Assembly (NCBI RefSeq): GCF_002117005.1
Contig: NZ_CP021023.1
Coordinates: forward strand, 992,001-1,056,000
Direction: 5' to 3'
Length of the DNA: 64,000 nt
From: Sedimentisphaera salicampi
GTDB lineage: Bacteria; Planctomycetota; Phycisphaerae; Sedimentisphaerales; Sedimentisphaeraceae
A program made the position numbers and the translations under genes. The notes beneath the pieces are model-generated. The model searched no databases and had not been told where the DNA came from. It saw nothing but the letters and a program-made list of their open reading frames with translations. Below, in pieces: positions 1-64,000 of the stretch; position 1 is the first letter of the stretch; the number at the start of each line of letters is the position of its first letter.

Positions 1-757
1 TAACAGCGTAAGCCTCGGCCTGCTGCACCATTTTCTGCGCCTCGCCCCGCTTCTTTGGAATAATCTCGTTATACTCTTTCTTAGCGCTGTTTATGAGCTT
101 TTCCTTCTCCTGCTGAGCAGCGTTCACTTCATTAAAGGCGTGCTTCACCGGATCCGGCGGATTAACATCCTGCATCTTCACTGTTACTACAAAGAGCCCT
201 GATTCATAATCATCAAGTATCTTCTGCATGCCGTCTTCAACGAGTTCGTTAATCTCCATCCTGCGTTCTGTAAGCACTTCATCAACCGAAGAATCGCCCA
301 CTTCCCTTCGAACTACCGCCTCTGCTACATCACGAAGCATTTTGCGATGGTCTCTGATATTGAACAGGTACTTCTGAGGATCGATAATCCTGTACTGCAC
401 AATCCACTGAACGTCTGCAACGCTCAGATCGCCGCAAAGCATAAGCGATTCGCTGGAAAAGTCGCGGCGGTCGTACTGGCTCTCAACGCCTGCTTTAAGC
501 GTTCTGAAGCCGAATTCCTCTTTGAACACGGTGGTTACCTTCGGCGTTGACACCGCTTCAATCCCGAAGGGGAGCTTGAAATGAAGGCCGGGTTCGGCTG
601 TCCGGCTGAACTCGCCGAATCTGGTAACTACAGCACGTTCGTCAGTGTTCACTGTATAGAAAGATCCATTTATGATCCCTATAACCAGTGCTGCACCTAT
701 ACCAAGCAGTATGTACTTGGAGAAATTGCTTTCAGCATCAAAAAATTGTTTAACCAT
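1..757 (-). CDS. hflK: HflK-like SPFH/band-7 membrane protease regulator (partial, 3' end off window)
   Basis: The reading frame starts at the ATG at 757 and is open to the left edge, so only about 252 N-terminal residues are visible. An AGAGGT ribosome binding site lies 5 nt upstream. The N-terminus has one hydrophobic segment (about residues 14-32). It is followed by an SPFH/prohibitin domain: the DERAVVTRFGEF stretch, PGLHFKLPFGIE, and a VQWIVQYRI-DPQKYLFN segment typical of HflK. The visible end is an E/K/A/Q-rich coiled coil. HflK normally pairs with HflC in a membrane complex that surrounds and modulates FtsH; an hflC partner would be expected downstream, beyond the left edge. A generic SPFH protein (QmcA/stomatin-like) is the alternative, but the central segment favours HflK. 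Confidence 0.85.
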   Translation of the reverse strand, partial: MVKQFFDAESNFSKYILLGIGAALVIGIINGSFYTVNTDERAVVTRFGEFSRTAEPGLHFKLPFGIEAVSTPKVTTVFKEEFGFRTLKAGVESQYDRRDFSSESLMLCGDLSVADVQWIVQYRIIDPQKYLFNIRDHRKMLRDVAEAVVRREVGDSSVDEVLTERRMEINELVEDGMQKILDDYESGLFVVTVKMQDVNPPDPVKHAFNEVNAAQQEKEKLINSAKKEYNEIIPKKRGEAQKMVQQAEAYAV

Positions 758-866
758 TTCTACCTCTTAGTCTGATTTTCATTATTTCCCACTATTTTAA
801 CAGAAACAACTGTAAACACAAAAAATAATCACTGATTCAAAAAAAATGTGTGCGACAATTTTTTGG

Positions 867-954
867 GGCGAGTGGCAGAGCTGCAAGTCCGCCTGCGGCG
901 GATGGCGAGTGGCAGAGCTGCAAGTCCGCCTGCGGCGGATGGCAAGTGGCAGAG
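867..954. repeat. 37-bp tandem repeat, two copies plus a partial third
   Basis: Units begin at 867, 904 and 941 with a period of exactly 37 bp. Each full unit contains AGTGGCAGAGCTGCAAG followed by the palindrome GTCCGCC-TGC-GGCGGAT. The third copy breaks into short GTGGCAGA repeats up to about 970. A diverged relative of the unit recurs near 2055-2115. No coding potential is apparent. Confidence 0.85.
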
Positions 955-980
955 TGGCAGAGTGGCAGAGTAGCTCGTGG

Positions 981-1018
981 CAAAATCATTAGTGAAAAAT
1001 TAGTGCTGATTAGTGGTT
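981..1018. repeat. Dispersed 38-bp AT-rich repeat, copy 1
   Basis: The unit begins CAAAATCATTAGTGAAAAAT and continues TAGTGCTGATTAGTGGTT. It recurs at 1274 and 2135, each time preceded by GTGGC/GTGGCT-type sequence. The copies differ at only a few positions. Function unknown. Confidence 0.8.
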
Positions 1019-1273
1019 AAAAAAATATCTCCCCTCTGTGTGCCTCTGACTCAGTCCGTAAATGCTGCGGCCAGTCTGTGATGAACGTCTGCTGTCCACT
1101 TATTTCGCCCCGCCTGCGGCGGGTCTTCATGCGTGGCTCGGTTTAAATATCTCGTTTTGTGAAATCGCTGCGAAATACTAACGACAATCAGAGCCGTGCG
1201 TGGAGTCCGCCGAAGGCGGACGGAGCAAGCGGATAGATTCGTTGCTCGTGGCAAGTGGCAGAGTAGCGAGTGG

Positions 1274-1311
1274 CAAAATCATTAGTGAAAAATTAGTGTT
1301 GATTAGCGGTT
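1274..1311. repeat. Dispersed 38-bp AT-rich repeat, copy 2
   Basis: Near-identical to the unit at 981, with GTT for GCT and GCGGTT for GTGGTT in the second half. It is again preceded by GTGGCAGAG-type repeats. Confidence 0.8.
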
Positions 1312-1342
1312 AGTTTAAATAGGGACAGTTACCCATTTATTA

Positions 1343-1425
1343 GTTTGGCTTTTGGAAGTGAGTAATCCTTCCCTCCCTTCAGCACAAAAGTGTATCCGGA
1401 AGGCTCGTCCACATTTCTCTTTTAA
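1343..1425. repeat. Direct repeat of a gene fragment, copy 1
   Basis: About 82 bp nearly identical to 1649-1730. Read on the minus strand it encodes VDEPSGYTFVLKGGKDYSLP-KAKL, after which the frame ends within a few codons (…KAKLING, stop). The second copy continues further. The pair shows that the 3' part of the decayed gene was duplicated. Confidence 0.75.
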
Positions 1426-1442
1426 TAGTTCTTTTCTTTTAC

Positions 1443-1620
1443 GTGGGAATTTCTCCCACACTTTTGTGAACGTTTTTCCCACACCTTTGGGAAGTTTTTC
1501 CCACAGTTAGACGCTGGGGGTGTGGGAGTTTCTCCCACATTGCTGTGAACGTTTTTCCCACACTGCCTTGGAAATTTTTCCCACAGTTAGACGTTGGGGG
1601 TGTGGGATTTTCTCCCGCAC
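1443..1620. repeat. About 80-bp tandem repeat (2.2 copies)
   Basis: Units start near 1443, 1522 and 1602. Each contains GTGGGA-TTTCTCCCACA, GTGAACGTTTTTCCCACA and TTTTTCCCACAGTTAGACG. Each half-unit carries a small GTGGGA...TCCCAC inverted repeat. On the minus strand the repeat encodes alternating VGK-S/N and WEK peptides, suggesting expansion inside a former coding sequence. Confidence 0.7.
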
Positions 1621-1648
1621 TGCTTGGAACGTTTTTTGATACTCTTCG

Positions 1649-1730
1649 AGTTTGGCTTTTGGAAGTGAGTAATTTTTTCCTCCCTTCAGCACAAAAGTGT
1701 ATCCGGAAGGCTCGTCCACATTACTCTTTT
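1649..1730. repeat. Direct repeat of a gene fragment, copy 2
   Basis: Matches 1343-1425 over about 82 bp with only a handful of differences. This copy remains open through EEYQKTF on the minus strand. Confidence 0.75.
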
Positions 1731-2134
1731 CTTTTCTTATTCTTTTATGGTCTAATTTTCGGACAGGTTCCTGTCTGGTTTTCGGGCAGGTACCTGCCTG
1801 ATTTTTGGACTGGTCGGATTTTCCTACCGGTCTGGTTTTCGGACTGGTCGGTTTTCCCTACCGGTTGGGTTTTCGGGCAGGTTTTGTAAATGTTTGACTT
1901 CCCGATACCCTGCTGCTGTATCAGCATACAATTTAAGGAACATCTTCAATCCGCCGGCTGTCCGCCGGAGGCGGAGAGGAATCGGAGCAATCGGAGGGAA
2001 GTAAGAAATTAGACAGGATTAACAAGATTTACAGGATGAGATAAAGATAGTGGCCTGTAGCGAGTAGCAGAGCTGCAAGTCCGCCTGCGGCAGAGTGGCC
2101 AGTGGCAGAGTAGCCTGTGGCTCGTGGCTCTTTG

Positions 2135-2172
2135 CAAAATCATTAGTGAAAAATTAGCGGGGATTAGCGGCT
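2135..2172. repeat. Dispersed 38-bp AT-rich repeat, copy 3
   Basis: Third copy of the CAAAATCATTAGTGAAAAAT unit, again after GTGGC-rich sequence. It diverges in the second half (TAGCGGGGATTAGCGGCT). Confidence 0.75.
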
Positions 2173-2305
2173 GAAAAATCCTCTGCCTGCAAGGGTAATT
2201 ATTCTGCAAGATGTAAAAAAACAAGCTGCTTCTAAAGTATTTTTACTCGTTTAACAAGAAAAAAATCATTTTGAAAAAAATTTGTATCAGGAAACGATTC
2301 AAGCT

Positions 2306-2314
2306 TGCTATAAT
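2306..2314 (+). promoter_or_regulatory. Extended -10 promoter for the PPC-module protein
   Basis: TGCTATAAT is a perfect extended -10 (TGn plus TATAAT). No good -35 is visible, which is usual for extended -10 promoters. The predicted transcript would begin near 2320. It therefore excludes the in-frame ATG at 2271 and supports the start at 2352. Confidence 0.5.
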
Positions 2315-2351
2315 AAAAATAAAACAGTTCATTTTTTTAAGGAGTTCAGTA

Positions 2352-4322
2352 ATGAAGATTTGTTTAATTATTGGTGCGGCTTGTCTTTTTGCATCTTTTC
2401 CGTGTCTTGCAGAAGACCCCGACTATGGTGATGACATTTCAACTGCCGAAGTTATAGCACCGGGAACAGGGGAGATTTACGGCACCCTCACGCCAAGCGG
2501 CGATAATGACTGGTTCAAGTTTTCAAGCCCGGGAAACACCCTTTACCGAATTTCACTTGATTCCACAGAAAACAACTACAAATATATGGAGATTTTCTTC
2601 GTTGATGCACTGGGCACAAGCGTAAGACAGACCAGCGGGGGTATTTACGCAGGCTCACTGACGAGGGATGTATTCCTTGAACCGGCAGAGGATGTATGCA
2701 TAAGGATTTACGGCAGCGAGGGCAATTATTCAGTTGAAGCGGCAGCTCTGGGCACTTACCCCGAGGATTCGTATTCCGATGACTGCTCTTCGCCCACTAT
2801 GATCGCTCTTGATACGCTGATAGAAGGCACAATCACGCACTTCGATCCAATCCTCCAGCTCCCTGCGGATGAAGACTGGTTCGAATTCGAGGCCGAACAG
2901 ATGCACAGATATCAGATTCTGCTAGGCGATGCGGACAACAGAAATATGAACTTTTGGCTTTATTATGAAGACTGCGACCCTGTTAATATGAGCGGAACAA
3001 GCAAAACTATTGTATCTCTGAATGGCGAAAATTATAAAATTAAAGTTGCAGGCGGGCAGTACGAGAAGGGCGAATACTACAACCTTCAGGTTACAGACCT
3101 CGGAATAATGCAGGATGACTATCCGAATTTCAGCGATCAGGCATTTGAAATCACCCCAGGCCCAGATTTAACAGAAGGCTCTATAGACTACAATCAAGAC
3201 TTGAACCCTGATTTAGACTGGTTCAAATTCACCCCGCAAGCGGAAACTCTTTACAGAATTTCTCTGATAAGCCGCAACAATGGCGGCTACAAGTATTTGC
3301 ACGTTGCTCAGGAAAATGATTATGGCGAGCTCGTTTCTCACTTCTTTACAGCAGCTTACAATAAAATGGAAACCTATGATGTTTTTATTGAAAAGAATAA
3401 CACTGTTTATTTTGAGGTTTATGGACACGGCTATTTAGGCGATTATTCCATTGGTGCAGAGATTCTGGAGGCTTTCCCTGAAGACAGCTACTCCGATGAT
3501 TGCGAAACGGCAAACGAAATAATTGCTGGCGCACCGCCCACAGATGGCACTATAAACAGATCAGACCCTGTAAACAGCATCCCTCTGGATACAGACTGGT
3601 TCAAATTTGAGACGCAGCGTCTGCATAAATACGAAATTGTTCTTACACGTTCGGACTACTCAAACGTTAATTTCAAATTGTACGATAACGATTGCAGCCT
3701 GCTGCAAAACACCGTTTATAATTACGCCACGATTGTATCCTTGTACGATGGTTTCTATAAAATTAATGTATTTGGAGATGATTCGAAGATCGGTGAATAT
3801 TACAATCTGAGCGTAATCGACTTAGGCTTAGAGCAGGATGAGTACGGAAACACTTTCGAAGATGCAGCCGAATTTTCTCAGCTCGACGGAACCCCTCAGG
3901 CCGGCGAAATAAATTACTCAGCAAATTTCAACACAGACTGGGATGTTATTAAGTTCCTAGCTCCTATGACAGGGAATTATACCCTGGGATTTGAAAATTT
4001 ATCCGGCGCAGGCTATATGTATCTGCAGCTTTACGAAGAAGAATCTGCGGGAGTGTACAATTACAAACTCGGTTCAAGCGACTATAAGGGAGGATCTGCT
4101 ACAGTAGTTCACCCATACTTAACCGAAGGTAATTATTATTATATCAAAATTTACGGTGAGCTCGGGCCTTACGAGATATACGTTGAATCGCCGGAACCTC
4201 GGTGCGGAGATTTGAACCACCCACATCCAGTTGGCGATGCCAATGAGGATTGCGTGGTAGATATGCTTGATATCGCTGAGATGGCTGGAAACTGGCTTAC
4301 AGACAACCGTCCGGCAGATTGA
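2352..4322 (+). CDS. Secreted protein of five PPC-like modules with C-terminal dockerin-like motif
   Basis: The 656-residue product begins at an ATG with AAGGAG 7 nt upstream. An earlier in-frame ATG at 2271 lacks a ribosome binding site and lies upstream of the likely promoter. A signal peptide (MKICLIIGAACLFASFPCLA) is followed by five beta-rich modules. Each has the DWFKF core of bacterial pre-peptidase C-terminal (PPC) domains. They alternate between type A (LYRISL...YKYM) and type B (...NVNFKLY...GEYYNL) as A-B-A-B-A, linked by YPEDSYSDDC. The C-terminus has one EF-hand/dockerin-like motif, GDANEDCVVDMLDIAEMAGNW. No catalytic domain is recognisable. An extracellular adhesin or carbohydrate-binding role is an inference. 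Confidence 0.8.
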   Translation: MKICLIIGAACLFASFPCLAEDPDYGDDISTAEVIAPGTGEIYGTLTPSGDNDWFKFSSPGNTLYRISLDSTENNYKYMEIFFVDALGTSVRQTSGGIYAGSLTRDVFLEPAEDVCIRIYGSEGNYSVEAAALGTYPEDSYSDDCSSPTMIALDTLIEGTITHFDPILQLPADEDWFEFEAEQMHRYQILLGDADNRNMNFWLYYEDCDPVNMSGTSKTIVSLNGENYKIKVAGGQYEKGEYYNLQVTDLGIMQDDYPNFSDQAFEITPGPDLTEGSIDYNQDLNPDLDWFKFTPQAETLYRISLISRNNGGYKYLHVAQENDYGELVSHFFTAAYNKMETYDVFIEKNNTVYFEVYGHGYLGDYSIGAEILEAFPEDSYSDDCETANEIIAGAPPTDGTINRSDPVNSIPLDTDWFKFETQRLHKYEIVLTRSDYSNVNFKLYDNDCSLLQNTVYNYATIVSLYDGFYKINVFGDDSKIGEYYNLSVIDLGLEQDEYGNTFEDAAEFSQLDGTPQAGEINYSANFNTDWDVIKFLAPMTGNYTLGFENLSGAGYMYLQLYEEESAGVYNYKLGSSDYKGGSATVVHPYLTEGNYYYIKIYGELGPYEIYVESPEPRCGDLNHPHPVGDANEDCVVDMLDIAEMAGNWLTDNRPAD

Positions 4323-4348
4323 TTTAAGCACCAGATTCTTCATTCCAG

Positions 4349-4374
4349 CGGGGCGAACATTCGCCCCGTTTTTT
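4349..4374 (+). terminator. Rho-independent terminator
   Basis: An 8-bp stem, CGGGGCGA/TCGCCCCG, with an ACAT loop is followed by six Ts. It sits 26 nt after the PPC-module gene and ends its transcript ahead of the convergent metY. Confidence 0.8.
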
Positions 4375-4392
4375 CTGCTGCGCAGCCTGATT

Positions 4393-5676
4393 TCAGCTCT
4401 GGGATGCCTTTATTGCCTGCTCAAAATCGGCAAGGATATCATCAATGTGTTCAGTTCCCACAGATACCCTGATAAAATCCGGCAGCACGCCGGCATCAAT
4501 TTTCTCTTGCTCAGAGAGCTGCTGATGGGTGGTTGAGGCTGGATGAACCACCATCGTTCTGCTGTCGAGCAGGTTTGTTACGTGAGAGGCGAGCTTAACA
4601 CTGTTTATAAACTTCTTGCCAGCTTCAATGCCGCCTTTAATCCCGAAGCCCAGAATTGCCCCCTGCCCTTTAGGCAGATATTTCTGAGCATTCATATAAT
4701 GCGGATCGCTTTCAAGGCCGGGATAGTTTACATAGCTTACAAACTTGTTTGCCTCGAGGAATCTCGCCAGCTCGAGGGCATTTTCGCAGTGCCTCGGTAC
4801 TCGGAGATGAAGCGTTGAAAGGCCGTGCAGAAACATATAAGCATTAAAGGGAGACATACAGCCCCCGATATCCCTAAGGGTTTGTATGCGAAGCCTCGCC
4901 GAGAGAGCTACCTTGCCGAATTTCTCGCACAGTTTAAGGCCGTGATAGCTTGCGTCAGGCTCTACCATATCAGGGTATCTGCCTCGTGCCCAGTTGAAAT
5001 TTCCGCTTTCTACAACGATTCCGCCTACGCTGGAGCCGCGTCCGTCTATTATCTTTGTGCAGCTCTGCACAACTACATCCACACCGAAATCAATCGGCCT
5101 TATCAGCATCGCTGAGGTAACAGTATTATCGCATACAACAGCCACCTGACTTTGGTGGGCAATTTTTACAATCTGCTCAATCTCGGGCACATCGTTCTTT
5201 GGGTTGCCTATAGTTTCGAAATACACCATCTTAGTTCGGTTGTCTATATGCCCAGCGAAGGTGTCCGGGTCGGTGGAATCGGCAAAACGCGTTTCTATGC
5301 CCCATTTCTTGAGCGTGTGGGTGAAGAGGGTGCTTGTTCCTCCGTAGAGCGAGCTTGAGGATACGATGTTATCGCCCTCTCTGCAAAGCGCAAGAACCAC
5401 ACCCGCAATAGCAGCCATACCTGAGCTGAAAGCTACCGCCTCCTGCCCCCCTTCCAGAGCTGCAATGCGTTTTTCGAGTATTCGAACTGTTGGATTTGTA
5501 AGCCTTGAGTATATATTGCCTTCTTCCTCAAGCTCAAATAAATTCGCCGCCTGCTCGGTGCTGTCATAATGATAACCTGTGGTCTGGTAGATAGGCTCAT
5601 TAACGCTTCGAGTCTGTTTGTCTCTTTCGTAGCCTGCGTGGATTGCAAGCGTATCCAGATGATATTTATCTTCCAT
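4393..5676 (-). CDS. metY: O-acetylhomoserine sulfhydrylase (PLP-dependent)
   Basis: 427 residues of the Cys/Met-metabolism PLP family. The start is the ATG at 5676, with AAAGGAG just upstream. A TTG-like longer frame to 5712 overlaps the -10 box and is rejected. The N-terminus DTLAIHAGYERDKQTRSVNEP is the family signature. YQTTGYHYDSTEQAANLF and YSRLTNPT follow, then VQSCTKIIDGRGSSVGGIVV containing the PLP lysine. The length matches MetY (about 430) rather than the shorter MetB/MetC (about 380-400). The enzyme would make homocysteine from O-acetylhomoserine and sulfide, which fits the metX-metW fusion at 23.4-25.2 kb. It is a monocistronic gene with its own promoter. Confidence 0.92.
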   Translation of the reverse strand: MEDKYHLDTLAIHAGYERDKQTRSVNEPIYQTTGYHYDSTEQAANLFELEEEGNIYSRLTNPTVRILEKRIAALEGGQEAVAFSSGMAAIAGVVLALCREGDNIVSSSSLYGGTSTLFTHTLKKWGIETRFADSTDPDTFAGHIDNRTKMVYFETIGNPKNDVPEIEQIVKIAHQSQVAVVCDNTVTSAMLIRPIDFGVDVVVQSCTKIIDGRGSSVGGIVVESGNFNWARGRYPDMVEPDASYHGLKLCEKFGKVALSARLRIQTLRDIGGCMSPFNAYMFLHGLSTLHLRVPRHCENALELARFLEANKFVSYVNYPGLESDPHYMNAQKYLPKGQGAILGFGIKGGIEAGKKFINSVKLASHVTNLLDSRTMVVHPASTTHQQLSEQEKIDAGVLPDFIRVSVGTEHIDDILADFEQAIKASQS

Positions 5677-5710
5677 AAATGCTCCTTTCGGGGTAAATTC
5701 AGTATCCAGC

Positions 5711-5738
5711 ATTATACACCGGCTAGGGTGTTATTCAA
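5711..5738 (-). promoter_or_regulatory. Sigma70-like promoter of metY
   Basis: On the minus strand TTGAAT (5738-5733), a 16-nt spacer and a perfect TATAAT (5716-5711). The predicted start near 5704 gives a 5' leader of only about 28 nt, too short for a SAM riboswitch. Confidence 0.65.
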
Positions 5739-5862
5739 CCTTGCGTATAAGCTCTGAGGGCAAGTCAAAAAAAATATTTTCTTGAAAAAGATTCTGCCGG
5801 ATATAGAATCACCGTCTTGAAAGTGCTATCTTTATAATTTTACTATTTATAAGCGTTTAGAG

Positions 5863-7716
5863 ATGAAGTACATACTAAAGAAGAAATTTTTTCTTATTCT
5901 CCTCGCCTCAGTGTTAGCAGCAGGCGGTTGCGGGAAAAACCCTGAAGATCAGGCGGCAGAAAAAGCGGGCAAGCAGATTGAAAAAGCTGTACGGACTGTA
6001 CAGGACTACAAAGCCGAAACCGGCGGGCACGACTTTCAGGCCGCTATTGAAGAGGTGGAAAAGGCAAGAGAATACGCTGAGAAGGCTGGCGGGAAGGCAG
6101 AGCAGGTTCACCTGCTTGCCGGCAGGCTCTACCAAGCCAAAGCGGAAAAGCTCTCTGATAAACTCAACACCATCTCGCTTGAGGCAGGCAGCGTGATTGA
6201 AGATGCAGGCGATAAACTCTCAAAACTCTCGGAATACGCCTCCGATATGGAGATGGTGAAGATGCTTTCAGAAACCGGCACTTCTGAGAAACAAAAACTC
6301 CAGAAACTGCTCGAAGAGAAATCAGGCATAGAGGCAAAGATATCCGAAAAGAAAGACCTGCTCAGCAGCATTGAATCAAAGATCAATGAATACAAATCAG
6401 AGGTCGAAAACGTTAAGTCTTCTCTGGTGAAGATAAAATCTGAAACGGTAAACCTTTTCAACAAAGCTGAATTGAAAAGCGGCGATAAAAGAGCAGAGCT
6501 TGAAGACAAGGCCTTCAGCATTATAAGAGGAAAGGCAAGCGGTAAGTCTCAGTTTTCGCTTGAATCTCAGATGCAGAAACTTATGGATAAGCTCGAACCG
6601 CTGAAAGCTGAAAAAGAAAGCATTGAAAACCTTCTTTCAATGCTCAAAAATGATGCCGAAGAGGTTAGAAACAGGATTGATTTTCTCAAAAATATGGATT
6701 CTGAGCTTGGCTTCTCCGAGCAGCTTTCCTATCTTGGCGGTCTTATTGAAAAGGGAAGAGCTTATGTTACAGACAAGGCTGGAAAGCTTGATTCTGTTGT
6801 AGAGGGCTTTTCGGCAAGGGCATCCGAGATCGAAAAGATTTATTCGGATGCAATGCAGGCTTATTCTGAAGTGAAGGGCAATCTCTCCTCAGATGCAGCT
6901 GTCCAGAAGGCGCAGGTTCAAAGCTCCCTTGTTTCGCTGAGGAACACTCAGGCAGAGTTTTTTGGTTCGGTTTCAAAATCTTTGAATAATCTCCGCACTC
7001 TTCAGCAGCAGGAAGCCGCTGTTTTGCCGGAAGCTTTGATAAGCAAATGTGAAGAAAAGCTGAATCAAGCTGAAAGCAAAATAGATGCAGCATTTGATAA
7101 AAGCTTCGAGCTGTACCAGAATGCTTTAGATGCGGCGGAAACCAACTCCGGCAAGGACGCAGCGGCAAGAGGCTATATGAGGCAAATCTACAGCAGACTC
7201 AAGCTCGCTGAGGAAAGAGGCGGAAATGAGCAGCTTAAAGAAGAGCTTCTCAAAAAGCTCGATTCAATAAAAGACTATTCAATAAAGAACGACCCTCAAT
7301 TCGGCACGAGCTATCTTGCCGGCCTCTTCAAAGAATACGGGATCGATTTCAAAACCGCTCAGCAAAAACTCATGGAGAAATACGAAAACGCCAAAGTGGC
7401 TTTTTCGCAGGTTTCAGGAATGGAAAAGCAGGACAGGCTCGACCGGCTGATGTATCTGATCGAAGAATTCGACAAGCTCGACAAACCTGAAGACCAGCAG
7501 GCATATCAGGATATCGTAAAATCAATTTTCGAGCTTCACAAAGAAGACTGGATTGAACTCAGCGAGGATGCAGCAAACTCCGAAAACCTTGAACTGTTCT
7601 CTGACTATCTTGCTCAGGAAACTCAGTCTGCCGCTGAAACCCAGATTGAAAAAGGAGCTGGTGAAGCCGCAGCAGAAGAAGAAGGTATGGCAGGCGGCGA
7701 ACCCAATATGCCTTAA
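5863..7716 (+). CDS. Predicted coiled-coil lipoprotein, function unknown
   Basis: 617 residues. A basic N-terminus and hydrophobic segment (residues 1-22) end in VLAAGGC, a non-canonical lipobox because the -3 residue is Ala rather than Leu. Either lipoprotein anchoring or an ordinary signal peptide is possible. Nearly all the remainder is predicted alpha-helical coiled coil rich in K, E, A, S and L (for example EEKSGIEAKISEKKDLLSSI), with an acidic, Gly/Ala/Glu-rich C-terminus. It resembles periplasmic tethering or scaffold proteins in composition only, and I do not recognise a family. A hairpin follows at 7755 and the antiporter gene starts 123 nt downstream. Confidence 0.7.
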   Translation: MKYILKKKFFLILLASVLAAGGCGKNPEDQAAEKAGKQIEKAVRTVQDYKAETGGHDFQAAIEEVEKAREYAEKAGGKAEQVHLLAGRLYQAKAEKLSDKLNTISLEAGSVIEDAGDKLSKLSEYASDMEMVKMLSETGTSEKQKLQKLLEEKSGIEAKISEKKDLLSSIESKINEYKSEVENVKSSLVKIKSETVNLFNKAELKSGDKRAELEDKAFSIIRGKASGKSQFSLESQMQKLMDKLEPLKAEKESIENLLSMLKNDAEEVRNRIDFLKNMDSELGFSEQLSYLGGLIEKGRAYVTDKAGKLDSVVEGFSARASEIEKIYSDAMQAYSEVKGNLSSDAAVQKAQVQSSLVSLRNTQAEFFGSVSKSLNNLRTLQQQEAAVLPEALISKCEEKLNQAESKIDAAFDKSFELYQNALDAAETNSGKDAAARGYMRQIYSRLKLAEERGGNEQLKEELLKKLDSIKDYSIKNDPQFGTSYLAGLFKEYGIDFKTAQQKLMEKYENAKVAFSQVSGMEKQDRLDRLMYLIEEFDKLDKPEDQQAYQDIVKSIFELHKEDWIELSEDAANSENLELFSDYLAQETQSAAETQIEKGAGEAAAEEEGMAGGEPNMP

Positions 7717-7754
7717 TCCTTTTCTCTCGAAAAAATAATACTTAAACATCTCAG

Positions 7755-7784
7755 CTGGCCGGTGCACGAAAATGTGCCGGCCAG
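7755..7784 (+). terminator. Possible terminator hairpin
   Basis: CTGGCCGGTGCAC and GTGCCGGCCAG form an 11-bp GC-rich stem with a 2-nt bulge, followed by ATTTAATT rather than a clean T run. It may be a weak terminator or an RNA-stabilising hairpin. Confidence 0.45.
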
Positions 7785-7839
7785 ATTTAATTATACTCAC
7801 ACATAATAGTTATAAAAAGTCCGCAATGCGGGGAATAAT

Positions 7840-9531
7840 ATGCCTATAGACATTCAACACTTAAACGTTGTCTTAATGATGGGAGTCGTAGTATTCGGCG
7901 GAATACTGGGAGCCAAGCTTTTCCAGCGCCTTCACGTACCGCAGGTTATAGGGTACATTGTGATAGGTGCTATAATTGGAGAGAGCGGGCTGAAGATCAT
8001 CTCCACTGAAACGATAAAAACCCTTGAGCCGCTGAATTTCTTTGCTCTTGGTATAATCGGCTTTATGATAGGCGGCGAGCTGAAGGCCGAGATCTTCAAA
8101 AAGTACGGCAAGCAGTTTATGAGTATCCTTTTAGGCGAGGGTATAACAGCCTTCCTGCTCGTAGGAGCTGCCAGCGGAGCGATATACTACCTGTTCACAA
8201 AGGACATTCAGATGGCCTCTGCAGTAGGCCTTGTGCTCGGAGCAATCTCCTCGGCCACAGACCCCGCTTCCACAATCCAGGTTCTCTGGGAATATAAAAC
8301 CCGCGGGGTTCTAACTACCGCCGCAACAGCGATAGTGGCCCTGGACGATGCCCTTGCCCTCACGCTCTACGGAATCGGTACAAGCGTAGCTGGAATTATA
8401 GCAGGCGGAGCGGAAGGCGGAGTGGCAGCTTCGCTGCTGAGCGCTGTCTATGAGCTTGGCGGAGCGATTGTTCTGGGCGTAGCGGGCGGATTCATCCTGC
8501 AGTGGATCCTCAAGCGAACCCACGATACAGACAGTATGCTTACATTCGCTGTAGGCTCGGTACTGCTTACAATCGGGCTTAGCATTGCCCTTCATTTCGA
8601 CGTAATCCTCTCCTCCATGTGCCTCGGGCTCACGATCGTGAACATCGCACCAAGGCTCAGCTCTCAAACATTTAATATGATACAGAAATTCAGCCCGCCT
8701 ATATACATACTTTTCTTTGTATTCGTTGGAGCGGGGATCCAAATTCAGGGGCTTAAAGGCGCAGCTCTTGCGATAGCTGCGGGATATGTGGTTTTCAGGA
8801 GCCTTGGAAAGGTGGGCGGAGCATTTATTGGAGCTAAGATTTCAGGTGCGCAGGCTGTAGTGAAGAAGTATCTGGGCTGCTGTCTGTTCGCTCAGGGCGG
8901 CGTTGCAGTTGGGCTGAGTATTATGGCGAGCCACAAATTCGCCGACCAGCCGGAAATTGCGCAGATGATCGTGCTTGTGGTAACTGCTACAACGCTGTTC
9001 GTTCAGCTTCTCGGGCCGGTTTCTGTGAAGTATGCAGTTAAGAAGGCCGGCGAAATAGGGCTGAACGTAACTGAGGAGGATCTGATAAAGAAATACAAGG
9101 TGCGCGATGTTATGGTTGAAAATCCCGTAACTATATATGCCTCCCAGACCCTTGATGAAGTGCTTAGGATATTCTCAGAAAACGATTTCACCTACTATCC
9201 GGTAGTGGAGGATTCAGGGAAGGTTATAGGCTCTATGTCTATTGAGGGCATAAAAGAAACGCTCAAATACAGGGACACTGCAAGCTGGCTTTTGGCATGC
9301 GATATTATGAAGCCCATGGAAGACCACATAAGCCCCGATATGGAGCTGGAAGAGGCGATGCGGTATTTCAGGGCGTACAACATTGATTACGCATGCGTTA
9401 TTGAAGACGGCAGCGATAAAATCAAGGGACTGTTTGACATCCGCCTTGCGAACAAGAAAATCTCGGCTGAAGTGATTAAGTGCAGAGAACACGCCGACCA
9501 CGGCGAAACCTGCCCAGAATGCACTGCTTAA
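7840..9531 (+). CDS. CPA2-family cation:proton antiporter with C-terminal CBS pair
   Basis: 563 residues. About 12 membrane segments occupy residues 8-400. Family landmarks are LFQRLHVPQVIGYIVIGAIIGE near the N-terminus, SSATDPASTIQVLWEYKTRG (the unwound-helix region) and ALDDALALTLYG. Consecutive aspartates at that last position are the ion-binding pair of electrogenic CPA2 antiporters (NapA-like). Two CBS domains follow: VRDVMVENPVTIYASQTLDE and CDIMKPMEDHISPDMELEEA, about residues 410-545. The CBS domains probably sense adenine nucleotides. No KTN (RCK) domain is present, so this is not a classic KefB/KefC. cmoA starts 12 nt downstream, so the two are likely co-transcribed. Confidence 0.85.
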   Translation: MPIDIQHLNVVLMMGVVVFGGILGAKLFQRLHVPQVIGYIVIGAIIGESGLKIISTETIKTLEPLNFFALGIIGFMIGGELKAEIFKKYGKQFMSILLGEGITAFLLVGAASGAIYYLFTKDIQMASAVGLVLGAISSATDPASTIQVLWEYKTRGVLTTAATAIVALDDALALTLYGIGTSVAGIIAGGAEGGVAASLLSAVYELGGAIVLGVAGGFILQWILKRTHDTDSMLTFAVGSVLLTIGLSIALHFDVILSSMCLGLTIVNIAPRLSSQTFNMIQKFSPPIYILFFVFVGAGIQIQGLKGAALAIAAGYVVFRSLGKVGGAFIGAKISGAQAVVKKYLGCCLFAQGGVAVGLSIMASHKFADQPEIAQMIVLVVTATTLFVQLLGPVSVKYAVKKAGEIGLNVTEEDLIKKYKVRDVMVENPVTIYASQTLDEVLRIFSENDFTYYPVVEDSGKVIGSMSIEGIKETLKYRDTASWLLACDIMKPMEDHISPDMELEEAMRYFRAYNIDYACVIEDGSDKIKGLFDIRLANKKISAEVIKCREHADHGETCPECTA

Positions 9532-9543
9532 AATAAAAATAAT

Positions 9544-10278
9544 ATGCAGCAGAAGAAAGATTCAATATACTCAGAGTACCGCGAGAAGGTGGCGGATTTC
9601 GTTTTTGACAAGAACGTAGTAAGCGTTTTTGATGATATGATCCGGCGGAGCGTGCCGGGATATGCAACGGTTGTGGCGATGACGAAAGTTTTCGCAGAGC
9701 AGGTTGCCGAAGACGGGGCTGTGTGCTACGATCTGGGCTGCTCGCTTGGAGCGTCTGCTATTGCAATGCGAAGAGGCTTAGAGCATAAGAAAGGCTGCAA
9801 AATAATCGCTGTGGACAATTCAGAGGCGATGGTAAGCCGGTGCAGGCATATAGTAGAGCAAGACCCGAGCAATGTAAAGATAGATGTTCGCCGGGAAGAC
9901 ATCCTCGATACCAAAATCGAAAACTGCTCACTCTGCGCTGTAAATTTCACTTTGCAGTTTCTCAGCCCTGAAAACAGGGATGAAATTATAAGAAGAATCG
10001 CCTCAAACACCCGACCGGGCGGTATGCTGCTTTTATCAGAGAAGATCTGCTATGAAGATGAGCAGGAGCAAAACTTTCAGGTAAAAATGCACCATAAATT
10101 TAAAAGTTTAAACGGCTACAGCGAACTTGAGATAAGTCAGAAGCGTAGAGCTCTTGAAAATGTACTTGTACCGGACACAACAAAAAAACATTTCAGCAGG
10201 CTTAGTGAAGCTGGATACTCTCAGTTCTATCTGTGGTTTAAGTGTTTTAATTTTATCTCAATTGCAGCAGTAAAATAG
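9544..10278 (+). CDS. cmoA: Carboxy-S-adenosyl-L-methionine synthase
   Basis: 244 residues, a class I SAM methyltransferase fold. The matches to CmoA are specific: FDKNVVSVFDDMIRRSVPGY at the N-terminus, the SAM loop VCYDLGCSLGASAIAMRR, IIAVDNSEAM, VNFTLQFLSPE, GGMLLLSEK, and the diagnostic NGYSELEISQKRRALENVL. CmoA makes carboxy-SAM from SAM and prephenate. CmoB then uses it to form 5-carboxymethoxyuridine at the tRNA wobble position. No cmoB is in the window. The gene follows the antiporter by 12 nt, which says nothing obvious about tRNA modification. Confidence 0.93.
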   Translation: MQQKKDSIYSEYREKVADFVFDKNVVSVFDDMIRRSVPGYATVVAMTKVFAEQVAEDGAVCYDLGCSLGASAIAMRRGLEHKKGCKIIAVDNSEAMVSRCRHIVEQDPSNVKIDVRREDILDTKIENCSLCAVNFTLQFLSPENRDEIIRRIASNTRPGGMLLLSEKICYEDEQEQNFQVKMHHKFKSLNGYSELEISQKRRALENVLVPDTTKKHFSRLSEAGYSQFYLWFKCFNFISIAAVK

Positions 10279-10376
10279 TTTGAATCTATTTTGAAAATCA
10301 CTTGATTTATATAAGTTGATGTTCACAATTGTATGGCAGTGTTCTTAAATTTAGGAAAAATCTTGAAAGGAAAAAA

Positions 10377-11420
10377 ATGAAACTTATCAAATCTTTGTTA
10401 ATAGTAACCCTGTTAACTGTAACTTTCGCAGCAGCGGAAGAGGCGGAGAAACAATCAGAAACTAAAGACCTCAGCGGCGTTGCGGCTATCGTGAACGGCG
10501 AAAAGATCGGTATGGATAAGGTAAACAGCCTTGCCGAAATGACCCTGAGCAGGTATCCAAAGCAGATGCGTGAGTCTCAGGCTAAGAAAATCAAGAAACG
10601 CGTGCTTGATACAATCATCTTCGGTGAGCTCGTCTCTCAGAAGGCAGAAGAAATGGGTATTTCAGTGAGCGATGAGAGATGCGAGAAGGAAGTAACCGAT
10701 ATGATTTCTTCCAAAGACATCACTCTTGAGCAGTATAAGAAGATGATTGAAGATTCGGGCAAGGATTACGGCGAGCTGCTCGATCAGGTGCGCAGGAGCC
10801 TTGAATTTGAGAAGATTATCAATAAGCTCTCTGCGGACGATGTGAAGGTTAAGGATAAGGAAGTGAAAGAGTATTTCAATTCCAACAAAGAAAAGCTCGC
10901 TAGCCCTGAGCAGGTTAAGGCAAGCCACATACTCATTAAAGCCGAAAGCGATGAAGACAAGCAGGCAGCCAAGGAAAAGACTGAAGAACTTTTGAAGAAA
11001 ATCAATGACGGCGCCGACTTCGCTGCGATCGCTAAAGAAAACTCAGACTGCCCAAGCTCAGAGCGCGGCGGGGACCTTGGATTCTTCTCACGCGGAAGAA
11101 TGGTTGGTGCGTTCGAGGATGCAGCTTTTGCTCTGGATGTTGGCGAAATGTCTGATGTAGTAGAAACTAAATTCGGATACCATATCATCCTTGTTACTGA
11201 CAAAAAAGAAGCCAAGGAAGCGGTTTTTGAAGACCAGAAAAACGAAATCCGTGAGCAGCTTGTAAATCAGAAGATGGGTAAAGCAGCGGATAAAATCCGT
11301 GAGAATATGATGCAGGCAGCCACAATCCGCTACTCAGACGTATTCAAACCAGAAGAAAAAGAAGCGAAAAAGCAGGCGGAAAAACAAGCTGAAGGCACTG
11401 AGCTGAAAATCGAAGAATAA
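10377..11420 (+). CDS. Periplasmic parvulin-type peptidyl-prolyl isomerase (SurA/PrsA-like)
   Basis: 347 residues from the ATG at 10377, preceded by AAAGGA at 6 nt; an upstream in-frame ATG at 10329 has no such site. The signal peptide is MKLIKSLLIVTLLTVTFAAA. A SurA-N-like helical segment follows (residues 30-165). The parvulin domain lies at about residues 180-278: VKASHILIKAE, DFAAIAKENSDCPS, GGDLGFFSRGRMV, FEDAAFAL, FGYHIILV. The tail is charged and Lys/Glu-rich. It probably acts as an envelope chaperone/PPIase for exported proteins. Only one parvulin domain is present, unlike E. coli SurA, which has two. Confidence 0.88.
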   Translation: MKLIKSLLIVTLLTVTFAAAEEAEKQSETKDLSGVAAIVNGEKIGMDKVNSLAEMTLSRYPKQMRESQAKKIKKRVLDTIIFGELVSQKAEEMGISVSDERCEKEVTDMISSKDITLEQYKKMIEDSGKDYGELLDQVRRSLEFEKIINKLSADDVKVKDKEVKEYFNSNKEKLASPEQVKASHILIKAESDEDKQAAKEKTEELLKKINDGADFAAIAKENSDCPSSERGGDLGFFSRGRMVGAFEDAAFALDVGEMSDVVETKFGYHIILVTDKKEAKEAVFEDQKNEIREQLVNQKMGKAADKIRENMMQAATIRYSDVFKPEEKEAKKQAEKQAEGTELKIEE

Positions 11421-11448
11421 TCGCTAAGATTAAATAAAGCAACATCAG

Positions 11449-11481
11449 CGGCTCAGGTGTAGAATCCTGAGCCGTTTTTTT
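11449..11481 (+). terminator. Rho-independent terminator
   Basis: CGGCTCAGG pairs with CCTGAGCCG around a TGTAGAAT loop and is followed by seven Ts, 28 nt after the PPIase stop. Confidence 0.9.
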
Positions 11482-11750
11482 GTGTTAATAGAAAACTTTT
11501 TTCAATTTTTTGCAAATCTTTGAGAACTTAAGCAAGACTTCCCCGTAAAGCATTGTGATGAAACGGTTTAATGAGAAATAAAGTCAAATAAAAATTTTTC
11601 AATTTTTTTTGCTTTTTCTCTTGACCTCTTTAAAAAACTTAATATCATAACGATTGTTTTAGAGGGAATGGTTCCTGTACGTCAAAACTTTTACCTCTCA
11701 AAACAGTGGATGCGGGAGCAAACGCAAAGCTGTATTAAACAATAAACAGC
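11482..11750. other. Non-coding AT-rich spacer
   Basis: About 270 nt between the PPIase terminator and the tRNA promoter. It is A/T-rich with poly-T tracts (for example around 11597-11615). I see no gene, repeat or recognisable RNA element. Confidence 0.5.
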
Positions 11751-11778
11751 TTGACTTTTTTTGCCGATTCGATATTAT
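11751..11778 (+). promoter_or_regulatory. Promoter of tRNA-Leu
   Basis: TTGACT (11751-11756), a 16-nt spacer and TATTAT (11773-11778). Transcription would start near 11785, just before the mature tRNA 5' end at 11791. Confidence 0.7.
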
Positions 11779-11790
11779 CTGCGGCTTCCC

Positions 11791-11875
11791 GCGGATGTGG
11801 CGGAATTGGCAGACGCGTTAGCTTCAGGTGCTAATGGGCTTTACGCCCGTGGAGGTTCGAGTCCTCTCATCCGCA
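11791..11875 (+). tRNA. tRNA-Leu (anticodon CAG)
   Basis: 85 nt. The acceptor stem GCGGATG/CATCCGC has discriminator A. The D-arm is GGCGGAATTGGCAGACGC. Anticodon stem TTAGC/GCTAA encloses loop TTCAGGT (CAG). There is a long class II variable arm, TGGGCTTTACGCCC, and T-arm GAGGTTCGAGTCCTC. The 3' CCA is not encoded. The long variable arm and anticodon agree on leucine (CUG codons). Confidence 0.97.
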
Positions 11876-11931
11876 ATTCTCCTTAAAAAACACATAACAA
11901 CAACCAACACAAAGCCTCCTTAAAAACGCGA

Positions 11932-11965
11932 GGGCAGATCGCAACGATCTGCCCACTCTTTTTTT
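11932..11965. terminator. Terminator downstream of tRNA-Leu, usable from both sides
   Basis: A 10-bp stem GGGCAGATCG/CGATCTGCCC with loop CAA is followed on the plus strand by a run of Ts (11959-11965). On the minus strand a T run follows 4-5 nt after the stem, so it could also end the cysD-tauE-cysN transcript. Confidence 0.85.
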
Positions 11966-12068
11966 AAACGAATCAAATTTTTAACAGCTGTTATTCTTCC
12001 CCCATGTGAAACTAAAACTGCCCTGTTTCTTCGCAGCAGCGGGGGAATCATCAAGGGATTGTTACTTT

Positions 12069-13301
12069 CTATCGGCCTGTGATTATTCCGCCGGCAACGA
12101 TATTTTCGTCTTTCACCAGCACGAATCTGCCCATCTCCTGAGTGCTGTTGAAATCATCGAAGGCGATTTCCTTTTTCGTTTTGATAATCACCTCGCCTAC
12201 TTCGAGATTTTCCAGCTTTGTGCCGTTTTCTTCAAGCACCTTGAGCGTTGAGGAGTCTATGCGTTTCTCGATAGTATCTATAGAGCAGCGGGTCTGCTGG
12301 GTTGCGCAGCGGATGAAGAGCCTTTCGGATGTATCGAGGGGGCGTTTGCTCATCCAGAAGATTCTCGCACGGAAGCAGTCTGCAAGGGTCGGCTCGCCGC
12401 CTTCTCTGCATACGATATCGCCTCTGTCGAGGAAGAGGGCATCTTCAGTTGTTATGCCGATTGATTCGCCTGCGCACGCCCTTTCGGGCTCCTCAAGGAA
12501 TTTCTCCACAGACTGCACCTTTGTTTTCTGGCCTGAGGGGATCACCTTCACGGCCTCGCCCTGCTCAATGCAGCCCGCTTCCACGCGTCCGGCATTTATC
12601 CGCTTGTCATCCACCTTGTAAACATCCTGCACGGGTAATATGAGGCTCTTGTCCTCAGCGGGGATCCTTCCTTTGAGGCTGTCGAGGCTGTCGAGGAATG
12701 TTGGGCCTTTATGCCAAGGCATATTCTCCGAGGGCTTTGCGATATTATCGCCTTTTGCGGCGGCTATCGGGAGCGTTATATCGGAGCTTGCTCCAATGGA
12801 TGCGAGAAACTCCTGCACATCGCTTTGAACCTGCTTGAATCTCTCTTCGCTGTATTGGACGAGATCCATTTTGTTTATTACTGTGATTATCTGCTTGAGG
12901 CCGAGCATATTGAGCATATACGAGTGTCTTTTTGTCTGCTCCATCACGCCCTCTTCGGCATCTACAATCAGAACTGCCGCCTCAGCCTGAGATGCTCCGG
13001 TGATCATATTCTTCACAAATTCGACATGCCCTGGGGCATCAATGATAACGTAATGCCGCTTGTCTGTGCTGAAGAAAACCTGCGTTGTGTCTATCGTAAC
13101 GCCCTGCTTGCGTTCCTCTTCGAGGTGGTCGAGCAGGTATGCGAATTCATTCTCATCACGCCCGCGGGATTTGCTCATCTTCTCCATCTCGGCGATCCTG
13201 TCTGGCTGGAGTGAATCGGTGTCGTAAAGCAGCCTGCCGATGAGGGTTGATTTTCCGTGGTCAACGTGTCCGACTATTACGAAGTTCAGTACATTATCCA
13301 T
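12069..13301 (-). CDS. cysN: Sulfate adenylyltransferase subunit 1 (GTPase)
   Basis: 410 residues of the EF-Tu-like translational GTPase superfamily, CysN branch. Visible motifs are G1 GHVDHGKST (from residue 11), the switch region [15 protein letters not shown]3 DAPGH and G4 NKMD. Beta-barrel domains 2-3 follow ([22 protein letters not shown]). CysN hydrolyses GTP to drive CysD-catalysed formation of adenylylsulfate from ATP and sulfate. It is shorter than E. coli CysN (about 475) and has no fused APS kinase (CysC) domain. It is the last gene of the minus-strand cluster with cysD and tauE, and starts 95 nt after tauE ends. Confidence 0.88.
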
Positions 13302-13396
13302 ATATCTGCCTTTGCTGTTTGTTATAATTATTTAGCATTCATTAACCTGCTGAAATATATTCTGCAGGGATTATTTTTCAAGCAAAAAGAACAAGC

Positions 13397-14224
13397 TCAA
13401 AAGAAGAGTTTGAGCAGTGTAAAGAGCCCGAGGGCCATAGTTATCACTGCTATGAGCATCTTCATATTCCCAGAGCTCACCTTCTTCACCGCAAGCGCAG
13501 AGAGCGGAACGGAAAGCACCGCACCCGTGCATAGCCAAGGGGCGAGGCGGAAATCGAACGGCTGCTTGAGAACGTACACATACAGCACAACGCCTACAAG
13601 GCAGGTCAGCCCTTCGGCGAGGCTTGTTATGCCCACAGCGCTTTTGCTGTTTACTCCTGAGAGGATCTGGCCGCTGGTTACTACGGGGCCGTATCCCCCG
13701 CCGGAGATCCCCTTGTTGAATGAGGCAAGCACGCCGAGAAACGTCATCTTATGCCAGGAGAAGCGGAAAGTTTTCTTGAGGCATATCATTATCAGAAGTC
13801 CCATTGAGAACACCAAAACGCCGATATAGAGCTTGAGCCAGAATTCGGGGATATTCACAGCCACGTAAATCGCTGCAACCGTGCCGACAACGCTGCACAG
13901 AGAAAGGAGGATTGCGATTTTGAGGTGCCTCGGGGTGTTCTGCTTGAAGCTCTCGATATAGCCTATGCTGCTGAGCTGCTCGGCAATCTTGCGGGCGTTC
14001 ATCGTTTCCGGCCTCAGATTTACATTTCCATGGAAGTGGTGCAGTACTGCGGCAAGCAGCCCGCTTACCAGCTCACTCAGCAGAACAGCGGGGACAATCT
14101 CCAGAGGCTCGAAGCCGAATAGAAGCATCAGAACAGGAGTCAGAGTTGTCCCGTAGCCCATTCCGAGCGTGGCGTCTACAAATTCGCAGAAAAACGCTAT
14201 GATTATCAGTCCGAAGCTTTGCAA
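13397..14224 (-). CDS. TauE/SafE-family sulfite/sulfonate transporter
   Basis: 275 residues with about eight membrane segments in two related halves. The first half carries EFVDATLGMGYGTTLTP and the second FNKGISGGGYGPVVTSG, the typical TauE/SafE repeats. The family exports or imports sulfite, sulfonates or related anions. Placement between cysD and cysN suggests a sulfur-anion role here. The frame begins with TTG at 14224, only 7 nt after the methyltransferase stop. No ATG occurs before the conserved first helix, so TTG is the probable start, preceded by a weak AGTAGG. This unusual 5' end coincides with the edge of the restriction-modification insertion. Confidence 0.85.
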   Translation of the reverse strand: MQSFGLIIIAFFCEFVDATLGMGYGTTLTPVLMLLFGFEPLEIVPAVLLSELVSGLLAAVLHHFHGNVNLRPETMNARKIAEQLSSIGYIESFKQNTPRHLKIAILLSLCSVVGTVAAIYVAVNIPEFWLKLYIGVLVFSMGLLIMICLKKTFRFSWHKMTFLGVLASFNKGISGGGYGPVVTSGQILSGVNSKSAVGITSLAEGLTCLVGVVLYVYVLKQPFDFRLAPWLCTGAVLSVPLSALAVKKVSSGNMKMLIAVITMALGLFTLLKLFF

Positions 14225-14231
14225 AAAAGGC

Positions 14232-15488
14232 CTACTCTTTTCTCATCACAACAATAAATTCTCTGCTCATAGTTGCACTCTTCGCGCCTGTTTTGTTTGT
14301 TGGGCTGTTTTTGGAGGGCATTCTTTTATTTGGGATGTTTCTATTAAAAGTGTCAATGTGCCTCAAACCATTATCTTCAAAGAAAGCTTTAGTAATTTCA
14401 TCAGTGGGCAAAACTGTGTTTTTAACAATTCTATTCCCAACTACATAACAGCAAAAAGCCCCGTCTCTTATTATCTTGGAGATGTTGCTGATTGATTTAT
14501 AGTAATCTTCGTAAAATGACAACACTTCAATCGCTCTCTTCTCATCGATTTGTCTTATCTTATCAATTGATGAATCAACTTCTTCAAAGCCCATTTCGTG
14601 AATCTTGGAAAAATACCGTTTACCGCCCATTAAATTATTATCGACTTTGTTTGGCTCTTCAAGGTCAAGCCATTGACTTGCGAGACGGGAAAATTGGCCA
14701 TAGGCAACAGTAGTTCTGCTGTCCCCATAGGGAGGAGAGGTTACTACAAGATCAATTTCAGAGCTTTTCAATGGTTCAACAGTTTTTACTGTGTCGAAAC
14801 TGAGAATCTTTGTTTTGGCATTTACGCCCTGCATAATTTCTGAATATTCTAATAAGCCTCGGATATTTCTTTGCAGCTTAGAGAGAAATATCCCGTAAAC
14901 ATCAGGAGAAAAGCTTTTTCTTTTAGCTTCAGGGATTCTAACTAATTTAAATTCGCTATTTCTTGTGTAGCTTGCTTCTCTAATTGTTTCGCTAAAGGCA
15001 ACATAAAAAAACAGTGAAACTGTTCTGTCCTCAATCTCATCTATGTACCGCTTTATATGTGATAATTTCTCAATCACTTCTTCGCTAAACCAAAAATGTA
15101 AATTAGGAAATACCGGCAAGTTTGCCTTTTCTTCCTCAACGCATTTAAAGCTGCTGGAAAAAAAAAGGTTAGAAAAAAAATCAATTTTTGATTTTATTTT
15201 TTCAATTTCCGGCAACGCAGTCTTTGCTTCAGCTATTAGTCTTGCCAATGGATTTAAGTCTGTTCCTACTGCATTTATTCCGTTTACATTTGCTTCTACC
15301 AACGATGTACCGGATCCGCAGTATGGATCAAAAAGCTGCTGAGCATCAGAGCCGTAATATTTAATTAACCTATTGGCAATTTGAGGAATCATCATAGCAG
15401 GATAACCATGATAACAATGGGTATATGTCTTAGTGTTTTCAAGCCTAAAATCCCAGTCTGTATCAGGCAATGTTTTTGCGTATGACAT
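14232..15488 (-). CDS. Type II DNA methyltransferase (amino-methylating, probably N4-cytosine)
   Basis: 418 residues. SAM-binding motif FDPYCGSGTSLVEA lies at residues 53-66, followed by GINAVGTDLNPLA. The catalytic motif TSPPYGD is at residues 250-256. SPPY is typical of N4-cytosine and some N6-adenine methyltransferases, not of C5 enzymes. The start codon overlaps the stop of the upstream endonuclease (TAATG), so translation is coupled. Pairing with an MvaI/BcnI-type nuclease suggests an N4mC enzyme acting on a CCNGG-like site, but specificity cannot be read from sequence. The stretch is visibly more A/T-rich than the flanking cys genes, consistent with horizontal acquisition. Confidence 0.85.
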   Translation of the reverse strand: MSYAKTLPDTDWDFRLENTKTYTHCYHGYPAMMIPQIANRLIKYYGSDAQQLFDPYCGSGTSLVEANVNGINAVGTDLNPLARLIAEAKTALPEIEKIKSKIDFFSNLFFSSSFKCVEEEKANLPVFPNLHFWFSEEVIEKLSHIKRYIDEIEDRTVSLFFYVAFSETIREASYTRNSEFKLVRIPEAKRKSFSPDVYGIFLSKLQRNIRGLLEYSEIMQGVNAKTKILSFDTVKTVEPLKSSEIDLVVTSPPYGDSRTTVAYGQFSRLASQWLDLEEPNKVDNNLMGGKRYFSKIHEMGFEEVDSSIDKIRQIDEKRAIEVLSFYEDYYKSISNISKIIRDGAFCCYVVGNRIVKNTVLPTDEITKAFFEDNGLRHIDTFNRNIPNKRMPSKNSPTNKTGAKSATMSREFIVVMRKE

Positions 15489-16168
15489 TACAAATCCCTC
15501 CTTTTTCCAAAAATCAAAGGCAATTTATGTTCATACACCCTAAATGCAGTTCCATGATTTCGGGCTCTTGTTCCCTTATCATGCAACCTCAAATCTACAA
15601 AAACATTTTCCTCTTTAAACTGATTCAAAAGGTTGGCGTGCGTAATCTGTTCTAATAACTGCGCTCTGTAGAAATGGAAATATTCAATATCTCCTCTTTG
15701 TTCAGTAAAGGCAGAGACAAAAATTAAGGCTGGGATTTTCTCCTTAAATCTTTTCACAAGAGAGTCAATTTGCCATACAGCAACTATTTCTCCGCTTATA
15801 TGCCTAACTGAAATATCAGTTTCAGTTAAATGCAGAAAAAGTCCCTGGCTGTTAGGCTTGAGCTTCATTGTAAAGTATATACCCAGTCTGCCATTAGAAT
15901 CCTCAGAACCATATTTCTTTATCGCTTCAAGAGGCGGAATTTGCCATGCTTTATTGTTAAAAGTGAAAAGAGTAATCATAGACTGAGAGTTTTGTCTATG
16001 AGTTTTTATCTCGGCTTGAGGAATATCTGAGAGGGCGAAATTATTTTCATCTATGCCCATCATTGTCTCGAATGTATATCCTATGCCGGTAGGGCCTTTT
16101 CTTAAAGAACGAACGTATTGCTTATCCCTTAATTCTTGAAACTTCTCAGTGAATTCTTCTAATTTCAT
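15488..16168 (-). CDS. Type II restriction endonuclease, MvaI/BcnI family
   Basis: 226 residues. N-terminal KGPTGIGYTFETMMGIDENN and the catalytic PD-(D/E)XK-type core SDIPQAEIKTHR (Asp48, Glu53, Lys55) match the MvaI/BcnI-like family. The following MITLFTFNNKAW segment also fits. Family members cut CCWGG or CCSGG as monomers; the exact site here is unknown. The gene precedes and overlaps its cognate methyltransferase and starts 35 nt after cysD. It apparently lacks a promoter of its own and would rely on the cys transcript. Confidence 0.8.
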   Translation of the reverse strand: MKLEEFTEKFQELRDKQYVRSLRKGPTGIGYTFETMMGIDENNFALSDIPQAEIKTHRQNSQSMITLFTFNNKAWQIPPLEAIKKYGSEDSNGRLGIYFTMKLKPNSQGLFLHLTETDISVRHISGEIVAVWQIDSLVKRFKEKIPALIFVSAFTEQRGDIEYFHFYRAQLLEQITHANLLNQFKEENVFVDLRLHDKGTRARNHGTAFRVYEHKLPLIFGKRRDL

Positions 16169-16203
16169 AGCTGTATCATAAGCCCCAATTGTAATGCTCG
16201 TTC

Positions 16204-17016
16204 CTACATATACCCCAGAGTGCGGAGTTTCTGCATCATATAGTCGTCTTCTTTGTCCTGCGCTCTTCCGCTTCGCTCAGAGACTTTTGTGCTCTTCAGC
16301 TCTGCTATTATATCATCTATGGTTTCTGCGTTAGAATCTACAGGTCCGCAGCAGGTCTCGCAGCCGATACTGCGGTATCTTTTGCCGTTTTTGGCAAAAT
16401 AGAGGCTGGGAACCGGGATATTCTCGCGTTTGACATATTCCCAGATATCCACTTCCCTCCATCCAAGCAGGGGATGGACTCTGAGGTGCTCTTCCTGAGC
16501 GGCCTTAGTTTTATACTGATCCCAGAGCTCTGGTGGCTGGTTTTTGTAGTCCCATTCGAAGTCTTGATCTCTCGGGCTGAAAACTCTCTCCTTTGCCCTA
16601 ATTCCGTGCTCATCTCTTCTTATTCCAAGCAAGAGCGCCTTAAACTGATAATCTGCTATTGCGTTTTTCAGGGCGAGGGTTTTGAGCTGATTGCAACATT
16701 CAAACTTGCCCTTATCCGGCCCCATTCCCTCGGCGAGGGCTTTTTCATTTTTCGCAACTTTCAAATCAAGATTCCACTTTTCAGCATACTTATTTCGGAA
16801 ATCATATATCTCCTGAAATTTGTACGACGTATCAATGTGCATAATCGGGAATGGAATTTTGCCGAAAAACGCCTTTCTAACGAGCCAGAGAAGTGTTGTG
16901 CTGTCTTTGCCGATAGACCACAGCATAGCAATATTTCTGAACTGACTGTACGCCTCACGGATTATGAAAATGCTTTGATTTTCGAGCTTATCGAGTTGTG
17001 TGTAATTGCCGGCCAT
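16204..17016 (-). CDS. cysD: Sulfate adenylyltransferase subunit 2
   Basis: 270 residues of the PAPS-reductase/N-type ATP pyrophosphatase family. Motifs are the PP-loop AMLWSIGKDSTTLLWLVRKAF, FPIMHIDTSYKFQEIYDFR, LLLGIRRDEHGIRAKERVFS, VHPLLGWREVDIWEYV and the tail GPVDSNAETIDDIIAELKST-VSERSGR. CysD forms adenylylsulfate from ATP and sulfate with CysN. I chose the ATG at 17016 because GGATGG lies 5 nt upstream; the ATG at 17025 has no site. It is about 30 residues shorter than E. coli CysD, with a Cys-rich GCETCCGP near the C-terminus. It is the first gene of the cluster; its partner cysN is the last. Confidence 0.87.
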   Translation of the reverse strand: MAGNYTQLDKLENQSIFIIREAYSQFRNIAMLWSIGKDSTTLLWLVRKAFFGKIPFPIMHIDTSYKFQEIYDFRNKYAEKWNLDLKVAKNEKALAEGMGPDKGKFECCNQLKTLALKNAIADYQFKALLLGIRRDEHGIRAKERVFSPRDQDFEWDYKNQPPELWDQYKTKAAQEEHLRVHPLLGWREVDIWEYVKRENIPVPSLYFAKNGKRYRSIGCETCCGPVDSNAETIDDIIAELKSTKVSERSGRAQDKEDDYMMQKLRTLGYM

Positions 17017-17059
17017 TTTTACCATCCAGAAAATTTAATTTTTTATTTTTCCAGCAATA

Positions 17060-17087
17060 ATTATAAAAAAAACCTTCGCAATTGCAA
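17060..17087 (-). promoter_or_regulatory. Promoter of the cysD-RM-tauE-cysN cluster
   Basis: On the minus strand TTGCAA (17087-17082), a 16-nt spacer and TATAAT (17065-17060). Transcription would start near 17053, giving a leader of about 36 nt before cysD. Confidence 0.6.
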
Positions 17088-17191
17088 TTAAAGGATGGAA
17101 GATGCGGAAGAAAGCCAAAGGCGGCAGCTTCAAAGGAAAGCAGAGGTTCAACCCTAACAATTTTATTTTTTTTATGTATTGAAACGAACTG

Positions 17192-18292
17192 CTATTCCCT
17201 GCCGTCGAGCTCTTCGAGCATACGCATACAGAAACGGTCTGTCATACCCGAGATATAATCGCAAACCATCCTCATACGCCCGTATTCCTTCTCAAATGAG
17301 CGGTAGTAGCCCGGAATTTCGTCTGTGTTTTCGTAGAAATATTCGAAAATTTTCTCCAGCCACCCTGCCACTTCTTCCGTTGTAGCCCGAACCTTCTCAG
17401 ACTTATACAAATTTTTCACCAGGAAGCTTTCAAGCTCACGGAGGGCAGAATCCGAATCATTGCTTATACCAACCAGCGGCTCACTTCGCTGGTATATGTC
17501 GCTGAGGGATTCTATGCCTGCGTTTTCAATAAGCTTAACGCTGGTTTCGATAGCATCGCTTACCAAGCTGTCGAGTATTTTCTTTGAAACCCGCACATTT
17601 CTTATAAATCCGTCGCTGATATCTTGCTCCCGAAGCTCAACAACCGCCCTTTTAACTATCTCAAGCTCCCAAACTTGCGGTACATCAATCACCTTGGCCT
17701 TTGCTCTGAGGCCGTCTTCAAGGTCGTGGCAGTTGTATGCGATTCTGTCGGCTATGTTTGCGATCTGGCCTTCAAGCGAGCAGTTTTTTTCAATGCATTC
17801 ATCGCTATGGGGCGGGTCGTACGGGCTGAGATGTCTTGAGAGCCCAAGACGTGTTTCATAACACAAATCCAGACCAGGGAACGCCGGGTACGGATGCTCC
17901 AGCACCTCCACTACCCTGAGCGTTTGTATGTTGTGTTCGAAGCCGCCGCTGCCAGCCATAATTATATTGAGCGCCTCCTCGCCGGAATGGCCGAAAGGAC
18001 TGTGGCCAAGATCGTGGGCGAGGCAGATTGCCTCAGTGAGGCTCTCGTTTACGCCGAGACACTTTGCGATTGTCCGCCCAATCTGAGCAACTTCAATGCT
18101 GTGAGTAAGGCGGGTTCGGTAGTGGTCGTCCTGGCCTGGCGTGAAGACCTGCGTTTTGCCCTCAAGCCTTCTGAATGCGCTGCAGTGGATTACTCTGTCC
18201 CTGTCGCGTTCAAAGGCATCTCTATACGGGTGCGGGGTGTTTTCGTAGATTCTTCCCTTTGAATTTGCCTCAGTTACAGCGTACGGTTTCAT
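17192..18292 (-). CDS. dgt: dGTPase-like HD-domain deoxynucleoside triphosphohydrolase
   Basis: 366 residues. The HD superfamily motif is complete: R-T-R-L-T-H-S-I-E-V, then AICLAHDLGHSPFGHSGEEAL. A later conserved aspartate lies in IANIADRIAYNCHDLEDGL. The N-terminal HPYRDAFERDRDRVIHCSAFRRL-G-KTQVF is characteristic of the Dgt family. The enzyme removes triphosphate from dGTP or other dNTPs. The length corresponds to the short (type 2) dGTPase-like proteins, which may need a nucleotide activator. It is the last gene of a run with the HIT and DUF6263-like genes, 15 nt after the HIT stop. Confidence 0.88.
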   Translation of the reverse strand: MKPYAVTEANSKGRIYENTPHPYRDAFERDRDRVIHCSAFRRLEGKTQVFTPGQDDHYRTRLTHSIEVAQIGRTIAKCLGVNESLTEAICLAHDLGHSPFGHSGEEALNIIMAGSGGFEHNIQTLRVVEVLEHPYPAFPGLDLCYETRLGLSRHLSPYDPPHSDECIEKNCSLEGQIANIADRIAYNCHDLEDGLRAKAKVIDVPQVWELEIVKRAVVELREQDISDGFIRNVRVSKKILDSLVSDAIETSVKLIENAGIESLSDIYQRSEPLVGISNDSDSALRELESFLVKNLYKSEKVRATTEEVAGWLEKIFEYFYENTDEIPGYYRSFEKEYGRMRMVCDYISGMTDRFCMRMLEELDGRE

Positions 18293-18307
18293 CGAATATC
18301 TTTCAAA

Positions 18308-18808
18308 CTAACAATGCTTTATCAGTTTGTCGTACAAATCTCTAAGCCCCTGGCTTACGACATCAGTCTGCCCGCATACTGCCATAAAATTCGTATCGCC
18401 GTCCCATCTGGGAACAATATGAATATGCACGTGCCCAGGCAGGCCTGCTCCCGCGCAGCGGCCGATATTTATCCCAACATTAAACCCATCCGGGCTTATT
18501 TCTTTTCGCAGCAGGGCCTGAGTTTTCTTAACGCCCTTAAACAAATCGAGCATCTCGTTATCGCCTAAATCTGCTATATCGCCAGTATGCCTGAGAGGGC
18601 ATATCATAATATGGCCGTTGTTATATGGGAATTTATTGAATACGGCCATCGAATGCTCTGTCCTAAAAAGAACAAAATTTTTCGCATCATTCTCCGGCTC
18701 GTTTGCATAACCGCAAAGAAAGCAGCCTTCTGAGCTGCCGGAAAGGCCTTGGATGTATTCCATTCTCCAAGGCGCCCAGAGGTTTTTCTTTTCAAATTCG
18801 CTTCTCAT
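18308..18808 (-). CDS. HIT-family nucleotide hydrolase/phosphorylase
   Basis: 166 residues. The histidine-triad motif GHVHIHIVPRWDGDTNF is near the C-terminus. The N-terminus LWAPWRMEYIQG together with the CFLC site resembles AP4A phosphorylase-like HIT proteins of bacteria, which process dinucleoside polyphosphates or AMP conjugates. The ATG overlaps the stop of the upstream lipoprotein gene by 4 nt (ATGA), indicating translational coupling. Confidence 0.88.
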   Translation of the reverse strand: MRSEFEKKNLWAPWRMEYIQGLSGSSEGCFLCGYANEPENDAKNFVLFRTEHSMAVFNKFPYNNGHIMICPLRHTGDIADLGDNEMLDLFKGVKKTQALLRKEISPDGFNVGINIGRCAGAGLPGHVHIHIVPRWDGDTNFMAVCGQTDVVSQGLRDLYDKLIKHC

Positions 18809-19788
18809 TCTGCCAGTTCAACTGTTATCTTCTGATGCACATCCAATTTCGGCACGCTGTCTCCAAGCGGAATCATAAAGCCCGCCTCCATAACCATATC
18901 ATACTCCTGCGTTTCGCTTATAAGAACGCCTTCGAGCTGGTCGTAAACTGTTTTACCCTCGCCTTCAAGGCTCAGGGGCTTATAGTTCCGCAGGAAGCCA
19001 AACATCCCTTTGGTTTGGAATGAGCCCTCATAGGGCTTTGGACGGGGCTCAATTGATGGCGTAAATTTCAGTTTGCCGTCTTCTGCCTCTTTGTATGTGC
19101 TTAGTTCATAGCTGCTTTTTATAATCATTCGGCTCTCATCTTCAGGCTGAATCTCGGGGGGAAGGCTGTATGTAACGATTCTTTCTGCAGGAATTCCCAC
19201 AGCAAATGGAACCATCAGCACAGATTCCCACTCCTGCCCGGGAGAGATTCCAAAAGACTTTTTATTAGCACTGGCCACTGCGTTCCAGAGTGTCCACTGA
19301 GAAGCAGCGAAATCAAGAATCATATCGGGATCTTTAATGCGGCGTTTTCCGCTTTCTTTTATTGCCTGCTTGCCAGCCTTGGCGAGGGCTTCCTGAAGGC
19401 CGGAATAGTCTTCAATCTCGCCTGCAGAGTTAATCTTGATTTTCCACTTCTCCCCTTCAAGAACCTCGAGCGGATCTGAGCTTCTTTTCTTTCCGGTAAA
19501 TGAGCTGCGCTGAACGCTTATATCCCTGCATTCTGCCTCAAGAACGGTGCTGCCAAGCTCATCAACCTCCACAGGTTTATAAGCAATCTGCATATTGAGC
19601 TTCTCAGATGCGTTCTGCTTTTTGCCGGATTTGCTGCCTTCAAGAGTTAGCGTAATATCACGCTGTGAAACAAAGTTGTACACCATATCCTGCTTGTCAA
19701 AACCGAGCGAGAGATAGGTTTTTTGGCTGCTGCATCCAGAAATAAGAACAGCAGCAGCAGCGGCTGATAAAAGTAAAGCTCTCTTCAA
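18805..19788 (-). CDS. DUF6263-like lipoprotein, paralogue 1
   Basis: 327 residues from a TTG at 19788 with GAGGAG 7 nt upstream; the in-frame TTG at 19803 lies upstream of that site and is rejected. The signal peptide ends in a clear lipobox, VLISGC, so the product is a lipoprotein. The mature part resembles DUF6263 proteins: WKIKINSAGEIEDYSGLQEAL and SPGQEWESVLMVPF, with regularly spaced beta strands. Function unknown. It is similar in plan to the neighbour at 19874-20791. Confidence 0.75.
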   Translation of the reverse strand: MKRALLLSAAAAAVLISGCSSQKTYLSLGFDKQDMVYNFVSQRDITLTLEGSKSGKKQNASEKLNMQIAYKPVEVDELGSTVLEAECRDISVQRSSFTGKKRSSDPLEVLEGEKWKIKINSAGEIEDYSGLQEALAKAGKQAIKESGKRRIKDPDMILDFAASQWTLWNAVASANKKSFGISPGQEWESVLMVPFAVGIPAERIVTYSLPPEIQPEDESRMIIKSSYELSTYKEAEDGKLKFTPSIEPRPKPYEGSFQTKGMFGFLRNYKPLSLEGEGKTVYDQLEGVLISETQEYDMVMEAGFMIPLGDSVPKLDVHQKITVELAE

Positions 19789-19822
19789 ATTAACACTCCT
19801 CAATAAAAATGTTTGCCATAAT

Positions 19823-19863
19823 CAAAAAACAAAATGCCCGCTGTAAGAGCTCAGCGGGCATTT
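19823..19863 (-). terminator. Rho-independent terminator after DUF6263-like paralogue 2
   Basis: A 12-bp stem, AAATGCCCGCTG/CAGCGGGCATTT, with an 8-nt loop, read on the minus strand, is followed by TTGTTTTTTG. It separates the two paralogous genes. Confidence 0.85.
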
Positions 19864-19873
19864 GAGTTTGCTT

Positions 19874-20791
19874 TTAGATCTTTTCAAATGAGTACTTATG
19901 AATGAACCTCATAGTAAGAACATCCGGCCCTTTTTTAGTATCGCCGCCTTTGGGCTGCTCCATTGCCACATGCTCGCTCACCAGAGATTCTGAAGACTTA
20001 ACCACCTCACCGGTTTCAGTATTATAAACCATACTGCCTGTGAAAGTGTCTTTTGTGTCAAAGATGTTTGCCATGAAGCCCATAGAGCCTGAGCCCACAT
20101 CAAGCCCTTCAATTTCTTTATTAGTCTGAGAGCCGGTCATTTCTATATGAGCGATGCCGTCCTGCATCTTTTCGACTTCATAAGTTTTTCTGAAGGCCTT
20201 GGAATCAAGAGCTCCCTTAGGGCTTGCCGAATATCTATCCCAGCTCTTGCCTTTTGCTACAGTCGTGCCGGGCTTTGGAATCCCTCTTATAGTATGCCTT
20301 TTGATGATGTAATCATCCTTGAAAATTGTTTTGGCTTCTCTGGTGCGGCATTTTTTCATTATGTCTTCTTTATCCACCACTTCAACCGTACCATCGGCAG
20401 CCATGGATATCTTGTAAGACTCGCCTATAATAGATGCAAGGGTCCCGCTTTCATCCTCTTTGCTGTTGAAATCTACATTCACCCCTTTGCTGTTCTTTGA
20501 GAAGAACACAAGCTCTTTTACAGTAATATCGAGGATTGCAGTCCCGTCCGGCTTGAGTGAATCAACCTTCTGGTCGAACACCATCTCAACCCTGCCGACA
20601 TTTCTGTCCAGCTTGCTTTTCTCTTTCGAGGGCTGTTCGAAGCTCACTTCCTTAGTAGTTTCCTGAGAAACCTTGAATGTATCAACCTCGCCGGGCTGAT
20701 AATTCAAAGCAAATTCTGCTGTCTGGCAGCCTGTCAGAAGGGCTGCGGCACAAACAAACAACGCTGTAAAAACAATACGAAAAGATCTCAT
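19874..20791 (-). CDS. DUF6263-like lipoprotein, paralogue 2
   Basis: 305 residues from the ATG at 20791, with GGAG 7 nt upstream. The lipobox is ALLTGC. The body has the same plan as the neighbour at 18805: a beta-rich N-terminus beginning ALNYQPGEVDTFKVSQETTK, a YKISMAADGTVEVVDKEDIM segment matching the WKIKINSAGEIED region, and a KGKSWDRYSASPKGAL segment matching the PGQEWES region. No enzymatic motif is visible. The two genes are tandem paralogues separated by a terminator, so they are probably regulated differently. Confidence 0.75.
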   Translation of the reverse strand: MRSFRIVFTALFVCAAALLTGCQTAEFALNYQPGEVDTFKVSQETTKEVSFEQPSKEKSKLDRNVGRVEMVFDQKVDSLKPDGTAILDITVKELVFFSKNSKGVNVDFNSKEDESGTLASIIGESYKISMAADGTVEVVDKEDIMKKCRTREAKTIFKDDYIIKRHTIRGIPKPGTTVAKGKSWDRYSASPKGALDSKAFRKTYEVEKMQDGIAHIEMTGSQTNKEIEGLDVGSGSMGFMANIFDTKDTFTGSMVYNTETGEVVKSSESLVSEHVAMEQPKGGDTKKGPDVLTMRFIHKYSFEKI

Positions 20792-20847
20792 TTTAGTCTC
20801 CAATAAGCGTAACATTAATGCTGATTAAACTGCGTTAGCATAAAAAT

Positions 20848-20875
20848 ATTATATAAGAAACAGTTTTTACCACAA
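20848..20875 (-). promoter_or_regulatory. Promoter of DUF6263-like paralogue 2
   Basis: On the minus strand TTGTGG (20875-20870), a 16-nt spacer and TATAAT (20853-20848), with a leader of about 50 nt. Confidence 0.5.
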
Positions 20876-20885
20876 GTTATTGATA

Positions 20886-20914
20886 TAAAAAAATAAACAC
20901 CTTTATAGTTTATT
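20886..20914 (-). terminator. Weak terminator after the glycyl radical enzyme gene
   Basis: Read on the minus strand, AATAAAC and GTTTATT form a 7-bp AT-rich stem followed by TTTTTT. It overlaps the upstream edge of the next promoter. Confidence 0.45.
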
Positions 20915-20946
20915 CCTCTCTAAGAGGCCATTTTTACAATCTAAAA

Positions 20947-23301
20947 TCAAACATCCTGCTCGGTACGTTTGATAATCTCATCCTGCAATTCTTTTCCTAA
21001 AACAATGAAATAATCGCTGTATCCGGCCACTCTCACAATCAGATCTTTATGCTTTTCTGGATTCTGCTGGGCATCAAGAAGCGTTTCTTTATCCACAACA
21101 TTAAACTGAATATGATGCCCGCCAAGCTTAAAATATGACCTGATAAGGTCTGCAAGGGCTTTTACCCCTTTGTCCTTCATCAGCTCGGGACTGAACTTCA
21201 TATTAAGAAGAGTGCCGCCGGTGAGAGAGTGGTCAAAACAGGATGCGCTCTTGATAACACCCGTAGGGCCGACCTGATCAGCCCCCTGCGTTGGCGAGAT
21301 TCCGTCTGAGAGCGGCTCTCCTGCCTTTCGACCTGAGGGAAGAGCCCCCGTTACCGTGCCGAAATAAATATGCGAGGTAGTGGGCAGAAGGTTCACACGA
21401 TAGAAGCCGCCCTTTGTGTTTGGTTTGCCGTTTAATGCATCGTAATACATTTGGAACACATTTTTGGCAATCTCGTCGGCATAATTGTCGTCGTTGCCGT
21501 ATTTAGGGGTCTTGTTCAAGAGCTGCTGGCGGAGATATTCATTATCTTCGAAGTTATTCTTGAGTGCCTCAGCAAGCTCTTTCATAGATATATTCTTCTC
21601 ATCGAAAACATTGTACTTCAGCCCTGCAAACGCATCAGCCGCTGAACCAAGACCAACGCCTTGAATGTAAGTGGGGTTGTATCTCGGTCCGCCGTTGTGG
21701 TAATCAAGTCCTCTATTTATACAGTCGTCAACAAGCAGAGACATAAACGGAACTGGCATACGCTCGGCATAAAGTCTTTCTATCTCGCTGTTGAGTGATA
21801 TCTTCAAATCTATGAAGTAGTTCAGCTGCCGCTTATACTGCTCGAGAAAATCATCAAAGCTTTCAATCTCTTCTGCTGGCTTTGTTTTCAGCCCAACCTG
21901 CCTGCCTGTAAGCGGGTCAACGCCTGCATTTATGGTGATCTCTAAAATCTTGGGCATATTGCAGTAGCCGGTGAGGATGCAGCTTTCCTTTCCGAAAGCG
22001 CTTACTGTAACGCAGCCGCTCGGGCCTCCGTTTCTTGCATCTTCAAGAGACTTACCTGCATTCAGCATTTCTTTTATTATCACATCAGTATTAAAAACGC
22101 TCGGCTGGCCGAACCCTTCACAAATCACCTTGCAGGCTCTTTCGAGGAATTTATCAGGATTCTTCTCGCTCAGCTGAATGCAGGAGCTTGGCTGAGTTAG
22201 ACGCATCTCTTCGACTACATCCATAATCATATATGAGAGTTCATTAACGGCGTCTGAGCCGTCAGCGGGAAGAACGCCGCCAACATTAATGAGAGAAAAA
22301 TCTGTATATGTTCCGCTCTGCTCTTCTGTAATACCAACTTTGGGCGGAGCGGGATGGTTGTTAAATTTTATCCAGAAGCATTCCAGAAGCTCTACGGCCT
22401 GCTCTCTGGTCAGCCGGCCGCTTTGAATCTCTTTCTCATAGAAAGGCATAAGGTTCTGATCTATTCTGCCCGGGTTGTATGAATCCCATGGGTTTGTCTC
22501 GATTATTACGCCCAGATGAATGAACCAGTACATCTGCAGGGCTTCGCGGAATGTATCGGGCTTTGAGGCAGGGACTTTCCTGCAAATCCTTTCAATCTCG
22601 AGCAGCTGCTCTTTCTTCTCACTGTTGCTTTCATTTTTTGCAAGCTCGGCGGCGAGGTCTGCATATCTTCCTGCAAACATAATCAGGGCATCTGCCGCTA
22701 TAGCCATAGCTTCAAGCTGCTGATGCTTCTCCTTTGCCTCGCTGTCAGACTCAATCTCGTAAACGCTCTCCCTTATCTCCTCCTTGAAATCATTGAGGCC
22801 TCGGTTGTATATTTTGTCATCGAGAATGGCATGCCCCGGGCTTCTCTGCTCCATAAACTCAGTGAAAACACCCGCATCGAAGGCCTTCATCCAATCTTCA
22901 CCTGCTCGTTCGAAGACTTCCTCCCGCATAGTTTTTCCCTGCCAGTAGGGTATGATGCGATCTTTGTAAACCTTCTTCACATCATCAGAAACTGCATACT
23001 GTGTTTTTTCCCGGGTGCTCATAATCTCTAAATCTTCAATGCTGTGGCAGCATATCTCGGGATACGTAGAAACGGCTTTCGGCCCTGAGCCCCGCTCGCC
23101 GACTATCATCTCTCCTTCGGATATATGTATGCTCTTATTGGCCAGAATATATTCAAACATCCTCGCTCGGGCGATTGGTGCAGAAAGCCTTTCATCAAGC
23201 TCTTTTATGTAAAAGTCTGTTACAAGCTCTGCACGTTCGGGACAGATAAAGGGCTTCGTGTTTATGCTTTCTTCCCTTAGTTTCCTCACTCTCTGATTCA
23301 T
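20947..23301 (-). CDS. HypD-like glycyl radical enzyme with GCVT active-site motif
   Basis: 784 residues, the usual length. The C-terminal glycyl-radical motif is VRVAGYSDYF with Gly760. The cysteine loop is GGPSGCVTVSAFGKES with Cys430. Along its length it most resembles trans-4-hydroxyproline dehydratase (HypD): SPGHAILDDKIYNRG (His157), CILTGYCNMPKILE, GLDYHNGGPRYNPTYIQG, TPKYGNDDNYADEIA, LLPTTSHIYFG, SGRKAGEPLSDGISPTQGAD, LGGHHIQFNVV. The residue two after the catalytic Cys is Thr432, where dehydratases and CutC carry a Glu base, so the substrate may differ. No activating radical-SAM enzyme is adjacent. AAGGACAG precedes the ATG. Anaerobic use is expected. Confidence 0.85.
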   Translation of the reverse strand: MNQRVRKLREESINTKPFICPERAELVTDFYIKELDERLSAPIARARMFEYILANKSIHISEGEMIVGERGSGPKAVSTYPEICCHSIEDLEIMSTREKTQYAVSDDVKKVYKDRIIPYWQGKTMREEVFERAGEDWMKAFDAGVFTEFMEQRSPGHAILDDKIYNRGLNDFKEEIRESVYEIESDSEAKEKHQQLEAMAIAADALIMFAGRYADLAAELAKNESNSEKKEQLLEIERICRKVPASKPDTFREALQMYWFIHLGVIIETNPWDSYNPGRIDQNLMPFYEKEIQSGRLTREQAVELLECFWIKFNNHPAPPKVGITEEQSGTYTDFSLINVGGVLPADGSDAVNELSYMIMDVVEEMRLTQPSSCIQLSEKNPDKFLERACKVICEGFGQPSVFNTDVIIKEMLNAGKSLEDARNGGPSGCVTVSAFGKESCILTGYCNMPKILEITINAGVDPLTGRQVGLKTKPAEEIESFDDFLEQYKRQLNYFIDLKISLNSEIERLYAERMPVPFMSLLVDDCINRGLDYHNGGPRYNPTYIQGVGLGSAADAFAGLKYNVFDEKNISMKELAEALKNNFEDNEYLRQQLLNKTPKYGNDDNYADEIAKNVFQMYYDALNGKPNTKGGFYRVNLLPTTSHIYFGTVTGALPSGRKAGEPLSDGISPTQGADQVGPTGVIKSASCFDHSLTGGTLLNMKFSPELMKDKGVKALADLIRSYFKLGGHHIQFNVVDKETLLDAQQNPEKHKDLIVRVAGYSDYFIVLGKELQDEIIKRTEQDV

Positions 23302-23442
23302 TTTGCTGTCCTTAAAGTTTTCCTGAAAATCAAGTGTTAAAAATTGTATTGTTAAACATACCCTGATTATAAAACAAAAGTTTTAAATTTCAGCTTTTGA
23401 AATGGAAAATTAAACAAAAATTTAAAATTTCTTTCTGCTCGA

Positions 23443-25182
23443 TTATGATTCTCTGCTGATAAGATAAATCGCCTCTCTTCCGAAAAGGTTAGGCAGAAAA
23501 TTTACAATCCCCGTTCCTGCTGTTCTAGGCACGATTCTCTGCTCTATGCGAATATTGATGCTTCGGCAGAGCTTTTCAAAATCCTTCATTGAGAAGAAAT
23601 GAACATTTGGGCTGTCATACCAGCTGTACGGCAGAGAGCTTGTAGTAGGGGCTCTTCCGGCAAAAAAGAGCTGCGTCCGGCAGCTGATGTGAGCGAAATT
23701 CGGGAAAGTAACTACGGCCTTTCTCCCAATCCGTACAATCTCCTTGAGCAGTTCTTTTGGCCGTTTGGTTGTCTGAAGGGTTTTCGAGAGCACTACATAA
23801 TCAAACTGGCCGTCAGCGAAAGATTCCAGCGAATCTTCAATATCCGCCCAAACAGCAGGCACCCCCTTCTTAAGGCACGAGCCTATTGATTCAGTATCGA
23901 TATCGATGCCCAAAACATCGCATTTGTTTACATCTCTGAGCCTTGCGAGCAGCTCTCCCTCGCCGCAGCCGAGATCTAAAACATCCCCGCTTTCAACAAA
24001 CCGATTCTGGATAATATCATAATCAGACCGGCCCGGCTCGCTGCTTGGTGTGTAAGCAAAGGAATCTGCCATTTTACGAGATGTAGCCCAGACAAAATTT
24101 TCTATGTAAGGCCCGATAACATCCGTTTCGATCAGGAACGCATCATGGCCGTGATGAGAGTTGATGTTGGCGTATGAAACATCCTTTTCGTTTGATACAA
24201 GGGCATCAACGAGTTCCTGCGAGTGTTTTGGCGGAAAGAGCCAGTCGCTCGAATAGCTCACCACAAAGAACCTGGCCTTAACCGAAGCAAAGGCCTTCTC
24301 GAGAGAGCCGAATTCCTTCTCAAGGTCGAAATAATCCATAGCCCTTGTGATGTAGAGGTAGGAATTTGCATCGAATCGCTCAACAAACCTTCTTCCCTGA
24401 TGGTCGAGGTATGTCTCCACTGAGAATTCAGGGTCGAAATCATAGCTGTAATCATCGGAGTTTCTAAGCGCACGGCCAAACTTCCGCCTCATTCCTTCTT
24501 CGGAAAGGTAGGTGATATGTCCAATCATACGGGCTATCCCAAGCCCCCTATCGGGGCCTTTATCTTCGGGATACTGCCCGCTGTTGAATTGTTTATCGGC
24601 CAGAATCGCATTACGCCCTACCGCATCAAATGCAATAGCCTGGGCTCCTAGATGGGAGGTAGTGGCGATAAGAACAACGCATTTCACCTTCTCGGGATAA
24701 TCTATAGCTATTCTCATTGCGTGCATTCCGCCCATAGACCCGCCTATCACACACAGAAGCTTTTCAATTCCGAGCTTATCAACAAACATCTTATGAACCC
24801 GCGCCATATCTTTTATGGTAAAGAGCGGGAAATCAAGCCCGTACTTGAGCCCAGTATCCGGGTTTATCGAGGATGGCCCAGTTGTCCCTGAGCAGCCGCC
24901 GAGAAAATTCGAGCATATAACAAAGTATTTATCTGTATCAATATACTTGCCCGGACCGATCATATCATCCCACCAGCCGGGTTTGCTGTCTTCGCTGGTG
25001 CTGTATCCGGCCACGTGCGCATCACCTGTAAGCGCATGGCAGATATAAACAGCATTTGAGCGGTCTTGGTTCAGCTCGCCGTAGGTTTCGTAGGCAACTT
25101 CAACTTCTTTAAGTACGCCGCCCGATTCAAGCTCGAAAACCTCGCCTTCTTCAAGAATGCTCAGTTTCTTCGTTTCCACCAC
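23443..25182 (-). CDS. metX: Homoserine O-acetyltransferase fused to MetW
   Basis: 579 residues from a GTG. Residues 1 to about 375 are MetX, an alpha/beta-hydrolase: VYICHALTGDAHVAGY, the nucleophile elbow VIGGSMGGMHAMRIAI, SSDWLFPP (Asp) and HHGHDAFL (His). Residues about 385-579 are a MetW-like methyltransferase-fold domain: YDIIQNRFVESGDVLDLGCGEGELLARL, DFYVVLSKTLQ-type sequence (FDYVVLSKTLQTTKRP), FPNFAHISCRTQLFFAGRAP and LPYSWYDSPNVHFFS, all diagnostic of MetW. No stop or frameshift separates the halves. In proteobacteria metX and metW are adjacent genes and MetW associates with MetX. The fusion supplies O-acetylhomoserine to MetY at 4.4-5.7 kb. Acyl specificity (acetyl versus succinyl) is not proven by sequence. 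Confidence 0.92.
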   Translation of the reverse strand: MVETKKLSILEEGEVFELESGGVLKEVEVAYETYGELNQDRSNAVYICHALTGDAHVAGYSTSEDSKPGWWDDMIGPGKYIDTDKYFVICSNFLGGCSGTTGPSSINPDTGLKYGLDFPLFTIKDMARVHKMFVDKLGIEKLLCVIGGSMGGMHAMRIAIDYPEKVKCVVLIATTSHLGAQAIAFDAVGRNAILADKQFNSGQYPEDKGPDRGLGIARMIGHITYLSEEGMRRKFGRALRNSDDYSYDFDPEFSVETYLDHQGRRFVERFDANSYLYITRAMDYFDLEKEFGSLEKAFASVKARFFVVSYSSDWLFPPKHSQELVDALVSNEKDVSYANINSHHGHDAFLIETDVIGPYIENFVWATSRKMADSFAYTPSSEPGRSDYDIIQNRFVESGDVLDLGCGEGELLARLRDVNKCDVLGIDIDTESIGSCLKKGVPAVWADIEDSLESFADGQFDYVVLSKTLQTTKRPKELLKEIVRIGRKAVVTFPNFAHISCRTQLFFAGRAPTTSSLPYSWYDSPNVHFFSMKDFEKLCRSINIRIEQRIVPRTAGTGIVNFLPNLFGREAIYLISRES

Positions 25183-25280
25183 GCCTACGCTTCCGGGTAT
25201 TCTGTTTTTCTTATAACGATTCGCTTTAATATCCTTTCCTTGAGAACAAAACCTTGAAAATTATGTAATATAGAATAAGG

Positions 25281-25308
25281 ATTTTAGCATTATGGCAATG
25301 TTTTTCAA
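25281..25308 (-). promoter_or_regulatory. Promoter of metX-metW
   Basis: On the minus strand TTGAAA (25308-25303), a 16-nt spacer and TAAAAT (25286-25281). The leader is about 90 nt and shows no recognisable SAM riboswitch core. Confidence 0.5.
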
Positions 25309-25351
25309 CTTTGCTTTTTTAGAATAAAGTGTTAATTGCAAGAATAAAGAA

Positions 25352-25380
25352 TTGACTTAAGACAGGTGTTTTGATTATAC
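25352..25380 (+). promoter_or_regulatory. Promoter of the HEAT-like gene
   Basis: TTGACT (25352-25357), a 17-nt spacer and TTATAC (25375-25380). It lies back-to-back with the metX promoter in a 289-bp divergent spacer that holds nothing else I can recognise. Confidence 0.55.
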
Positions 25381-25471
25381 TTTCAGTATATTATGCCTGA
25401 AGCGGGAAAAACAGGCTTTACTCGTGGATAAACTTTAACTTTTTTACCCTGCAACTCCTTTAAAAACTATA

Positions 25472-27682
25472 ATGAAGATAAAGAAAGCTCTGCAAATATT
25501 TACAATGCTTCTACTGCTTACTGCAAGCGGAGAGAGGCATTTTGCGTTTGCTGATGAAGAAAATGAAAAGCTGGAAATATATAAATCTACCCTGAGCTCT
25601 GACAAAGAGCCTCAGATGAGGGCTTCCGCAGCAAAGCAGATACTTCTCAGCAACCAGCAGAAAGAAGCATTAGAAATTATCAAACAGGTTTTCAGCTCAG
25701 GCAGCCCTGAATCTCAGCAGGCAGTTCTGCAGGCAATAGAAAACAGAGACACTTGGGAGAAGAAACTCCCCCGCCGGCAAGAATACGTCAATATAGTTGT
25801 AAACTTCCTTTCATCAAGCGATGCGGCTATGGCACAGCAGGCTGCTCAGAGCCTTTCAGGCTTTGGTTACACAGAGTACGGAGAAAAACTCAAGGAAAAA
25901 CTGCTCTCTGAAGACACAAGCAAAAAGGGCAAGCTGAACCTTCTGCACACATTATCTTTAAACCTCACAGAGAAGAAGGCTGTTGAGACGATGATTGCTG
26001 CGCTGGATTTGAAAGACAAAGAAGTAGCAAAGAAAGCAGCAGAAATACTTCAGGGCTGGGCTCCTGAAGAGGATAACAGCAAGGTATGGGAAGAGTACAT
26101 AAAAGAACTCAAAGAAAAGAGCCCTGAACAGTTAATCGAAAACAAACTCAAAGCCCAGAACAAAACGATAAAAGAGCTCGAAAACTACAGCGGCAGACTG
26201 AAAAACGAGCTGCTCGACACCCTAAACAGGCTCTACGACAGCACCAAAGAGACTGAGCAGAAGGTGGCTTTGATCATAGAAAAGCTTGAGAGCCCAAACT
26301 TCAATGTAAGGCTCTGGGCTGTTCGTAAAGCAGAGCAGTGGCGCAGCAATGCGGAAGTGCCCGATCAGATAAAGGAAAAACTCAAAACACTCATTTCGGA
26401 CGAGAAGGCACAGCTTCGCAAAGCCACAGCCGAGCTTATGGTTTATCTGGCTGAGTGCAATCCTTCTCAGGAGCTGTACACCCAGCTGCAGCGGGAAACA
26501 AATCCCGAGGCAAAACTCGCACAGTTTGAAGCCTTAACTGAGAGCTGCTATTTTGGTCTTCTCCAGTCTTCTGAGGTTAAGGTAGAGCCGAAGGTGCGGG
26601 TTTTTGCTCTGAATACAGCAAGAAATATGATCCAGAACGGAAACCGCACGCAGGTTCTCTCGGCAGTGGAATCCATAAGGAAACTGCTCGACAGAAACGG
26701 CATAAGCGAAGAGGAAACACGGGCATACTTCAAGGCGATTCTAAAAAAATATCAGTCTGTTGTTACAGAAAACCAGAATTATGCAGCAGAGATCCTCGAA
26801 CGTTCAGCGGGTCTTTTCGCCCAGAACGCTCATTACCGCTCTATCGCTGTGAAACTCTTTGAGCCTGCTTTGAGCCAGACGCTCTCCAGCAAGAACGACA
26901 AACTTCTCAGTGCGGCAATATCCTGCCTTGAGGTTATAAGCAAGTCTGATCTGCTCCAGAAGATCCGCAGCGCCGAGCTTTACAATAGGTCAGAGCAGAT
27001 ACTATCCAAATCACTTCAGATAGCCTCTCAGGCCGGCAACGGCAAGGACGTTAAATGGATAGAAAGCAAGATAAAGCAAATGCCCGAGCAGGCAGCAGAT
27101 GCCCTTAAAAGCATAATGAAAAGAACAGACGGGAAGGTTTCTGATACAGTTGTTTCTCATCTGCAGAGCTATGATATGCCTGAGAAAAAGAAGGCTGAAC
27201 TGCTTGAGGCTGCGATGCAGAAAAACAACCTTTCCATTGGATCTTTCAAAACAGCTGCCAATGCCCTTTATTCCAGAAATATGCATCAGCAGGCTGCTGT
27301 TTGCTACAGAAAGCTTATGTCAGCGGACACCCTTTCTCCCGAGCAGCAGAACAGGGCTTTGAACGTATTTGCGAAGATAAAGGATTATTCAGGCTTCAGC
27401 GAAGTGCTAAAGCTGGTTATAAGCAGGACAGATTTCACAAAAGACTCGCAGGCACATAAGCTAACCCTCTCTCTGCTGAACGATAAAGAAATCAGCAAGG
27501 AAAATAAGGCCGCATTCCTTGAGAAACTGAGCACTATACCTGCAACAGGCAAGCCTGAATGGAAAAAATTCCTCGATTCACTGACTCCCGAAAAAGAAGA
27601 GCAAAAAAAGGAACCGAAAAAACAAAGCAAGCCTTCTGAGCCTGATAAGGACAAAAACCAGCAAAAAGAAAAGCAGAAATAA
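25472..27682 (+). CDS. Exported HEAT/ARM-like helical repeat protein, function unknown
   Basis: 736 residues. An N-terminal signal-like segment (KKALQIFTMLLLLTASGERH) is followed by a long all-helical body with HEAT-like pairs. Examples are the segments QMRASAAKQILLSNQQKEAL, SPESQQAVLQAIENRD, AAMAQQAAQSLSGFGY and NFNVRLWAVRKAEQWRSNAE. The C-terminal 40 residues are a low-complexity Lys/Glu/Gln/Pro tail. HEAT-repeat proteins are protein-binding scaffolds. No catalytic motif is visible, and no specific family is recognised. No good ribosome binding site precedes the ATG at 25472, so the start is less certain than usual. Confidence 0.7.
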   Translation: MKIKKALQIFTMLLLLTASGERHFAFADEENEKLEIYKSTLSSDKEPQMRASAAKQILLSNQQKEALEIIKQVFSSGSPESQQAVLQAIENRDTWEKKLPRRQEYVNIVVNFLSSSDAAMAQQAAQSLSGFGYTEYGEKLKEKLLSEDTSKKGKLNLLHTLSLNLTEKKAVETMIAALDLKDKEVAKKAAEILQGWAPEEDNSKVWEEYIKELKEKSPEQLIENKLKAQNKTIKELENYSGRLKNELLDTLNRLYDSTKETEQKVALIIEKLESPNFNVRLWAVRKAEQWRSNAEVPDQIKEKLKTLISDEKAQLRKATAELMVYLAECNPSQELYTQLQRETNPEAKLAQFEALTESCYFGLLQSSEVKVEPKVRVFALNTARNMIQNGNRTQVLSAVESIRKLLDRNGISEEETRAYFKAILKKYQSVVTENQNYAAEILERSAGLFAQNAHYRSIAVKLFEPALSQTLSSKNDKLLSAAISCLEVISKSDLLQKIRSAELYNRSEQILSKSLQIASQAGNGKDVKWIESKIKQMPEQAADALKSIMKRTDGKVSDTVVSHLQSYDMPEKKKAELLEAAMQKNNLSIGSFKTAANALYSRNMHQQAAVCYRKLMSADTLSPEQQNRALNVFAKIKDYSGFSEVLKLVISRTDFTKDSQAHKLTLSLLNDKEISKENKAAFLEKLSTIPATGKPEWKKFLDSLTPEKEEQKKEPKKQSKPSEPDKDKNQQKEKQK

Positions 27683-27684
27683 AC

Positions 27685-27737
27685 AAAAACGGCAAAAAAT
27701 TTAAAAATAACAGTTTTTAAACTTGATTGCCGTTTTT
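27685..27737 (+). terminator. Possible terminator after the HEAT-like gene
   Basis: AAAAACGGCA (27685-27694) can pair with TGCCGTTTTT (27728-27737), with an inner TTAAAAA/TTTTTAA hairpin. The right arm ends in a T run. It overlaps the -35 region of the trp promoter, so the two signals share sequence. Confidence 0.45.
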
Positions 27738-27750
27738 ATTTTAATATGAT
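27723..27750 (+). promoter_or_regulatory. trp operon promoter
   Basis: TTGATT (27723-27728), a 16-nt spacer and TATGAT (27745-27750). Transcription would begin near 27757, about 29 nt before the leader peptide ATG. Confidence 0.6.
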
Positions 27751-27785
27751 GTTTCTGTAAATAGAAACGAAAAGGAAAAATTTTT

Positions 27786-27839
27786 ATGATTACATGTGCA
27801 TACAACAGCTTTTACTGGTGCTGGCTTCCTGAGAAATGA
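27786..27839 (+). CDS. trpL: trp operon leader peptide
   Basis: A 17-codon frame, MITCAYNSFYWCWLPEK, is followed by TGA. Trp codons stand at residues 11 and 13 (27816-27818 and 27822-27824), a density far above chance in a 17-residue peptide. AAAGGAAAAA precedes the ATG. It lies between the trp promoter and a terminator immediately ahead of trpE. Its stop codon overlaps the left arm of the antiterminator, the arrangement expected of a ribosome-sensing attenuator. Confidence 0.88.
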   Translation: MITCAYNSFYWCWLPEK

Positions 27840-27917
27840 GAGAAGCTTCCGGAAAAGTTGTGCACTTAAAAAAGGTATTTAAGCCGTAAGCTCTCTCAAA
27901 GTTTACGGCTTTTTTTG
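27838..27917 (+). promoter_or_regulatory. trp attenuator: antiterminator and terminator
   Basis: Terminator: AAGCCGTAAGCT (27881-27892) pairs with AGTTTACGGCTT (27900-27911) around CTCTCAA, followed by Ts to 27917. Antiterminator: GAGAGAAGCTT (27838-27848) pairs with AAGCTCTCTC (27888-27897) with one bulged A. It occupies the left arm of the terminator, so the two are mutually exclusive. A ribosome stalled on the Trp codons ending at 27824 leaves 27838 onward free and favours read-through. One that reaches the stop at 27837-27839 covers it and favours termination. The logic matches the E. coli trp and his attenuators. Confidence 0.88.
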
Positions 27918-27951
27918 TTAAATTTAGAAAAGATTTGAAGGTTATATTAAA

Positions 27952-29448
27952 ATGAATTTAGACAAGTTCCCCGATTTCGATGAGTTTAAGAAGCAGTTTG
28001 CAGAAAACAGCGTGGGAGTGGTATGTTCGGAATTTCTTGCTGATATGGAGACGCCTGTATCTCTGTTCGCAAAACTTTACGACGCCTACCAAGGGCGGAT
28101 TTTCCTGCTCGAGAGCGTTGAAGGCGGAGATCGCTGGGGCAAATACAGCTTCATAGGCATAGGCGTTCACAAGAAGGTGGAGGTGTTTGCTGAAAACGTT
28201 GTGATCACAGGCACGAGCGGCAAGGAAACCATCGCCCATGAAGGCCGGCCTTTTGATGTTCTGCGGAAGATTTCATCAGAGTATAATCTTGCACATATCA
28301 GCAGAATTGAAAGGATGCCAGCCGGCCTGGTGGGATATATGAACTACGAGATGGTGAGCTTCTTTGAAAAAATCCCCAACAAGCTCGAAAAAGATAAGTC
28401 AATTGCTTGTTTTGTAGTGCCGGAGGTGATTATATCTTTCGATAATTCAAAACACACCTCAATATGCGCCGCCCTCGCCTTCAAAGAAGAGGTCTCCGAT
28501 CCGAAGCAAGCCTATAAGCAGGCCGCTGATAAGGTAATCTCGGTAAGGCATATGCTTCAAACCCCGGCAGTTTCCACAATAGCCAAGGACGACGGGGATT
28601 TCTCAGTGAAGCCGACCTGCGGCAAAGAAGAATTTATGGAAAAGGTGGAGAAGGTTAAGGAGCATATAGCAGAAGGCGATATAATTCAGGCTGTGATATC
28701 GCACCCCTTTATATGTGAACACCGGGTCAGTCCGCTCTCGCTTTACAGGGCACAGCGTTATATTAACCCCTCGCCTTATATGTTCTTCATCGATATAGAT
28801 GAGAGAACCCTTGTGGGCTCATCCCCTGAAACGATGGTTCGCCTTGAAAACGATAAGGCTTTTCTGAAGCCGATTGCAGGCACGAGAAAAAGAGGAGCAA
28901 GCCAGCAGCAAGACCGCAAACTCGCCGATGAACTGCTAAAAGACGAGAAAGAACGTGCTGAGCACCTGATGCTTGTGGACCTCGGCAGGAACGACCTCGG
29001 ACGAATCGCCCAAACCGGCACCGTTCAGGTAACGGACCTGATGATAGTGGAGCGGTATTCGCACGTTATGCACCTTGTATCGAATGTTGAGTGCAATATC
29101 AGGCAGCAGAAAGACTGCTTCGACCTCATCCGTGCTGCCTTTCCCGCAGGAACGCTCTCAGGAGCTCCGAAGGTTCGGGCGATGGAGATTATCGGCGAGA
29201 TGGAAGAGGAGCCCAGAGGCCCATACGGCGGCTGCGCAGGCTATATCTCATTCAACGGGGATATGGATATGGCTATTACGATACGAACTGCTGTTGTGGA
29301 AAAAGATAAGGTTACAGTACAGGCAGGGGCAGGAATAGTGGCAGATTCAGATCCCGAGAGCGAATATATCGAAACAGTTAATAAATCTATGTCTATCCAG
29401 AGAGCTCTAACTTTCATAGAGGAAGTTATGCTCCCGGGAAGCCATTAA
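27952..29448 (+). CDS. trpE: Anthranilate synthase component I
   Basis: 498 residues, the normal length. The N-terminal domain has FLLESVEGGDRWGKYSFIG, the LLES feedback-binding motif for tryptophan. The catalytic domain shows EGDIIQAVISHPF, SPYMFFIDID, GSSPETMVRL, KPIAGTRKRG, EHLMLVDLGRNDLGR, FPAGTLSGAPKVRAM and AGAGIVADSDPESEY. It makes anthranilate from chorismate with ammonia delivered by TrpG. It is the first structural gene of the operon, 34 nt beyond the attenuator terminator; trpG starts 24 nt after it. Confidence 0.96.
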   Translation: MNLDKFPDFDEFKKQFAENSVGVVCSEFLADMETPVSLFAKLYDAYQGRIFLLESVEGGDRWGKYSFIGIGVHKKVEVFAENVVITGTSGKETIAHEGRPFDVLRKISSEYNLAHISRIERMPAGLVGYMNYEMVSFFEKIPNKLEKDKSIACFVVPEVIISFDNSKHTSICAALAFKEEVSDPKQAYKQAADKVISVRHMLQTPAVSTIAKDDGDFSVKPTCGKEEFMEKVEKVKEHIAEGDIIQAVISHPFICEHRVSPLSLYRAQRYINPSPYMFFIDIDERTLVGSSPETMVRLENDKAFLKPIAGTRKRGASQQQDRKLADELLKDEKERAEHLMLVDLGRNDLGRIAQTGTVQVTDLMIVERYSHVMHLVSNVECNIRQQKDCFDLIRAAFPAGTLSGAPKVRAMEIIGEMEEEPRGPYGGCAGYISFNGDMDMAITIRTAVVEKDKVTVQAGAGIVADSDPESEYIETVNKSMSIQRALTFIEEVMLPGSH

Positions 29449-29472
29449 TTAATAGAAAAGAAAGGCTGAGCA

Positions 29473-30093
29473 ATGATACTTCTAATAGATAATTACGACT
29501 CATTCACCTATAATCTTGAGCAGTATCTCAGGGAGCTTGAGGCGGAAACTGCGGTTTACAGAAACGACGCCCTTACCTGCCCTGAGATAGAGAAGATGAA
29601 TCCTGAGGCAATAGTAATATCACCCGGGCCGGGAAGGCCGTCTCATGCGGGAATTTCCGTTGAAACGGTAAAAAAATTCAGCGGAAAGATTCCGATTCTG
29701 GGGGTTTGTCTTGGTCATCAGGCTATTGCTGAGGCATTTGGCGGAAAGATAATACGCGCGGGAAAAATTATGCACGGAAAAACCTCCGAGATAACAAACG
29801 ATGCCAAGGGAATATTCTCCGGCTTCAAGAAACCATTCAGGGCGATGAGATATCATTCGCTCGTGGTTGACCGAGATTCGCTGCCGGAAGAGCTGGTGAT
29901 AACCGCTGAGAGCGAAGACGGTGAGATTATGGGGCTTCGCCATAGAAGCCACTTCACCGAAGGCGTGCAGTTTCATCCGGAATCGATAATGAGTCCGCAC
30001 GGCAAAAGGATGCTGCGGAATTTTATAAATCAGGCCAAACTGCTCACCGATAAAGACGGCGGGGCAGGCAGATTCGCCGAGGCATTAATTTAA
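29473..30093 (+). CDS. trpG: Anthranilate synthase glutamine amidotransferase component
   Basis: 206 residues, class I glutamine amidotransferase. The N-terminus is MILLIDNYDSFTYNLEQYL. The oxyanion region is SPGPGRPSHAG. The nucleophile is Cys79 in GVCLGHQAI. The His/Glu pair is in GVQFHPESI. The MRYHSLVVDR segment is typical of TrpG/PabA, and it may also serve folate synthesis if no separate pabA exists. It supplies ammonia to TrpE. Confidence 0.95.
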   Translation: MILLIDNYDSFTYNLEQYLRELEAETAVYRNDALTCPEIEKMNPEAIVISPGPGRPSHAGISVETVKKFSGKIPILGVCLGHQAIAEAFGGKIIRAGKIMHGKTSEITNDAKGIFSGFKKPFRAMRYHSLVVDRDSLPEELVITAESEDGEIMGLRHRSHFTEGVQFHPESIMSPHGKRMLRNFINQAKLLTDKDGGAGRFAEALI

Positions 30094-30106
30094 GGGAGAT
30101 TGAACG

Positions 30107-31111
30107 ATGATTTCTGATGTACTGAATAATTTAATTGCAAAGAACGATTTATCCCGCAGGCAGGTTGCAGAGCTTTTCGATCATATGCTCTCAGGCGATC
30201 TTACCGGCTCTCAGACGGGAGCTCTGATTATGGGACTTGCCTGCAAGGGGGTATCATTTGAAGAGCTGGCTGGAGCCGCCTCGGCTATGCGTGCTAAGGC
30301 GAGAAAGATGCAGCTTACCGCCTCTAACCATATAGACACCTGCGGGACAGGCGGAGACAGCCTAGGCACGTTCAACATCTCCACCGCCACTGCCTTCGTT
30401 GCCGCCGGAGCGGGGGTAAGCGTTGCCAAGCACGGTAACAGGAGCGTTTCAAGCAAATGCGGGAGCGCAGATGTCCTTGAAGCCTTCGGGGTTAATCTGG
30501 ACGTGGAGCCTGAAATTGTGGCCGATGCTGTGGACACGATCGGGATAGGATTTCTCTTTGCGCCAAAGTTTCACTCGTCAATGAAACACGCCGCCGGCCC
30601 GAGAAAAGAACTCGGGATAAGAAGCATATTCAATATGCTTGGGCCTCTTACCAATCCTGCGGGCACAAGACGCCAGCTTCTGGGCGTGTTTGCACCGGAG
30701 CTTACAGAGATGTTCGCAAACGCCTTGAATCTGCTGGGTTCCCAGAGGGCATTTATCGTCCACGGCAATGACGGGCTCGATGAGATCTCCGTATGCGATT
30801 CCACCCGCATAAGCGAGCTGAACAATGGGACAGTGAAGACATATGAGCTTTATCCGGATATCTATTTCGGAAGCTATGCAGAACCCGAATCACTGAAAGG
30901 CGGTGATGTGCAGCAGAATGCTGAGATAATAGACGATATTTTTTCAGGCAGTAAGAGCCCTGCAAGGGATGTTGTGGTAATAAATGCGGCTTTCGCAATC
31001 ACTGCGGGCGGAGAGGCCGAAGGGATAGAGGAAGGAATCAAAATTGCTGAAGAGGTTATCGATCAGGGCAAGGCCAAGAATAAACTGAAAGAACTGGCGG
31101 AGTTTGCATAA
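30107..31111 (+). CDS. trpD: Anthranilate phosphoribosyltransferase
   Basis: 334 residues. Family motifs are DTCGTGGDSLGTFNISTATA (PRPP/Mg binding), AKHGNRSVSSKCGSADVLEA, FAPKFHSSMKHAAGPRKELG and FNMLGPLTNPA. It transfers phosphoribose to anthranilate. AAGGGAG lies 8 nt before the ATG. Its stop overlaps the trpC start (TAATG). Confidence 0.95.
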   Translation: MISDVLNNLIAKNDLSRRQVAELFDHMLSGDLTGSQTGALIMGLACKGVSFEELAGAASAMRAKARKMQLTASNHIDTCGTGGDSLGTFNISTATAFVAAGAGVSVAKHGNRSVSSKCGSADVLEAFGVNLDVEPEIVADAVDTIGIGFLFAPKFHSSMKHAAGPRKELGIRSIFNMLGPLTNPAGTRRQLLGVFAPELTEMFANALNLLGSQRAFIVHGNDGLDEISVCDSTRISELNNGTVKTYELYPDIYFGSYAEPESLKGGDVQQNAEIIDDIFSGSKSPARDVVVINAAFAITAGGEAEGIEEGIKIAEEVIDQGKAKNKLKELAEFA

Positions 31112-31911
31112 TGAAAACAGAGCAGAGAAACATATTAGCGGAGATTGTGGAAAGGCGGCTTGAGCTTGTTGCGCAAGACAAGCAAAACAGGCCGATTGAA
31201 TCTATAAAGGCGGAGATTGATTCCGACAGACCCAAGAGACGTTTCTTCAGGGCACTGAAACAGGACTTTGATGCAATAAATATAATCGCTGAGATCAAAC
31301 GCCGATCTCCTTCCAAGGGAATTATTAAAGAAAGCGTTGATACTGCTCAAACCGCAAGGACCTATGAAGAAGGCGGGGCATGTGCAATATCCGTGCTTAC
31401 AGAACCGGACTACTTCAACGGCTCGCTTGAAGACCTGCGCAGCGTGAAACAGGCTTCAACGCTTCCCGTTCTGCGTAAGGATTTCATCGTAACAGAGTAT
31501 CAGATATATGAATCTGCCGCAGCTAAGGCAGATGCAATACTGCTTATTGTGGGTTGTCTGGAAGACAAGCAGCTCTCAGAATACTACCACATAGCGAGGG
31601 AAATCGGGCTTGATGTGTTGGTAGAAATCCACGACGAGGCCGAACTTAGCCGGATCTCCGATATAGACCCGAGAATTGTAGGCATAAACAACCGAAACCT
31701 CAAAACTTTTGAAACCAGCGTATCAAACGCTATATCTCTGGCCTCAAAACTCGAGAGATACCAGCTTCCGGTTGCCCTGAGCGGGATCAACACGATAGCA
31801 GATGTGCAGCTTTCAAAAAATTACGGAATATCAAATTTCCTGATAGGAGAAAGCATTATGCGAAGCAGCAGCCCTGTGGAATTTATAAGAGAGCTCAGGG
31901 GGAAGCAGTGA
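31111..31911 (+). CDS. trpC: Indole-3-glycerol phosphate synthase
   Basis: 266 residues, TIM-barrel. Motifs are NIIAEIKRRSPSKGII, ISVLTEPDYFNGSLEDL, LPVLRKDFIVTEYQI, DVLVEIHDEAEL, VGINNRNLKTF and ALSGINTIADVQ. Monofunctional, not fused to TrpF. It starts within the trpD stop and ends overlapping the GTG of trpF. Confidence 0.95.
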   Translation: MKTEQRNILAEIVERRLELVAQDKQNRPIESIKAEIDSDRPKRRFFRALKQDFDAINIIAEIKRRSPSKGIIKESVDTAQTARTYEEGGACAISVLTEPDYFNGSLEDLRSVKQASTLPVLRKDFIVTEYQIYESAAAKADAILLIVGCLEDKQLSEYYHIAREIGLDVLVEIHDEAELSRISDIDPRIVGINNRNLKTFETSVSNAISLASKLERYQLPVALSGINTIADVQLSKNYGISNFLIGESIMRSSSPVEFIRELRGKQ

Positions 31912-32579
31912 ATCTATCTGGATTGCAGGTAAAGATATGCGGGCTTACAAACCCTTGCGATGCAGTAAGATGCTTTGAATACGGAGCGTCTGCTGTGGGT
32001 GTTGTGTCCTACGAAAAGAGCCCGAGGTTCGTGGATTCGGCTCTGGCTAAGCAGATTAAGGAAGCAGCGGGGGAAAGGCCTGTTGTGGCAGTTACTGTAG
32101 ATAAAAGCCTTGAGCAAATAGAAGAGATTCACAGGGAAACAGGGATTAACTGGTTTCAGCTTCACGGCAGCGAGACGCCGGAATTTGCAAAACAGCTCCA
32201 AGAAAAGGGGCTGGGAGTAATCAAAAAGCTGAAGGCTTTTGAGGCAGCCATGGATCTTATTACAGAGAGATTCACAGGCTTTCCCCTTCTTCTGGAATCA
32301 GGCAGCGGCGAGCTTCCGGGCGGGAATGCTTTGGAATGGAACTGGGGGGATTCGAAGTGCATATCAGGCAAACGCCCGTTTCTCCTTGCAGGCGGGATAA
32401 ACGAAGAGAATCTCACGCAGGCAATAAGCGAGGCTTACCCGGACGGCATTGATCTTAGCAGTGCAGTGGAATCGAGCCCTGGAGTAAAGGATATGGGCAA
32501 GGTGAAGAGCCTTTTTGACACCCTCGGGAATGCAATGCAGGAAATTAAATACGAACGGAAAATAAAAAGGATCTTTTAG
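31908..32579 (+). CDS. trpF: Phosphoribosylanthranilate isomerase
   Basis: 223 residues from a GTG that overlaps the trpC stop (GTGA). Motifs are [58 protein letters not shown] and [14 protein letters not shown] followed by [16 protein letters not shown]. These are the usual TrpF TIM-barrel signatures, with catalytic Cys (KICG) and Asp. The C-terminal [12 protein letters not shown] extension is basic and slightly longer than usual. Confidence 0.92.
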
Positions 32580-32580
32580 A

Positions 32581-33777
32581 ATGAACAACAATTACAATTA
32601 TCCGGACAGCAGAGGTCATTTCGGCCAGTTCGGCGGGATGTACGTTGGCGAGACGCTTATGCCCGCTATCCTTGAACTGGACGAGGCGAGAAAAAAATAT
32701 ATGCAGAATGAAAGCTTCAAGAGCGAACTGTCGGAACTGCTTAAGAAATACGTGGGCAGGCCTTCGCCGCTTTATTTTGCCTCTCACCTGAGCGAATATG
32801 CTGGGGGAGCAAATATATACCTCAAACGCGAAGATCTCGTTCATACCGGCGCACACAAAATAAACAATACTATGGGGCAGGGACTGCTCGCAAAATATAT
32901 GAACAAGCGCAAGCTCATTGCTGAAACCGGCGCCGGCCAGCACGGCGTAGCTACTGCTACAGTAGCCGCCCTGCTGGGAATGGAGTGCAAGGTGTTTATG
33001 GGCAGGGAGGACATAAAACGACAGAAGCCCAACGTTGACAGAATGCGGCTTATGGGTGCTGAGGTGATTCAAGTTGACGGGGGGACAGGCACGCTCAAAG
33101 ACGCAATGAACGCCGCCCTTCGATACTGGACAACCGCCGTTGAAGATACGTTTTACGTTATCGGAACTGTTGCGGGGCCCCATCCTTATCCAATTCTCGT
33201 ACGCGATTTCCAGAAGGTTATCGGCGAGGAGGCTCGGGAGCAGATGCTCGAAGACACCGGAAAGCTGCCCGATTCAATCGTTGCCTGCATTGGCGGAGGC
33301 AGCAATGCGATGGGCATATTCTATCCCTTCCTTGCAGACGATAATATTGAGCTTGTAGGAGTTGAGGCTGCGGGCAGAGGGATCGAAACTGGTGAGCATG
33401 CGGCAAGCCTCACACACGGGTCTGTGGGAATTCTGCACGGGTCTAAGTCTTACGTGCTTCAGGATGAATACGGACAGATCAGCGAGGCCTATTCGGTATC
33501 AGCGGGGCTGGATTATCCCGGCGTAGGGCCTGAGCATGCCATACTGAAAGAAATCAGCAGGGCAAAATACGAAACAATCACCGACAGCGAAGCTATGGAC
33601 GCCTTCTGCCTGCTTTCGGAAAAGGAGGGGATTATCCCCGCTCTGGAGAGCTCGCATGCGATAAGCTATGCAGTTAAATACGCTGCCGAGCTGGGCAGGG
33701 GCAAAAATATGCTGGTAAACCTCTCCGGAAGAGGTGATAAAGACCTCACCAGCGCGATATCTATTCTTGGTATGTAG
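32581..33777 (+). CDS. trpB: Tryptophan synthase beta chain
   Basis: 398 residues, TrpB1 type. Motifs are [16 protein letters not shown], the PLP lysine in [45 protein letters not shown]-type sequence ([17 protein letters not shown]), [10 protein letters not shown] and the C-terminal [15 protein letters not shown] is 8 nt before the ATG, and the gene starts 1 nt after trpF ends. Confidence 0.97.
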
Positions 33778-33812
33778 CAGATAATAATAACAACACAGCT
33801 TTGGATAATAAA

Positions 33813-34625
33813 ATGAGCAGAATTAAAGACACCTTTACTAAACTCAAAAACGAAAATGCTAAAGCCCTTGTCGGCTTTATCACCGCAGGCGATCCGGATA
33901 TGGAAGGCTCGCTTGCTGTGGTATCGGAGATGTTCAATAACGGTCTTGATATACTCGAATTGGGCATTCCTTTCTCAGACCCCACCGCCGACGGCGATGT
34001 GATACAGCGGTCTTCTGCGAGATCCTTAAAGGCAGGGGCGAATCTGAGCAAAATACTCCAGATGACAGCAGCCTTGAGAGAGAATTACAATCAGCCGATT
34101 ATCATCTTCTCATATCTCAACCCAATCTACCGGTTTGGGTATGAAAGGTTTATCAAAGAGGCACTTGAGGCAGGGGCAGACGGTCTTCTGGCGGTTGATA
34201 TGCCGCATGAGGAATCAGAAGACTTCAAATCAATCAGGGATAAACATTCATCCGCAGAAGATTTTGCGCTGATTAAACTCGCCGCCCCCACAACCGATGA
34301 GGCAAGACTTGAAACAATATGCAAGGCAGGAGAGGGCTTTATTTATATGATCAACCGCGTGGGAATTACAGGAACAGGCGGGCTCGATCCCGAATCTGTT
34401 GCGGCGCACGCTGGCCAGATTAAACAGCATACAAAACTGCCTGTCTGCATGGGATTTGGAGTATCCTCGCCTGAGGATGCGGAGAAAATTGCATTTGCAG
34501 GGGATGGAGTAGTAGTGGGAAGCTTGTTTGAAAAAACTATCGAAAACAACTTAGACAAGGGAAAAGATTTTTATTCAAAAGCCGTGGGAAAAAAAGTGAA
34601 GGAACTGAAAATCCCGCTTCAATAA
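33813..34625 (+). CDS. trpA: Tryptophan synthase alpha chain
   Basis: 270 residues from the ATG at 33813 (GGA 8 nt upstream). An in-frame TTG at 33801 has no binding site and would add four residues. Motifs are LVGFITAGDPDMEGSL, LELGIPFSDPTADGDVIQ with the catalytic Glu and Asp, IIFSYLNPIYRFGYERF, GADGLLAVDMPHEES, RVGITGTGG and VCMGFGVSSPEDA. It is the last gene of the trp operon and is followed by a strong hairpin. Confidence 0.95.
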   Translation: MSRIKDTFTKLKNENAKALVGFITAGDPDMEGSLAVVSEMFNNGLDILELGIPFSDPTADGDVIQRSSARSLKAGANLSKILQMTAALRENYNQPIIIFSYLNPIYRFGYERFIKEALEAGADGLLAVDMPHEESEDFKSIRDKHSSAEDFALIKLAAPTTDEARLETICKAGEGFIYMINRVGITGTGGLDPESVAAHAGQIKQHTKLPVCMGFGVSSPEDAEKIAFAGDGVVVGSLFEKTIENNLDKGKDFYSKAVGKKVKELKIPLQ

Positions 34626-34640
34626 GAATTTCAGAGCATT

Positions 34641-34668
34641 AAAAAGCCCCTTGATTAAGGGGCTTTTA
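34641..34668. terminator. Bidirectional terminator between trpA and fabF
   Basis: AAAAGCCCCTT pairs with AAGGGGCTTTT around GATT. The A run on one side and T run on the other let it act for both convergent transcripts. Confidence 0.9.
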
Positions 34669-34683
34669 TTTTCAATACAAAAC

Positions 34684-35934
34684 TTATTTCACCTTCTTGA
34701 GAACCAGTGAGGCATTGTGCCCGCCAAAACCGAGCGAATTGCTCAGCACAACATCTACATCCCTTTGCACAGACTCACCAAGTATATGGTTGAGCTGAGG
34801 AAGGCATTTCTCATCGAGATTTTCTGTGTTCGCAGTAAGCGGAATTATAGAATCATCTATTGACCTCGCCGAAACAATCAGCTCTATCGCCCCGCTTGCT
34901 CCAAGGAAATGCCCTGTGCAGCTCTTGGTGGAGCTGATTGCAGGCCTGTCTGCATGTTCGCCGAATACGCTCCTTATTGCGAGTGTTTCAGCAATGTCAT
35001 TGAGCTGAGTGCTTGTCCCGTGGGCATTGATGTAATCCACATCTTCGGGATTAACTCCCGCATCATTGAGGGCAAGTTTCATACCTCTTGCCGCTCCCGC
35101 ACCATCCGGCAGAGGAGCAGTGATATGATGGGCATCGCCGGTGGCTGAATAGCCCGCAAGCTCGGCATATATCTTTGCCCCGCGTTTGACCGCATGCTCA
35201 TACTCCTCGAGTATCACAGTTCCGGCACCTTCAGAGAGTATGAATCCGTCTCTTTCCACATCGAACGGGCGTGAGGCCTTTTCGGGCTCATCATTCCGCG
35301 TGCTCAATGATTTGAGCGAACAGAAAGAAGCAAGCGCTATCGGCGAAACTGCCGCCTCGCTTCCGCCTGTAATCATTACGTCGGCATCGCCGTCCTGTAC
35401 CATTCTGAAAGCTTCTCCTATGGAGTGAGCTGCAGAAGCGCAAGCTGTAACAACGCAAAGATTCGGTCCTTTGGCTCCGAGTTCAATTGACACGCATCCT
35501 GAAGCTGCGTTTACCATTAGTTTGGGCACACAAAATGCTGAAACTTTCGAAGGCCCTTTGGCAAGAAGCCTTTTATGCTGAGTTTCTATTTCCTGTATGC
35601 CGCCGATGCCAGAGCCAATCAAGACCCCGGTTCTCTCGGCTTCTTCCGGAATAGACAAATCTAAACCGCTCTCTTCAAAAGCTGTCATCGAGCTTACAAG
35701 AGCAAATTGACTGAATCTGTCAAGGCGTTTGGCTTTTCTGCGTTCAATGTATTTGCTTACATCGAAGTTTGTGCACTCACCGGCTATCTTCACGTCGTAA
35801 TCGGAGGGATCAAACCCTTCGATTTTAGAGACGCCGCTATTGCCCTTACAGAGGTTATCAAACAGACTGTCAACTGTCTCGCCATAGGCGGTTACACAGC
35901 CCATCCCGGTTATTACAACTCTACGTTTATCCAT
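34684..35934 (-). CDS. fabF: 3-oxoacyl-ACP synthase II
   Basis: 416 residues from the ATG at 35934; a TTG at 35940 is two codons upstream and less likely. The thiolase-fold triad is Cys165 in VVTACASAAHS, His in NAHGTSTQLND and His in STKSCTGHFLGASGAIE. It elongates acyl-ACP with malonyl-ACP. It is the last gene of the fatty-acid cluster, 22 nt after acpP, a pairing common across bacteria. Confidence 0.96.
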   Translation of the reverse strand: MDKRRVVITGMGCVTAYGETVDSLFDNLCKGNSGVSKIEGFDPSDYDVKIAGECTNFDVSKYIERRKAKRLDRFSQFALVSSMTAFEESGLDLSIPEEAERTGVLIGSGIGGIQEIETQHKRLLAKGPSKVSAFCVPKLMVNAASGCVSIELGAKGPNLCVVTACASAAHSIGEAFRMVQDGDADVMITGGSEAAVSPIALASFCSLKSLSTRNDEPEKASRPFDVERDGFILSEGAGTVILEEYEHAVKRGAKIYAELAGYSATGDAHHITAPLPDGAGAARGMKLALNDAGVNPEDVDYINAHGTSTQLNDIAETLAIRSVFGEHADRPAISSTKSCTGHFLGASGAIELIVSARSIDDSIIPLTANTENLDEKCLPQLNHILGESVQRDVDVVLSNSLGFGGHNASLVLKKVK

Positions 35935-35956
35935 AATCAAGCTTGGTTTAATCGAG

Positions 35957-36199
35957 TTACTCTGCTACTTTCAAAATGTAATCAACAGCAGCGCTGACGG
36001 TCTGGATCTTTTCAGCTTCCTCTTCAGGAATGCTGGTATCAAATGCATCCTCAAATTCCATCACCAGTTCCACTGTGTCAAGCGAATCCGCGTTTAGATC
36101 ATTGATAAAAGATGTTTCTTCAGTGATAGACTCAGGGTCCACACCCATCTGCTCGCTTACAATCTCAACGACCTTTTCGAATACTTCCTGACGTTCCAT
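35957..36199 (-). CDS. acpP: Acyl carrier protein
   Basis: 80 residues, acidic. The phosphopantetheine site is Ser39 in [17 protein letters not shown]. The fold signature runs ...FINDL...[17 protein letters not shown]. It carries acyl chains for FabD, FabH, FabG and FabF encoded alongside. GGAG lies upstream of the ATG, and a dedicated promoter lies in the 137-nt gap after fabG. Confidence 0.97.
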
Positions 36200-36257
36200 T
36201 CTCTATTCTCCTAATAAATTAGAAAGTTTCTTTTCTGTTTCCAAATCCTGCGGCGGT

Positions 36258-36285
36258 ATAATACCGACACGTAATCCAAATTCAA
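36258..36285 (-). promoter_or_regulatory. Internal promoter ahead of acpP
   Basis: On the minus strand TTGAAT (36285-36280), a 16-nt spacer and TATTAT (36263-36258), with a leader of about 50 nt. The gap between fabG and acpP is the only long gap in the cluster, consistent with extra transcription of the abundant carrier protein. Confidence 0.5.
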
Positions 36286-36336
36286 ATGAAATCTTATTAA
36301 ATTTTAACATTATTTTAGCGGTTGGACACTTTCCGG

Positions 36337-37074
36337 CTACATCGCCATCCCGCCGTCCACGCAAAGCACCTGTCCGGTAATGTAGCTTGATTCGTCTCTT
36401 GAAAGAAAAGCTACAGCCTTTGCCACGTCTTCCGGTCTGCCGTATTTTCTCATCGGAATCACAGCCTTGGCTGCATTTTTAACCGAATCAGGCAATACGC
36501 TGGTCATATCAGTTTCAATGAATCCCGGAGCGATGCAGTTTACCGTAACATTCTTCTTGCCCACTTCCCTGGCAAGGGACTTGCTCATGCCGATAAGGCC
36601 GGACTTGCTCGCAGCGTAATTTGCAGAGCCTGCCTGCCCCATAACACCAGCAACCGAGCTGATATTAACAACCCTTCCGAACTTATTCTTCACCATAGCT
36701 CTGAGAACGGTCTTTGTAGCCATAAAAGCGGCCTTTAGGTTCACGTTCAGCGGGATGTCGTAATCCTGTTCTTCCATCTGCATCATAAGTTTATCTCGGG
36801 TAACACCTGCGTTGTTTACGAGGATTCCCACGCCGCCGTAGGCTTCGGAAAGCTCATCAAGGGTTTTTGTAAGCTCATCAAGGTTTGTTATATCGCAAAG
36901 CCTTGCTTCTACTTCAAAACCTTCCTTCTGAACCACTTCCTTAAGCTCATCAAGCTGTTCCTGATTTATATCGAGCCCTGCAACGGCTCTTCCTTCTCTG
37001 AGCAGCTCAAGAACTATAGCGCGGCCGATTCCTCTTGCCGCACCTGTTACTACTGCTAATCTTTTCTCTGACAT
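36337..37074 (-). CDS. fabG: 3-oxoacyl-ACP reductase
   Basis: 245 residues, short-chain dehydrogenase. The nucleotide-binding motif is VTGAARGIGRAI, with NNAG in ILVNNAGVTRD. The catalytic Ser is in VVNISSVAG and the YxxxK in ANYAASKSG. The C-terminus SSYITGQVLCVDGGMAM is typical of FabG. AAGGAAAG precedes the ATG. It reduces 3-oxoacyl-ACP with NADPH and lies 25 nt after fabD. Confidence 0.95.
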   Translation of the reverse strand: MSEKRLAVVTGAARGIGRAIVLELLREGRAVAGLDINQEQLDELKEVVQKEGFEVEARLCDITNLDELTKTLDELSEAYGGVGILVNNAGVTRDKLMMQMEEQDYDIPLNVNLKAAFMATKTVLRAMVKNKFGRVVNISSVAGVMGQAGSANYAASKSGLIGMSKSLAREVGKKNVTVNCIAPGFIETDMTSVLPDSVKNAAKAVIPMRKYGRPEDVAKAVAFLSRDESSYITGQVLCVDGGMAM

Positions 37075-37099
37075 ATCAAACTTTCCTTCTCAAATCCAA

Positions 37100-38035
37100 T
37101 CAATCTTCAAGGCTCTCGATAAATTTCTTTATTGAGCCTGCATTGCTTAGATTCGTAACTTTCTGTTTTCTGTCAATCTTTTTCATAAGACCGGTGAGCA
37201 CCCTGCCCGGGCCGATCTCGTAAAAATCATCTGTTCCGTCTTCGATAAGCCTTTCCATACATCTCTGCCACAATACAGAGCTTGTCAGCTGGAGGCAGAG
37301 CCCATCTCGAACATGCTCAGCAGAGGAATAATACTCCGCTGAGGCGTTGGAAATCACCTTAGCTTTGCCCAGAACAATCTCTTTGCTGTTTAAGGCTTCT
37401 CTTAGGGCATCTGCTGCGGGCTGCATAAGCGGCGAGTGAAACGCTCCGGCTACCGCGAGCTCTACCGTTTTCAAGGCTCCCATCTCGCTTGCCAGCTCTG
37501 CTGCTCTGCTGCAGGCTTCAGGGCTGCCGCTGAGGACAATCTGTCCGGGGCAGTTGAAATTCGCCGCTACGAGAGTATCGCCCTGCCGCGCCTTTTCCAC
37601 TACCTCCATAACCTTATCCTCATCAAGCTTGAGAACGCTGAGCATCGAGCCCGAGGAATTTTCGGCTGCCTTCTGCATTGCCTCGCCTCTCTGCTGAACA
37701 AGCACCGCTGCATCTTCAAAGCTCAGCATACCGGCTGCGTATAGAGCGGTGTATTCACCAAGACTGAGCCCCGCTGTTACATCAGGCTTAAGAGCTGTTC
37801 TGTTCTTGATTACTTCCAGCATCGCAACACTTGCTGCAAATATAGCAGGCTGGGAGATGCTGGTTTTATTGAGCTCGTCCTGAGGGCCTTCAAAGCAGTA
37901 CTGAGAAACTTTCCAGCCCACTGCCTCATCAGCCCTTTGAAAGATCTCCTTTGCTTCAGGAAAATCTTCAGCGGTTTGTTTGCCCATTCCAACAATCTGC
38001 GATCCCTGCCCGGGAAATATAAACGCTATACTCAT
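37100..38035 (-). CDS. fabD: Malonyl-CoA:ACP transacylase
   Basis: 311 residues from the ATG at 38035 with GAAGG 8 nt upstream; the longer frame from a TTG at 38050 is rejected. Motifs are IAFIFPGQGSQIVGMG, the nucleophile serine in GLSLGEYTALYAAG, and the histidine in VAGAFHSPLM. It loads malonyl groups on AcpP. It lies 15 nt downstream of fabH. Confidence 0.95.
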   Translation of the reverse strand: MSIAFIFPGQGSQIVGMGKQTAEDFPEAKEIFQRADEAVGWKVSQYCFEGPQDELNKTSISQPAIFAASVAMLEVIKNRTALKPDVTAGLSLGEYTALYAAGMLSFEDAAVLVQQRGEAMQKAAENSSGSMLSVLKLDEDKVMEVVEKARQGDTLVAANFNCPGQIVLSGSPEACSRAAELASEMGALKTVELAVAGAFHSPLMQPAADALREALNSKEIVLGKAKVISNASAEYYSSAEHVRDGLCLQLTSSVLWQRCMERLIEDGTDDFYEIGPGRVLTGLMKKIDRKQKVTNLSNAGSIKKFIESLED

Positions 38036-38050
38036 ATCAAACGCCTTCAA

Positions 38051-39067
38051 TCAAAATTTAATGATGTTTCCGCCCCAGGTAAGGCCTGCACCGAATGCAA
38101 CCAGTGCTACGTAGTCGCCTTCGGAAATATGGCCTGCCCTGTTACATTCATCAAGGGCGATTGGTATTGAAGCTGCCGAGGTGTTGCCGGTTTTATCTAT
38201 ATTAACAAAGAGCTGGTCCTGAGTAAGACCGAGCCTCTTGGCGCTGGATTCGATTATTCTCGCATTCATCTGATGCGGTACAACCTTCTTAATATCCTCG
38301 CTTTTGAGGCCTGTTTTATCAAGGCAGTCTTCTACTGTTTCCACTATCTTTCTCACGGCGAGCTGATATACTTCTCTGCCGTTTATGAACATATATTTCT
38401 TGGCCTCATCCTCCAGCGGCTTATCCGCGGGATACTTTGAGCCATAGGCCTGGCAGTTCAGGGCAGTCCAGCCTGTGCCGTCTGAGCCCATATTGCTGTA
38501 CAAAATCCCTTTTTCCTGCTCGTCTGAGGCCTTAACCACAGCCGCCCCTGCCCCATCTCCGAAAAGTATGCAGCTTGCGCGGTCTTTATAGTTGGTTATC
38601 TTGCTGAGCGTTTCAGCACCTATCACAAGCACATTATTCAAAGCACCGTTATTTATGCAGTTGGCCGCTGTCATAAGGGCGAATACAAACCCGCTGCATG
38701 CGGCAGAAAGGTCGTACGCCGCTGAATTCTTCGCTCCCAAATCAGCCTGCACAAAACATGCAGTCGAGGGAAAAACCATCTCCGGTGTAACCGTGGCAAC
38801 TATTATTAAATCAAGCTCTTCAGGATCCATCCTGGCCTGCTCAAGCGCCTTCCTTGCAGCCTCAGCAGCAAGTGAAGCGGTGGTTTCATTCTCGCCGGCT
38901 ATGTGCCTTTCCTTGATTCCTGTTCTTGTAGTGATCCATTCGTCGTTGGTTTCTACGATTTTTGTCAGATCATCGTTGGTAAGGATATTCCCCGGAAGCG
39001 CCGAACCTGTTCCGGCGATCACTGCGCTCCTTGAGGGCAATTGTACTTTTGGATTATTATTGCTCAT
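38051..39067 (-). CDS. fabH: 3-oxoacyl-ACP synthase III
   Basis: 338 residues from the ATG at 39067, which overlaps the plsX stop (ATGA) and has GGAG 8 nt upstream. A short extension (about 13 residues) precedes AVIAGTGSALPGNILTN. The triad is Cys124 in YDLSAACSGFVFAL, His in VVPHQMNARI and Asn in GNTSAASIPIAL. It starts fatty-acid synthesis by condensing an acyl-CoA with malonyl-ACP. Confidence 0.96.
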   Translation of the reverse strand: MSNNNPKVQLPSRSAVIAGTGSALPGNILTNDDLTKIVETNDEWITTRTGIKERHIAGENETTASLAAEAARKALEQARMDPEELDLIIVATVTPEMVFPSTACFVQADLGAKNSAAYDLSAACSGFVFALMTAANCINNGALNNVLVIGAETLSKITNYKDRASCILFGDGAGAAVVKASDEQEKGILYSNMGSDGTGWTALNCQAYGSKYPADKPLEDEAKKYMFINGREVYQLAVRKIVETVEDCLDKTGLKSEDIKKVVPHQMNARIIESSAKRLGLTQDQLFVNIDKTGNTSAASIPIALDECNRAGHISEGDYVALVAFGAGLTWGGNIIKF

Positions 39068-40080
39068 TGCGGAGTCTCCACAGACCTGCTGGACAGCCAA
39101 TCAACTATCTGGTCGTTTATTTGTTTGTTTGTGAATCTCTCGGCTGCAAGCACTGCATTCTTTATAGAACGTGGCACACTCGACCCGTGGCATATAACAG
39201 AAGTTCCGTTCACGCCCAGAAGCAGCGCACCTCCATACTCATGATAGTCGTATTTCTTGTAAAAACGCTTCATCATACCCTTGAATTTAAGGGCAAAGAG
39301 CATATTTTCTTTTTTCAGTTCATCTCTTATAGCCCCGAAGAGGTGGTCAACAAGCCCCTCGGTTAGCTTTAACACAATATTACCAACAAAACCCTCGCAA
39401 ACTGTAACATCGCAAACACCCTTAAAAACATCCCTTCCTTCAATGTTTCCAATGAAGTTTAGGTCTTCATCGTCTCTTAAAAGCGCACGTGTTTTCTTTG
39501 TAACCTCATTGCCTTTGCTTTCCTCCTCACCTATACTCAATAGCCCCACTCTCGGCTTTTCTATACCAAGCATCTGACTTGAATAAACGCTTGCCATAAT
39601 CGCATACTGATATATGTTGATCGGCTTGCAGGACACATTCGCCCCAACATCACATACAACGTGCGGGCCTGTTTTTGTAGGGAAAACAACTGCAATACCC
39701 GGCCTGTTCACGCCGGGAAGATTTCTCATTCTGAGCTGACTTGCAGCTACGCAGGCTCCTGTATTGCCCGCAGAAACTATAGCATCTACCTCACCTTTGG
39801 ACGCCATCTTCGCCATAACAGCAATAGAGCTGCTGCGTTTCTTCTTAATCGCCTCCACAGGAGGTTCTTCCATACCGATTACTTCCGGTGCGTGGATTAT
39901 CTCAAGATTGTCAAACTTAGAGGCATTTTTGAATTCACTGAGTTTGTTTTTAACAATCTCTTCGGGGCCTACCAGATATATGGCATCGCCCTTTTCAATT
40001 TCCTTAGCAGCGAGCAGGGCTCCTTCAATATTAACCCCGGGAGCTCCGTCTCCGCCCATTACGTCCAAGGCAACTCGCAT
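39064..40080 (-). CDS. plsX: Phosphate acyltransferase
   Basis: 338 residues. Motifs are MRVALDVMGGDGAP, DAIVSAGNTGACVAAS, RPGIAVVFPT, LLSIGEEESKGNE, FIGNIEGRDVF and CEGFVGNIVLKLTEG. It makes acyl-phosphate from acyl-ACP for phospholipid synthesis. It sits 2 nt after rpmF; the rpmF-plsX-fabH order is conserved widely in bacteria. Confidence 0.96.
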   Translation of the reverse strand: MRVALDVMGGDGAPGVNIEGALLAAKEIEKGDAIYLVGPEEIVKNKLSEFKNASKFDNLEIIHAPEVIGMEEPPVEAIKKKRSSSIAVMAKMASKGEVDAIVSAGNTGACVAASQLRMRNLPGVNRPGIAVVFPTKTGPHVVCDVGANVSCKPINIYQYAIMASVYSSQMLGIEKPRVGLLSIGEEESKGNEVTKKTRALLRDDEDLNFIGNIEGRDVFKGVCDVTVCEGFVGNIVLKLTEGLVDHLFGAIRDELKKENMLFALKFKGMMKRFYKKYDYHEYGGALLLGVNGTSVICHGSSVPRSIKNAVLAAERFTNKQINDQIVDWLSSRSVETPQ

Positions 40081-40082
40081 TT

Positions 40083-40271
40083 TCAGCTTGCGGCCTCCGT
40101 ATCGATATCAATACTTATCTTCTTGTTGTAGTACCCGCAGTTTCCGCAGGCCGCATGAGGCAGCTTAGACTCGCCACACTGCTGGCATACAGAGTAGTTC
40201 ACAGGGCGAAGGGCGTGATGAGCTCTTCTTGTCCTAGTGCGGGAACGACTCGTCTTTTTTACTGGCTGCAT
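40083..40271 (-). CDS. rpmF: Ribosomal protein bL32
   Basis: 62 residues, basic N-terminal half. PVKKTSRSRTRTRRAHHAL is the L32 signature. A zinc ribbon follows, CQQCGE then CGNCGYY (C-x2-C pairs). It is the first gene of the plsX-fab cluster. The usual upstream YceD/DUF177 gene is absent. Confidence 0.94.
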   Translation of the reverse strand: MQPVKKTSRSRTRTRRAHHALRPVNYSVCQQCGESKLPHAACGNCGYYNKKISIDIDTEAAS

Positions 40272-40390
40272 TATTATCTCCGTTTATATATGTTTGCTGT
40301 CAAATTTATAGTACTTTACCACTAAAAACTATCGCCCCACGGCTTAACGCAAGCGGCGGGGCTTAATTCATTTTGCAAAACAGAGCAGAT

Positions 40391-40419
40391 TAAATATAAA
40401 AAAACAGCCCCCTTGTCAA
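40391..40419 (-). promoter_or_regulatory. Main promoter of the rpmF-plsX-fab cluster
   Basis: On the minus strand a consensus TTGACA (40419-40414), a 17-nt spacer and TATTTA (40396-40391). The predicted start near 40384 leaves a leader of about 110 nt before rpmF. Confidence 0.7.
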
Positions 40420-40840
40420 GAAAAAACTACAGGCCTTAACTGTGCAGTTTTTACATTACAATGCCCGGCTGCAGTTCTGTTCGCATAAGCCCTTGCCAAA
40501 CAGGATCTTACATACAGCTTTATTCCAGAGGTGTTCTGTTTTTTATCTCAAAGAAGAACTGCTCAAAAAAACTTTCTGCAATAAAGGAAATTTGCTCCAA
40601 ACATTGCCCGACATTGAAAAGAACTTTTTGAATTTATCAAAGACAAACCTGAATAAGTTTTCACTGCCCCGATTATACAAGAGCGGATAAATTTTTGAAC
40701 AGTAAAATATACAATAAATTCACTGTAGATGCAGGAAAAAATAATACAGAAACCTTCTAAATCTTCCGGCGAAGGCTTTAAAAGGGTTGGAGACTTCGTT
40801 TTACTAATTGTTTTTTTCTCGAAATAGGCTTTTGTATGAA
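40420..40840. other. Divergent spacer without a supported gene
   Basis: About 420 nt of AT-rich sequence between the rpmF promoter and the accD promoter. An 82-codon plus-strand frame (40442-40690) has no ribosome binding site and no recognisable composition. I see no repeats or RNA motif. Confidence 0.5.
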
Positions 40841-40846
40841 TATAAT
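40841..40846 (+). promoter_or_regulatory. Probable -10 box of the accD operon
   Basis: A perfect TATAAT in GAATATAATTATTC, with only a poor -35 (CTCGAA at a 17-nt spacing). It lies 93 nt before the accD ATG. Confidence 0.35.
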
Positions 40847-40938
40847 TATTCTCTTAAAGCTCAGTCCGCTTGAGCATAATTAGCGGTTCAAAGTTAACTG
40901 AGAGGCCTTATAAAACCTTCAGCAGGGAATTAAAATTT

Positions 40939-41787
40939 ATGGCAAAAAAACCAAGGTCTAACTGGGGCGGTTTTTCGCTCAACCCCCGGCTTGAAATGCC
41001 AGAAGGCGTTTGGATGCAGTGCAGCAGCTGCAAAAACACGCTCTACTGCAAGGCCGTAGCTTCGAATATGCATATCTGCACAGAATGCGGTCAGCATTTC
41101 CGCATTGATGCCGATACAAGGATAAAACAGCTCGCAGATGAAAGCTCATTTGAAGAGTTCGATTCTGAGCTGATCAGCTCAGACCCTCTGAATTTTCACT
41201 TCCGGGGAACGAGCTATAAAGACAGACTCAGAACAGATGCCGAAAAAAGCGGCTCCACAGAGGCAGTAAAAATCGGGCGCGCATTCATAAAAGGCCGAAG
41301 GGTGATCCTCGGAGTTATGGATTCGAGTTTCCTGATGGGCTCAATGGGCGAGGTAGTAGGCGAGAAATTCTGCCGAGCGGCAGAAAGAGCTGTTGAGGAA
41401 AAAGTGCCTTTGATAATGGTGGTATGCAGCGGCGGAGCAAGGATGCACGAGGGGGTAATCTCGGTGCAGCAGATGGCAAAAACCAGCGCCGCCCTTTCCC
41501 GGCTCGATGATGCGGGAGGGCTTTTCATCCCCATCCTCACGGACCCCACAACAGGCGGAGTAACAGCGAGCTTTGCGATGCTGGGCGATATTATTGCAGC
41601 AGAGCCCGGAGCCCTTATCGGCTTTGCAGGCCCGAGAGTTATCAAGCAGACGATAAACGTTGATTTGCCTGAAGGATTTCAGAGAAGCGAATTCCTCCTT
41701 GAACACGGGTTCGTGGATATGATAATAGACAGAAGAGATTTGCGGAAAGAGCTTGCAAAACTCATAGATTATTTATGGAACAAATGA
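40939..41787 (+). CDS. accD: Acetyl-CoA carboxylase carboxyltransferase beta subunit
   Basis: 282 residues from the ATG at 40939; a longer frame from a TTG at 40870 adds non-homologous sequence. The N-terminal zinc ribbon is CSSCKNTLYC...CTECGQHF. The crotonase-like core shows GSMGEVVGEKFCRA, VVCSGGARMHEGVISVQQMAKT, ILTDPTTGGVTASFAMLGDI and GFAGPRVIKQTI. It forms malonyl-CoA with AccA, AccB and AccC, which are not in the window. Its stop codon is embedded in the hisC start region. Confidence 0.96.
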   Translation: MAKKPRSNWGGFSLNPRLEMPEGVWMQCSSCKNTLYCKAVASNMHICTECGQHFRIDADTRIKQLADESSFEEFDSELISSDPLNFHFRGTSYKDRLRTDAEKSGSTEAVKIGRAFIKGRRVILGVMDSSFLMGSMGEVVGEKFCRAAERAVEEKVPLIMVVCSGGARMHEGVISVQQMAKTSAALSRLDDAGGLFIPILTDPTTGGVTASFAMLGDIIAAEPGALIGFAGPRVIKQTINVDLPEGFQRSEFLLEHGFVDMIIDRRDLRKELAKLIDYLWNK

Positions 41788-42833
41788 TGGGCTATTTCAG
41801 AGAAAATATTGAAAATTTAGAGGCCTATGTTCCCGGTTACCAGCCGGCAGGAAATGATGTTATAAAGCTCAACACCAATGAGAATGCATACGGGCCATCT
41901 CCAAAGGCGGGAGAAGCCCTTAAAAACTTCAGTCCGGACGAGCTTCGCAAATATCCTCAGCCCTCGGCAGATAAATTCCGCAAGATTGCCGCTGAGGTAA
42001 ACAACGTCGGCATAGACAACATAATCTGCACCAACGGCGGAGATGAACTGCTCACGCTCGCTTTCAGGGCTTTCACAGATGAAAAACGAAACGTATGCTG
42101 GGCATCGCCCACTTATTCACTCTACGACGAGCTTTCAGGTATTCAGGGCTGCTCGGCACTTCGAGTAACATATCAGCCGGATGAGGCCGTGCAGAAAATC
42201 GCAGAGATATCCGCTTCGCTGAGCATCCTGTGCAATCCGAACGCCCCCACAGGCGATTTCATCACGCCTGACAGAATCTCAATGCTTGCGGCAAGGCTTG
42301 AAGGGCTCGGAATCCTGCTGATAGACGAGGCGTATGTGGATTTCGCTCCGGCAAGCTGCGCACCGCTTGTGAAAGAATTCGACAATATAATCGTGCTCAG
42401 GTCTATGTCTAAGGGGTACGGGCTTGCAGGGCTTCGCTTCGGATACGGGATCGTATCGGAGAATCTGCTTGAAGGGCTCAATAAGGTGCGCGATTCGTAC
42501 AACGTAAACCGGCTTTCGGTGGAGATCGCCTCCGCAGCCCTCGCTGATCAGAACTACTTCCGCAAAACGGTTGAAAAGATAAAACAGCAGAGAGAAACGC
42601 TTCGCGTTGAGCTGGTGAAACTCGGCTTTGAGGTGAATAAGAGCCATACAAACTTCGTGCTGGCCCAGCATCCAGAAGCAAAGCAGATATACAATAAGCT
42701 TTTCGAAGCAGGCATCATAGTTCGCTATTTCGACCTTGACGGTCTTCGAGATAAGCTTAGGATTACCGTAGGAACAAATAATCAAAACAACAAACTGCTC
42801 GACACCCTGAGCACGATACTACCAGCCCTTTAG
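41784..42833 (+). CDS. hisC: Histidinol-phosphate aminotransferase
   Basis: 349 residues, class I/II PLP aminotransferase. Motifs are IKLNTNENAYGPSPKA, LRKYPQPSADKFR, ICTNGGDELL, CNPNAPTGD, LLIDEAYVDFA and RSMSKGYGLAGLRFGYGI with the PLP lysine. Three in-frame ATGs (41775, 41784, 41787) overlap the accD stop; 41784, with GGA upstream, is my choice. It converts imidazole-acetol phosphate to histidinol phosphate. hisB follows by 10 nt. Confidence 0.93.
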   Translation: MMGYFRENIENLEAYVPGYQPAGNDVIKLNTNENAYGPSPKAGEALKNFSPDELRKYPQPSADKFRKIAAEVNNVGIDNIICTNGGDELLTLAFRAFTDEKRNVCWASPTYSLYDELSGIQGCSALRVTYQPDEAVQKIAEISASLSILCNPNAPTGDFITPDRISMLAARLEGLGILLIDEAYVDFAPASCAPLVKEFDNIIVLRSMSKGYGLAGLRFGYGIVSENLLEGLNKVRDSYNVNRLSVEIASAALADQNYFRKTVEKIKQQRETLRVELVKLGFEVNKSHTNFVLAQHPEAKQIYNKLFEAGIIVRYFDLDGLRDKLRITVGTNNQNNKLLDTLSTILPAL

Positions 42834-42843
42834 GAGAAAAGTT

Positions 42844-43428
42844 ATGTCTGAAAGGAAGGCAGAGATAAACCGCAAAACCACCGAAACGCAGGTAAACCTG
42901 AGCGTCGATCTGGACGGGAAGGGCATCTGCAAAGCCAACACCGGCATCGGTTTTCTCGACCATATGCTTGCCCATTTAAGCAAACACAGCGGGATTGACA
43001 TTACTGTCAAAGCCGCTGGAGATTATGAAGTTGACAGCCACCATACCTGCGAGGATGCCGCAATCTGCCTTGGCACAGCATTCAACGAGGCTCTGGGCGA
43101 TAAACGCGGAATTAACAGATACGGCTGGGCAAGCGTTCCTATGGAAGACGCCCTGGCGAATACCTCTGTTGATATATCAGGACGCCCTTTCCTTGCGTAT
43201 AATGTGCAATTTTCGAGCAGCAGGATAGGCTCGTTTGATGTGGAGCTGCTGGAAGAATTTCTGCGGTCTTTCACAAATTCTGCGAGAATAAATATGCATA
43301 TAAATGTGCCTTACGGAACGAACAACCATCACATAGCTGAATCCGTGTTCAAGGCTCTCGGACAGGCCTTTGGAATTGCGGTGAAAGTTACAGGAGACGA
43401 AATACCAAGTACGAAAGGTGTGCTGTGA
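42844..43428 (+). CDS. hisB: Imidazoleglycerol-phosphate dehydratase
   Basis: 194 residues, monofunctional HisB (no histidinol phosphatase domain). The metal-binding histidine motifs are present: GFLDHMLAHLSKHSG, DSHHTCEDAAICLG, and GTNNHHIAESVFKALGQA. Also typical is ALANTSVDISGRPFLAYNV. AGGAGAAAAG precedes the ATG. Its TGA overlaps the GTG of ispF. Confidence 0.96.
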   Translation: MSERKAEINRKTTETQVNLSVDLDGKGICKANTGIGFLDHMLAHLSKHSGIDITVKAAGDYEVDSHHTCEDAAICLGTAFNEALGDKRGINRYGWASVPMEDALANTSVDISGRPFLAYNVQFSSSRIGSFDVELLEEFLRSFTNSARINMHINVPYGTNNHHIAESVFKALGQAFGIAVKVTGDEIPSTKGVL

Positions 43429-43940
43429 AAGTAGTTGATACAACCTTTGAATACAGAACGGGTCTGGGTACAGATATCCACAGGCTCGACGAGGACGAAA
43501 AATTGTTCCTCGGAGGTGTTGAAATCCCTTTTGACAAGGGCCTCGTAGGCCACAGCGACGGGGATGTAGTGATTCATGCTGTAATAGATGCCATACTCGG
43601 GGCTGCTTGCATTGGTGATATAGGCGAATTTTTCCCGAACAGCGACGAAAGATACCACAATATAGACAGCAAAAAGCTGCTTTCGTTCGTAATAGAGATA
43701 ACCGAATCGGAGAAATGGGAATTCGTTAATATTGATATAGTAATAAAGGCTGAAGAACCCAACCTTTCTGCTTATAAGAAGCAGATAAAGAGGAGCATTG
43801 CAGATATATGCGGTGCGGACTTTGCGAAGGTAAACATAAAGGCCAAAACAAACGAAGGTATGGGTGCTGTGGGCAGATGCGAGGCTATTGAAGCAATGGC
43901 TATGGTGCTCCTGAGAAGAGCTGTTAAGAATAAATTTTAA
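43425..43940 (+). CDS. ispF: 2-C-methyl-D-erythritol 2,4-cyclodiphosphate synthase
   Basis: 171 residues from a GTG overlapping the hisB stop. Zinc-binding Asp and His are in TGLGTDIHRL. HSDGDVVIHAVIDAILGAA and GDIGEFFPNSDERY follow. The C-terminus NIKAKTNEGMGAVGRCEAIEAMA is diagnostic. It acts in the MEP isoprenoid pathway, whose dxr lies at 56.8-58.0 kb. It has about 10 extra residues at the N-terminus relative to E. coli IspF. Confidence 0.95.
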   Translation: MKVVDTTFEYRTGLGTDIHRLDEDEKLFLGGVEIPFDKGLVGHSDGDVVIHAVIDAILGAACIGDIGEFFPNSDERYHNIDSKKLLSFVIEITESEKWEFVNIDIVIKAEEPNLSAYKKQIKRSIADICGADFAKVNIKAKTNEGMGAVGRCEAIEAMAMVLLRRAVKNKF

Positions 43941-43995
43941 GAACGCCGCTCGCAGGGCAGCCGGCAAAGAAACTTGCCGTTATTAAAAAGATGAG

Positions 43996-44868
43996 ATGAA
44001 AATTAAACCAATAGAGATTGAAAGAGTCCTGCCGCTGATAAAATTCGCAGTTGAAGAAGATTTCGGCGGGGGCGACCACACCACAAGGATAACAATACCT
44101 CCAGACAGCAACGCGAGAACATACCTCAGAGCGAGGGAAGACTTGGTTTTCTGCGGGCGTGAGGTAGCAGAGCTTGTTCTGCAGGAATACAGCAGCGAGC
44201 TTCATATTGAGTTCTTCGCTGGCGATGGGCACTTTGCAAAGAAAGGCGAATCCATCGCAACTGTTTACGGGCCTCTTCGAGCAATGCTCAGCGCAGAGAG
44301 GGTTCTTCTGAATTTCCTCCAGAGGCTCTGCGGGGTATCAACGGCAACAAAGAGATACGTTGACATTATCAAAGGCACAGGTGCAGGCATCTACGATACC
44401 CGCAAAACCACTCCGGGCTGGCGTGAGCTGGAGAAATTTGCCGTCAGATGCGGCGGCGGCTTCAACCATCGCTACAACCTCTCTGATGCTGTTATGCTCA
44501 AAGACAACCACTTTGCCCACCTCGGTGAAGACCACGAATCACAGCTCAGAAGATTCGTAGATATGAGCAAGGCCTTGGAAGGGGTTAAATTTGTATGCGT
44601 TGAGGTTGATGAGCTTGCAGAGCAGTTTCATACTGTTCTCAAGGTAAAGGGCGTTGATATAATCCTTCTGGACAATATGAGCCCCGAGCAGATGTCTTAC
44701 GCTGTTGAAGTGCGAAACGAAACCGCCCCAAACAAAGAGCTCGAAGCCAGCGGCGGGATCACCGAACAAACCCTGCGCGCTGTAGCTGAAACGGGCGTTG
44801 ACAGAATATCCATAGGAGCCCTTACCCACGGGGCAAGATCAGTGGATCTGGGGCTCGATGATAATTAG
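43996..44868 (+). CDS. nadC: Nicotinate-nucleotide pyrophosphorylase (carboxylating)
   Basis: 290 residues. Motifs are EEDFGGGDHTTRI, SAERVLLNFLQRLCGVSTATKRYV, YDTRKTTPGWRELEKFAVRCGG, HRYNLSDAVMLKDNHFAHLG, VCVEVDELAE, ILLDNMSPEQM, EASGGITEQTLRAVAETGVD and ISIGALTHGA. It makes nicotinate mononucleotide from quinolinate and PRPP in NAD synthesis. It lies 55 nt after ispF and 16 nt before the secreted sialidase-like gene. Confidence 0.96.
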   Translation: MKIKPIEIERVLPLIKFAVEEDFGGGDHTTRITIPPDSNARTYLRAREDLVFCGREVAELVLQEYSSELHIEFFAGDGHFAKKGESIATVYGPLRAMLSAERVLLNFLQRLCGVSTATKRYVDIIKGTGAGIYDTRKTTPGWRELEKFAVRCGGGFNHRYNLSDAVMLKDNHFAHLGEDHESQLRRFVDMSKALEGVKFVCVEVDELAEQFHTVLKVKGVDIILLDNMSPEQMSYAVEVRNETAPNKELEASGGITEQTLRAVAETGVDRISIGALTHGARSVDLGLDDN

Positions 44869-44884
44869 CTTTCGGAGGTGAAAT

Positions 44885-47095
44885 ATGAAACGGCTGCTTA
44901 TACTTCTGCTGCTTGCAGCTTCGATTGATGCCATAGGCAAACCTTGGCGGAATTATGAAGTTTACCAGCCGGATCTCCATAAGTACAGGGTGATCAGAAG
45001 CTCGGAGCAGACAGGCAGGTTCAACGACGGCAGCTCTGTAGTATGGTTCAAAGGAGGCTGGTACTGCTTTTGGAACAGCAGAGATGAAAAGTTTGAGAAG
45101 AATGACATCTACTACAGCGTAAGCCGAGACCTTAGGAGATGGTCTGAGCCGAAAAAGCTTTTCGAATCCGACAGCTCCGGCAAGAGAGCAGAACCCTTCA
45201 TTTACGGAAGGAGCCTCTGGCTCTTCTGGAAAACATCTTCCGGCAGGCTTGCACTTTCCCGTTTTGATGAAATGGACGAGCCCGAGAAAACCGTTTATCC
45301 GAAGATTGAAGGCTTTGATAAGAATTCCGATATCACTCTGCAAGGAACACCTTTTATAGTAAATGCCGGTGTAGCTGGTGCAAACTTCCTCGTTCTGGAT
45401 AAGGATTCCAGGACGCTTCTCACAGCACAGACAAAAGATGAAGGCAAAACTTGGGAGAAAATCGGCGAAATAAAGCCCCTTCCTAAGGGCGATTTCAATG
45501 CCGCTGTTTGGCGAAGCGGCGAAACAAAGCTCTCAGCCTTCATCAAACCCCAGTTCAATCCGGAAGACCCAAGCTGCATATACGCAGAATCCATAGACTG
45601 GGGCAAGCACTGGAGCTATCCCCAGAAATTTCCGTTCAATATGGTAGAAACGCCTGTGAGAGGTTTCAATCAGGCCGAAAGCTTTGAGCAGTCCGAAAAG
45701 CTTACGCGAAACTTCCTCGTTACCAATGATTCGAAATACAAAGGGCGCTCGGAGGATATAACCGCTCACGACAACCTTGCTATTTTCTGCAAACACGGCC
45801 CAAACTTCGATTTTGAAGCAGGCCGAACGATATCAAGGACAGACCCGTTTGCCTTTAATCCGCACTGTTTTATAAGGGGCGAAAGACTCGTTGTTTCCTA
45901 TACAAGCGGGATCGAGAATCAGGCAATTAAGATTGCGGTAATGCAGATGCCGAAAGAGGAGAAGTACTATATATACCCGCGTTCGAAGGGCTTCCCTGAT
46001 ACTGAAAGACCCCAGAAAAGAGGAAATTACTACCACTTCAGCTCCGGCCAAAGGATTGACACCAAAGAAGAACTCGAGATCGATGAAACAGGATTTGCAG
46101 CGAGTGCTTGGGTTCGCACCGGCAACGGGGGGACAATCTTAGACTGCAGAACCGAGGAAGGCGGATTTATCTGGAAAATCGAAAGCCGCAGGCAGGTTAT
46201 GGTTCTCCCTGAGGTGGATGAGATAGAGTCTGAAGTGATTGAAAATCTCGATCAGTGGCAATGTGTAGGGGCAAGGCTTGATGCTCTTGAGGGTAAAATA
46301 ACCTTTTATGCCTCAGGCGAAAAACTTAGCGAAAAGAAATACCCCAAAGATAAACTCGGCAGACTTTCCGGCTCAAAAGCTGTAATCGGAAATTCAGACT
46401 CTCAAGCAGGCTTCTCAGGAGATATCAGGGCTCTCAAGCTCTACAGTACGCCTGCAGATAAGAAATATCTTAGCGAGATGTATAAAAGACTTCTCTGGGA
46501 GCTCAAACGCAAAGCTTCCAGAGACAAACCAATCCCCGAAAGTAAAGAACTTATCCTGAATATGGACCCGACAGATCAGGAGCTAATGGAAAAATTTACA
46601 TTGCCGGAGAAAAGCCAAGCGGGGACAGTGGAATACGGAACTGAAGCAGGCAGGAAATTTTTGTATTTCAACGGGGAATCCTCCGCAGGGCTTGATTTCG
46701 ACTACAACACGAGAAAGTACGGCGACTACCTGCAGCTCGAATTTACTTTCAAGATGCTCGCTGAGGAGGAAACCGTGCTTTGCAGCTTCGGCGACAGAGA
46801 CGTACCTGTAGAAGTGGTGGCAAGGCAGAATGCCGTTTATATGCGATTTGAGGGCAATGATCAGGTTCTTGGAGAGCTTAAGCCTCAATCTTGGAACACC
46901 ATAAATATATTCACAGGCGGCTCGATCAGCAGAGCAAAAATGAACAACCATTCATACAGGCAAATCTCGCACCACCCAATTGCCAACTGGGCATATCTGG
47001 GCAAGGGCTTCCCCACCGGTGAGCAGCCTGAGAGCGGGCGCTTTATGGTGGATATATCATCAGTCCGCTCAAGAATCCTCGACAGCGAGCTTTAA
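44885..47095 (+). CDS. Secreted sialidase-like beta-propeller protein with C-terminal LamG-like domain
   Basis: 736 residues with a strong GGAGGTG site 6 nt before the ATG. The signal peptide is MKRLLILLLLAASIDAIG. Residues about 30-370 resemble six-bladed sialidase/glycoside-hydrolase propellers: DGSSVVWFKGGWYCFWNSRD, YYSVSRDLRRWSEPKKLFES, and Asp-box-like TKDEGKTWEKIGEI and SIDWGKHWSYPQKF. Residues about 380-530 look like a concanavalin/LamG fold (FAASAWVRTGNGGTILDCR). Residues 580-736 are a second beta-sandwich. The catalytic residues of true sialidases are not evident, so the substrate is unknown. It is possibly cotranscribed with nadC but functionally linked to the GH30 gene downstream. 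Confidence 0.7.
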   Translation: MKRLLILLLLAASIDAIGKPWRNYEVYQPDLHKYRVIRSSEQTGRFNDGSSVVWFKGGWYCFWNSRDEKFEKNDIYYSVSRDLRRWSEPKKLFESDSSGKRAEPFIYGRSLWLFWKTSSGRLALSRFDEMDEPEKTVYPKIEGFDKNSDITLQGTPFIVNAGVAGANFLVLDKDSRTLLTAQTKDEGKTWEKIGEIKPLPKGDFNAAVWRSGETKLSAFIKPQFNPEDPSCIYAESIDWGKHWSYPQKFPFNMVETPVRGFNQAESFEQSEKLTRNFLVTNDSKYKGRSEDITAHDNLAIFCKHGPNFDFEAGRTISRTDPFAFNPHCFIRGERLVVSYTSGIENQAIKIAVMQMPKEEKYYIYPRSKGFPDTERPQKRGNYYHFSSGQRIDTKEELEIDETGFAASAWVRTGNGGTILDCRTEEGGFIWKIESRRQVMVLPEVDEIESEVIENLDQWQCVGARLDALEGKITFYASGEKLSEKKYPKDKLGRLSGSKAVIGNSDSQAGFSGDIRALKLYSTPADKKYLSEMYKRLLWELKRKASRDKPIPESKELILNMDPTDQELMEKFTLPEKSQAGTVEYGTEAGRKFLYFNGESSAGLDFDYNTRKYGDYLQLEFTFKMLAEEETVLCSFGDRDVPVEVVARQNAVYMRFEGNDQVLGELKPQSWNTINIFTGGSISRAKMNNHSYRQISHHPIANWAYLGKGFPTGEQPESGRFMVDISSVRSRILDSEL

Positions 47096-47178
47096 AAAAT
47101 TCCGCCCTTCTCAAGATATATAATCTGCCCACCCAAAGGCATTAATCGTATTATATTGATATAATCGAAAGGGATACC

Positions 47179-49281
47179 GTGAAAAAATCAGGCATATCAA
47201 TACTCACTTCAGCTTTACTGCTGTTTATTCCGTGCATGGGCTGGTCTGCTCAGAATGTTGTTATAGATAAATCCACCTGCTGGGGAGAATGGGAAGGATG
47301 GGGCTGTTCGCTTTGCTGGTGGGCGGCTGAATTCGGCCACCGCCACGACCTTGCAGATATACTTTTCACCTACGACTATACCGATTTAAACGGGAAATCT
47401 TTGCCCGGGCTCGGAATGAATATCGTTCGCTATAATGCCGGTGCGTGCAGCTGGAATTCAATCAACGGCACTGAGATGCAGGAATCGCCTAATATTCATG
47501 ACACACGACAGATGGAAGGCTTCTGGATAGACTGGCTCAGCAGCGATCCATATTCTGCAAGCTGGGACTGGTCTGTCGATGACCGGCAGCGGCAGATGCT
47601 CCAGAAAGCCAAGGCCAGAGGTGCAAACCGTTTTGAGCTTTTCTCCAACTCGCCGATGTGGTGGATGTGCAAAAATAACAACCCCTCCGGCTCAGAATCC
47701 GGTTCCGAAGACAATCTCGCTCAGGACAGATTCGATGACCACGCAGTGTATATGGCCACTGTAGCGAAGTATTACCAAGAACATTTCGGAGTAAGCTTCA
47801 CTACCGTTGACCCCTTCAACGAACCAATCGCAGACTGGTGGGATGCTGATAATAATCAGGAAGGCTGTCATTTCGACCGTTCCTCGCAGGCTCAAATTAT
47901 CAGCCTTTTGCGAAATGAGCTGGATTCCCGCGGTCTTTCTGAACTGAAAATATCCGCTTCCGATGAATCACATTTCTCGATGGCACTTAGCACCCTCGAC
48001 GCCTTCAAGGCTGAGACAAAATCAAAAATTGGTCAGACAAACGTGCACGGCTATCAACGGACAAACGGACCAAGAGAAGAGCTCTACTACAGGAATGCAG
48101 GCAAGAGGCTGTGGAACAGCGAGTATGGCGGGAACGATCTGACAGGAATCGAAATGGCAAAAAATATATGCCTTGATTTTCGCTACCTCCACCCCAATGC
48201 ATGGTGCTATTGGCAGCCGCTGGACTGGGCAAACTGGGGGCTTATTGATGCAAACCTGCCAAACAGCTGGGTTGGGCAGGCTGAAAACAAATTCTTCGCT
48301 CTCGCTCAGTTCACCCGCAAAATTCAGCAGGGAGACCTAATCCTGAACAGCGGACGAGAAGATATGGTTGTAAGCTGCAGCCCTGAAAAGGAGAGGCTCG
48401 TGATCGTTGTGGTAAACGACAGCGAAACTGAGAACTACACCTTCGATTTATCGGCCTTTCAGGCAGCAGAAGGCCCTGTAAAAAACTGGCGCACCCTCGC
48501 TGATTCAAGCGAGCAATATCAGCGCAAAAGCGACATAGCCATTTCCGGCAAATCATTCACCGCAGAGATTGCGGAAAACAGTATTCATACATTTGTAGTG
48601 AAAAATTTTGTACAGCCGGCTGAGACTATCGGAAACAAACCAAAACCCGGCTTCTGGTACAGAATTACCCCGCAGCACAGCGGAAAGTGCATCGAAGTTA
48701 ACGGAAGCAGCTCCGCAGACGGGGCAAATGTTGAGCAAAACAGTTTCTCCGGCGGTGAGAATCAGCAATGGAAACTGGAAGATGCAGAGGAAGGCTTCTT
48801 CCGCATAACACCCCGACACGCTCAGGATAAATGCCTTTCTGTGAAAAACCAGTCTGCCGGGAACGGTGCAAGCCTTCAGCAGTTATCCTACACAGGCCAT
48901 ACAAGCCAGAAATGGAGGCTTGTTCCCAGCGAGGATGGGAAATTCTCGCTCACAGCACAAAACAGCGAAAAGGCGATGGATGTAAGCTCAGTATCCTCAG
49001 ATGATGGAGCTAATATAATTCAGTGGCCAGGGAGCGGGAATGATAATCAGCGTTTTGAATTCGCTGAAATTGAGCCTGTATGCAGCATATCCCCCGCTCA
49101 GGGCGATATAAACGAAGACTGCAAAGTAAATCTGGCAGATCTTGAGATTGCAGCTGAAAACTGGCTCTATGACTGCCTCGGCAGCGGTATGGAAGAAATG
49201 CTCGGAGCAGAATGCAGCGTAAATTTGGCTCATTTGGCAATCATAGCCGATAACTGGCAGATTACAGGCCTGCAGGATTAA
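47179..49281 (+). CDS. Secreted GH30-family glycosidase with ricin-type lectin and dockerin-like modules
   Basis: 700 residues from a GTG with AAAGGGA upstream. The signal peptide (about residues 1-24) precedes the GH30 fold: WGEWEGWGCSLCWWAAEFG, MNIVRYNAGAC, FELFSNSPMWWMC. The acid/base is Glu215 in VDPFNEPIADWW and the nucleophile Glu315 in RLWNSEYGGND. The opening motif and GH30 style fit endo-beta-1,6-galactanases (GH30_5-like) best. A ricin B-type lectin trefoil follows (residues about 490-630; NQQW, SQKW and NQRF copies of QxW). A C-terminal dockerin-like region (GDINEDCKVNLADLEIAAENW and a second half SVNLAHLAIIADNW) ends the protein. It probably degrades extracellular polysaccharide. 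Confidence 0.85.
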   Translation: MKKSGISILTSALLLFIPCMGWSAQNVVIDKSTCWGEWEGWGCSLCWWAAEFGHRHDLADILFTYDYTDLNGKSLPGLGMNIVRYNAGACSWNSINGTEMQESPNIHDTRQMEGFWIDWLSSDPYSASWDWSVDDRQRQMLQKAKARGANRFELFSNSPMWWMCKNNNPSGSESGSEDNLAQDRFDDHAVYMATVAKYYQEHFGVSFTTVDPFNEPIADWWDADNNQEGCHFDRSSQAQIISLLRNELDSRGLSELKISASDESHFSMALSTLDAFKAETKSKIGQTNVHGYQRTNGPREELYYRNAGKRLWNSEYGGNDLTGIEMAKNICLDFRYLHPNAWCYWQPLDWANWGLIDANLPNSWVGQAENKFFALAQFTRKIQQGDLILNSGREDMVVSCSPEKERLVIVVVNDSETENYTFDLSAFQAAEGPVKNWRTLADSSEQYQRKSDIAISGKSFTAEIAENSIHTFVVKNFVQPAETIGNKPKPGFWYRITPQHSGKCIEVNGSSSADGANVEQNSFSGGENQQWKLEDAEEGFFRITPRHAQDKCLSVKNQSAGNGASLQQLSYTGHTSQKWRLVPSEDGKFSLTAQNSEKAMDVSSVSSDDGANIIQWPGSGNDNQRFEFAEIEPVCSISPAQGDINEDCKVNLADLEIAAENWLYDCLGSGMEEMLGAECSVNLAHLAIIADNWQITGLQD

Positions 49282-49315
49282 ATTCATCGCAGCTCAATAA
49301 AAATACAGAAAGCCC

Positions 49316-49343
49316 TTGAACATGGGATTTAATATGTTAGTAT
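49316..49343 (+). promoter_or_regulatory. Promoter of the small peptide/RNA unit
   Basis: TTGAAC (49316-49321), a 16-nt spacer and TAGTAT (49338-49343). Transcription would start near 49350, so the unit is independent of the GH30 gene. Confidence 0.55.
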
Positions 49344-49363
49344 AGAAGGTAGAAGGAAGTTAA

Positions 49364-49555
49364 GTGAAAGGGTTAGCAATGAGCGGCCGAAAGCACAACT
49401 TAACACGATTTGAAGGCGGCAATCATCTTGAGGGGGCAGAAGTCGCTGTATTTATCCTCCTTGTACTCCTTTTCGCAGCAACTCTTGCTCTCCTAAGCTT
49501 CGCAACCGCTGAAGCGGGCGGGATACCAGCCAACAGCTTCAATATGTTCTACTGA
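49364..49555 (+). CDS. Small single-pass membrane protein, unknown family
   Basis: 63 residues from a GTG at 49364 (AGGAAG 6 nt upstream), or 58 residues from the ATG at 49379 (GGG 7 nt upstream). The ATG version begins MSGRKHNLTRFEGGNHLEGA. A Leu/Ala/Val/Phe-rich hydrophobic segment (about residues 28-48 of the longer form) is followed by TAEAGGIPANSFNMFY. It has one charge-positive N-terminus and one membrane helix, so N-in topology is likely. No family is recognised. It lies between its own promoter and a structured RNA ending in a terminator, all on about 480 nt. Confidence 0.55.
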   Translation: MKGLAMSGRKHNLTRFEGGNHLEGAEVAVFILLVLLFAATLALLSFATAEAGGIPANSFNMFY

Positions 49556-49569
49556 AAACTGAATTGATG

Positions 49570-49745
49570 CCAACCAGTCCTTTGCGGACTGTTAGAGGAT
49601 ACGTTTTATTGTGGACCGCCGGCGCTTTTCTCAAAGCGTCGGCCAAGACATTCAAACGCACCCTGCAGCTCAGAGAATTTCGAGGGGCCGACGAAGACGA
49701 TACCTAAAATGGCGCTCGACTGAGTGCAGGACTGAGGCGTTCTAA
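49570..49745 (+). ncRNA. Putative structured RNA between the small membrane peptide gene and a terminator
   Basis: Three stable hairpins are visible by eye. CAGTCC-TTTGC-GGACTG lies at 49575-49591. GCCGGCGCTTT/AAAGCGTCGGC at 49619-49643 has 11 bp with one G-U pair. A long rod closes with AACGC/GCGTT (49655-49659 with 49737-49741), CCTGCAGCTCAG/CTGAGTGCAGG and TCGAG/CTCGA. No open frame covers it. It could be a 3' UTR, a processed small RNA or an independent ncRNA. It does not match the conserved cores of tmRNA, RNase P RNA or SRP RNA that I know. Confidence 0.5.
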
Positions 49746-49795
49746 GATAATGTGGTTTCGTTAAATTAAGGAGATTTTGCTAAACTAAAGACAAG

Positions 49796-49828
49796 GGCCC
49801 GCCCGAAAACGGGGCGGGCCTTTTTTAA
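49796..49828 (+). terminator. Strong Rho-independent terminator
   Basis: GGCCCGCCCG and CGGGGCGGGCC form a GC-rich stem around AAAA, followed by six Ts. It ends the small peptide/RNA unit and overlaps the last codon of the convergent glycosyltransferase gene. Confidence 0.92.
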
Positions 49829-50700
49829 TCAAACATCTCACGCTCAACCCTCTTCATAACCTTATAATACTTGCGAACGGTTTGCCTGCTGACCTTGCCG
49901 TACTCCCTGCAGGAAGGCAGTGCTTTCAGAACATCTCTCAATGCAGCGAAAAATTTGTGCAAGGTCTTATGTTTGAGGGCATAAAAGAGATACAGCCCGA
50001 GCTTTCGCAGAAAGAAAATGATATTCTCAGGGAAAGGAAATCTGCGGATTACTACGTACAAGTAGTTCCGGAATTTGTAGTAATCCCAGCGCCCGTCTTC
50101 GTTTGCCCCGCCCCCGCCGACCTTCGGATGCCACATAACTACATCTGGGCATGAAATCATCTTCCATTTTGAATCGAGAATCCTGATGCCAAGGTCGAGC
50201 GCTTCGTGGTACTGGAAGAAATCGTTTGGATAAAGCCCTACATCTGCAAGCATCTCCATACGAAAAGCACATACGCCTTCATAAAAATGAGCAGGCTCTC
50301 TGCCCGCCTGTTCGAACTGCCTTGCCCCGCTGCCGCTTTCGGGATAACGCTGCCGGAAAACGACAACTCCGAGAGCAGGGTCTGAATCGAAAGCCTCCCT
50401 CACCTTTTCCACAGCATCCTCTTCAAGCCAGCCGTCGTCATCAAGATTGATTATAAAATCAGACTTGCAGATTTTGAAGATTTCATTCCGTCCTGCCGGG
50501 CCGCCCAGATTTGAGGTGTTTTTAATGTACCGCACCTGCGGATAATTTTTCTTAATCACCTCTTCAGTGTTATCGGAGGAGTTGTTATCAGCAACTATTA
50601 ATTCATCCTGCTCGCCCATTTGCGGCAGCACAGAATCTATCGCCCTTTGAACCTCTATCGAGCGGTTGAAAGTGAGTATGCCGACAGCTGCTTTGCTCAT
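49825..50700 (-). CDS. Glycosyltransferase family 2 (GT2-1)
   Basis: 291 residues, GT-A fold. N-terminal AAVGILTFNRSIEVQRAIDSVL, DELIVADNNSSDNTEEVI, NTSNLGGPAGRNEI and the DxD-type metal site INLDDDGWLEED. The MWHPKVGGGGANEDGRWDYYKFRNYLYV region resembles rhamnosyl- or galactosyl-type GT2 enzymes. Its ATG overlaps the stop of the upstream GT2 (ATGA). It is the last of five consecutive GT2 genes. The donor and acceptor cannot be deduced. Confidence 0.88.
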   Translation of the reverse strand: MSKAAVGILTFNRSIEVQRAIDSVLPQMGEQDELIVADNNSSDNTEEVIKKNYPQVRYIKNTSNLGGPAGRNEIFKICKSDFIINLDDDGWLEEDAVEKVREAFDSDPALGVVVFRQRYPESGSGARQFEQAGREPAHFYEGVCAFRMEMLADVGLYPNDFFQYHEALDLGIRILDSKWKMISCPDVVMWHPKVGGGGANEDGRWDYYKFRNYLYVVIRRFPFPENIIFFLRKLGLYLFYALKHKTLHKFFAALRDVLKALPSCREYGKVSRQTVRKYYKVMKRVEREMFD

Positions 50701-51716
50701 CCTTCCTCCTCGCCGGACAAACCGTTAGCTTTGATATATTTCCAGTAGTCAAGAAACCTGTCGCTGCCGGCAAGCCCTGCAATACGAAGAACCCTGTATG
50801 CGGCTCTCATAGCAGGAGAACAGAACGGAAAAATTCTGCAAACACTGAGCGCAGCCCTTTCGTAATACGGCAATAGATGGGAATATTTTTCTTCTGCTTT
50901 ACGGAATGATTCCCAAAGTTCCAGAAACACCATAGACAGCATCGCATTCCGCACAATTTTACCAGCAAACGGCTTAAAATCCTCAAATCTGCCCTTCAAG
51001 CGGGCATTTTCAAGACTGCTGTCTATCAGGGGGAAGAGATATCTGCCGTCTTTGGCGGCCGCCCTTTTTGCCATCGCTTCCTCGCTGCCTCTGCCCATAT
51101 GCTGAACAGAGAGGGGCTTATTTATAAAGCCGTATTCAGGGAAATCCATCGCAATCCGCCAGTAAAGGTCTCGGTCTTCGTTTCTGTAAACCTCGGGCTT
51201 AAAAAGTCCGCACACTTCGAAAACATCAGCCTTTATCATAATGGTAATCGTGGAGCTGGAGATGAGTCCTTTGTTCATAAGGGAGAAGTATTCGCCTTTT
51301 AACTCACCGGCGGTTTTGTGTACTGCAGCGCTTTCCCGCCCATCTTTTTTTATAATATAATTAGTACCGCACCAGAGCAGTTCGGGATTTCTCTTCAGAA
51401 ATCTTGCCTGAATTTCGAGTTTCTCCGTGTACCACTCATCATCTCCATCAAGAAAAGACGCCCACTCACCCTTCATTGCGTTTATTCCGTCGTTTCTCGC
51501 AGCCCCGGGTCCGCCGTTATGCTGCCTCTGAATAAAGCGAATCCTGTCTTCAATGCTTTTAAGCACCTCGCTTGTGTTATCTGTGCTGCAGTCGTCAACA
51601 ACTATAACCTCCAGAGGCTCGAGCGTTTGATTGAGCGCAGACTTCACCGCCCTGCTGATGGTCTCAGCATTGTTGTATGCGGGTATTATCACGGATATTT
51701 TTGGCTTTTCACTCAT
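50697..51716 (-). CDS. Glycosyltransferase family 2 (GT2-2)
   Basis: 339 residues. Motifs are ISVIIPAYNNAETISRAVKSAL, EVIVVDDCSTDNTSEVL, HNGGPGAARNDGINAMKGEW and SFLDGDDEWYTEKLEIQ (nucleotide/metal-binding DGDDEW). The middle carries AVHKTAGELKGEYFSLM and VYRNEDRDLYWRIAMDFP. Its start overlaps the preceding stop by 8 nt, so expression is coupled to the cluster. Confidence 0.9.
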   Translation of the reverse strand: MSEKPKISVIIPAYNNAETISRAVKSALNQTLEPLEVIVVDDCSTDNTSEVLKSIEDRIRFIQRQHNGGPGAARNDGINAMKGEWASFLDGDDEWYTEKLEIQARFLKRNPELLWCGTNYIIKKDGRESAAVHKTAGELKGEYFSLMNKGLISSSTITIMIKADVFEVCGLFKPEVYRNEDRDLYWRIAMDFPEYGFINKPLSVQHMGRGSEEAMAKRAAAKDGRYLFPLIDSSLENARLKGRFEDFKPFAGKIVRNAMLSMVFLELWESFRKAEEKYSHLLPYYERAALSVCRIFPFCSPAMRAAYRVLRIAGLAGSDRFLDYWKYIKANGLSGEEEG

Positions 51717-52710
51717 CGATTCTCTTAGGAGGCCTTACTGCCCTTTTCCTGAGACCTGTTTTCCGCACCACTCTCGATATTGCACGCAAGGCTTTCATTG
51801 TGAGCCCCGGGTTTATCGTGAGAGTCATTATAACAAAATATTTCCACGCGGGGAGGTAATCAGAAAACTGCTTTGCAAACTGCCTAACCTGATATGCCCT
51901 TTTATCGAAAAGACTCGCCCTGCACCACGCCGGGACCTGCCACCCGATATGCTCAGAAAAAGCTTCAAGGCTGCCCGCCTCTTGGGCAAGTTTTATATGC
52001 CGGCGGAGGAGGTCGCTGAATTCTTCAATCGTACAGAGCCTTCTGCTTATGCTCCATTCGGCGTCTAGGTGGTATATCGCTGCCGGCTCGGGCGAATAGC
52101 CTATACTGGGGTATTTATGGGCAATTCGAAACCACATATCAAGATCATTTGCGATCTTCTGCTGCTCTCGAAAAAGACCGCTTTCGAATAAGACATCCCG
52201 CTTAATAACGACCGTATCAGTGCAGCCTGTCGCCTGCTTTCTGAACGCCCTAAAGTAGCTTTGGTGGTAATCTTTGCCGTTGAGCATTTCCTTTGCTGCA
52301 GCAGGGTCGGTGAAGGGGAAGCTTTTGTTTTCAGATTCGAGGTTGTTTATGTGGTTCGCCGCAGACCAAACGAGAAACGGATTTTCAAGCAGGATTCTTT
52401 CCTGAGTTTCCAGATGCCTTTCCAGCCACTCATCATCGGAATCAAGAAAAGCAATCCAGTCGCCTTCTGCGGCCTTTATCCCTGCGTTTCTCGCTGCGCT
52501 TGCTCCCTGATTTTGCTGCTCAATCAGCTTAACTCTCTTTCCAAAACTGCGAACAACCTGTGAAGTACGGTCTGTGGAGCCGTCATTAACAACGACAATC
52601 TCATCCGGCGGGCGATTCTGGGAAAGAACGCTTTGTATGGTTCTGCCTATCCTTTCAGCAGAGTTGTATGCCGGCAAGACAGCGGATATTTTCAGTCTCT
52701 TCTCATTCAC
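51709..52710 (-). CDS. Glycosyltransferase family 2 (GT2-3)
   Basis: 333 residues from the GTG at 52710 with GGAGG about 9 nt upstream. A longer frame to 52800 runs inside the upstream gene and is rejected. Motifs are ISAVLPAYNSAERIGRTIQSVL, EIVVVNDGSTDRTSQVV, QNQGASAARNAGIKAAEGDW and AFLDSDDEWLERHLETQ. It is closely similar in plan to GT2-5 (53725), for example the IANDLDMWFRIAHKYP versus SNDIDMWFRVAFRQP segments, suggesting duplication. Confidence 0.88.
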   Translation of the reverse strand: MNEKRLKISAVLPAYNSAERIGRTIQSVLSQNRPPDEIVVVNDGSTDRTSQVVRSFGKRVKLIEQQNQGASAARNAGIKAAEGDWIAFLDSDDEWLERHLETQERILLENPFLVWSAANHINNLESENKSFPFTDPAAAKEMLNGKDYHQSYFRAFRKQATGCTDTVVIKRDVLFESGLFREQQKIANDLDMWFRIAHKYPSIGYSPEPAAIYHLDAEWSISRRLCTIEEFSDLLRRHIKLAQEAGSLEAFSEHIGWQVPAWCRASLFDKRAYQVRQFAKQFSDYLPAWKYFVIMTLTINPGLTMKALRAISRVVRKTGLRKRAVRPPKRIDE

Positions 52711-53725
52711 CGGCGCCTGCCTCCCTAAGCACATCTTCAAGTTTGTGAAATTTGCTGCCGCCACATCTCTCACGGCAGAATCTCCGCACAGGAGGGCCAA
52801 TCAAACGCTTAAACGCTGTCCAGTATTTGAAGTAAAAGCTGAAAGCCATCTCACGCTGAAGCTTTGAATAGAGCTTGGGAAATTCCTTCATTCGCGGAAA
52901 AGACTGATAAAGAAATTCTGCATCCGCCTTCATTCCCCTCCTCGCACGTCTTCTCGCCTCCATCAGCGAAACGTAACTGATCACCTCTTCCATCTTCCCG
53001 CGCAGCTCCTTCGGGCAGAAATTGAGTATGCAGGAAGGATCTAAGAATATCGTCGGCAATTGAACAGGCACTTTGTTTGAAAGTCCGCTTGCATCTCGGT
53101 GATGGATCACAGCAGAGGGAGTAATGATAGAATATTCGGCATTTGCAAGCAGTTTATAAAAGAAAACAGTGTCAACACCGTTGCGTTTTTTGTTATCGAA
53201 TCCGCGTACGCTGCGGGCAAGATCAGTTCTCACGAGCGAATTGCCAACGTGGAAAAACTGAAGCCTTTCAAAGGCTATCAGCGTACTGTCGCGGGAAGAT
53301 ATTCTGCCTATACCTTCGCGCAAAGCGCTTTTGCCTAAATTATCCGCAACATCAATGCCCTTGGGGAATTCGTAGTAAGTTGTGCCCACGATTCCCACGT
53401 TCGCCCGCTTAATCTCATTGCAGGCGTTCTCAAGATAGAAAGGGAGCCACTGATCATCTGCATCAAGAAAGGCCAGCAGGTCCGCATTTGCGTTTTCTAT
53501 TCCGGTATTTCTCGCTGCTCCTGAGCCGCCGTTTTCACGGTCTATTATCCTGATTCGATCATCGCTGTATTCAGCGGCAATTTCCCTGCTCGAATCGGTT
53601 GATTCATCATTAACTATCACCAGCTCAAAATCCTTGAAGCTTTGAGCGAGAATCGAATCTATAGCCCTTCTTACAGTCTTCTCTTTGTTGTAAAGCGGCA
53701 TAATCACAGAAATTTCAGGCTGCAT
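52703..53725 (-). CDS. Glycosyltransferase family 2 (GT2-4)
   Basis: 340 residues. Motifs are ISVIMPLYNKEKTVRRAIDSIL, FELVIVNDESTDSSREIA, ENGGSGAARNTGIENANADL and AFLDADDQWLPFYLENA. It differs from its neighbours in the C-terminal half (RNGVDTVFFYKLLANAEYSI; ILNFCPKELRGKMEEVISYV), so it probably uses another acceptor. Start and stop overlap both neighbours (TGATG upstream, 8 nt downstream). Confidence 0.88.
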   Translation of the reverse strand: MQPEISVIMPLYNKEKTVRRAIDSILAQSFKDFELVIVNDESTDSSREIAAEYSDDRIRIIDRENGGSGAARNTGIENANADLLAFLDADDQWLPFYLENACNEIKRANVGIVGTTYYEFPKGIDVADNLGKSALREGIGRISSRDSTLIAFERLQFFHVGNSLVRTDLARSVRGFDNKKRNGVDTVFFYKLLANAEYSIITPSAVIHHRDASGLSNKVPVQLPTIFLDPSCILNFCPKELRGKMEEVISYVSLMEARRRARRGMKADAEFLYQSFPRMKEFPKLYSKLQREMAFSFYFKYWTAFKRLIGPPVRRFCRERCGGSKFHKLEDVLREAGAGE

Positions 53726-54690
53726 CAGATATCCCCCATTTTGCCCGCATCTTTTAATCCGGGTATCTTATGCTGAAGATAATGGTAATAAATATTGGGA
53801 AGGAATGAGCCGAGACGGTTTGAGAATCTGTAACGGGTTGGAAAAATGCTCCCGTAATCTGTTAATATTCTTCTTACTGCCCTGCCGTTTCCGCAGCGAA
53901 TCAGCAGTATTATCCACCATTTTAGGATTATCCTCAGGCACGGGGCAAACTCCTCGCTTAGGCCAGCATCCTTTGCCTGAGCCGAGAGTTTTTCTGCGAG
54001 TCTGAACGGGATATTCTCATCCTGCACGCTGCGCGTTATAAAACTGAACTGCCTCTGCTGAACAGCGAGCGGCGAATTTACATAAACGAGCTCCGGCTGC
54101 CGGAAAGCAACTCGAAACCACATATCTATATCGTTAGAACGCCTGAGATTTTCATCAAACAGACCCGCCTCCACTAAAAGCGAGCGTTTAATAAGCATAG
54201 TGTTTGTGTGCCCCTTGAGGCCTTGAGGGTATAAATCCAGATAGCTTGAGGTGAAGCTTTTAGAAAGGCTGTCATTCATTGCGGCAGGTGCTTTTTCGCT
54301 GCTTTCATAGCGGCAAATTTCATATCCGCCTGCAGACCATAAGATTTTGGGATGCCGTTTGAGAAGTGAAATCTGTGTTTCGTTTTTTTCTTCCAGCCAG
54401 TAGTCGTCGCAATCGAGAAAAGCAATCCATCGGCACTTCGCTTTTTTTATACCTGCGTTCCTGGCGGCTGATGCGCCCCCATTTTGCTGGCGGTGGAGCG
54501 TAATCTTATCTCCAAAATTCTGCGCAAGCTTTGCTGTTTTGTCTTTAGAGCCGTCGTCAACAACGATTACTTCATCTACAGGCAACGTTTGGGCGAGAGC
54601 GCTTTCAATCGCCCTTTCGATTGTCATTTCAGCATTGTATGCCGGAATTACTGCACTAACAGAATAATCGCTGTTTTGACAACTGCACAT
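53725..54690 (-). CDS. Glycosyltransferase family 2 (GT2-5)
   Basis: 321 residues. Motifs are VSAVIPAYNAEMTIERAIESAL, EVIVVDDGSKDKTAKLA, QNGGASAARNAGIKKAKCRW and AFLDCDDYWLEEKNETQ. It begins 4 nt after the rseP stop, with GAGGG just upstream, so it is the first of the five GT2 genes and probably shares the rseP transcript. Confidence 0.88.
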   Translation of the reverse strand: MCSCQNSDYSVSAVIPAYNAEMTIERAIESALAQTLPVDEVIVVDDGSKDKTAKLAQNFGDKITLHRQQNGGASAARNAGIKKAKCRWIAFLDCDDYWLEEKNETQISLLKRHPKILWSAGGYEICRYESSEKAPAAMNDSLSKSFTSSYLDLYPQGLKGHTNTMLIKRSLLVEAGLFDENLRRSNDIDMWFRVAFRQPELVYVNSPLAVQQRQFSFITRSVQDENIPFRLAEKLSAQAKDAGLSEEFAPCLRIILKWWIILLIRCGNGRAVRRILTDYGSIFPTRYRFSNRLGSFLPNIYYHYLQHKIPGLKDAGKMGDI

Positions 54691-54694
54691 ACCC

Positions 54695-56842
54695 TCAACT
54701 GCCGTTTATGATATTGGAAATATCGTTGAAGATAACCACCGCAAATAACAATGCAATAAGCGCAAGTCCGATGTAAATCAGCACCTTCTGAACATTGTAG
54801 CTAACGGGCGAGCCCTTAATCTTCTCTATAATGAGAAGCAGAAATACGCCTCCGTCAACTACGGGGATCGGGAGGAAATTCATAACCGCAAGGAAGCAGC
54901 TTATCATACCCATAAAGTACAGGTAGAAGGCAAAATCCTGCTGCTCAACGATCCTGTGGCTTATGCGGGCTATCCCGATCGGGCCTGAGAGCATATCCGC
55001 TCCAATCTTTCTCTCAAAAAGTCCTTTGATTGTGCTGATGCTCTGGCCGAGCATATCACCCACCCAATACGTGCCGAGCTGGAAGGCCTGAATTATATTC
55101 TCGCCTCGATACTCAACCCGCAAATCATCAAAAGGCTCAGGCTCTGCAAGCTCTTTTACAAGCTCGAATCTCTTGCCATCATTAAGCTCTAAGGAATAGC
55201 TTTGTTTCTCTCCGCTTTCAAGCTCAAGCTTGAGAGAAAGCTTTTTAATCTCTTTATTTTGAAGAATACTGATTATATCAAAATAGTCGCTCACATTCTC
55301 GCCGTTTGCCTCAAGGATTCTCGCTGCCTTGGGAAGCTCTGCAGCAGGATAATTCTCTCCCGAGCTTGATGTATCAGCGATTATCGGCATAGACATCGCA
55401 AGCACAGGATTGATTCCGATTTTTGGGTCTCCGCCTTTCTCTCGCACTTCAGGGGTTACCGTTACCGTAACCTCTTTCCTCGGTCCTTCATACTCCCTGA
55501 GCACAACAAGCTCAAGCGGCTTGTTTTCGTGTTTAGATACCACTTCGTTGAGCTGTTTGAAAGTGGGAAATTTTACATTGCCGGCTTGAAGAACCACATC
55601 GCCCCTTACAAATCTGCTGTCAGAGAGCTTTTCTGGTTCATCTATTCTCGGATCGAAAACGCCTATCCCGCCGTTGATTTTCAAAGGCGGAACAAGTGAA
55701 TAAACATTTGCCAGATTATCCGTTCTGTTGTATAGATTCCCCGTTGTTACTGGGTATGAGAGCTTGAACCGCGAAGATACCGCCTCAAGCAGGTCGTCGT
55801 TTTCAGCAAAACGCTTGGCGGAAAAGGTTATATGAGGCTTATAAATCTCTTTGAGCTTATCTCGGTAATCCTGATAATTGCTTATATGCTCGCCTTCAAT
55901 TGCAAATATTTCATCCCCGGGCTGCAGGCCTACTCTCTGGTAGTATTCTTCTGCATCCTGAAATTCTGCCACTTCAAGAACCTTCGGCTTGTAGATTCCG
56001 AACATCTGTGTTCGTGAAGCATTTGACGGCTTAATCTCCACCTGCCTCAGCTGATCCTCGCCCCTGCGGAGCTTCATCGCAACCGGCTCTTCCTCTCCGC
56101 CAAGTATGCCGGCAAGAACAATGTGGGTGTAATCGAGATTGGATCTTCCTCCAACCTCCATCTTCCTGCCGTTTATAGAGACAATCTCATCTCCGGGTTC
56201 AATGCCCGCCTCTTGAGCGGGCGAATCCTCTGCCACATACCCAACCACTGCGGGAACTTTATCAAGACCGTATCTGGCCAGCCCTGCAAAGAGCAGGAAA
56301 GCACCAATCACATTGAAAATAACGCCCGCTGAAACAACGGCCATTCTCTTTCCTACGCTTTTATTAACGAATGAACGCGGGTCATCGTCTTTCTCTGAAT
56401 CCACTGGCCCTGAATCATCCTGGCCCTTCATCTTAACAAACCCGCCAATTGGCAGCGGACCGAGGCAGTATTCTGTGTCTCCGTCTTCCTTGAATCCGAG
56501 GGGGACCCTTACAATCCAGAGGCAGTCGTCTTCTATATCCTCTCTTACGCCTGATGTTTTCGGGAGCAGTCTGATACGAAGCCCCCCTTCAGCCTTCTTA
56601 ACCCCGAAGAGGTAAGGCGTTCCGATAGACATACCTATGCTGAAGGCCTCGCAATCTATATCGCATGCGCGTGCTACAAGGAAATGGCCGAGCTCGTGGA
56701 TGAATATGATTAAACCAAAACCAAGCAGAGCAATCGCCCAGCTTGATGCTGTTTCCCAATTTGCTATAAAGAAATAGCCAATTAATGCCAAAAAGATTAC
56801 TAATGATACGACTAAATCTTTTTTCGATTTTTTCTTTTCCAT
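54695..56842 (-). CDS. rseP: RseP-like site-2 intramembrane zinc metalloprotease, enlarged
   Basis: 715 residues, against about 450 for E. coli RseP. The zinc motif IFIHELGHFLVA (His49, Glu50, His53) lies in the second membrane helix. A PIGGFVKMKG segment follows, and the C-terminal FLPIPVVDGGVFLLL carries the third zinc ligand. The periplasmic part is long and has at least three PDZ-like copies: SPAQEAGIEPGDEIVSING, VGLQPGDEIFAIEG-HISNYQDY and RFVRGDVVLQAG. The family cuts anti-sigma factors and remnant signal peptides. It starts 3 nt after dxr, a pairing known from many bacteria. Confidence 0.92.
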   Translation of the reverse strand: MEKKKSKKDLVVSLVIFLALIGYFFIANWETASSWAIALLGFGLIIFIHELGHFLVARACDIDCEAFSIGMSIGTPYLFGVKKAEGGLRIRLLPKTSGVREDIEDDCLWIVRVPLGFKEDGDTEYCLGPLPIGGFVKMKGQDDSGPVDSEKDDDPRSFVNKSVGKRMAVVSAGVIFNVIGAFLLFAGLARYGLDKVPAVVGYVAEDSPAQEAGIEPGDEIVSINGRKMEVGGRSNLDYTHIVLAGILGGEEEPVAMKLRRGEDQLRQVEIKPSNASRTQMFGIYKPKVLEVAEFQDAEEYYQRVGLQPGDEIFAIEGEHISNYQDYRDKLKEIYKPHITFSAKRFAENDDLLEAVSSRFKLSYPVTTGNLYNRTDNLANVYSLVPPLKINGGIGVFDPRIDEPEKLSDSRFVRGDVVLQAGNVKFPTFKQLNEVVSKHENKPLELVVLREYEGPRKEVTVTVTPEVREKGGDPKIGINPVLAMSMPIIADTSSSGENYPAAELPKAARILEANGENVSDYFDIISILQNKEIKKLSLKLELESGEKQSYSLELNDGKRFELVKELAEPEPFDDLRVEYRGENIIQAFQLGTYWVGDMLGQSISTIKGLFERKIGADMLSGPIGIARISHRIVEQQDFAFYLYFMGMISCFLAVMNFLPIPVVDGGVFLLLIIEKIKGSPVSYNVQKVLIYIGLALIALLFAVVIFNDISNIINGS

Positions 56843-56845
56843 ATT

Positions 56846-57994
56846 TTATTTCTTCAAACTGTAAACATACCTGCGGGTTTCACTGTCAGCGGCGATAATA
56901 TTTTCCGCTGTAACCTCGCCGGATGAAGGACAGTTGTTAATTGCTTTTTCTACAAATTCCATAATTTCAATAAAAGAGATCCTGCGATTTAAAAACAGCG
57001 AAACCGCTGCCTCGTTTGCCGCATTAAAAACGGCAGGCTTCAGCCCGCCTTCTGCGGACACATCATAACATAATCTCATTGCGGGAAAAAGTTCGCAATC
57101 CGGTGATTTAAAAGTAAGAGTTTGATAATCCGCTAAATTTACCGATTTGCAAGCCCCGCTTACTCTTTCCGGATAAGTAAGTGCATATTGTATGGGCAGT
57201 TTCATATCGGGTTCTGAAATCTGTGCGATCACCGAACCATCGACAAACTCCACCATCGAATGCACAAGTGCTTCCGGATGAACCAGCACATCTATCCTAT
57301 CTGCGGGAATATCAAAAAGCCACCGTGCCTCAAGCACCTCAAGCGCCTTGTTCATCATAGTTGCAGAATCCACAGTAATCTTTCGTCCCATATTCCAGCG
57401 TGGATGCTGGAGGGCCTGCTCATATTTTACTGCCTCAATCTGCTGGAGGGTGTATTCGTGAAACGGGCCGCCTGAAGAGGTTAAAACCAGCTTAGAGACT
57501 TCCTTCTGATTCCCGCTCCTCAAACACTGAGCGAGAGCAGAATGCTCTGAATCAACAGGAAGGAGCTCAGCGCCATATTGTTTTGCAGTTTTTGTTACAA
57601 TACTGCCCGCTGCGGCGAGGGGCTCTTTGTTTGCAACAGCAACCCTCTTGCCGGCTTTTGCAGCAGCCATAACTGCGTTGAGCCCAGCAAACCCCACCAC
57701 TGCCACCAGCACAATATCAGCTTCGGGCAGTGAAGCAAAATGCTCAAGGCATTCGCTTCCGCTGGATACGCTGGTGCTGCGTTTAGCAGTATCACTCAAA
57801 GAGCTGTAACCTTCTTCAGATACAATACCGGCATATAGCGGCTTAAACTTTTGTATCTGAGTTTCCAGCAGATCGCTGTTTTTATTTGCGGCCAGCGCAA
57901 GTACCTCAAAATCATCGCCTAAGGCTTCAATGACATTCAGTGCGCTGGTTCCTATAGACCCGGTAGAACCGAGAATAACAACACGCTTTGGCAT
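56846..57994 (-). CDS. dxr: 1-deoxy-D-xylulose 5-phosphate reductoisomerase
   Basis: 382 residues. NADPH-binding VVILGSTGSIGTSALNVIEA at the N-terminus; KRVAVANKEPLAAAGSIV; metal/substrate motifs PVDSEHSALAQCL, LTSSGGPFHEYT, WNMGRKITVDSATMMNKALEVLEARWLF and VHPEALVHSMVEFVDGS. It commits the MEP isoprenoid pathway; ispF lies at 43.4 kb. It lies 6 nt after the upstream membrane protein gene and 3 nt before rseP. Confidence 0.96.
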   Translation of the reverse strand: MPKRVVILGSTGSIGTSALNVIEALGDDFEVLALAANKNSDLLETQIQKFKPLYAGIVSEEGYSSLSDTAKRSTSVSSGSECLEHFASLPEADIVLVAVVGFAGLNAVMAAAKAGKRVAVANKEPLAAAGSIVTKTAKQYGAELLPVDSEHSALAQCLRSGNQKEVSKLVLTSSGGPFHEYTLQQIEAVKYEQALQHPRWNMGRKITVDSATMMNKALEVLEARWLFDIPADRIDVLVHPEALVHSMVEFVDGSVIAQISEPDMKLPIQYALTYPERVSGACKSVNLADYQTLTFKSPDCELFPAMRLCYDVSAEGGLKPAVFNAANEAAVSLFLNRRISFIEIMEFVEKAINNCPSSGEVTAENIIAADSETRRYVYSLKK

Positions 57995-58000
57995 AATTTA

Positions 58001-59059
58001 TCAGCCGCTGATTAGACCCATCCGCTTGGAAACCTGCTTCTTCCAACTGCAAGCGTTGATCTGAGCAAATATAGTCAGAACAAAAACCAGCAGCCAGAGG
58101 CCGGCGTATCTGAGCGAACCAATTATTACGTCTATCCAGTTTAGGCTGGAGATTTTTTCAAATATATCAATATCTCTGGGCAAGTACATAGCTCCTGCGA
58201 TATAAAGCTCGCTGAAAGGAATCTGCCAAGGGAAGAAAAATACGACTGCCGCACCTGCAAAAAGAACCGAGCTGGTAATCTTTGCCATTCCGCCAAGATT
58301 TGCAGAAACAGAAACACAGGTGCTCATCATACAGCTCATCGCAAAAAAGATCAGTGAGAAGAATACAACACCGTTAGAAAGATTTAGGACAACCTCCGCT
58401 TTCTTAAAACCGAGCTGCCAAGCAGGCTTAGGTGCTTCCTGCTCGCCCTTCATCTGATCCTCAGAGCTCAGCTCTTCAGGAAGACTGCCTTCAATCTCCA
58501 TCTCGCTTGTTTCAGCCGCTTTCTCAACGGCCTCTTCTTCAATACTGTCTGTAGTCTGGCCGGATTCAAGCTTATCGAGCTGTTCAACAGCCTCTGCTGC
58601 CTGAGAATCTATCTCTTCTGCTGCCTTATCTATTTCACCGGAAAGGTCTTCTGCCTGCTTTTCGGCTGTTTCTTCCGCATTCTTCTGAGCATCGGCTTCA
58701 TCTTCAGCAGCCTTTTTCTCGGGAGAGCCGGAGTCTTTGATGTTCTTATCTTCAGGCATTTCTTCTGCCTTGGTGTCCTTATTTTGATCGGATGCCTTGC
58801 TGTTCTCCTGAGGCTGATCAGGGGTTTTCTCTTCAGGAAGCGCGCAGCTCCCGGCTCCGCATGACATCTGCTTGCTTGAGCAATTGAAGGTGTAGTTTGC
58901 GGCCGAGCCGCTGATACGCCCCATAAATGATAAAATCATTATCGCAAGGGTGCACAACAGCCCCGCTATTGCCAGCACAAAGAAAAAGTTCCTTGCTCCA
59001 TTTAATATGTTTACCGTTTCAATGGCATCGACTTTGTTATCTACATTATTGGCGCTCAT
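58001..59059 (-). CDS. Membrane protein with long acidic central region, function unknown
   Basis: 352 residues from the ATG at 59059 with AGAGAG 7 nt upstream; a TTG at 59065 is the alternative. One membrane helix lies at about residues 23-46 and about four at residues 225-340. Between them is a low-complexity linker of about 130 residues rich in Glu, Ala, Lys, Asp and Gln (for example EEKTPDQPQENSKASDQ). A cysteine-containing patch (CSSKQMSCGAGSC) follows the first helix. No family is recognised. It is the first gene of the dxr-rseP-GT2 transcript. Confidence 0.7.
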   Translation of the reverse strand: MSANNVDNKVDAIETVNILNGARNFFFVLAIAGLLCTLAIMILSFMGRISGSAANYTFNCSSKQMSCGAGSCALPEEKTPDQPQENSKASDQNKDTKAEEMPEDKNIKDSGSPEKKAAEDEADAQKNAEETAEKQAEDLSGEIDKAAEEIDSQAAEAVEQLDKLESGQTTDSIEEEAVEKAAETSEMEIEGSLPEELSSEDQMKGEQEAPKPAWQLGFKKAEVVLNLSNGVVFFSLIFFAMSCMMSTCVSVSANLGGMAKITSSVLFAGAAVVFFFPWQIPFSELYIAGAMYLPRDIDIFEKISSLNWIDVIIGSLRYAGLWLLVFVLTIFAQINACSWKKQVSKRMGLISG

Positions 59060-59092
59060 AATCAACTCTCTTTTAATCTAAAGCCATTATAA

Positions 59093-59131
59093 TGATAAAA
59101 AAGGCCTCCCGCCCATTGGAAGGAGGCCTTT
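59093..59131 (-). terminator. Rho-independent terminator of the giant secreted protein gene
   Basis: Read on the minus strand, AAAGGCCTCC pairs with GGAGGCCTTT and is followed by TTTTATC. It sits 15 nt after the stop at 59146. Confidence 0.85.
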
Positions 59132-59145
59132 AAAAACGCTGTATT

Positions 59146-62100
59146 TTACAGACCAGTTCCGCCTTCGTCGGTTCCGCCTGTTGTATCATCTGTGTTGTCG
59201 GTATTGTCGGTGTTATCAGTATCGTCAGCATTGTCATCTTCTTGGTCGTCTGGATTTATCACCAGCTGATCCCTCTCAACATCATCAAGGTTGAGCTCTA
59301 TGCCGAAGCTTCTGATAATCACTATCTGTTCCTGTTCGTCGAGAGTGTAGGTATTGCCTTCAGCATCGCCGCAAATTACTTTCCAGCGACTCGTAGTTCC
59401 GGTAGGCCCTATCGGGACTGTCCAAGTAACAGTGCCGCCTTGGTCGCCTTCGTCTGCAAACGCAGCTTCACCTTTCATATTCTCGATTTCTTCTGCAATC
59501 AAATCTGCATTTTCCTGCGGGTCGAGGCGTTCACCGCTGCTGTCAAACATTATGATACCGCCCGGAATAAGCTTCGGACTGCTCAAGCTGCTGTTTGTCA
59601 GGCAGATGAACTGATACCATACAGGCTGAGATATATCAATCGAATCTGTTAAAGCGGTGATAGTGTGATATACATAATCATCCCATATCAGGTATTCGCC
59701 CTCAACTATATCAGCGCCTATTATGTAGCTCAGAGGAGCCGGCGGCTCGGTATCAATTATGTTTTCAATGCTTGCAAATGCAGAGGCCTCATCAGACCAT
59801 TCTCCGAGGTTGAAGTTTCTGGAGAGGTCTCTTGTGCGTACTCTGTAAGTATAGAGCTCACCAACCGGCAGGTCAGTATCGATGTATTCAGGCTCTTCGA
59901 TCCAGCCGCTGTCGTGTCCGTTGCCGCTTGTGCATTCGAAGTAGTATTCAACGCCGTTTTCGTCTGTCGCTTCAACAGCTACCATCTTGATATCTGCCAT
60001 ACCGCCTGCTACGTTCACTACGTGCGGGCTGAGAAGCATACCGGTCTCTGAGAGAGCCCATTTAGACTTATAGATATTTTCAGCATTCAGATCGGTAATC
60101 GGAGGCGTAGAATCGTCGCCTGCAACTGTCCTGCCCGCGAGAGACCACTTGGTTTCATTGCCCTGAGCATCTCTTGCCCTGCAGCGGTATGAATATTCAT
60201 CCCCTACGTTGAGGCCGGTATCGAGGAACTCTCTTGATGTGTCCCAGTCCCTTGCAATCTTCGTTTCTGGGTATGTCATCTGGAACTGATACTCTACAGA
60301 GCCGATGCAGTTGTCTGTCGTAAGGCTTGCAACCATACGAATCTCGCCAACGCCTGAGCCGTTTGATATAGGCTTGGTTTCCCAAGTCATTCTGCGCGGC
60401 TGGTCTTCAGTAAAGTCCTGTTCTACGAGATCTCCGTTCTCCCCATAAAGAGGCTGCGGAGCCACAGAGTCCACCTCGCTGAGGTTTGCCATTGCCGTTC
60501 TGTCGAGAGTGTTCACAATGCCGTCTTCGTTCAGGTCGCGTCCGTGGCACCAGTATGGAGCGTAGCAGTCGTCGAGCCAGTATTCCGCCATAGACTCTAC
60601 AGCCTCAAACTGACTTATCACGCCGTCGAAATTGAAATCGCCCTCAAGGCCTTCTGTTGTTGGAAGGACATAGTGGTAGCCGATATCAACGCGGTCAGTA
60701 TCAAGCTCGTTGTCGGTGGTTGTGGTATGCCTGTAGATATCATAATCCCTTGCATTGCCTGCACCCTTATCGAAACAGGGGCTCTCAGGCTTGTTCGGGT
60801 CTATTGCTATAGATTTCTTATTCAGATAATACACGCCTTCCTGCGCCCAGACAGGGTCGCCGACGATATTATTCGCTGCCGGATCCCATCTGTCGAAATC
60901 TGCGTTGTAGTTTATCTTTGAGCTTCCGTTGGTGTAAACAGGGCTGCCGTATTTGATATGCGGCTGGCCGTCTTCAACACGGAATACAAGACGCCCCATT
61001 GCATTGCTGTTTCTTGAACGTGCGATAAGAGCAGTTGTGCTGTTATCGAGGAAGGAGCTTGGCTGTCCGCTTCCGCTGAGTTCGTAGAAATTGCCCGGGG
61101 TTCCGGTTCCATCAGAGAAACCTACCACTGCGGAATTTCCGCCGAGTCCGTCGGTTCCGTTCTGGTCGTCGCCGGTCTCCCATTCGATCTGGTCGTAGTT
61201 GAATTCGATATCGAAATCGTTCTCGCCGCGGTCGCTTCTGTCTATTAAAACAACCTGGAACTTGTTCACTTTATCCAGATGGGATTCATAATACCCCACT
61301 TCATTCCATGTTACTGCAAACACCTTAGTGTCGATGTAGGAGCCGTCTTCAGTAATCACGCGTGCTGTTCCGCGGGCAGCTTTGGCAGTATTGCCTCTGC
61401 TGGTATCAACATCTGCATGGAAAGGCGCTATTACCGGCGTGCCCAAGTCGCTGCTGAGAAGATAATTTTGTATCTCAGAGAGAGCCTGCCAGAAAGACAG
61501 GCAGCCGTTTTCATTAACGAACACGCTATTTGTAGTCTGCTCGTAGAAGTTTACAGTGAAGCCCATCTCTATCAGCGAGGAAGAGAAGTCGTTGCCGTAT
61601 TCTTCTGGATCGAAATCGTACAGGTCAGTCTCGGATTCGAGAAGGATTTCCTGATCAGAGATGCTGTATGAAGATTCCGCAGGATTTCTAACAGGCCTTA
61701 CAGCTTCAATTCCCATATCTATCGGAGCCTGCTCCACGTTGCCTTCTTCAATAAGGCTGTACCTTATATCCGCTGTGGAAGGCTCTCCTTCATTCACCTC
61801 ATTAACCGCAATCTGAGCGCCGTTAGAGCTGAGGTTGCCATGGAAAATGCTGTTTATAGCTGAAACGTAGCTGTCGTTGGTGGCAAGAATTCCGCCGCCC
61901 TTACCGGTTGAGCTTGTAACTACATTATCAGCCAGTGTGCAGTTTATAAGCTGCGGGTCTGAGTATTTGCTGGAGCACAATCCGCCGCCGCCGAATGCGG
62001 AGTAGTTGTTATTCATCAGCACATTACGCAGATATGTTGATCTGTATTCTGTAGTCTCTAACACATCAGTTAGCGTTTTGCCTGAGATATACATACCGCC

Positions 62101-64000
62101 GCCGAAGCCGCCGCTGACATTCTCGCTGAGCTGGCAGTCAACAATCTGGTTCTTGCTGGTAAACAATGCCAAGGCCCCGCCGAGACCTGCCCTGCTGTAT
62201 TCTCCAATATCTACCGGATCTAATACATTCCCTTCGTCATCAGTATAAGTGGTTCTTATATCAGTAATAAACAGATTGGCAGTATTTTCAGTGAAATTGT
62301 TTCGAATAAATGCACTGAAACCTGCAGAATGAGACACTGTCTCATTGAGTTTCGGCCCCCAAGGATCACCTGTGATCGGGTCTTCATTCTGGTCAACAGC
62401 AAAATTCCATCTGTAAACCTCGTACTGATTACCCTGATCGTCGGTATAAACCAAAGGCCCGATACCCGGGAAAAGCGGGTCTTCAGACAGGAATTCATAT
62501 CTGCTTTGAGACCCTCCGGTACTCGTTACAGCACCGCCCACAGATGAGATGTTGCCTGTAAATATGCAGTCTTCGACAATGAGATTTTCTATCTGATCGG
62601 TTTCGTTGTTGATAACGCCGATATTATCCACGCAAATCGCACCGCCGACTACCGCTTCATTGCCTTCAAACCGGCAATTACGGAACACAGGCAGAGAATT
62701 TCTGTTTGCATAAACAGCACCGCCGTAGCTCATATAGCTGTTATCGTCTTCGATTTCTCCGCCGTCGGGGTGAGTGGTTGGAATTTCGTAGTTTGCGATA
62801 TTATCCCTGAACAGGCAGTTTTCAAACAGCGGCTCACTCCTTGCATCGCAGAATACAGCTCCGCCGAATGAAGGGACTCTCCAATGGTGTTCAGGGCTTG
62901 CCGCTGTACCGCCTCGAATGCCGCTTGAACCGCTCTGTGAATTATTTTCTATAAACTCGCAGGATATAAACTCAGGCCTTGCGCCGATACCAATGTATGC
63001 AGCGCCGCCTCGTCCGCCATAGCTGGCTTTCGGCTCTATTGAAGAGAAGTTTCCATAGATAGCATGGCCGTATGAGTTATAGTAAGAATATGTCAAAAAT
63101 TGTTCGTCTACCGGTGCAGGGTAATCCTCTCCGCCAAGAACATCTATTTCTTCAATCCCATCATCCCCGGCAATCTGATAAGTTTCATAAAAGACGCCGC
63201 GTTTATGGAAAGGCAGAACAAATCTTGGGAAACCTACATTTCCTGCTCCATAAATATCATCGTCATCATAACCGAATGCTGGATTTTCTGGAGAATCCCA
63301 CATTCCGCCGTATCCGGCAATACCTGAGCCGTTTCCGCCATGTCCGCCTTGGATTTCACAGCCCTCGAAGGTGCAGTTTACGAATCTCGGTTCGCAGAAA
63401 TCGCTTATAGTAAGGGCTCCGCCGAGCGTATATCCGGGCCAGCCGCCTTCACCGAAATTAGAATCATCAGACGCGCCATTACTGCCGTTTGCGACATCGA
63501 AAGTTGCATTTATGAAATTGCAGTTCTCTATAGTCGGAGATGCAGTAATCCATTTGCCTTCTTCCGGTCCCTGGGTTAATACGGGGTAGTAGCTGTTGCC
63601 GTAAGACTGCCATTCGTAGTCCGGGATAAAGAGAGAGCAGAATCTCATAATAGACCCGCCCCCAGGTGTTCCGTTATCACCATTAAAGAAGGGGTTCTCA
63701 GGCGTTTTACCATTGTAGTTTGTTACTGTACTGTATGTCTGACCGGTATGGTCGAAGGTCATATTTCTTATGATGGTATTCCTGCCTACATCCCAGAAAA
63801 CCCAGCGTCCGTCTCTAATTGAAACATCATCCGGATTGCCCGTAGCACCTTCAATAACCACCGGCCTGTCAATATTTATATTCCATCCCGTATCGGGATA
63901 TGTGTTATCATCCCAAGCATATTCGCCCGGCATAACCTGAACCACATCACCATCTTCAAAGCTCGGATTGGTGATTATGTTTCTGAGTGAATCAGAGAAG
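59146..64000 (-). CDS. Giant secreted beta-helix/NIDO/dockerin-like/FN3-like protein (5' end off window)
   Basis: At least 1,617 residues; the frame is open through 64000, so the N-terminus and signal peptide are missing. The first visible part is a right-handed beta-helix: an opening GDVVQVMPGEYAW, then repeats like FVNCTFEGCEIQGG, FISCEFIENNSQSGSS and FRNCRFEGNEAVVGGAICV. A NIDO-like domain follows (about 61700-60950): NGCLSFW, VIAPFHADVDTSRGN, FAVTWNEVGYY and NKFQVVLIDRSD. Next come a dockerin-like pair (60640-60480: GDFNFDGVISQFEAVESMAEYW; DLNEDGIVNTLDRTAMANL), two or three fibronectin III-like domains and an acidic Asp/Asn/Thr repeat tail. No enzyme motif is visible. A surface or matrix role is likely. 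Confidence 0.8.
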   Translation of the reverse strand, partial: FSDSLRNIITNPSFEDGDVVQVMPGEYAWDDNTYPDTGWNINIDRPVVIEGATGNPDDVSIRDGRWVFWDVGRNTIIRNMTFDHTGQTYSTVTNYNGKTPENPFFNGDNGTPGGGSIMRFCSLFIPDYEWQSYGNSYYPVLTQGPEEGKWITASPTIENCNFINATFDVANGSNGASDDSNFGEGGWPGYTLGGALTISDFCEPRFVNCTFEGCEIQGGHGGNGSGIAGYGGMWDSPENPAFGYDDDDIYGAGNVGFPRFVLPFHKRGVFYETYQIAGDDGIEEIDVLGGEDYPAPVDEQFLTYSYYNSYGHAIYGNFSSIEPKASYGGRGGAAYIGIGARPEFISCEFIENNSQSGSSGIRGGTAASPEHHWRVPSFGGAVFCDARSEPLFENCLFRDNIANYEIPTTHPDGGEIEDDNSYMSYGGAVYANRNSLPVFRNCRFEGNEAVVGGAICVDNIGVINNETDQIENLIVEDCIFTGNISSVGGAVTSTGGSQSRYEFLSEDPLFPGIGPLVYTDDQGNQYEVYRWNFAVDQNEDPITGDPWGPKLNETVSHSAGFSAFIRNNFTENTANLFITDIRTTYTDDEGNVLDPVDIGEYSRAGLGGALALFTSKNQIVDCQLSENVSGGFGGGMYISGKTLTDVLETTEYRSTYLRNVLMNNNYSAFGGGGLCSSKYSDPQLINCTLADNVVTSSTGKGGGILATNDSYVSAINSIFHGNLSSNGAQIAVNEVNEGEPSTADIRYSLIEEGNVEQAPIDMGIEAVRPVRNPAESSYSISDQEILLESETDLYDFDPEEYGNDFSSSLIEMGFTVNFYEQTTNSVFVNENGCLSFWQALSEIQNYLLSSDLGTPVIAPFHADVDTSRGNTAKAARGTARVITEDGSYIDTKVFAVTWNEVGYYESHLDKVNKFQVVLIDRSDRGENDFDIEFNYDQIEWETGDDQNGTDGLGGNSAVVGFSDGTGTPGNFYELSGSGQPSSFLDNSTTALIARSRNSNAMGRLVFRVEDGQPHIKYGSPVYTNGSSKINYNADFDRWDPAANNIVGDPVWAQEGVYYLNKKSIAIDPNKPESPCFDKGAGNARDYDIYRHTTTTDNELDTDRVDIGYHYVLPTTEGLEGDFNFDGVISQFEAVESMAEYWLDDCYAPYWCHGRDLNEDGIVNTLDRTAMANLSEVDSVAPQPLYGENGDLVEQDFTEDQPRRMTWETKPISNGSGVGEIRMVASLTTDNCIGSVEYQFQMTYPETKIARDWDTSREFLDTGLNVGDEYSYRCRARDAQGNETKWSLAGRTVAGDDSTPPITDLNAENIYKSKWALSETGMLLSPHVVNVAGGMADIKMVAVEATDENGVEYYFECTSGNGHDSGWIEEPEYIDTDLPVGELYTYRVRTRDLSRNFNLGEWSDEASAFASIENIIDTEPPAPLSYIIGADIVEGEYLIWDDYVYHTITALTDSIDISQPVWYQFICLTNSSLSSPKLIPGGIIMFDSSGERLDPQENADLIAEEIENMKGEAAFADEGDQGGTVTWTVPIGPTGTTSRWKVICGDAEGNTYTLDEQEQIVIIRSFGIELNLDDVERDQLVINPDDQEDDNADDTDNTDNTDNTDDTTGGTDEGGTGL

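Follow-up and report, generated by a model that had tools for sequence, protein, structure and literature searches.

A HypD-like glycyl radical enzyme of Sedimentisphaera salicampi with threonine in place of the CXE glutamate, predicted to act in hydroxyproline breakdown

We analysed a 64,000-nucleotide stretch of the Sedimentisphaera salicampi genome (the window; C1:992001-1056000 of a genome that forms one contig of 3,192,293 bases). It encodes a glycyl radical enzyme (GRE) that resembles HypD, the trans-4-hydroxyproline (Hyp) dehydratase of C. difficile. We compared 14 active-site positions of HypD in this enzyme, and the results showed that Glu436, the glutamate of the CXE motif, alone differs, its place being taken by Thr432. 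We predict that the enzyme very probably breaks down hydroxyproline, and that the glutamate thought essential in HypD is probably replaceable in the clade of threonine and glutamate enzymes to which the window enzyme belongs. The gene and the elements preceding it are the following.

20947..23301, minus strand: open reading frame of the HypD-like GRE, 784 amino acids, ATG at 23301 and stop at 20947, assigned by Pfam, NCBIfam and structural match.
23309..23313, minus strand: AAGGA, a possible ribosome-binding site 7 nt before the ATG, judged by eye.
23366..23393, minus strand: promoter-like CTGAAA-16-TATAAT 5' of the GRE gene, a weak candidate, with 7 such sites in the 64-kb stretch against 4.3 expected by chance.

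The Pfam domains of the protein were PFL-like (residues 1-648) and Gly_radical (665-766), and the NCBIfam HypD equivalog NF043068 scored it at 1184.1 bits, above the cut-off of 1100. By sequence, the closest solved structure was C. difficile HypD 6vxc with 963.7 bits, the next reaching 550.6. Structure models were made for the window enzyme and for a glutamate enzyme of the same clade (L012). The AlphaFold2 model of the window enzyme had a mean pLDDT of 91.5; 6vxc ranked first in a Foldseek search with this model and was the top match in VIA-align (Z 58.5, rmsd 1.3, 781 residues, 51% identity). The score above the equivalog cut-off and 6vxc as the best structure bear out the likeness to HypD that a preliminary description had proposed. 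The protein thus shares with C. difficile HypD (6vxc/6vxe; NF043068) its length, fold, Cys and Gly loops and all checked site residues but one; it differs in that threonine and in 12 clade-fixed substitutions, most of them near the site. It is classed here as HypD-like, working like HypD, and strict HypD membership is withheld because Thr432 replaces the CXE glutamate, which is essential in C. difficile HypD.

Directly upstream of the GRE gene, the open reading frame at 23443-25182 on the minus strand encodes a MetX-MetW fusion, whose MetX (homoserine O-acetyltransferase) part scored 513.8 bits (cut-off 331) and whose MetW part scored 213.8 bits (cut-off 189.5). The two genes after the GRE gene (18805-20815, minus strand) look lipoprotein-like by eye, one without a Pfam match at the limit used and the other with a weak match to DUF6263, and a second genome of the genus shows the same order.

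The active-site residues of the window enzyme, with their HypD equivalents, lie as follows.

21979..22023, minus strand: Cys loop, residues 427-441, which holds Cys430, Thr432 and three of 12 clade-marking residues (P427, S434, C441).
22012..22014, minus strand: Cys430, the thiyl-radical cysteine, equivalent to Cys434 of C. difficile HypD (alignment, codon check).
22006..22008, minus strand: Thr432, codon ACA, in place of Glu436 (alignment to HypD, codon check).
22831..22833, minus strand: His157, equivalent to His160 of HypD, kept in 38 of 38 threonine rows.
22483..22485, minus strand: Asp273, equivalent to Asp278, the proposed acid/base in HypD (PMC7077986), kept in 38 of 38 threonine rows.
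22300..22302, minus strand: Asp334, equivalent to Asp339 of HypD (alignment).
22315..22317, minus strand: Ser329, equivalent to Ser334, a Hyp carboxylate binder in HypD (alignment).
21964..21966, minus strand: Tyr446, equivalent to Tyr450, a Hyp carboxylate binder in HypD (alignment).
21379..21381, minus strand: Thr641, taken as the Thr645 equivalent, the first of a TT pair of which either may be the partner (alignment).
21022..21024, minus strand: Gly760, the glycyl radical site, equivalent to Gly765 of HypD (alignment).

The Cys loop of the window enzyme reads GGPSGCVTVSAFGKESC, with a single cysteine where pyruvate formate-lyase has an adjacent pair. Codon reading and alignment together uphold the original observation that threonine stands for glutamate at Cys+2 with His157 and Gly760 (in RVAGYS) kept. 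The alignment to 6vxc, whose loop reads SGCVE, had no gap near the loop; therefore the glutamate has not moved, and a glutamate at a shifted position, which had been named as a ground for refutation, is excluded. Glu439 of a nearby GKE was considered as a shifted catalytic residue and ruled out, as ordinary HypDs have the GKE glutamate too. All HypD residues specific to Hyp (Asp278, Asp339, Ser334, Tyr450, Thr645, Phe340 and His160) were found in the window enzyme. Thirteen site residues, in HypD numbering F152, R156, H160, W277, D278, K326, S334, D339, F340, C434, Y450, T645 and G765, were the same in all 38 threonine rows, counting the rows with a letter (one threonine row was gapped at T645 and two at G765).

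HypD stands apart from other GRE eliminases in what its CXE glutamate does (PMC7077986). In those other enzymes the presumed role is that of a base that generates a ketyl radical, whereas in HypD Glu436 and His160 are proposed to position the leaving hydroxyl, and the proposed acid/base is Asp278, which would take a proton from the amine and give one to the departing hydroxyl (PMC7077986). Because the glutamate of HypD is proposed only to position the hydroxyl, its replacement is easier to imagine there than in other GREs. The swap is still not trivial, since E436Q of C. difficile HypD is inactive: activity was undetectable and radical yields were lowered in E436Q, H160Q, D278N and D339N alike (PMC7077986, Table 2). 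The preliminary description had inferred a different mechanism from "loss of the base". A changed positioning of the hydroxyl is plausible, but that wording misplaces the glutamate, the proposed acid/base being Asp278 (PMC7077986).

Across 33 GRE rows that were neither HypD nor PFL, the residue at Cys+2 was glutamate in 29, aspartate in two, glutamine in one and glycine in one, with threonine in none. Other natural departures from CXE occur among GREs of the window's class, with GCLD in L206 and L207 and GCAQ in L221, and a GRE of the same order (L018 230-2710, G019) has the Cys loop GCTG, with neither glutamate nor threonine at Cys+2. The arylacetate decarboxylase of Olsenella scatoligenes (7e7l) likewise has no glutamate there (GCVL in the alignment); it catalyses another reaction, by its title, and is 31% identical to the window enzyme.

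HypD-like sequences scoring above 600 bits were collected from a 40-genome search, a GTDB contig scan (of 90 relatives, 80 loci were retained) and a 397-genome search of the class, giving 128 unique sequences with that of the window included. Position 432 was glutamate in 90 of them, threonine in 38 and nothing else. Across the 38, the threonine codon was ACA in 15, ACG in 14, ACC in eight and ACT in one, and a second genome of the same genus has a GRE 92% identical to that of the window, also with threonine. Thr432 is therefore not due to chance or a sequencing slip. Threonine types were found in Planctomycetota of the window's class, Aminicenantes, an Acidobacteria MAG, two Bathyarchaeota MAGs, a WOR-3 MAG and one unnamed bacterium; these taxa come from record titles and kinship, and as the sequences are mostly metagenome-assembled, single assignments may be wrong. 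The literature searched (open-licence, titles and abstract starts) yielded no assayed GCVT enzyme, an absence of little weight.

Within the class, 63 of the 397 genomes had a HypD-like match of at least 766 bits (26 threonine, 12 clade glutamate and 25 other glutamate). None of the 63 carried threonine and glutamate types together, and one genome held two threonine copies. The lack of genomes with both types is what one would expect if one type had replaced the other, and not of a division of labour. Two irregular HypD-like loci were seen in the wider set. The Acidobacteria threonine-type genome has short HypD-like pieces with stop codons (G401:C12:3969-4353; L199, L200), perhaps the remains of a second copy, and a glutamate-type HypD-like gene (L233, G088:C137:589-2936) lies in two overlapping pieces, the first with an in-frame TGA, which may be a broken gene or an assembly error.

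We built the main tree from 123 rows, with column 432 left out and five of the 128 sequences dropped as too short. All threonine sequences fell within one 50-member clade (38 threonine, 12 glutamate; SH-aLRT 100), in which position 432 is threonine or glutamate only. The threonine/glutamate label required six changes on this tree, and at least four of the changes are forced by well-supported branches; L143 (threonine) and L146 (glutamate), for example, are sisters with a support of 93. An earlier 87-row tree required three changes among the threonine and glutamate rows. In a 57-row test, all 37 threonine rows as one group were rejected (p-AU 1.4e-74), as were the 12 clade glutamate rows as one group (p-AU 3.3e-52), and the whole clade formed one side of a branch with a support of 100. 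These p-AU values are indicative, because the trees are quick ones (LG+G4) and the groups tested were defined with an earlier tree already in view. On the question whether GCVT sequences form their own clade, the results showed that all lie in one clade, but glutamate members are nested among them, and hence they have no clade of their own.

By our reading of the tree, the shortest history places threonine at the base of the clade, with later returns to glutamate and at least one second gain of threonine (L143). In the window genus, threonine may have been kept or regained, at equal cost in the 123-row tree. Gene conversion or transfer was considered as the source of the switches and set aside, since whole-gene trees do not group by threonine/glutamate state and the clade markers flanking position 432 on its two sides persist in the 12 clade glutamate members (P427 in 12, S434 in 11); a very short conversion tract is conceivable.

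We next compared the genes around the GRE in related loci. An activase was present within the fetched stretch in 30 of 38 threonine, 12 of 12 clade glutamate and 70 of 78 other glutamate loci. It lay directly upstream of the GRE in 30 of the 38 threonine loci; of the eight threonine loci without it, three end at a contig end, two belong to the genus of the window and three lack an activase in the vicinity (L159, L168, L176). An operon in the window's class runs activase, GRE, M3/ACE-like peptidase, SSF sodium symporter and Xaa-Pro aminopeptidase-like gene. Its GRE slot, in complete or partial form, was occupied by a threonine type in seven loci and by an outside-clade glutamate type in ten, in one of which (L190) the peptidase genes come first. 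The operon neighbours of the two types were 50-70% identical, and the peptidase, symporter, aminopeptidase and racemase-family neighbours score below NCBIfam cut-offs. In the operon loci L128, L129, L154, L155, L157, L177, L180-L182 and L184 the arrangement is apparently a prolyl-peptide degradation unit. Of the loci whose downstream sequence extends 4.5 kb or more, a peptidase came after the GRE in 8 of 21 threonine, 0 of 10 clade glutamate and 7 of 51 other glutamate loci, so the gene context of threonine and clade glutamate members is not identical (Fisher p 0.03 for these two, relatedness uncorrected).

In Aminicenantes, the locus L029 carries a GntR gene, the activase, the GRE, an Xaa-Pro aminopeptidase-like gene, members of the proline-racemase and ornithine-cyclodeaminase families and an EamA transporter, and the gene order of L034 resembles it up to the contig end. 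The L029 activase scored 410 bits, under the HypD-activase cut-off of 425. In the racemase-family proteins of both loci the first catalytic motif has Cys and the second has Thr, which is the pattern of trans-3-hydroxyproline dehydratase according to an excerpt of PMC4113996, and their best NCBIfam model was trans-3-hydroxyproline dehydratase, below its cut-off (401 and 412 of 540). Judged from these motifs, the gene adjoining the two threonine types is a probable trans-3-hydroxyproline dehydratase. The threonine types L029 and L034 would thus keep the company expected of a collagen hydroxyproline pathway, and the gene neighbours of threonine types suggest that prolyl peptides, for instance from collagen, are used.

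On this evidence the window enzyme is likely a trans-4-Hyp dehydratase in which threonine takes the hydroxyl-positioning role. What speaks most for unchanged function is that the first shell is kept, that threonine and glutamate were exchanged repeatedly as two states, and that the types share an operon in relatives. The different substrate suggested in the preliminary description is not favoured, as the 13 other site residues are kept, threonine and glutamate interconvert and both types occupy the same operon slot. Whether second-shell changes at the base of the clade made the glutamate dispensable once, giving a threonine/glutamate switch that has since flipped repeatedly while the enzymes stayed in the hydroxyproline pathway, is in our judgement an evenly balanced matter.

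The strongest point against unchanged function is that clade-fixed changes cluster near the site. Defined as at least 90% inside the clade and at most 10% outside, the clade markers numbered 12: F141, A158, I159, E326, E327, Q328, L337, C374, P427, S434, C441 and W449. Nine of them are no more than four residues away from a residue of the active site, compared with 88 of all 784 columns (binomial p 4.5e-7; distances are along the chain, not in space, and columns are not independent). Common to threonine and glutamate members, the markers came with the clade and not with threonine. Column 432 was the sole compared column that split threonine from glutamate fully within the clade, the next best reaching 0.83. 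No compensating acidic residue was tied to threonine; the acidic E326 and E327, new to nearly the whole clade, occur in threonine and glutamate members alike. On the ordinary, outside-clade background, threonine was found in 0 of 78 rows and 0 of 10 further rows.

This crowding of substitutions would fit an alternative in which the whole clade, threonine and glutamate members together, acts on another hydroxylated proline (a stereoisomer, or an N-methylated or larger Hyp derivative), threonine enlarging the pocket or removing charge beside the leaving group. Shifts of substrate among hydroxyprolines are known for GREs by entry titles, in the N-methyl-cis-4-hydroxyproline dehydratases 8id1 and 8iof and in HplG (7vua), a hydroxyproline C-N lyase. 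The HypD contact residues for the carboxylate, amine and ring of Hyp are nevertheless unchanged, ordinary HypDs occupy the same operon slot, and 8iof keeps GCVE. These enzymes are also distant, 8id1 and 8iof being 33-34% identical to the window protein and HplG 31% (414.8 bits against 963.7 for 6vxc). We regard this alternative as rather unlikely.

The threonine types could instead bind Hyp and give another outcome, such as C-N cleavage or radical epimerisation without dehydration, the departure of the hydroxyl being unassisted. The loss of detectable dehydration in E436Q (PMC7077986) is in keeping with this, as is HplG, which has the GRE fold and acts on a hydroxyproline according to its entry title and an excerpt of PMC11528403, cleaving the C-N bond. 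If different products fed one pathway, it would be difficult to explain why threonine and glutamate interconvert repeatedly in genes that share the activase neighbour and the first shell; such an outcome appears improbable.

A search of the S. salicampi genome with the window GRE returned only itself and a pyruvate formate-lyase-like gene with a CC loop (C1:1603848-1605353; L002). Outside the window, some 30 kb from the GRE gene, lies a GRE activase with an iron-sulfur insert (C1:981236-982189). Its best named equivalog was the HypD activase (313.6 bits, below the cut-off of 425); it was 43-55% identical to activases of related loci among the 58 matches listed, and its best match among the fetched loci was an activase adjoining a clade GRE (46.8% identity). 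The prolyl-peptide operon was not found in this genome, nor was any proline-racemase-family gene, and a search for an Xaa-Pro peptidase gave only a weak match of 47.8 bits. ProC and ProA are both present, and ProC is no evidence of Hyp use, because ProA is there too. Since both are present, the proline-racemase family is absent and the sole match to the P5C dehydrogenase model is far under the cut-off (56.1 of 659.65), P5C in this organism would most simply go to proline. That the threonine types are impaired or decaying HypDs is highly improbable: the inactivity of E436Q (PMC7077986), the window genus without the operon and the distant activase of the window genome agree with decay, but threonine is fixed in 38 sequences over several phyla with varying codons, the glycyl and Cys loops are intact, and an activase stands directly upstream in most threonine loci.

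For the trans-4-Hyp dehydratase with threonine in the positioning role, we infer the following course. The distant radical-SAM activase, its putative partner, would generate the radical at Gly760. The radical would pass to Cys430, which would abstract hydrogen from C5 of Hyp. Asp273 would deprotonate the Hyp amine and protonate the leaving 4-hydroxyl, and Thr432 with His157, possibly helped by a water where the smaller side chain leaves room, would hold this hydroxyl. The second-shell substitutions represented by the 12 markers, fixed at the base of the clade, may have been permissive, making threonine and glutamate exchangeable.

Automatic annotation, in which the HypD cut-off is passed, hides a change at a residue reported to be essential, and this concerns sediment Planctomycetota, Aminicenantes, Bathyarchaeota and other lineages. 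Natural enzymes without the CXE glutamate but with the rest of the site kept make the positioning proposal directly testable, and close threonine/glutamate pairs are ready-made comparisons. If true, the reading of a threonine/glutamate switch within the hydroxyproline pathway would show, by a natural example, that the glutamate of HypD serves solely to position the leaving hydroxyl, the true acid/base being Asp278.
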